DNA of 18,434 nt from positions 1-18,434 of the forward strand of contig JAPLJY010000071.1 in NCBI GenBank assembly GCA_026388345.1. The letters run 5' to 3'. The notes under the pieces were generated by a model. That model saw only the letters and a program-made list of their open reading frames with translations, did not search any database and had not been told where the DNA came from. The number at the start of each line of letters is the position of its first letter. Positions within the stretch are counted from its first letter, which is position 1. Below, piece after piece: positions 1 to 18,434 of this stretch. The stretch comes from Deltaproteobacteria bacterium (GTDB lineage Bacteria > Desulfobacterota > Syntrophia > Syntrophales > UBA5619). The translations under genes and the position numbers were made by a program.

Positions 1-981
<981 letters not shown>

Positions 982-1012
982 AACAACTTCTTATCCAAGA
1001 AAGGGGAAGTCC

Positions 1013-2152
1013 ATGAATGTACTTAGCAAGCTGATCCAGATGGTTGCCTTGTCTGCGCTCATCCTGGCCGCAGCAGGCGCCGCGAATGCCGCAACCTATG
1101 TCTATGTAACAAACGCCGAAGACGGTAACATCGGGGTGTACACGATGGAGGGCGACGGCACGCTGAAGCCGGGGGAACGCGTCGAGGCGGGCAAGCTCGT
1201 GATGCCGATGAGCGTCAGCCCGGACAAGCGCTACCTCTACGCCGCCGTCCGCACGAAGCCCTTCACGGTGGTCACCTATGCGATCGATCGCAAGACGGGC
1301 GCGCTGAAGCAGCTCTCGAAGGCGCCGCTCGCCGACAGCATGCCATACATTAAAACGGACAAGACCGGGAAGTACCTTCTCAGTGCGTCCTATGGCGGCC
1401 ACAAGGTCAGCGTCAACGCCATCGGCAAGAACGGCAAGGTGTCCGATCCGCTGCAGGTGATCCCCACGGCCACCAATGCGCACTCCATCATCATCGACAA
1501 AACCAACCGCTACGTCTACGTACCGCACCTCGGCACCGACCAGATCTTCCAGTTCCGCTTCGACGCGAAGACCGGCAAGCTGACGGCGAACACGCCGCCG
1601 ATCGTCCAGATGAAGACCGGGACCGGCCCGCGTCACATCATCATCTCCGGTGACAACAAGTTCGCGTACCTGTTGAGCGAGCTGGCGGGAACGATCACCG
1701 CCCTGTCGCTCGACCAGAAGACGGGCCTGCTCAGCTATGTGAGCGAGGCATCGGTTCTGCCGCCGGACAGCAAGCTCCGACGGGGCGTGCCGCGCGTCCC
1801 AGCCGGGGAGGGTGAGACGCCGCGCGACGTGTCGAACGACATCTGGGCCTCCGACCTGCACCTGACACCCGACGGCAAGTACCTGTACGCCGCGGAGCGC
1901 ACCACCAGCACGATCGGCGCATTCAGCGTCGACGCGGCCAGCGGCAAGCTCACCTATCTTGCGAGCACGCCGACCGAGAAGCAGCCGCGCGGCTTCCGCA
2001 TCGATCCCAAGGGCAAGTTCATGGTCGTCAGCGGCGAGCTGTCGGAGACGATCTCGGTCTACGCGATCGAGGCGGGCGGCGCGCTCAAGCTGTTGCAGAA
2101 GTACCCGACGGGCAAGGACTCGAACTGGGTGGAGATCGTCAGTTTCGACTAA
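1013..2152 (+). CDS. Exported lactonase-family seven-bladed beta-propeller (6-phosphogluconolactonase-like)
   Basis: The 379-residue product starts at ATG 1013, with AAGGGGA about 6 bases upstream. An in-frame ATG at 965 has no such site and would bury the signal peptide. Residues 1-26 form a signal peptide (Lys, hydrophobic stretch, then AANA before ATYVYV), so the protein should act in the periplasm. The mature part is repeated propeller blades of the form 'PDGKYLYAA...IGVY', as in the YbhE/Pgl lactonase family. The segment around DIWASDLHLTPDGKYLYAAE (about residues 280-299) and QPRGFRIDPKGKF resemble E. coli Pgl closely. Cytoplasmic Pgl hydrolyses 6-phosphogluconolactone; an exported relative may act on another lactone, so substrate is open. 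It is the only plus-strand gene between the ABC-F gene and prmA and is flanked by AT-rich DNA and gene relics, which suggests acquisition. Confidence 0.85.
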   Translation: MNVLSKLIQMVALSALILAAAGAANAATYVYVTNAEDGNIGVYTMEGDGTLKPGERVEAGKLVMPMSVSPDKRYLYAAVRTKPFTVVTYAIDRKTGALKQLSKAPLADSMPYIKTDKTGKYLLSASYGGHKVSVNAIGKNGKVSDPLQVIPTATNAHSIIIDKTNRYVYVPHLGTDQIFQFRFDAKTGKLTANTPPIVQMKTGTGPRHIIISGDNKFAYLLSELAGTITALSLDQKTGLLSYVSEASVLPPDSKLRRGVPRVPAGEGETPRDVSNDIWASDLHLTPDGKYLYAAERTTSTIGAFSVDAASGKLTYLASTPTEKQPRGFRIDPKGKFMVVSGELSETISVYAIEAGGALKLLQKYPTGKDSNWVEIVSFD

Positions 2153-2525
2153 AGCGCGCGAGCCAATGCGAAATGGGCGCTTCTGCGGCGATCGCGCTCT
2201 TCGTATCGGCCCGGCCCGTGGTGACGGTGTCGATGCCCCGCTTTCGACGCGCAAGAGGATGGGCGAGCGGGAGCTCGGCACCCTCGCCGCGGGTGATGTG
2301 CAACGGGATAGCTCCTCCCTCCAGCTCGGCAAGCACCGGGCATTCGTTAACGCCTTCGAAGACCAAACTAAGTCGCAGCGGATTGGTTCAACGATCTTTT
2401 AAATGAGTTTTATCATGAGACTGGCTTAGCTCATATTTTATTGACGGGCAAGTTTCCATAGGGACAGGCAAAGTATATCTGAACAGAAAACAAGTTGTCA
2501 AGATTTTGCACCTTTCAAACCGTAT
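2153..2525. other. Gene-free stretch after the lactonase gene
   Basis: About 370 bases with no convincing gene. The first 250 bases are GC-rich and open in several frames on both strands, none of which resembles a known protein or has a ribosome binding site. The rest is AT-rich. It contains one arm (2458-2467) of a 10-bp inverted repeat and the 10-mer CAAGATTTTG at 2499-2508, which is the inverse of a 10-mer at 931-940 in front of the lactonase gene. I see no RNA gene or terminator. Confidence 0.5.
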
Positions 2526-2543
2526 TCAGTGATCTGTCCCTAT
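2458..2543. repeat. 10-bp perfect inverted repeat, 66 bp apart
   Basis: ATAGGGACAG at 2458-2467 and CTGTCCCTAT at 2534-2543 are exact inverse complements, separated by an AT-rich 66-base interval with no ORF. The right arm overlaps the 3' end of the histidine-kinase relic. The GGGACA core recurs in the larger palindromes near hemC, where it reads GGGGACAC. It could be the ends of a small non-coding mobile element or an old REP pair. Confidence 0.5.
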
Positions 2544-2813
2544 TAGCCTCATTGAAGCTTTGTAGATACCGTTCTTGTACGCCGGCAAAGGGGTAACGGT
2601 CAAATCACTTGTAAAAGTATTGCGCGCCCCGGGTTGGGCCGAGTGGATTGACTCTCTGGCGCCGGCGGTCTCCATCAGTTCTTTGCAAATGCTGAAACCC
2701 AAACCGTCACGGCAGCGGGCTTCCCATCGCGGCAGATGTTAAGAATTCCTTAACAACTGAATCGGACTGGAGCTCCCCTCCCCGGAGTCAATCGATACAG
2801 CGGAAACGAAGAC
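2526..2813 (-). pseudogene. Histidine-kinase ATPase domain relic (C-terminal end)
   Basis: Reading the minus strand from 2813 down to a TGA at 2526-2528 in one frame gives the outline of a HATPase_c domain. SIDSGEG at about 2795-2775 resembles the G1 box (DxGxG). RDGLGFSICKELMETAGA at about 2711-2658 resembles the G2 box and following helix of sensor kinases (GLGLSICKELVE...GG). PGARNTFTSDLTV then resembles the terminal PGxGSTFTxxLP strand. A TAA at 2739-2741 interrupts the frame between the two boxes, and there is no start codon, no N-box and no upstream kinase part: polA ends 10 bases before it. It is therefore a decayed 3' fragment, too short for the ORF finder because of the internal stop. 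The identification rests on motif reading by eye. Confidence 0.55.
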
Positions 2814-2822
2814 TACCCCCCC

Positions 2823-5525
2823 TCAGGCGTGCGCCTCGTCCCAGTTCCGGCCAGCCGCGACCTCCACACGGAGGGGCACATCAAGCTTCAGCACCCCCTC
2901 CATCTCCTCGCGGACGAGGGCCATCAGGACCTCTCTCTCGAAAACGGGCGCCTCGAAGACCAGCTCGTCGTGCACCTGCATGATCATCGCAGCCGCGAGA
3001 TTCTCCGCCGCGAGCCGCCGATGGATCCGGACCATCGCGACCTTGATGAGGTCTGCCGCCGTGCCCTGGATGGGGGCGTTGATCGCCATCCGTTCGGCGA
3101 ACTGCCGGACGGGGGCTTGGGGGCTGTGAATCTCCGGCAGATACCGCCGCCTTTTGAAGAGCGTCGTCACATAGCCGTCCCGTCTTGCCTGCGTAAGGAG
3201 GCCGTCGAGGTAGTCCCGGACCCCCCGGTATCGTTGAAAATAGCTGTCAATGTAGGCCTGGGCAAGCTTCTGCGTGATCCCAAGCTCCTTCGCAAGGCCG
3301 AAGGCGCTCATTCCGTAAAGTACGCCGAAATTGATCACCTTCGCCTGGCGCCGCATGTCGGGATTGACCATCTCGGGGAAGACGCCGAAGACGTCGGAGG
3401 CGGTCCGGCTGTGGATGTCCTCGCCGGCGGCGAAGGCCGCGAGCAGAGCCTCATCCCCCGAGAGGTGGGCGAGAACCCTCAGTTCGATCTGGGAGTAGTC
3501 GGCGGAGACGATCTCCCAGCCGGGGGGTGCGATGAACGCCTGGCGGATCCGTTTCCCTTCGAGGGTCCGGATGGGGATGTTCTGGAGATTCGGGTTGCTG
3601 CTGGAGAGCCTCCCCGTCGCCGCCACGGTCTGATTGTAGGTGGTGTGGACCCTGCCCGTCCGGGGATGGACCAGTTCCGGCAGCGCGTCGATGTAGGTCG
3701 ATTTGAGCTTGGCCATCCCGCGGTAGGCAAGAATCTCTGCGGGGAGTTCGTGACTTAGCGCAAGAGAGGTTAGCACATCCACATCCGTGGAGTAACCCTC
3801 CTTGGTCTTCCGGCCCCGCGGCAGCCCCAGTTTTTCGAAAAGGATGGTCTGGAGCTGCTTGGGGGAACTGACGTTGAATTTTTCCCCCGCCAGGCGGTGG
3901 ATCTTCTCCTCCGAAAGGGCCAGGAGCTGTTCGATCTCCAGCGACATCGACTTGAGCAGCGTGAGATCGAGAAGCACCCCGTGACGTTCCATCGCGGCAA
4001 GGACCGAAACGAGGGGCATTTCCACATCGCGGCAGAGCGCCTCCATGTCCGCCGCAGCGATCTTTTGCTCCAGCTCCGCGGCCAGCGCAAGGACGACGTC
4101 TGCGCGGCGGCAGGCGTAGTCCGCCGTTTTCCCGACGGGAACACCGGCAAAGGGAACCATCTTCGCCCCGCTCCCGACGATCTCCTTTTCGGCGGGGATC
4201 TGACGGCCGAGGTGGTCGAGGACCATTTCGGCCAGGTCGTAGCCGTGACGCGCGGGATTCAGCAGGTAGGAGGCGACCATCGTGTCGCAGCCGAGGCCCC
4301 GGAGCGGAACGCCGACTCCGGAAAGCCGGGGCGGGACGCCAACACTAGAAAGAAGGATCAGCGCGGTCTTCAGATCATGGCCGTGCTTGGGAACCGCCGG
4401 GTCGGAAAGGAAGGGTCCCAAGGTTTCGAACACCTTGCCGGCAGCAAGCTGCGCCCCGGCTTCCTCGTGCAAGAGCGGGATGTAATACGCCTCCCCCAGG
4501 GCGGTGCCGATGGCGATCCCGACGAGAGAGGCCCGCATCGCCTCCGGTGACGAGGGAATCAGGTCGATCGAAAACGACGTCGCCCCCCGCAGGCTTCCCG
4601 CGAGCGCCTCCAACTCCTCCGGCGTCCGGACGATCCGGTAATCCCCGGCCGCCTCCTCCCCCCGGATCTTCAGCTCCTGGAGCAGCGACGAGAATTCGAA
4701 CTCCCTGAAGAGCGACATCAGAAGCTCCCGGTCGGGCTCCCGACGGCGGCAGGCCTCCAGATCGAAGTCGAACACCGCGTCCGTCCGGATCGTAGCCAGT
4801 TCAAGGCTCAGCCTTGCCTGATCCGCATTTCGCAGAATCGCCTCGCGGCTCTTCAGGTTGTGGATCTGCTCGGGATGGGCAAGGATCGCCGCGATGCTGC
4901 CGAACTGCTCGATCAGCCTCTCTGCCCCCTTCGGGCCGATGCCAGGGACGCCGGGGATGTTGTCAGAGGCGTCCCCCATGAGCCCCAGGATCTCCACAAC
5001 CTGCTCCGGCCCGACGCCGAAGCGCTCCTTCACGGCCGCGATGTCGTAGGTCTTCTCCTTCATCGTATCGACCATCAGGATCTCGTCGGAGACAAGCTGC
5101 ATCATGTCCTTGTCCCCGGAGACGATCACGACCGCCATTCCCGCCGCCGCCTGCCTGCGGGCGATCGTCCCGATAATATCGTCGGCCTCGATCCCCTGCT
5201 GCTCCAGGACGGGGATCGAAAACCCGCGGACGATCTCCTTGACAAACGGGATCTGGGGGATCAGGGTGTCGGGGGTAGCCTTCCGGGTGGCCTTGTAGCC
5301 GTCGTAGGCCTCGTGGCGGAAGGTGGGCCCCTTGACGTCGAAGGCGACGGCGATGTAGTCGGGCTCCTGGTCGCGCAGGAGCTTCATCAACATGTTCGTG
5401 AAGCCGTAGATCGCATTCGTGGGGAAGCCCTTCGAGTTGGAGAGCTCACGGATCGCGTAGAAGGCCCGGAACAGGTAATTGCTCCCATCGACGAGAACGA
5501 ACTTGGGACATTTCATTTCTGACAT
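2823..5525 (-). CDS. polA: DNA polymerase I (5' nuclease, inactive proofreading domain, polymerase)
   Basis: The product is 900 residues. Two adjacent ATGs (5528, 5525) follow AGGAGG at 5530-5535. I chose 5525 because 5528 leaves only one base of spacing. Residues 1-290 are the 5' nuclease (LVDGSNYLFRAFYAI; GIEADDIIGTIA; SGDKDMMQLV; GDASDNIPGVPGIGPKGAERL). Residues about 300-480 match the 3'-5' exonuclease fold, but three of the four metal-binding carboxylates of E. coli Pol I are replaced: SIDLIP where DTE is expected, HDLKTA for NLKYD, YACRR for YAAED. The polymerase carries motif A (DYSQIELRVLAHLSGD, about 676), motif B (RRQAKVINFGVLYG) and motif C (MQVHDELVFE, about 850). Its role is Okazaki primer removal and repair synthesis, probably without proofreading. 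It starts 20 bases after the ahbB-like stop, so it may be the last gene of the heme transcript. Confidence 0.97.
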   Translation of the reverse strand: MSEMKCPKFVLVDGSNYLFRAFYAIRELSNSKGFPTNAIYGFTNMLMKLLRDQEPDYIAVAFDVKGPTFRHEAYDGYKATRKATPDTLIPQIPFVKEIVRGFSIPVLEQQGIEADDIIGTIARRQAAAGMAVVIVSGDKDMMQLVSDEILMVDTMKEKTYDIAAVKERFGVGPEQVVEILGLMGDASDNIPGVPGIGPKGAERLIEQFGSIAAILAHPEQIHNLKSREAILRNADQARLSLELATIRTDAVFDFDLEACRRREPDRELLMSLFREFEFSSLLQELKIRGEEAAGDYRIVRTPEELEALAGSLRGATSFSIDLIPSSPEAMRASLVGIAIGTALGEAYYIPLLHEEAGAQLAAGKVFETLGPFLSDPAVPKHGHDLKTALILLSSVGVPPRLSGVGVPLRGLGCDTMVASYLLNPARHGYDLAEMVLDHLGRQIPAEKEIVGSGAKMVPFAGVPVGKTADYACRRADVVLALAAELEQKIAAADMEALCRDVEMPLVSVLAAMERHGVLLDLTLLKSMSLEIEQLLALSEEKIHRLAGEKFNVSSPKQLQTILFEKLGLPRGRKTKEGYSTDVDVLTSLALSHELPAEILAYRGMAKLKSTYIDALPELVHPRTGRVHTTYNQTVAATGRLSSSNPNLQNIPIRTLEGKRIRQAFIAPPGWEIVSADYSQIELRVLAHLSGDEALLAAFAAGEDIHSRTASDVFGVFPEMVNPDMRRQAKVINFGVLYGMSAFGLAKELGITQKLAQAYIDSYFQRYRGVRDYLDGLLTQARRDGYVTTLFKRRRYLPEIHSPQAPVRQFAERMAINAPIQGTAADLIKVAMVRIHRRLAAENLAAAMIMQVHDELVFEAPVFEREVLMALVREEMEGVLKLDVPLRVEVAAGRNWDEAHA

Positions 5526-5548
5526 CATACCTCCTACCTTTCGCCCCC

Positions 5549-5995
5549 CTACACCTCGAAGCGCGCGTTGATCTTGAAGGTCCGGGTCGCGCGAAGACTC
5601 AGGATGTCGTCGATTCCCGTCTCCTGTTTGATCCCCGCCAGGGCAGCCGCAAGCTCTTCCTCGCCGGGGGCGATCAGCGTGAACCAGATGTTGTATTCGT
5701 CGTCCCGCCGGTAATTGTGCGTCACGCCGGGACAGGCGTTGACGATCTCCACGAATTTCCGGACCTTCTCTTCGGGAACGCGGGCGGCGCAGAGGGTGCT
5801 CGCAAAACCGAGCTTCCGGAGGTCGAAGACCGCCCCGATCCGCCGGATGATCCCCTCCTCCTTCAGCCTCCCGATCCGTTCCAGAACCTCCGTCTCACTA
5901 ATCCCGAGCCGGGCGGCCACCTCCGCAAAAGGCTCCGCCGTGATCGGGAAATCCTGCTGGATGAGGTTCAGAAGCTTCCGGTCGATATCGTCCAT
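5549..5995 (-). CDS. ahbB: Siroheme decarboxylase subunit (AhbB-like, Lrp/AsnC fold)
   Basis: The 148-residue product starts at ATG 5995 (MDDIDRKLLNLIQQDFP). The frame opens further to a TTG at 6034 that overlaps the ahbD stop, but Ahb proteins normally begin at the MDDxD segment. Residues 1-60 form a helix-turn-helix-like region (AARLGISETEVLERIGRLKEEGIIRRIGA) and the rest is an RAM-like ferredoxin fold. The family hallmark is STLCAARVPEE followed by PGVTHNYRRDDEYNIWFTLIA at about 88-108. AhbA and AhbB together remove the two acetate carboxyls at C12 and C18 of siroheme, giving 12,18-didecarboxysiroheme. QQDFP near the N-terminus and the spacing favour AhbB over AhbA, though a homomeric NirD/G/L/H-type relative is possible. 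Only one such gene is present. It lies directly after ahbD, which supports the heme role over transcriptional regulation. Confidence 0.85.
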   Translation of the reverse strand: MDDIDRKLLNLIQQDFPITAEPFAEVAARLGISETEVLERIGRLKEEGIIRRIGAVFDLRKLGFASTLCAARVPEEKVRKFVEIVNACPGVTHNYRRDDEYNIWFTLIAPGEEELAAALAGIKQETGIDDILSLRATRTFKINARFEV

Positions 5996-6030
5996 ACCCG
6001 TACCTGCTGCGTTTCCTCTCGTATCGATGA

Positions 6031-7188
6031 TCAACCGCCTGTTCCCCGCCGGAGTCCTTGCCGGTCCTTTCCCGGTTCATAAACGCAGAACGGTTCCTCG
6101 GCGAGGTAGTCCCCCGTCGTCTCGTAGGCCCGTGCCCGGCAGCCGCCGCAGACCCGGATGAATTCGCAGCGGCCGCATTTACCTTTGTAACGGCCGAGGT
6201 CCCGGAGATCCTGAAAAATGGCGGATTCGTTCCAGATCTCCGCAAAGCCCCGATCGGTGATCCGGCCGCAGTCGAGCTCCAGGTAGCCGCAGGGCTGAAC
6301 CTGTCCCCGGTGGGAGATGAAACAGAAGGCGCTCCCCCCGAGGCAGCCGCGGGTCATCGCATGGAGCGGCTGTCCCCCCTCCCCCGCCGTCGGCGGATGA
6401 CCGGCCGACGCGCTGGCGGTCGCCGGTCTGGTCGCCTTTCCGGCCTCCCCGTGTCGTTCCTTGCGCCGCTGGTGGAAAATCCGGTAGTAATGCGGCGCGC
6501 AGGTCGCCTTGAGCTGAATCGCGCAGGAGAGTCCCTCCTCATAAAACCAGTTCAGCGTCTCCTCGTAATCCAGCGGCGTGATTGCCTGATCGGCCATCTC
6601 CTTGGCCCGCCCCGTGGGGACGAGCAGGAAGATGTGGTGCGCGGCGGCCCCGAGGCGGTGGGCGAGATCGTGGATCTCCCGGATCTGCGCAAGGTTCGCC
6701 TGGGTGATTGTCGTGTTGATCTGGAACTCCAGGCCCGCCTGCCTCATCGCCGCAATCCCCGCCATCGCGCCTGCGAAGGCGCCGGGCACGCCGCGGAAGG
6801 CATCGTGACTTTCCGCTTCCGGGCCGTCGATGCTGATGCTGACCCGCCGGATCCCCGACCGGATCAGTTTCGCCGCGACCTCCCCGGTCATCAGGGTCCC
6901 GTTCGTCGCGAGGACCATCCGGAGCCCGTTTTGGTCCCCATAGGCGGCGATCTCATAGATGTCGGGGCGCAGCAGCGGTTCGCCGCCCGTCAGGATGATG
7001 ACCGGTTTGCCCACGGCCGCGATCTGATCCAGCAGTTGCCGGCATTTGTTCGTATCCAGCTCCCCCTCGTAGGGTCCGCGGACAGCCGAGGCGCGGCAAT
7101 GGCCGCAGGCGAGGTTGCAGCTCCGCGTCACCTCCCAGGCGACCATCCGGAGTGTGTGGGGCAAAATCCGGGATTTTTTTCCGATCAT
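6031..7188 (-). CDS. ahbD: AhbD heme b synthase (radical SAM/SPASM)
   Basis: AhbD oxidatively decarboxylates the two propionates of iron-coproporphyrin III to vinyls, giving heme b. The 385-residue product starts at ATG 7188 (MIGKKSRILPHTLRMVAWEV). The frame stays open to 7257, but the extra codons (MDSRFRGND...) are a translation of the intergenic hairpin repeat, so I excluded them. The radical SAM motif CNLACGHC has Cys24, Cys28 and Cys31; GGEP follows in ILTGGEPLLRPD. The C-terminal SPASM-like region has the AhbD-typical TRGCLGGSAFCFISHRG, QPCGYLELDCG and the cluster CGRCEFIRVCGGCRARAYE. A low-complexity Ala/Pro/Gly-rich insert lies at about 255-280. The ribosome binding site is weak, possibly because a repeat now forms the leader. 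The nearest relatives are AhbC and other NirJ-like proteins; the QPCGYL segment separates it from AhbC. Confidence 0.9.
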   Translation of the reverse strand: MIGKKSRILPHTLRMVAWEVTRSCNLACGHCRASAVRGPYEGELDTNKCRQLLDQIAAVGKPVIILTGGEPLLRPDIYEIAAYGDQNGLRMVLATNGTLMTGEVAAKLIRSGIRRVSISIDGPEAESHDAFRGVPGAFAGAMAGIAAMRQAGLEFQINTTITQANLAQIREIHDLAHRLGAAAHHIFLLVPTGRAKEMADQAITPLDYEETLNWFYEEGLSCAIQLKATCAPHYYRIFHQRRKERHGEAGKATRPATASASAGHPPTAGEGGQPLHAMTRGCLGGSAFCFISHRGQVQPCGYLELDCGRITDRGFAEIWNESAIFQDLRDLGRYKGKCGRCEFIRVCGGCRARAYETTGDYLAEEPFCVYEPGKDRQGLRRGTGG

Positions 7189-7238
7189 CTCTTTGTCATT
7201 CCCGCTCTTTTTTGTCTCGATCTCTTTGTCATTCCCGC
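7188..7238. repeat. 18-bp direct repeat in the ahbD leader
   Basis: TCTCTTTGTCATTCCCGC occurs at 7188-7205 and again at 7221-7238, a perfect 18-bp match offset by 33 bases. The right copy continues into the full hairpin repeat (7228-7252). The left copy stops after the first half of the hairpin. The ahbD start codon (7186-7188) touches the left copy, so a partial duplication of the repeat now forms the translation leader of ahbD. Confidence 0.85.
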
Positions 7239-7252
7239 GAAAGCGGGAATCC
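7228..7252. repeat. Dispersed hairpin repeat, copy B (left end of GIY-YIG cassette)
   Basis: Identical over 25 bases to copy A at 598-622. It forms the left boundary of the GIY-YIG cassette, supplying the gene's last codons (PLSRE) and its TGA stop at 7229-7231. An inverted partner lies at 7550-7574. Confidence 0.85.
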
Positions 7253-7540
7253 ATCAACGATCACAGAATACAGATCTTTCCAATCCGGGTTATTCTTTTC
7301 AATAAGATCGATCTTCCACTGTCTTTTCCATTTCTTTATATTCTTTTCTCTTTGGATTGCAGCACGAATATCTTCACATGCTTCAAAGTAGACGAGATTC
7401 TTTACACGGTATTTTTTTGTAAAACCACCCACAAGATTATTCTTGTGCTCGTAAACCCTCCTAATCAGATCATTCGTTACTCCAACATACAGGGTGCCAT
7501 TCTTTTTACTTGCCAGAATATAGACATAATATTGTTGCAT
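7229..7540 (-). CDS. Single-domain GIY-YIG nuclease family protein in a repeat-bounded cassette
   Basis: The 103-residue product starts at ATG 7540. The N-terminal QYYVYILASKKNGTLYVGVT carries the GIY (YVYIL) and YIG (LYVGV) strands. Then come the Arg-rich segment NDLIRRVYEHK and the helix AAIQREKNIKKWKRQ with the Glu typically needed for metal binding. The ending KIDLIEKNNPDWKDLY is typical of the roughly 100-residue single-domain (YhbQ/UPF0213-like) group. Members have the UvrC/homing-endonuclease nuclease fold, but the cellular role of this small group is poorly defined. The gene is AT-rich compared with hemB and ahbD on either side. Its last codons and stop lie inside hairpin repeat B, and its start is 10 bases from inverted copy C. 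No strong ribosome binding site is visible. It probably arrived as a unit with its flanking repeats. Confidence 0.85.
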   Translation of the reverse strand: MQQYYVYILASKKNGTLYVGVTNDLIRRVYEHKNNLVGGFTKKYRVKNLVYFEACEDIRAAIQREKNIKKWKRQWKIDLIEKNNPDWKDLYSVIVDGFPLSRE

Positions 7541-7549
7541 TGCTTCATT

Positions 7550-7574
7550 GGATTCCTGCTTTCGCAGGAATGAC
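7550..7574. repeat. Dispersed hairpin repeat, copy C (inverted, right end of GIY-YIG cassette)
   Basis: The inverse of copies A and B except for one stem base pair: ATTCCTGC pairs with GCAGGAAT instead of ATTCCCGC with GCGGGAAT. Both strands of the stem changed together, so the hairpin is preserved. It lies 11 bases beyond the hemB stop. Confidence 0.85.
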
Positions 7575-7585
7575 CATAAAAGAAT

Positions 7586-8560
7586 CTATTTTCCTAAAAT
7601 TTGCGCCGCCTCGGGGGCAAAATAGGTGATGATCATGTCCGCCCCGGCGCGCCGGATCGCCGTCAGGGATTCCAGCATCGCCCGTTCCCCGTCGATCCAC
7701 CCCATCTGCGCCGCCGCCTTGACCATCGCGAATTCGCCGCTGACGTTGTAGGCAGCAAGGGGCAGATCGAACTCCTCCTTTGCCCGGCGGATGACATCCA
7801 GATAGGCCAGGGCGGGCTTCACCATGATGATGTCCGCCCCCTCCTGAACGTCGAGGGTGATCTCCCGCATGGCCTCGTCGCTGTTGGCCGGATCCATCTG
7901 GTATGCCCTCCGGTCGCCGAAGGCCGGGGCGCTCTCCGCCGCCTCCCGGAACGGGCCGTAGAAGCAGGAGGCGTACTTTGCCGAGTAGGCCATGATCGGA
8001 ACGGCATCGAAGCCTGCCTCGTCGAGCCCCTCGCGGAGCGCTCCGATCTGGCCGTCCATCATTGCGGACGGGGCGACCATGTCCGCGCCCGCCCTGGCAT
8101 GGGATACGGCCTGCTCCGCCAGGACCTCCAGGGTCAAGTCGTTTGCCACCTCGCCCTTCTCGATCATCCCGCAGTGGCCATGACTCATATACTCGCAAAG
8201 ACAGACGTCGGTGATGACGAGGATGTCGGGAACTTTTTCCTTGATCTCCCGGACCGCCCGCTGGATGACCCCGTCCTTCGCGAGCGCCCCGGTGGCGATC
8301 TCGTCTTTCTTCTCGGGGATGCCGAAGAGCAGGACCGCAGGGATCCCCAGCTCCTTCATCCGCGCCGCCTCCCGGACGATGTGATCGACCGACATCTGAA
8401 AGTTCCCCGGCATGGAGGTGATCGGTTTCTTTACTTTCGCACCCGGCACCACGAACAGAGGATAGATCAAGTTGTCCACCGAGAGCCTCGTCTCCCGGAT
8501 CATCCTCCGGAAATTCTCGTTCTTCCTCAGCCTCCGCGGCCGGTAATCAGGAAATTGCAT
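7586..8560 (-). CDS. hemB: Porphobilinogen synthase (delta-aminolevulinic acid dehydratase)
   Basis: HemB condenses two 5-aminolevulinate molecules into porphobilinogen in the cytoplasm. The 324-residue product starts at ATG 8560, six bases after a perfect AAGGAGG. The longer open frame to 8659 is leader. The zinc-binding cysteines are present in [14 protein letters not shown] (Cys120, Cys122, Cys130). The Schiff-base lysines are in YSAKYAS (Lys195) and [10 protein letters not shown] (Lys248). The [11 protein letters not shown] segment (about 215-224) is the usual phosphate and allosteric-region motif. The length is standard. It is separated from its pathway neighbours by the AT-rich accessory block upstream and the GIY-YIG cassette downstream. 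The gap of about 170 bases before it is AT-rich and could hold its own promoter, though I cannot name clear -35 and -10 boxes. Confidence 0.97.
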
Positions 8561-8730
8561 GATGTGCCTCCTTTTCTTGAAAATATCGGGTTCATTCCGT
8601 TCTTGTGTGCTTTCTGATTGGGAAAGGTATGTCTCTACAAGATGACCTCTCTCTTGCACCTACGAAGCAACAAGCACGGTGATGAAATATTTTGAGGATT
8701 TGCAATTGTAATGATTTTTATAGCTAATAT

Positions 8731-9291
8731 TTACAATTTATCATGAAAATCCTTTGGAGAAATAATCTTCATCTTCTCATCGCTCAATTGGGCTGAAAGA
8801 GTCTTATTACGGAGAAGTTTGCCATCCATAGTAAGAAAAATGTCTGCTCCGGCTTTTATTGCTGAATCAATATGAATAAAATCACCAAATTTTTCACGCC
8901 TTATTTTTTTTATATCATTTGCACACTTGATCCTTTTCGCGACAATTTTTCGTGCACCAGATGATTGTGCTTTCCCAATCTCCGGAAAGTTTTCGATTGG
9001 CAGTTCTTGATCATGATCTACCATGCAAATACTAATACCAAAAGATGGGACTTTTTTAACATTGTATTTACTTATAAATTGATCAATTGATCTTTCTTTA
9101 TCAGAAGATCTTTCGAGATCATTCATTGCTGAAATCATAAATTCGACACTTAATTCAGAAGCCTTATCTAAAATTTTGCCTATAGCATGTAAATTCTCAA
9201 GATTGGATTTTGTATAACCCACAGATGAACATCCTCTTATTTTAAATTTTATCCATTCGTCAATAATACATTGATCTAAATAAATCTTCAT
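8731..9291 (-). CDS. PIN-like domain protein (putative ribonuclease)
   Basis: A 186-residue AT-rich gene. The start MKIYLDQCIIDEW carries the first PIN acidic residue (Asp6). The ending KFGDFIHIDSAIKAGADIFL, then TMDGKLLRN and MKIISPKDF, matches the usual PIN C-terminus 'aDalHlAtAlxxgadyflTxDkxLl...ikvvsPxef', with Asp137, His140 and Asp156. Glu60 in SAMNDLE is a candidate middle acid. PIN domains are usually metal-dependent ribonucleases and often toxins. No small antitoxin gene is adjacent. Instead the gene begins 5 bases after the stop of a TPR-protein gene, with no clear ribosome binding site, which suggests translational coupling. The PIN assignment is by motif; the target RNA and any inhibitor are unknown. 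Confidence 0.7.
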   Translation of the reverse strand: MKIYLDQCIIDEWIKFKIRGCSSVGYTKSNLENLHAIGKILDKASELSVEFMISAMNDLERSSDKERSIDQFISKYNVKKVPSFGISICMVDHDQELPIENFPEIGKAQSSGARKIVAKRIKCANDIKKIRREKFGDFIHIDSAIKAGADIFLTMDGKLLRNKTLSAQLSDEKMKIISPKDFHDKL

Positions 9292-9296
9292 TTGAA

Positions 9297-10541
9297 CTAC
9301 TTAATCCTTATCTTTCTTAATAAATCTGGCGCATTCTTGTCACCCATTCGTGCTGCTGTTTCCAAGTCATCAATTGCTTTGTCATGTTGATTTAAATTCT
9401 CATATATATCAGATCGCAAGCAGTATGTATTAGTATCTGTCGGATTAAGTTCAATAGCCTTGCTATAATCTATCAATGCCTCTTTCAATGCTTCTTCGTC
9501 ACAACACACAGCTTTATATTTATAACCTTTCGCGTGATAAAGAAGTCCTCTTCCTGTGTATGCCTGGGCATTTGATGGATCTAACTCGATAGCCTTATTA
9601 AAATCCTCAAATGCTTTATCTCTTAATTGAAGAATGTGATTCATCTTTCCTCGCTGTACATATGAACCTGCCCATTGAGGATCGAGTTCGATTGCTTTAT
9701 TTATATCTTTAAGGGAGTAATTAAAATTGACTGTTGGATCAATATTGTTCAAGGATAACTGGAATCTACAGGCACTTCGACCAATGTATGCACCGGCATG
9801 GTGTGGATCTAATTCAATAACCTTATCAAAATCGCTTATGGCACCGCCGTAATTATTTAAAAATTTTGCATAGATAGTTCCACGATTGAAGTATGAGGTT
9901 GGCTCGAAAGGGAGAAGTTCTATAGTTTTGCTAAAAAAGAATATTGCCTCTTCATAATTGCCCGATATGGAAGATGCGTATCCTTTCTCAAACAAGTCTG
10001 TAGCGCTCATCTCCTTCACGGCTTTATTATATCTGTCAATCTTCATCTTATCTGTTTTTGTCAATTCTAATTCATTACTCAACCTCTTGATCTCGTTCGA
10101 AAGTTCCTCTGCTTTTTTTCTAATATCCTCTAATTCTTTTGTTTTTTCACGGTCTTTTCTTAAATTATCAAGGGCCGCTATAACACCCTTAGGGTCAGCG
10201 CTTATCTTCGCTCTCAAGTGATATTTCAGATTATTCCCATCCCAGCTTTCATCAACTATTTCGGTTCTAACGATACCTGCCGTCAATATGACAATCTGGT
10301 CTTTAGTTAGTCGAAAATTTTTCACCTCTGTCTTACTCTCAAGATAAGTCCCAAGTTCCTCTAACAGAATTCGCTTAACTTGCTCTAACGCCAATGTCCT
10401 GTAGGATACCTTGCTATCATATTCGCTTGCCTGATAGGTGTATTCCTTGATGAAGGTTTTGATTTCAGCAAATGTGAGAACGGGAATAAATAACAGAAAC
10501 AAAAAAGAAAAAAGGACGACTCTTGCCAGTGTTGATGCCAT
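9297..10541 (-). CDS. Exported coiled-coil TPR-repeat protein
   Basis: The 414-residue product starts at ATG 10541, seven bases after AAGGAG. Residues 1-25 are a signal peptide (ARVVLFSFLFLLFIPVLTFA). Residues about 26-125 form an alpha/beta region I do not recognise. Residues about 126-185 are a charged coiled coil (KTKELEDIRKKAEELSNEIK...). From about 190 to the end there are five or more tetratricopeptide repeats of the form 'YEEAIxxFxKxIELxPxxxxxYxxRG', including KVIELDPHHAGAYIGRSA and KAIELDPSNAQAYTGRG. The architecture points to protein-protein scaffolding in the periplasm or envelope. It is AT-rich like the PIN gene and unlike the heme genes on both sides, so it was probably acquired. 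No lipobox is seen. Its specific role is unknown. Confidence 0.85.
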   Translation of the reverse strand: MASTLARVVLFSFLFLLFIPVLTFAEIKTFIKEYTYQASEYDSKVSYRTLALEQVKRILLEELGTYLESKTEVKNFRLTKDQIVILTAGIVRTEIVDESWDGNNLKYHLRAKISADPKGVIAALDNLRKDREKTKELEDIRKKAEELSNEIKRLSNELELTKTDKMKIDRYNKAVKEMSATDLFEKGYASSISGNYEEAIFFFSKTIELLPFEPTSYFNRGTIYAKFLNNYGGAISDFDKVIELDPHHAGAYIGRSACRFQLSLNNIDPTVNFNYSLKDINKAIELDPQWAGSYVQRGKMNHILQLRDKAFEDFNKAIELDPSNAQAYTGRGLLYHAKGYKYKAVCCDEEALKEALIDYSKAIELNPTDTNTYCLRSDIYENLNQHDKAIDDLETAARMGDKNAPDLLRKIRIK

Positions 10542-10687
10542 AGATTATCTCCTTTTTATAAACCGATGGCATTTTATACATCAACCCTGAATCATCTGCA
10601 ATGTATGTTATCGATTTCCGATTGAAAGGACGCAAGAAATTGCCGGCTTTGGGGAAAAACATTTCAGAGGAAGTTGTCAGGGTAATA

Positions 10688-10900
10688 TTATAAATCGTTT
10701 GGCTCCAAACCAGTATGCTTCGCTATTCTGGTGAGCATGCGGGGTCCAATTTCTTCTCCGTCATGAAAAGCAAATACAAAATCCTGGTATCCCGGACGAG
10801 ACAAGGTACGGTGTGATCCGGACTGACGCTTGATAATCCATCCGATAGAAATAAGTGCCGAAAGTAACTTTTTGGCTTTGACAGATCGCCACTGGGTCAT
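10688..10900 (-). CDS. hicA: HicA-family mRNA interferase toxin
   Basis: The 70-residue product starts at ATG 10900, overlapping the hicB stop by four bases (ATGA), so its translation is coupled to the antitoxin. It has the HicA double-stranded-RNA-binding-like pattern: KLLSALISIGWIIKRQSGSH (GW followed by the catalytic SGSH, His30) and a C-terminal LTRIAKHTGLE helix. HicA toxins cleave mRNA on the ribosome under stress when HicB is degraded. An in-frame codon at 10939 lies inside hicB and is less likely as a start. All expected residues are visible, so the toxin looks intact. Confidence 0.88.
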   Translation of the reverse strand: MTQWRSVKAKKLLSALISIGWIIKRQSGSHRTLSRPGYQDFVFAFHDGEEIGPRMLTRIAKHTGLEPNDL

Positions 10901-11103
10901 ACGGCCGCAAATGCAATGCTGATTGGCATCGGACCACACTCTGCCATTTCAAGGCGTTCTGCCAGAACACGTAAAGCAAGAGTCTCGGCTTTCTTCATTG
11001 CCTCATCGGAAGTTGTTCCGTACGCCATAACTCCATGTAACTCAGGTACTTCGGCAATCCAACGGCCATCTTCTTCACGTTCGTATTCGATGTTATAATG
11101 CAT
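10897..11103 (-). CDS. hicB: HicB-family antitoxin, short form
   Basis: The 68-residue product starts at ATG 11103, six bases after GGAGG. The frame is open to 11145, but that codon has no ribosome binding site. The sequence MHYNIEYEREEDGRWIAEVP, then ELHGVMAYGTTSDEAMKKAE and ALRVLAERL, is the partial RNase-H-like HicB fold. There is no C-terminal ribbon-helix-helix or helix-turn-helix DNA-binding domain, so it is the short class, and autoregulation through this protein alone is uncertain. It precedes hicA with an ATGA overlap (antitoxin first). The pair lies 78 bases after the ahbC stop in the same orientation, so read-through from the heme operon is possible. Confidence 0.88.
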   Translation of the reverse strand: MHYNIEYEREEDGRWIAEVPELHGVMAYGTTSDEAMKKAETLALRVLAERLEMAECGPMPISIAFAAV

Positions 11104-11144
11104 TGCCAACCTCCACATAGGTCGCGATTGTGATCTATGATACA

Positions 11145-11160
11145 TTATTTTCGAGAATAA
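11145..11160. promoter_or_regulatory. Candidate operator palindrome upstream of hicBA
   Basis: TTATTTTCGAGAATAA is a palindrome with one mismatched pair, about 40 bases upstream of the hicB ATG. A weak minus-strand -10-like TATCAT lies just downstream of it (about 11137-11142). The position between promoter elements suits an autoregulatory operator, but this is inferred from symmetry and location only. Confidence 0.3.
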
Positions 11161-11175
11161 CGAAAGAGCGACGTC

Positions 11176-11194
11176 TACCTTTTACCTTTTACCT
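11176..11194. repeat. 7-bp tandem repeat at the ahbC stop codon
   Basis: The heptamer TACCTTT is repeated about 2.7 times. The ahbC TAA (11182-11184) lies inside it. It also marks the change from the GC-rich heme genes to the AT-rich accessory block. Confidence 0.7.
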
Positions 11195-12381
11195 GACCCG
11201 TCGCCGGCGATCTCCGCGTCGGTCAGGAAGCAGGCCGGGTCGGGGGACCAGATCTCCCCCGTCACCGCCTCGGCGCGGGCGCGGAAATTCCCGCCGCAGA
11301 CGGAAAGCCAGCGGCAGGCCGTACAGCGCCCTTGCACGTGCGGCCGCTTGTCTTTGAGTTTCGCCAGCAGCGGATTGTCCATGTCCGTCCAGATCGCGCT
11401 GAACGGGCGTTTCCGGACGTTCCCGAAGGAGATCCCCCGCCAGAACTGGTCGGGATGAACCTCGCCGTCCCAACTGATGCAGCCGATCCCATGGCCGGAG
11501 CTGTTCCCCTCGTTCATCTGCAGGAGTTCCAGGACCTCCGCCGCCCGCTTCGGGTCTTCCCGGAGCAGCCGGAGATATATGTACGGACCGTCGGCGTGGT
11601 TGTCCACGGTGAGGATCTCCTTGCCGATCCCGCGGGCAAAGAGGTCCCGCGTCCGGTCCAGGATCAGGTCCAGGAGCGCACGCGTCTCCGCGTGGGAGAG
11701 GTCCTCCGCCACCAGATTCGAGCCGCGGCCGGAGTAAACGAGGTGGTAGAAGCAGCAGCGCGGGATGTTCTCGGTCTCGAGCAGGTCGAAGATCGCCGGG
11801 ACGTCGGCTGCATTGTGGCGGTTGATCGTGAAGCGGACGCCGACCTTGATCCCCATATCCCGGCAGATCCGGAGCCCCTTCATCGCCGCCGTGAAGGCCC
11901 CGGGGACGCCCCGGAACCGGTCATGCGTCGCCTCGGTCCCGTCGAGGCTCACACCGACATACGAGAGGCCGATCTCACGGAAGATTCGGGCCTTCTCTTC
12001 CGTAATGAGCATCCCGTTTGTCGAGATGACCGCCCGCATGCCGCAGTCAACGGCGAACTGCGCCAGTTCGGGCAGGTCGGCGCGCATCAGCGGCTCGCCG
12101 CCGGAGAAGAGGAGGACCGGCGCGCCGAAGGCGGCCAGGTCCGCGATCATCGTCTTGGCCTCCGCAGTCGTTAGCTCGTCCGGGTAATCGATATTCCGCG
12201 AGCCGGCGTAGCAGTGGATGCATTTCAGGTTGCACCGCCGCGTCATGTTCCAGACGACGACCGGCTTCTTGTCCTTCGAGAACTGGAGCAGGTGGGACGG
12301 GAGCTTGCCCGACTCCCGCCGGTACCGGAGGACGTCCCCCGGCTCCACCGCCCCGCAGTAGAGCTTCGAGATTCCGATCAT
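11182..12381 (-). CDS. ahbC: AhbC 12,18-didecarboxysiroheme deacetylase (radical SAM/SPASM)
   Basis: AhbC removes the two acetate-derived groups of 12,18-didecarboxysiroheme to give iron-coproporphyrin III. The 399-residue product starts at ATG 12381, overlapping the cobA-hemD stop by four bases (ATGA). The N-terminus [20 protein letters not shown] and SHLLQFSKDKKPVVVWNMTR are characteristic of AhbC/NirJ-type proteins. The radical SAM cysteines are in CNLKCIHC (Cys50, Cys54, Cys57), with FSGGEPLMR for SAM binding. A second cluster region at the C-terminus has CISWDGEVHPDQFW, then CTACRWLSVCGGNFRARAEA and PACFL. The cobA-hemD overlap and the ahbD and ahbB genes nearby support the heme role over NirJ of heme d1 synthesis. 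The stop codon lies in a 7-bp tandem repeat (TACCTTT, 11176-11194). Confidence 0.92.
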   Translation of the reverse strand: MIGISKLYCGAVEPGDVLRYRRESGKLPSHLLQFSKDKKPVVVWNMTRRCNLKCIHCYAGSRNIDYPDELTTAEAKTMIADLAAFGAPVLLFSGGEPLMRADLPELAQFAVDCGMRAVISTNGMLITEEKARIFREIGLSYVGVSLDGTEATHDRFRGVPGAFTAAMKGLRICRDMGIKVGVRFTINRHNAADVPAIFDLLETENIPRCCFYHLVYSGRGSNLVAEDLSHAETRALLDLILDRTRDLFARGIGKEILTVDNHADGPYIYLRLLREDPKRAAEVLELLQMNEGNSSGHGIGCISWDGEVHPDQFWRGISFGNVRKRPFSAIWTDMDNPLLAKLKDKRPHVQGRCTACRWLSVCGGNFRARAEAVTGEIWSPDPACFLTDAEIAGDGSGKR

Positions 12382-13913
12382 GCCGTCCCCTTCGCCCCCT
12401 GCCGTTCGAAATAGGCCGCGATCGCATCCACCAGTTCGGGGATCGTGTAGCGCTCCTGGAGGATGTCCACGGTCAGGCCCGCCTTTTTAGCCGCGGCAGC
12501 GGTCACCGGGCCGATCGTCGCGATCCGGACCTTGGACGGAAGACGGAAACCGGGCCCCATGATTTCCAGGAATTGGGTCACTGTCGAAGGGCTCGTGAAG
12601 GTGATCACGTCCACCTTTCCCCCGGCGAAAAGGGGCAGGAGTTCAGCGGCGTCACGGTCCGAACGGAGGGTCCGGTAGACCGCCACGACCTCGACTTCAG
12701 CACCCATTTTCTGGAGGCCTTCGGGGATGACGTCCCGTGCCTCCTCCGCTCGGGGGAGGAGGACCCGGCAACCCCGGAGATTCTCGCCGGCAAAGGCTCG
12801 GACGACCCCCTCCGAGATGAACTCCTCCGGGACGAGATCCACGCGGATTCCCAGCGCCTCGACCGCGGCGGCCGTCGCCGGGCCGATCGTCGCGATCCGG
12901 ATCCCCTTGAGGTCCCGGATGTCCCGGCCCCCTTCCGGGAGTCGCCGGAAGAAAGAGGAGACGCCGTTCGCGCTCGTGAAGACGATCCAGTGGTAGGTTT
13001 CGAGTCGGTTGAGCGCCTGATCGAGCGGCTCCCAGGTCTCGGGCGGGGCAATCCGGATGACCGGGAAAGGGATCACCCGCGCCCCTTCCGCCCGGAGGAG
13101 TTCCGCAAATTCTTCGGCCTGCGCCTCAGGCCGCGTGATGACGATCCCCCGGCCGAAGAGGGGTTTCGTCTCGAACCAGTTCATCGCCTCCCGGAGACCG
13201 ACCACGCCCCCGACGACGAGGATGGAGGGCGGGGCGAAACGGCGCTCGCCGGCCTTCCGGGCAATGTCCCCGAGGGTCCCGGTCAGCGTCTCCTGCTCCG
13301 GCGTCGTCCCCCGGCGGATCAGCGCCGCCGGCGTCGCCGCGTCTTTCCCGCAGCGGATCAGGTTCTCTGCGATCGCCGCGAGGTTCTTCACCCCCATCAG
13401 AAAGACGAGGGTTCCGATCCCGGCAAGCGCCGGCCAATCCATGTCGCTTTTTCCCTTCGTCGGATCCTCGTGGCCCGTGACAAATGCGACGGTCGAGGTG
13501 TGGCTCCGGTGGGTGAGCGGGATCCCCGCATAGGCGGGAACCGCGATGGCGGACGTCACGCCGGGAACGACCTCGAAGGGAATGCCGGCCTCCCGGAGGA
13601 CCTCCGCCTCCTCGCCGCCGCGGCCGAAGATGAAGGGGTCGCCGCCCTTCAACCTGGCCACCACCGCCCCCCGCCCGGCCTCCTCGACGAGGCGCCGGTT
13701 TATCTCATCCTGGGAAAGGGCGTGATCGCCCCCCTGCTTGCCGGCGTAGATCCGGAGGGCCTTTTCTCCGGCGTGGCGCAAGATCTCTGGGTTGACCAGA
13801 TGGTCGTAAATGATCACCTCCGCCTCCCGGATGCACTCCGCCCCGCGGAGGGTGATCAGACCCGGATCGCCGGGCCCGGCGCCGATGATGTAAACCCTGC
13901 CCTGTTTTATCAT
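12378..13913 (-). CDS. cobA-hemD: Fused uroporphyrinogen-III C-methyltransferase (CobA) and uroporphyrinogen-III synthase (HemD)
   Basis: A 511-residue bifunctional enzyme starting at ATG 13913 behind AGGGA. Residues 1-250 are the SAM-dependent methyltransferase (SUMT): [18 protein letters not shown] near the start, [18 protein letters not shown] at about 88, then [13 protein letters not shown] and LVFLMGVKN. It converts uroporphyrinogen III to precorrin-2. Residues about 260-511 are HemD, which closes and inverts ring D of hydroxymethylbilane: [60 protein letters not shown] and a second [15 protein letters not shown]. CobA-HemD fusions are known in Desulfovibrio-like bacteria and clostridia. 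The fusion sends uroporphyrinogen III towards siroheme, as expected where heme comes from siroheme. It overlaps ahbC by four bases. A 241-base repeat-filled gap separates it from hemC. Confidence 0.95.
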
Positions 13914-13940
13914 AAATAATTCCCTAAGTTACGTACTTTG

Positions 13941-14104
13941 GAAATCTGATCCCGGAAGCGCGCATTGGAGATTTCTCGGGGTTCCCTGACCCCGCAGCAT
14001 AGTGTCCGCAAAGACGACTGTTTGAGCGCGAAGCGCGAGTTTCGTCTTTGCAGCTTTGGAATAGGGGGACACGATGCGGCATCGTGTCCCCCTATTCCAA
14101 AGCT
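13941..14104. repeat. Stacked inverted repeats in the hemC/cobA-hemD gap
   Basis: Three hairpin-forming units follow one another. The first has 7-bp arms GAAATCT/AGATTTC (13941-13947, 13969-13975). The second has 10-bp arms GCAAAGACGA/TCGTCTTTGC (14008-14017, 14042-14051) with an inner GCGCGAAGCGC hairpin. The third is a perfect 53-bp palindrome (14052-14104, arms 26 bp, centre 14078) whose core arm is GGGGACACGATGC. That 13-base arm and its inverse recur at 15120-15150. No T-run follows on either strand, so these look like REP-type elements more than terminators. There is no gene in this 241-base gap. Confidence 0.85.
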
Positions 14105-14154
14105 TGCGGAGGGATCACGATTTTCAGAGGCCCCACATCCTCTCCTTCCGATCG

Positions 14155-15108
14155 TTACGCCGGCCCATTGCAGACCTCATCGAGCAGCGCCCGGCCGCCA
14201 TTCGCCAGGATCCGCACCGCCAGACCTGCTCCGAGCGCAGCGAACGCCGCGGCGGGCCCCGTCACCCGATCACGGACGACCACCCGTCCGTCGAGGCTCC
14301 CGACCAGCCCTTCCAAGACGATCTCACCGCCGCTCTTCTTCGCAAAACCGGCAATCGGAAGCTGGCAACCGCCCCCCAGTCCCTTCAGGAACGCCCTCTC
14401 GGCGCCGACCTCGCAGAAGGTCACAGAATCGTTGAGGAAGGCTACCGCATCGCGGCAACGGGCATCGCCCCGCCGGGTCTCGATGCCGAGGGCTCCTTGG
14501 CCGACGGCCGGGAGCATAACCTCCACGGGGAGAAACTGTGAAACCCGTGCAACCCACCCCATCCGCCGGAGCCCCGCCGCGGCGACGATCACGCCGTCGA
14601 GCCCCTCGGTCTCTAACTTCCGGATCCGCGTGTCGAGGTTACCCCGCAGGGGAACGATCTCCAGCCCCGGCATCCGGTTCCGGAGCTGGACCCCCCGCCT
14701 CAGCGAGCCGGTCCCGATCCGCGCCCCGCGGGGCATCTCGTCCAACTTCGTTTCCCCGCGCGAGATCAGGACATCCCGGGGATCCTCCCGGAGCGGCATG
14801 ACCGCGATTTCCAGCGCCTCCGGCAGCTCGGCGGGGACGTCCTTCATGCTGTGGACGGCCATATCGATGTCACCCCGGAGGAGCGCCTCCTCGATCTCCT
14901 TGATGAAGACCCCTTTCCCGCCGATTTGGGCCAGGGGAACGTCCTGCAGAATATCTCCCTTCGTCCGGATGGTGACAAGCTCCACGACAAACCCGGGATG
15001 GCGTTCCCGGATCCGGACCGCGATCCACGCAGACTGCGTCAGCGCCAGGGCGCTCCCCCTCGTTCCGATCCTGAGTATCTTCTGAATGGTATCCCCCTTG
15101 TCCCCCAC
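14155..15108 (-). CDS. hemC: Hydroxymethylbilane synthase (porphobilinogen deaminase)
   Basis: HemC polymerises four porphobilinogens into hydroxymethylbilane on a dipyrromethane cofactor. LRIGTRGSALALTQSAWIAV is at the N-terminus, the catalytic Asp is in DIDMAVHSMKDVPAELP, and the cofactor-binding Cys is in LGGGCQLPIAGFA. The coordinates use GTG 15108 (317 residues), the nearest conventional start. A better fit may be ATT 15087 (310 residues), which lies 5 bases after AAGGGGG, gives the usual short N-terminus (xQKILRIGTRGS) and puts the cofactor Cys at 241, against 242 in E. coli. A TTG at 15150 would lie inside a palindromic repeat and is unlikely. hemC sits between two copies of that repeat and is separated from hemA by about 150 bases. 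Confidence 0.95.
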   Translation of the reverse strand: MGDKGDTIQKILRIGTRGSALALTQSAWIAVRIRERHPGFVVELVTIRTKGDILQDVPLAQIGGKGVFIKEIEEALLRGDIDMAVHSMKDVPAELPEALEIAVMPLREDPRDVLISRGETKLDEMPRGARIGTGSLRRGVQLRNRMPGLEIVPLRGNLDTRIRKLETEGLDGVIVAAAGLRRMGWVARVSQFLPVEVMLPAVGQGALGIETRRGDARCRDAVAFLNDSVTFCEVGAERAFLKGLGGGCQLPIAGFAKKSGGEIVLEGLVGSLDGRVVVRDRVTGPAAAFAALGAGLAVRILANGGRALLDEVCNGPA

Positions 15109-15119
15109 TCTACCGCTTT

Positions 15120-15150
15120 TTGGGGACACGATGCGGCATCGTGTCCCCAA
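15120..15150. repeat. 31-bp perfect palindrome, second copy of the GGGGACACGATGC element
   Basis: The arms at 15120-15134 and 15136-15150 are exact inverse complements around G15135. The 27-bp core is identical to the centre of the 53-bp palindrome at 14052-14104. It lies in the hemA-hemC gap just upstream of hemC, so hemC is bracketed by two copies about 1 kb apart. Confidence 0.85.
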
Positions 15151-15228
15151 CCGTCACAGATGCAAGGCCCCCGAAATCCTTAAACCGTGAGGCGTACTGA
15201 CGGGTACGTTGAACGGAGAAGGATGAGG

Positions 15229-15251
15229 GAAACGCTGCAGATGAGCGTTTC
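15229..15251. repeat. Hairpin after the hemA stop
   Basis: GAAACGCT and AGCGTTTC form a perfect 8-bp stem around a 7-base loop, ending 6 bases past the hemA stop codon (15258). No T-run follows on the minus strand, so it is at most a weak terminator or an mRNA 3'-end stabiliser. It may be the left end of a longer dispersed element that finishes with the palindrome at 15120-15150. Confidence 0.45.
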
Positions 15252-15257
15252 AGCCTT

Positions 15258-16517
15258 TTACAACTTGAACAGTCTCCGGACGGCCGCCACGTATGGCAGC
15301 TCATCCTTCTCGATGCTCTCCTCCTTGAGACCGGCAATCGGATCGTGGAGGATCTTGTTGATGACGGAGGCGGCCAGTCCCTCGATCCGCGACCGCTCCT
15401 CCGCAGACAGCCCCCCCAGCCAGTGGGCGGATCTTTCCAACTCCCCACGGACGATTCCCTCCATTTTTCCGCGCAGCGCGACGATCGTCGGCACGACGGC
15501 TAGGGCGTTGAACCACGCCTCGAAGACCGCGACCTCCTCCGCAACGATCCCTTCCGCCTTCTGCGCCTCCACAAGCCGGGTCTCACGGTTTGCGTCGACC
15601 ACATCCTGCAGGTCGTCGATGTTGTAGAGGTAGACGTTGTCGATCTCCCCCGCCGCGGGATCGATGTCCCGGGGAACGGCGATGTCGATCAAAAACAGCA
15701 GGCGGTTCCGCCGCCGCCGGAGGGCCGCGGCGACCATCTCCGCCGTGACCACATACCCCGGGGCGCCGGTCGAGGCGATCACAATATCCACCTCCGGCAG
15801 AACCTCGGGAAGCCGGTCGAACGCCACGGGCGCCCCCTGGAACGCCTCCGCCATCTCCTCGGCCCGGGCGTAGGTCCGGTTCGCGATCAGGATGCGCTCC
15901 ACCCCCTGGCGCAGCAGGTGGCGGGCGGCCAGTTCCGACATCTCGCCGGCCCCGACCAGGAGGATCGTCTTCCCGTGAAGGCCGCCGAAGATCTTCTTCG
16001 CCAGCTCCACTGCAGCGTAACTGACCGACACGGCGTTGCCGGCGATCCCCGTCTCCGTCCGGACCCGCTTCGCCGTCCGGAGGGAGTGGTGGACAAGACG
16101 GTTCAGAAGGACGCCTGTCGCGCGATGATCGACCGCCCGGCGATAGGCCTCCTTCACCTGTCCCAGGATCTGCGGCTCCCCCATGACCAGGGAATCGAGG
16201 CTCGCCGCGACCCGGAAGAGGTGGCGGACCGCCTCCCGGTCCCGGTGGACGTAGAGGCAGCGTGAAAGCTCCGCGGCATCGAGGTTCCCCTGCCGGAAAA
16301 TGAACTCCATCAGCCGCTCCACCGCCGCCTCGCCGTCCGCGACGCGGGCGAGAACCTCCACACGGTTGCAGGTGGAAAGAACGAGAACCTCCCGGACCTC
16401 CGGAATGCCGAGGAGTTCAGCAAGGGCGGGGCCGCCGTCCCCGCAGGAGAGCTGGAGCCGCTCCCGGATCTCGACCGGGGCCGTCTTATGGTTCATGCCG
16501 ATGAGGACGATACGCAT
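15258..16517 (-). CDS. hemA: Glutamyl-tRNA reductase
   Basis: HemA reduces glutamyl-tRNA(Glu) to glutamate-1-semialdehyde, the first step of the C5 route to 5-aminolevulinate. The 419-residue product starts at ATG 16517 (MRIVLIGMNHKTAPVEIRER), 8 bases after the stop of the membrane-protein gene. The frame is open much further upstream, but that part is out of phase with the neighbour's real reading. The catalytic Cys50 is in VLVLSTCNRVE. ASLDSLVMGEPQILGQVKEA is the substrate-pocket motif, and GAGEMSELAARHLL with ANRTYARA is the NADPH-binding Rossmann region (about 190-230). The helical dimerisation tail follows. The ribosome binding site is weak, so coupling to the upstream gene is likely. 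The matching aminotransferase hemL is not in the window. Confidence 0.97.
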   Translation of the reverse strand: MRIVLIGMNHKTAPVEIRERLQLSCGDGGPALAELLGIPEVREVLVLSTCNRVEVLARVADGEAAVERLMEFIFRQGNLDAAELSRCLYVHRDREAVRHLFRVAASLDSLVMGEPQILGQVKEAYRRAVDHRATGVLLNRLVHHSLRTAKRVRTETGIAGNAVSVSYAAVELAKKIFGGLHGKTILLVGAGEMSELAARHLLRQGVERILIANRTYARAEEMAEAFQGAPVAFDRLPEVLPEVDIVIASTGAPGYVVTAEMVAAALRRRRNRLLFLIDIAVPRDIDPAAGEIDNVYLYNIDDLQDVVDANRETRLVEAQKAEGIVAEEVAVFEAWFNALAVVPTIVALRGKMEGIVRGELERSAHWLGGLSAEERSRIEGLAASVINKILHDPIAGLKEESIEKDELPYVAAVRRLFKL

Positions 16518-16525
16518 GGGTTCAC

Positions 16526-17338
16526 TCAAAAGCGGTGGAGCGTTCCGAAGAACGGCAGCCCGGCGATCAGCAGGACGAGGAGGAGGACGAATACGGCCAG
16601 GGACCAGCGTGCCGCCGTGCGCCCCCGCCACCCGATGGCCAGCCGCTGGTGGAGGAGAAAGGCATAGCATCCCCAGGCCAGAAGCGTCCAGACCTGTTTT
16701 GGATCCCACTGCCAGTGGCTCCCCCAGACGATCCGCGCCCAGAGCGAACCGGCGAGGACCCCCAGGGTCAGGAGAGGAACCCCCCAGAGAAGGCAGAGGT
16801 GGTTGATCCGGTCCAGATCGCCGAGCGGGGGGAGCAGACGGCTCATGCCACCCGCCTTCTTCCGCCGGATGAGGCCGTCCTGGATCAGATACATGAGGCC
16901 GGCGCAGGAGGCGACGGCGAAGAGGGCCTCGCCCGCCACGGAGAGGATCACGTGGGCCGTGACCAGCGACCCGCGCAACATCGGGGGCGCATTCACCACC
17001 CCCCCCAGACCGACGGATGCAACGACCATGAACAGGCAGATCACAGGGGAGACGAATGCCCCGAGGATCCGCGTTTTCGTCTTCAACTGGAGGGCGAGAT
17101 AAGCGGCCGCCATGACCCAGGCGAAAAGGGAAAGGGCGTCGTGGATGCCGATCATCGGCTTCTCCCCCTCCGGAAACCACAGCACGGCGAAAGAGAAGGT
17201 GTGGACGACCAGGGCCGCGAACATGAACCCCGCGGCAAAGCGCGCCGGAAAAACCCGCTTACCCCAGAGCGAGGCGCCGTAGAGAAGGGCGGAGGCAAAA
17301 TAAACGGCCAGGGCCGTCTTGAACAGGATAGCGCCCAT
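16526..17338 (-). CDS. CcsA/HemX-like membrane protein (cytochrome c assembly family)
   Basis: An integral membrane protein of 270 residues with about eight hydrophobic segments. The start could be ATG 17338 or GTG 17341; both overlap the sirC stop (by one and four bases). The tryptophan-rich WGSHWQWDPKQVWTLLAW (about residues 205-222) is the heme-handling WWD-type motif of the CcmC/CcsA superfamily. Conserved-looking histidines occur at about 46, 66, 129 and 230, in or next to membrane segments. It could be CcsA, the System II cytochrome c heme-handling subunit, or HemX, which affects HemA levels and is often encoded next to hemA. Its place directly before hemA and after sirC favours HemX-like or heme-export roles. 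No CcsB/ResB partner is in the window. Confidence 0.85.
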   Translation of the reverse strand: MGAILFKTALAVYFASALLYGASLWGKRVFPARFAAGFMFAALVVHTFSFAVLWFPEGEKPMIGIHDALSLFAWVMAAAYLALQLKTKTRILGAFVSPVICLFMVVASVGLGGVVNAPPMLRGSLVTAHVILSVAGEALFAVASCAGLMYLIQDGLIRRKKAGGMSRLLPPLGDLDRINHLCLLWGVPLLTLGVLAGSLWARIVWGSHWQWDPKQVWTLLAWGCYAFLLHQRLAIGWRGRTAARWSLAVFVLLLVLLIAGLPFFGTLHRF

Positions 17339-17988
17339 CACCCCTTCCCCTCCTCCATCTCCACCCCCGTCAGCCTACGGATCATCTCCTTCACCTTCGT
17401 CCAGTCTTTCCGCCGGATATCGTCCAGGATTTCCGACCGGACAACGGCCGCGAAACGTTCCCGGTTCTCGGCGGAGGAACGTCCCGCGGCGATCATCTTT
17501 TCCCGGAGCTTTCCCAGAATTTCAAGCAGGACGGCGTATTCCGCTCCGTAGGCCTCTTCCAGCTCCTCCCGGACTTTCCTCGCCAGGGCGGGGCTCTTCC
17601 CGCCGGTAGAGACGGCGATCACGAGGTCGCCCCGTTCAACGACGGAGGGGAGGATAAAATCGCACCGGGCGGGATCGTCAACGATGTTAACCGGAATCCC
17701 CCGGGCACGGGCATTCTTCGCAATCCGCCCGTTGACGGTCTCATCGTCCGTCGCGCCGATCACGAGGGAGGCGCCTGAGAGATGGGCCTCCTCATAATCG
17801 GCCTCGCGGTGGACGATCCGCCCCTCCCCCTTCCACGCCGCGAGGATCGGCGTCAGCGCTTTCCCGACGACCTCCACGCGGGCGCCGCAGGCGAGAAGCC
17901 TCTCGACCTTGCGCTCGGCCACGTTTCCGCCGCCGACGACGACGCAACGTTTCCCGGAGATGTCCAGGCACAGGGGGTAATATCTCAC
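17338..17988 (-). CDS. sirC: Precorrin-2 dehydrogenase (SirC/Met8-like)
   Basis: SirC oxidises precorrin-2 to sirohydrochlorin using NAD. The 216-residue product starts at GTG 17988, 5 bases after AGGAG. MRYYPLCLDISGKRCVVVGG carries the start of the Rossmann motif, completed by GGNVAERKVERLL. NIVDDPARCDFILPSVVERG and IAVSTGGKSPALARKVREEL are family hallmarks (about residues 115-155), followed by the helical dimerisation domain. The methyltransferase domain of CysG is absent, consistent with the separate CobA-HemD fusion. Whether it also inserts iron, as Met8p does, cannot be told from sequence. It is the first gene of the heme cluster, divergent from prmA, and its stop overlaps the next gene, so sirC, the membrane gene and hemA form one tight unit. 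Confidence 0.93.
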   Translation of the reverse strand: MRYYPLCLDISGKRCVVVGGGNVAERKVERLLACGARVEVVGKALTPILAAWKGEGRIVHREADYEEAHLSGASLVIGATDDETVNGRIAKNARARGIPVNIVDDPARCDFILPSVVERGDLVIAVSTGGKSPALARKVREELEEAYGAEYAVLLEILGKLREKMIAAGRSSAENRERFAAVVRSEILDDIRRKDWTKVKEMIRRLTGVEMEEGKG

Positions 17989-17999
17989 CGTCGCTCCTT

Positions 18000-18027
18000 T
18001 AAGGTCCCGCTTCTAAGGTCCCGCTTC
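18000..18027. repeat. 14-bp perfect tandem duplication upstream of sirC
   Basis: TAAGGTCCCGCTTC occurs at 18000-18013 and directly again at 18014-18027. It ends 12 bases before the sirC GTG, in the presumed 5' leader just upstream of the ribosome binding site. Confidence 0.8.
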
Positions 18028-18102
18028 CGCATCACCACGGATCTCACTGAAAAACATCCATTTGTGCAATGCGTGCTGACGCTACCATGACGGCCCCCAA
18101 AA

Positions 18103-18141
18103 TTCAAGCCGCTTGAAATATCCGGATGGAAAGGTTATAGA
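18103..18141 (+). promoter_or_regulatory. Sigma70-type promoter with overlapping palindrome, upstream of prmA
   Basis: TTGAAA at 18113-18118 and TATAGA at 18136-18141 are separated by exactly 17 bases, a near-consensus promoter 28 bases before the prmA ATG. The -35 box lies within the perfect 15-bp palindrome TTCAAGCCGCTTGAA (18103-18117). This could be an operator, or the symmetry could be accidental. Confidence 0.6.
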
Positions 18142-18169
18142 TGTCCGATCGAGAAAGGAGGCGCGGAAC

Positions 18170-18434
18170 ATGTCGGAACAGCATGGCAAAGCGGGGGAGA
18201 AGAAGGGCGACTGGCTGAAGATCGAGCTTTTCGCCCCGATGGAAATGATCGACGCCCTGACCAACTTCGTGACGGAGATCGGCGCCCAGGGGGCCTTCCA
18301 GGAGTCCCTGGAACCGCAATCCCCCAACGATTTCCCCGAGGCCGCCTCCGGGGAGATCATGAAGGCCTTCCTTCCCTGCGACGTCCGCCTGGAACAGAGG
18401 CTCGCCGCGCTTCAGACCTACATCGACAGCCTGG
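18170..18434 (+). CDS. prmA: Ribosomal protein L11 methyltransferase, N-terminal part (runs off right edge)
   Basis: The gene starts at ATG 18170, 8 bases after AAAGGAGG; 88 residues are visible. WLKIELFAPMEMIDALTNFV, then TEIGAQGAFQE, KAFLPCD and RLAALQTYIDSL match the substrate-recognition domain found at the start of PrmA proteins ('...A.e.lsnfL.E.GaqGv.e...'). The SAM-binding domain lies outside, so the call rests on the N-terminal domain alone. PrmA methylates several amino groups of ribosomal protein L11. It is transcribed divergently from sirC out of a 181-base shared intergenic region. Confidence 0.7.
   Translation, partial: MSEQHGKAGEKKGDWLKIELFAPMEMIDALTNFVTEIGAQGAFQESLEPQSPNDFPEAASGEIMKAFLPCDVRLEQRLAALQTYIDSL

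Follow-up and report, generated by a model that had tools for sequence, protein, structure and literature searches.

CGTC-tagged REPs were surveyed by Di Nocera, De Gregorio and Rocco in 2013 (PMC3733652). According to that survey, these repeats combine a YGTC tag, an 8-9 bp stem that opens with AT, a loop of 4-5 bases and a CCA tail. They were reported from five phyla, the dRS3 repeats of Neisseria are counted among them, and head-to-head dimers predominate. The survey found no association of CGTC repeats with transposase genes, and its text does not contain the term 'GIY-YIG' (PMC3733652).

RAYT (TnpA-REP) REPtrons are the nearest system with a gene partner. Here, a small nuclease gene lies between inverted tagged hairpins, and solo hairpins and dimers are dispersed (PMC3733652). 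REPINs and RAYTs likewise form repeat-specific pairs within one genome (PMC8266576). The RAYT protein is an HUH tyrosine transposase (Y1_Tnp), and the tag of its hairpins is GTAG.

Other systems share single features with the locus described here. IS200/IS605 elements produce no target duplication and carry hairpins near their ends that are direct, not inverted. The GIY-YIG superfamily is defined by a catalytic Y, R, E and N set, and its enzymes are known as hydrolytic nucleases and not as strand-transferring transposases. Its members include free-standing homing endonucleases, the single-domain UPF0213/COG2827 proteins, and Slx1 and UvrC-type nucleases, which are housekeeping, multi-domain enzymes; Slx1 processes branched DNA.

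We analyzed a GIY-YIG gene enclosed by two hairpins in an 18,434-nucleotide stretch of DNA (the window). The relevant features are as follows.

598..622, (+) strand: solo hairpin of the same class, GTCATTCCCGCGAAAGCGGGAATCC
6031..7188, (-) strand: ahbD-like radical SAM gene, after the unit
7187..7205, (+) strand: ATCTCTTTGTCATTCCCGC, part of the left flank plus the first hairpin half, a partial copy (family D17)
7228..7574, (-) strand: whole unit of hairpin, GIY-YIG gene and inverted hairpin, 347 bp, tags pointing outward (head-to-head)
7228..7252, (+) strand: left hairpin (downstream on the gene strand), GTC-ATTCCCGC-GAAA-GCGGGAAT-CC
7229..7540, (-) strand: single-domain GIY-YIG nuclease gene, 103 aa, PF01541
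7550..7574, (-) strand: right hairpin (upstream on the gene strand), GTC-ATTCCTGC-GAAA-GCAGGAAT-CC
7586..8560, (-) strand: hemB, the gene before the unit on the shared strand

The names hemB and ahbD-like for 7586..8560 and 6031..7188 are putative and follow the first reading of the sequence. The left hairpin (7228-7252) reads GTCATTCCCGCGAAAGCGGGAATCC, and 7550-7574 is the inverse of GTCATTCCTGCGAAAGCAGGAATCC. The two are identical at 23 of 25 positions, and their mismatches form one exchanged base pair, C-G in one and T-A in the other, so the stem is preserved. These coordinates and this match confirm the original prediction of a 347-bp unit with 25-bp inverted hairpin ends, and the copy said to stand alone at 598 was found at 598-622. 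The right hairpin lies 9 bp from the start codon, or 11 bp if its CC tail is not counted. As had also been proposed, the left repeat supplies the final codons and the stop: TGA is read from the TCA within that hairpin's GTCAT, and the last residues are encoded there as well. The unit is flanked by the hemB stop (7586) and the likely ahbD ATG (7188). Its placement between hemB and ahbD therefore stands, although the phrase 'between the ends' of these genes was loose because both read leftwards. ATCTCTTTGTCATTCCCGC recurs at 7220-7238 as a direct repeat spaced 33 bp, within window 7187-7238 and beside the unit. We agree that no target-site duplication is visible around the window unit.

Several other features of the window were recorded. 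A perfect hairpin with a 10-bp stem, AACCACGGGGGTGATCCCCGTGGTT, lies at 667-691 near the solo GTC hairpin. Positions 8731-11145, between hemB and the next radical SAM gene, hold a HicA/HicB-like pair (HicA over the Pfam cut-off, the HicB-like protein below it), a TPR protein and an ORF with no Pfam match. Two long perfect hairpins around GGGGACACGATGC (14052-14104 and 15120-15150) flank hemC. They start with GGGGACA, reminiscent of GGGGWSAS, which the 2013 survey gives as a motif of tyrosine-transposase terminal repeats (PMC3733652).

The window hairpin belongs to a known repeat family, the CGTC-tagged REPs, and is dRS3-like. Both hairpins have 8-bp stems (ATTCCCGC, ATTCCTGC) that open with AT, the loop GAAA and the tail CCA. 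The base preceding GTC is T in the left hairpin and G in the right one, which is the only deviation from the described type. The repeats are dispersed, mostly as head-to-head dimers. In the nearest genome (G001; genomes, contigs and loci are cited by our handles G, C and L), 82 matches to the hairpin pattern were found, with a few sites counted on both strands, against 0 for a reversed-pattern control, so the hairpins exceed chance. Fourteen head-to-head pairs in a 45-bp register were picked from this list of matches. Among pairs less than 100 bp apart in the loci of close homologues of the gene (clade A, defined below), 129 were head-to-head, 86 tail-to-tail and 64 head-to-tail. The stem sequence differs among lineages, with the GTC tag and the outer AT pairs retained. 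One subgroup of units carries longer, bulged GTC hairpins with a CT tail, which appear to belong to the same system. The suggestion that this unit is a new element needs correction in one respect, since the repeat itself was already known.

The protein is a GIY-YIG nuclease by domain, residues and predicted fold. The 103-aa ORF matches PF01541 (GIY-YIG) with E 8.5e-18 and no other Pfam family. GIY and YIG motifs plus Y, R, E and N place it in the superfamily. Residues Y7, Y18, R28, H32, E65 and N84, which we take to be its catalytic set, are all present, and 176 of 192 clade A proteins retain all six. This conservation suggests that the clade A enzyme is likely under selection. The AlphaFold2 model (pLDDT 91.6) has 1ZG2, a small GIY-YIG protein, and Slx1 as its nearest solved folds. 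Foldseek matches to Slx1 were the stronger (probability 1.0 for the top ones, E about 0.01-0.03) and those to the UvrC N-domain the weaker (E about 0.6-1). The best solved relative, 1ZG2, represents UPF0213/COG2827, whose members are single-domain like the unit protein. The protein also gave a weak match to a PHROG of homing-endonuclease type and a TIGR01453 match under that family's cut-off. At E<=1e-3, 7,996 of 7,998 scored proteins were homologues, a count in which the two clades defined below are not separated.

The layout had been likened to the pairing of REPs with RAYTs, with a GIY-YIG protein in place of the transposase, and this comparison is apt. As in a RAYT REPtron, the gene is flanked by inverted copies of a genome-dispersed hairpin. 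It differs in that the protein matches PF01541 and not Y1_Tnp, and the tag is GTC (YGTC type) and not GTAG. The unit shares hairpins near its ends with IS200/IS605 elements and differs from them in its inverted hairpins, its length of about 350 bp and its lack of an HUH transposase and of TnpB.

We examined the flanks of related genes for outward-pointing hairpins. A homologue search gave matches in 13 of 41 genomes near the window and in 187 of 395 genomes of the phylum. Close homologues (E below about 1e-21) are called clade A and distant ones (here 1e-13 to 1e-6) clade B. The flank sample held 112 clade A loci, including the window, and 38 clade B loci. Loci with less than 150 bp on either side were excluded (1 of 112 clade A, 2 of 38 clade B, 5 of 80 from the named collection below and 6 of 30 Y1_Tnp loci), so that 111 clade A loci were usable; they represent the window and 82 genomes, with several from one genome. 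Partial or contig-edge clade A matches were kept out of the counts (L015, L027, G269:C58, G374:C71, G156:C178 and others), as were both G123:C254 matches, both G197:C156 matches, G270:C28, G302:C47 and G217:C7:84233. Among the matches listed, 8 clade B rows from the near-window search and 30 from the phylum search were left out, including the fairly full G297:C253, G232:C13 and G124:C51 besides partial ones.

A fixed-sequence hairpin detector was discarded; it found few flanking hairpins because stems differ among lineages. With a strict structural detector, 41 of 111 clade A loci had outward hairpins on both sides within 250 bp. A relaxed detector specifies the GTC tag, a 5-bp outer stem ATNNN/NNNAT and a C after it, and covers both short and bulged hairpins; its definition was drawn up after inspecting clade A flanks, and controls were scored with the same definition. 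It found hairpins on both sides at 63 of 111 clade A loci, on one side at 37 and on neither at 11. None of 36 clade B genes had a hairpin on either side, which separates the unit protein from its distant relatives in UPF0213/COG2827. Other ORFs of the clade A loci (mechanical ORFs of at least 100 aa, not annotated genes) had hairpins on both sides in 1 of 292 cases and on one side in 41 of 292; with the two detectors combined, the two-sided count was 2 of 292. Shuffled flanks, which preserve single-base content only, gave 0 of 2240. Fisher tests on the two-sided clade A count gave p 3e-11 against clade B and 1e-41 against same-locus ORFs. Arrays of hairpins also placed inward-pointing ones on both sides of the gene, at 18 of 111 clade A loci. 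The combined detectors were used as well for the Y1_Tnp genes, the named collection and the head-to-head pair counts below. A RAYT explanation was ruled out on the Y1_Tnp (RAYT-type) genes of the phylum: GTC hairpins flanked 0 of 24 on both sides and 3 of 24 on one side.

The same packaging was found in other phyla. A collection of named bacterial and archaeal species yielded at least 589 relatives, of which the best 80 were taken. The titles of these 80 include Nitrospirae, the Bacteroidota isolates Kordia, Hanstruepera and Winogradskyella, Alpha-, Beta-, Gamma- and Deltaproteobacteria, Planctomycetes, Chloroflexi, Omnitrophota and several candidate phyla. MAGs account for many of the 80, for which reason individual taxon names call for caution. 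Outward hairpins stood on both sides at 50 of 75 usable loci from these best 80, on one side at 20 and on neither at 5. Named isolates with a gene packaged on both sides include Ectothiorhodospira lacustris (L228) and Kordia periserrulae (L219). Control ORFs in this set gave 10 of 432 on both sides and 46 of 432 on one side (Fisher p 5e-40 for both-sided). Three of the 10 two-sided controls are further GIY-YIG units, without which the count is 7 of 429. Inward hairpins occurred on both sides at 15 of 75 loci. These counts include three of the 80 loci that duplicate phylum-set loci exactly.

These results bear out the expectation that inverted hairpins lie beside single-domain GIY-YIG genes more often than beside other genes (63/111 and 50/75 against 1/292 and 10/432). 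Two outcomes named in advance as fatal to the link did not occur: clade A homologues at unrelated loci do carry flanking hairpins, and hairpins are not equally common beside all genes, with two-sided packaging rare in the control ORFs and absent from the Y1 genes. The gene and the hairpins could still have met by chance, either by accumulating in the same permissive intergenic sites or because a few loci share descent. The loci are indeed interrelated, with several from one genome and the three duplicates just mentioned, and one-sided hairpins are not rare beside other ORFs (41/292; 46/432). However, two-sided counts are near zero in every control (same-locus ORFs, Y1 transposases, clade B and shuffles), and the pattern recurs in a separately drawn, multi-phylum set. 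The regular spacing of 94 units and the head-to-head pair counts, both given below, contradict it further. We consider coincidence or shared descent extremely improbable as an explanation.

Head-to-head pairs at the spacing of a unit also lead back to the gene. On the 648,645-bp contig G384:C3, the relaxed detector alone found 70 hairpins against 9 in the reversed sequence. Of four head-to-head pairs there with a spacing of 200-600 bp, one includes a doubtful hairpin; the other three, each of another stem class, hold the three clade A genes listed for the contig. Across 1.44 Mb of clade A loci, 6 of 9 head-to-head pairs at this spacing, with the query's own pair excluded, held a clade A gene, though some of the six may be queries of a neighbouring locus. 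The corresponding counts were 0 of 15 for tail-to-tail and 3 of 9 for head-to-tail pairs. Together, the three of four pairs on G384:C3 and the 6/9 against 0/15 indicate that head-to-head packaging is nearly specific to clade A genes.

The ends of the units were defined in 94 cases, including the window, in which neither hairpin was more than 80 bp from the gene; the detector used requires GTC. Unit length has a median of 366 bp and a range of 342-481 bp. Between the upstream hairpin and the start codon there are most often 12-16 bp. At the other end, the most frequent arrangements are a hairpin that starts 4-8 bp past the stop and one that, as in the window, overlaps the gene and supplies the stop. 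The base preceding GTC is T or C in 91-95% of the 94 units. When non-orthologous units from different genomes were compared, in 182 pairs for the left end and 162 for the right, identity fell to about 0.25-0.3 immediately beyond the tag. Part of the identity within the hairpin follows from how units were detected, which does not apply to the outer drop. Many BLAST alignments between units likewise stop at the tags, about 37-39 bp upstream of the start codon and 27-29 bp beyond the stop. As exceptions, L187/L207 and L067/L081 align for about 100 bp further, and orthologous loci align for longer still. A target duplication of at least 4 bp was found at none of the 94 units, which sets them apart from conventional insertion sequences and extends the absence noted for the window.

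The hairpins might be passive cargo, serving as terminators or RNA-stabilizing ends of a small stress or repair nuclease and spread by ordinary recombination between repeats. REPs are generally near gene ends and may be transcribed (PMC3733652), and another study proposes small COG2827 genes as repair genes, one of them with an SOS box in Caulobacter (PMC1839093). Also in favor of this reading, the distant clade B genes live without hairpins. Other genes at the same loci are seldom so packaged, though (1/292 and 2/292, and 7/429 in the named set), and a terminator needs neither an outward layout, nor a conserved unpaired tag, nor an end of homology at that tag. Passive cargo is therefore a poor candidate, if a somewhat better one than coincidence.

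The class of the hairpin tracks the clade of the protein in cis and, less strictly, among dispersed hairpins in trans. Within units, left and right stems agree at 5.26 of 6 letters, compared with 3.73 when shuffled. On a tree of 92 proteins, 75 rows in four hand-drawn stem classes need 3 changes, the minimum possible; the remaining 17 of the 92, whose stems are mixed or of other kinds, were left out of this test. Shuffling the stem classes on the same tree gave a mean of 28.5 changes and a minimum of 24. Good support is limited to a few branches of this tree (8 of 89 starred), and named loci identical to phylum-set loci were dropped from it. Because a gene and its flanking hairpins are linked DNA, this concordance alone does not prove recognition, and so dispersed copies were counted as well in 41 genomes, which were classed by hand and whose units' own hairpins are included. 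CCGG hairpins account for 0.23-1.0 of all short-stem hairpins in the 10 genomes with CCGG-class units and for 0-0.30 in the 14 with CCYG-class units (Mann-Whitney p 4e-5, with overlapping ranges). The CCYG class is the more numerous in 4 of the 10 CCGG-unit genomes, and four genomes with both kinds of unit were excluded from the comparison. The 13 genomes with bulged-hairpin units have at most 4 short-stem hairpins each. The bulged class was less regular. Three short-stem genomes (G040, G159 and G288) are also rich in GTCATTGCGA hairpins, and of these a bulged unit is known from G159 alone (L117). GTCATTGCGA hairpins are absent from several genomes whose own bulged units are of other types.

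The gene and the hairpins co-occur across genomes, with many exceptions. At least 10 GTCATTCC-type hairpins were present in 38 of 77 genomes with a clade A gene and in 37 of 318 without (p 4e-12), with clade A taken at E<=1e-20 and the lists of clade A and hairpin-rich genomes made by hand. Thus 37 of the 75 genomes with at least 10 hairpins have no clade A gene at that threshold, G333, G404, G366, G407 and G151 among them. This result weighs against our interpretation and is the main one against a strict need for the gene. A PF01541 search of 15 of the 37 gave a match in 14, most of UvrC size. No GTC hairpin stood beside the matches inspected in gene-less genomes (9 of 23), and the UvrC-type genes among the inspected matches show no hairpin packaging. 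The hairpin-rich, gene-less genomes may hold orphan repeats, or the repeats may have another partner there. Loss of the gene after the hairpins had spread, as with orphan REPs, is the likeliest explanation because remnants exist: G001, one of the 37, retains a GIY-YIG gene remnant at hemB-ahbD, and G079, G115, G156, G197 and G260 contain short stretches 49-67% identical to the gene. Several of the assemblies are incomplete.

The heme gene cluster reveals site polymorphism over short distances. The hemB-ahbD junction was read in the window's genus with G026 excluded. In G010 the gene has an internal deletion and is still enclosed by both hairpins, of which the upstream one is altered, and in G001 the 3' gene remnant is accompanied by an altered downstream hairpin. 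After hemB in G003 (L245), at the place of the unit in relatives, stands one fused hairpin that is tagged at both ends, GTC...GAC. It could have been left by a deletion and could give rise to solo hairpins. G005 and G007 perhaps retain half a hairpin, and no hairpin was seen at this junction in G002, G006, G008 and G011. The unit was absent from hemB-ahbD in the eight members of other genera read. Within another genus of the same order, a CCGG-class unit stands at ahbAB|ahbD in G384, at ahbD|hemB in G348 and G170, and at neither junction in G034. The G384 and G348 proteins of this class are neighbours on the tree, and the unit DNA of G384 and G170 is 85% identical. No GTC hairpin is present at ahbAB|ahbD in G348 and G034 or at ahbD|hemB in G384 and G034. 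A CCYG-class unit occupies cobA|hemC in G384, G348 and G034, and G170 keeps only a hairpin there. In the L188 cluster, ahbD|hemB holds a hairpin dimer of another class where relatives hold a unit. The proposed comparison of the hemB-ahbD junction in close relatives thus turned up sites without the unit in the genus, together with decayed copies, and in another genus related units occupy other junctions of the same cluster. Units come and go, and the data do not indicate the route.

Two further arrangements were seen at these clusters. In L342 (G170, ahbD|hemB), an insert that may be a small transposon or MITE, its inverted ends being GAGACTGTGTC/GACACAGTCTC, interrupts the unit's downstream hairpin. 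In addition, DUF559-type genes lie between CCCTCCC...GGGAGGG hairpins, a second pairing of a nuclease with hairpins (L314:8796-9240 in G384, L343/L347 at the ahbD|hemB junction of G034, and L345-L374). Their identity rests on PF04480 in G034 and on resemblance in G384, in which the reading frame continues into ahbD. An inverted repeat (score >=14) between a locus's own two flanks was found in 16 of 29 DUF559 loci (30 fetched), compared with 79 of 841 cross pairings. None of the DUF559 genes at the loci examined had GTC hairpins on both sides.

The polymorphic sites bear on whether the gene is instead a homing parasite. Under that explanation, another enzyme spreads the hairpins, the nuclease cuts head-to-head dimers, and repair templated by an occupied copy inserts its gene between the two hairpins. 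The fold is that of homing endonucleases (the weak PHROG match and the TIGR01453 match below cut-off point the same way), many genomes bear hairpins without the gene, and gene-less head-to-head dimers are common, as in the 129 close pairs and the L188 dimer, albeit of another class, at ahbD|hemB. Spread by its own nuclease would be a logic that the unit shares with free-standing GIY-YIG homing endonucleases. Against this, no other gene stands out within head-to-head pairs 200-600 bp apart (clade A genes occupy 6 of 9), hairpin class tracks protein class, and units occupy junctions that have no GTC hairpin in relatives of the same genus (ahbAB|ahbD, ahbD|hemB). Unlike homing endonuclease genes, the gene does not appear to lie in an intron, in an intein or at an allelic target; it stands alone between hairpin ends, at many unrelated sites and at differing junctions in relatives. 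We view homing into existing dimers as unlikely, though less so than the passive-cargo explanation.

We think it probable that the unit is an autonomous REP-type mobile element made of two inverted CGTC REPs and a single-domain GIY-YIG nuclease specific for its hairpin class. The units consist of these parts, end at the GTC tags, lack target duplications and lie at scattered positions, with occupied and unoccupied junctions among relatives. From these observations we infer that the GIY-YIG protein cleaves and mobilizes the hairpins. The nuclease would recognize the tag together with the folded hairpin, either in a single strand or in a cruciform, and nick at the YGTC/GACR edges. GIY-YIG enzymes are known for hydrolysis and not for strand transfer, and the model therefore requires a repair step by the host, whose replication or repair would bring the freed or copied unit to a new site. 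Gene-less hairpins would be moved in trans. Solo hairpins and head-to-head dimers would be non-autonomous offspring and deletion scars, like the REPs and REPINs of RAYTs.

The repeats and the protein family were each known before. The 2013 survey saw no mobility gene for CGTC-tagged REPs (PMC3733652), and here a GIY-YIG partner is found. Among the best-ranked matches in open-licence literature, we found no published link between GIY-YIG proteins and REPs. Mobile elements are classed by their nuclease, and defining features of RAYT REPtrons and of homing endonucleases are absent here, although we would say that the element works like a REPtron. On balance, we favor the broader proposal that these units form a separate, widespread class of elements that uses a GIY-YIG nuclease as its transposase and is the source of CGTC REPs across phyla, including dRS3. 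The DUF559 genes and their CCCTCCC hairpins raise the possibility that REP families arose several times, each from a different, unrelated small nuclease.

A GIY-YIG partner makes the origin of the CGTC-tagged REPs directly testable. If our model is correct, a gene of about 100 codons with two hairpins would represent a second, enzymatically unrelated solution to the REP/RAYT design. It would also provide a role for many proteins now annotated only as 'GIY-YIG nuclease family protein' or 'putative endonuclease'.
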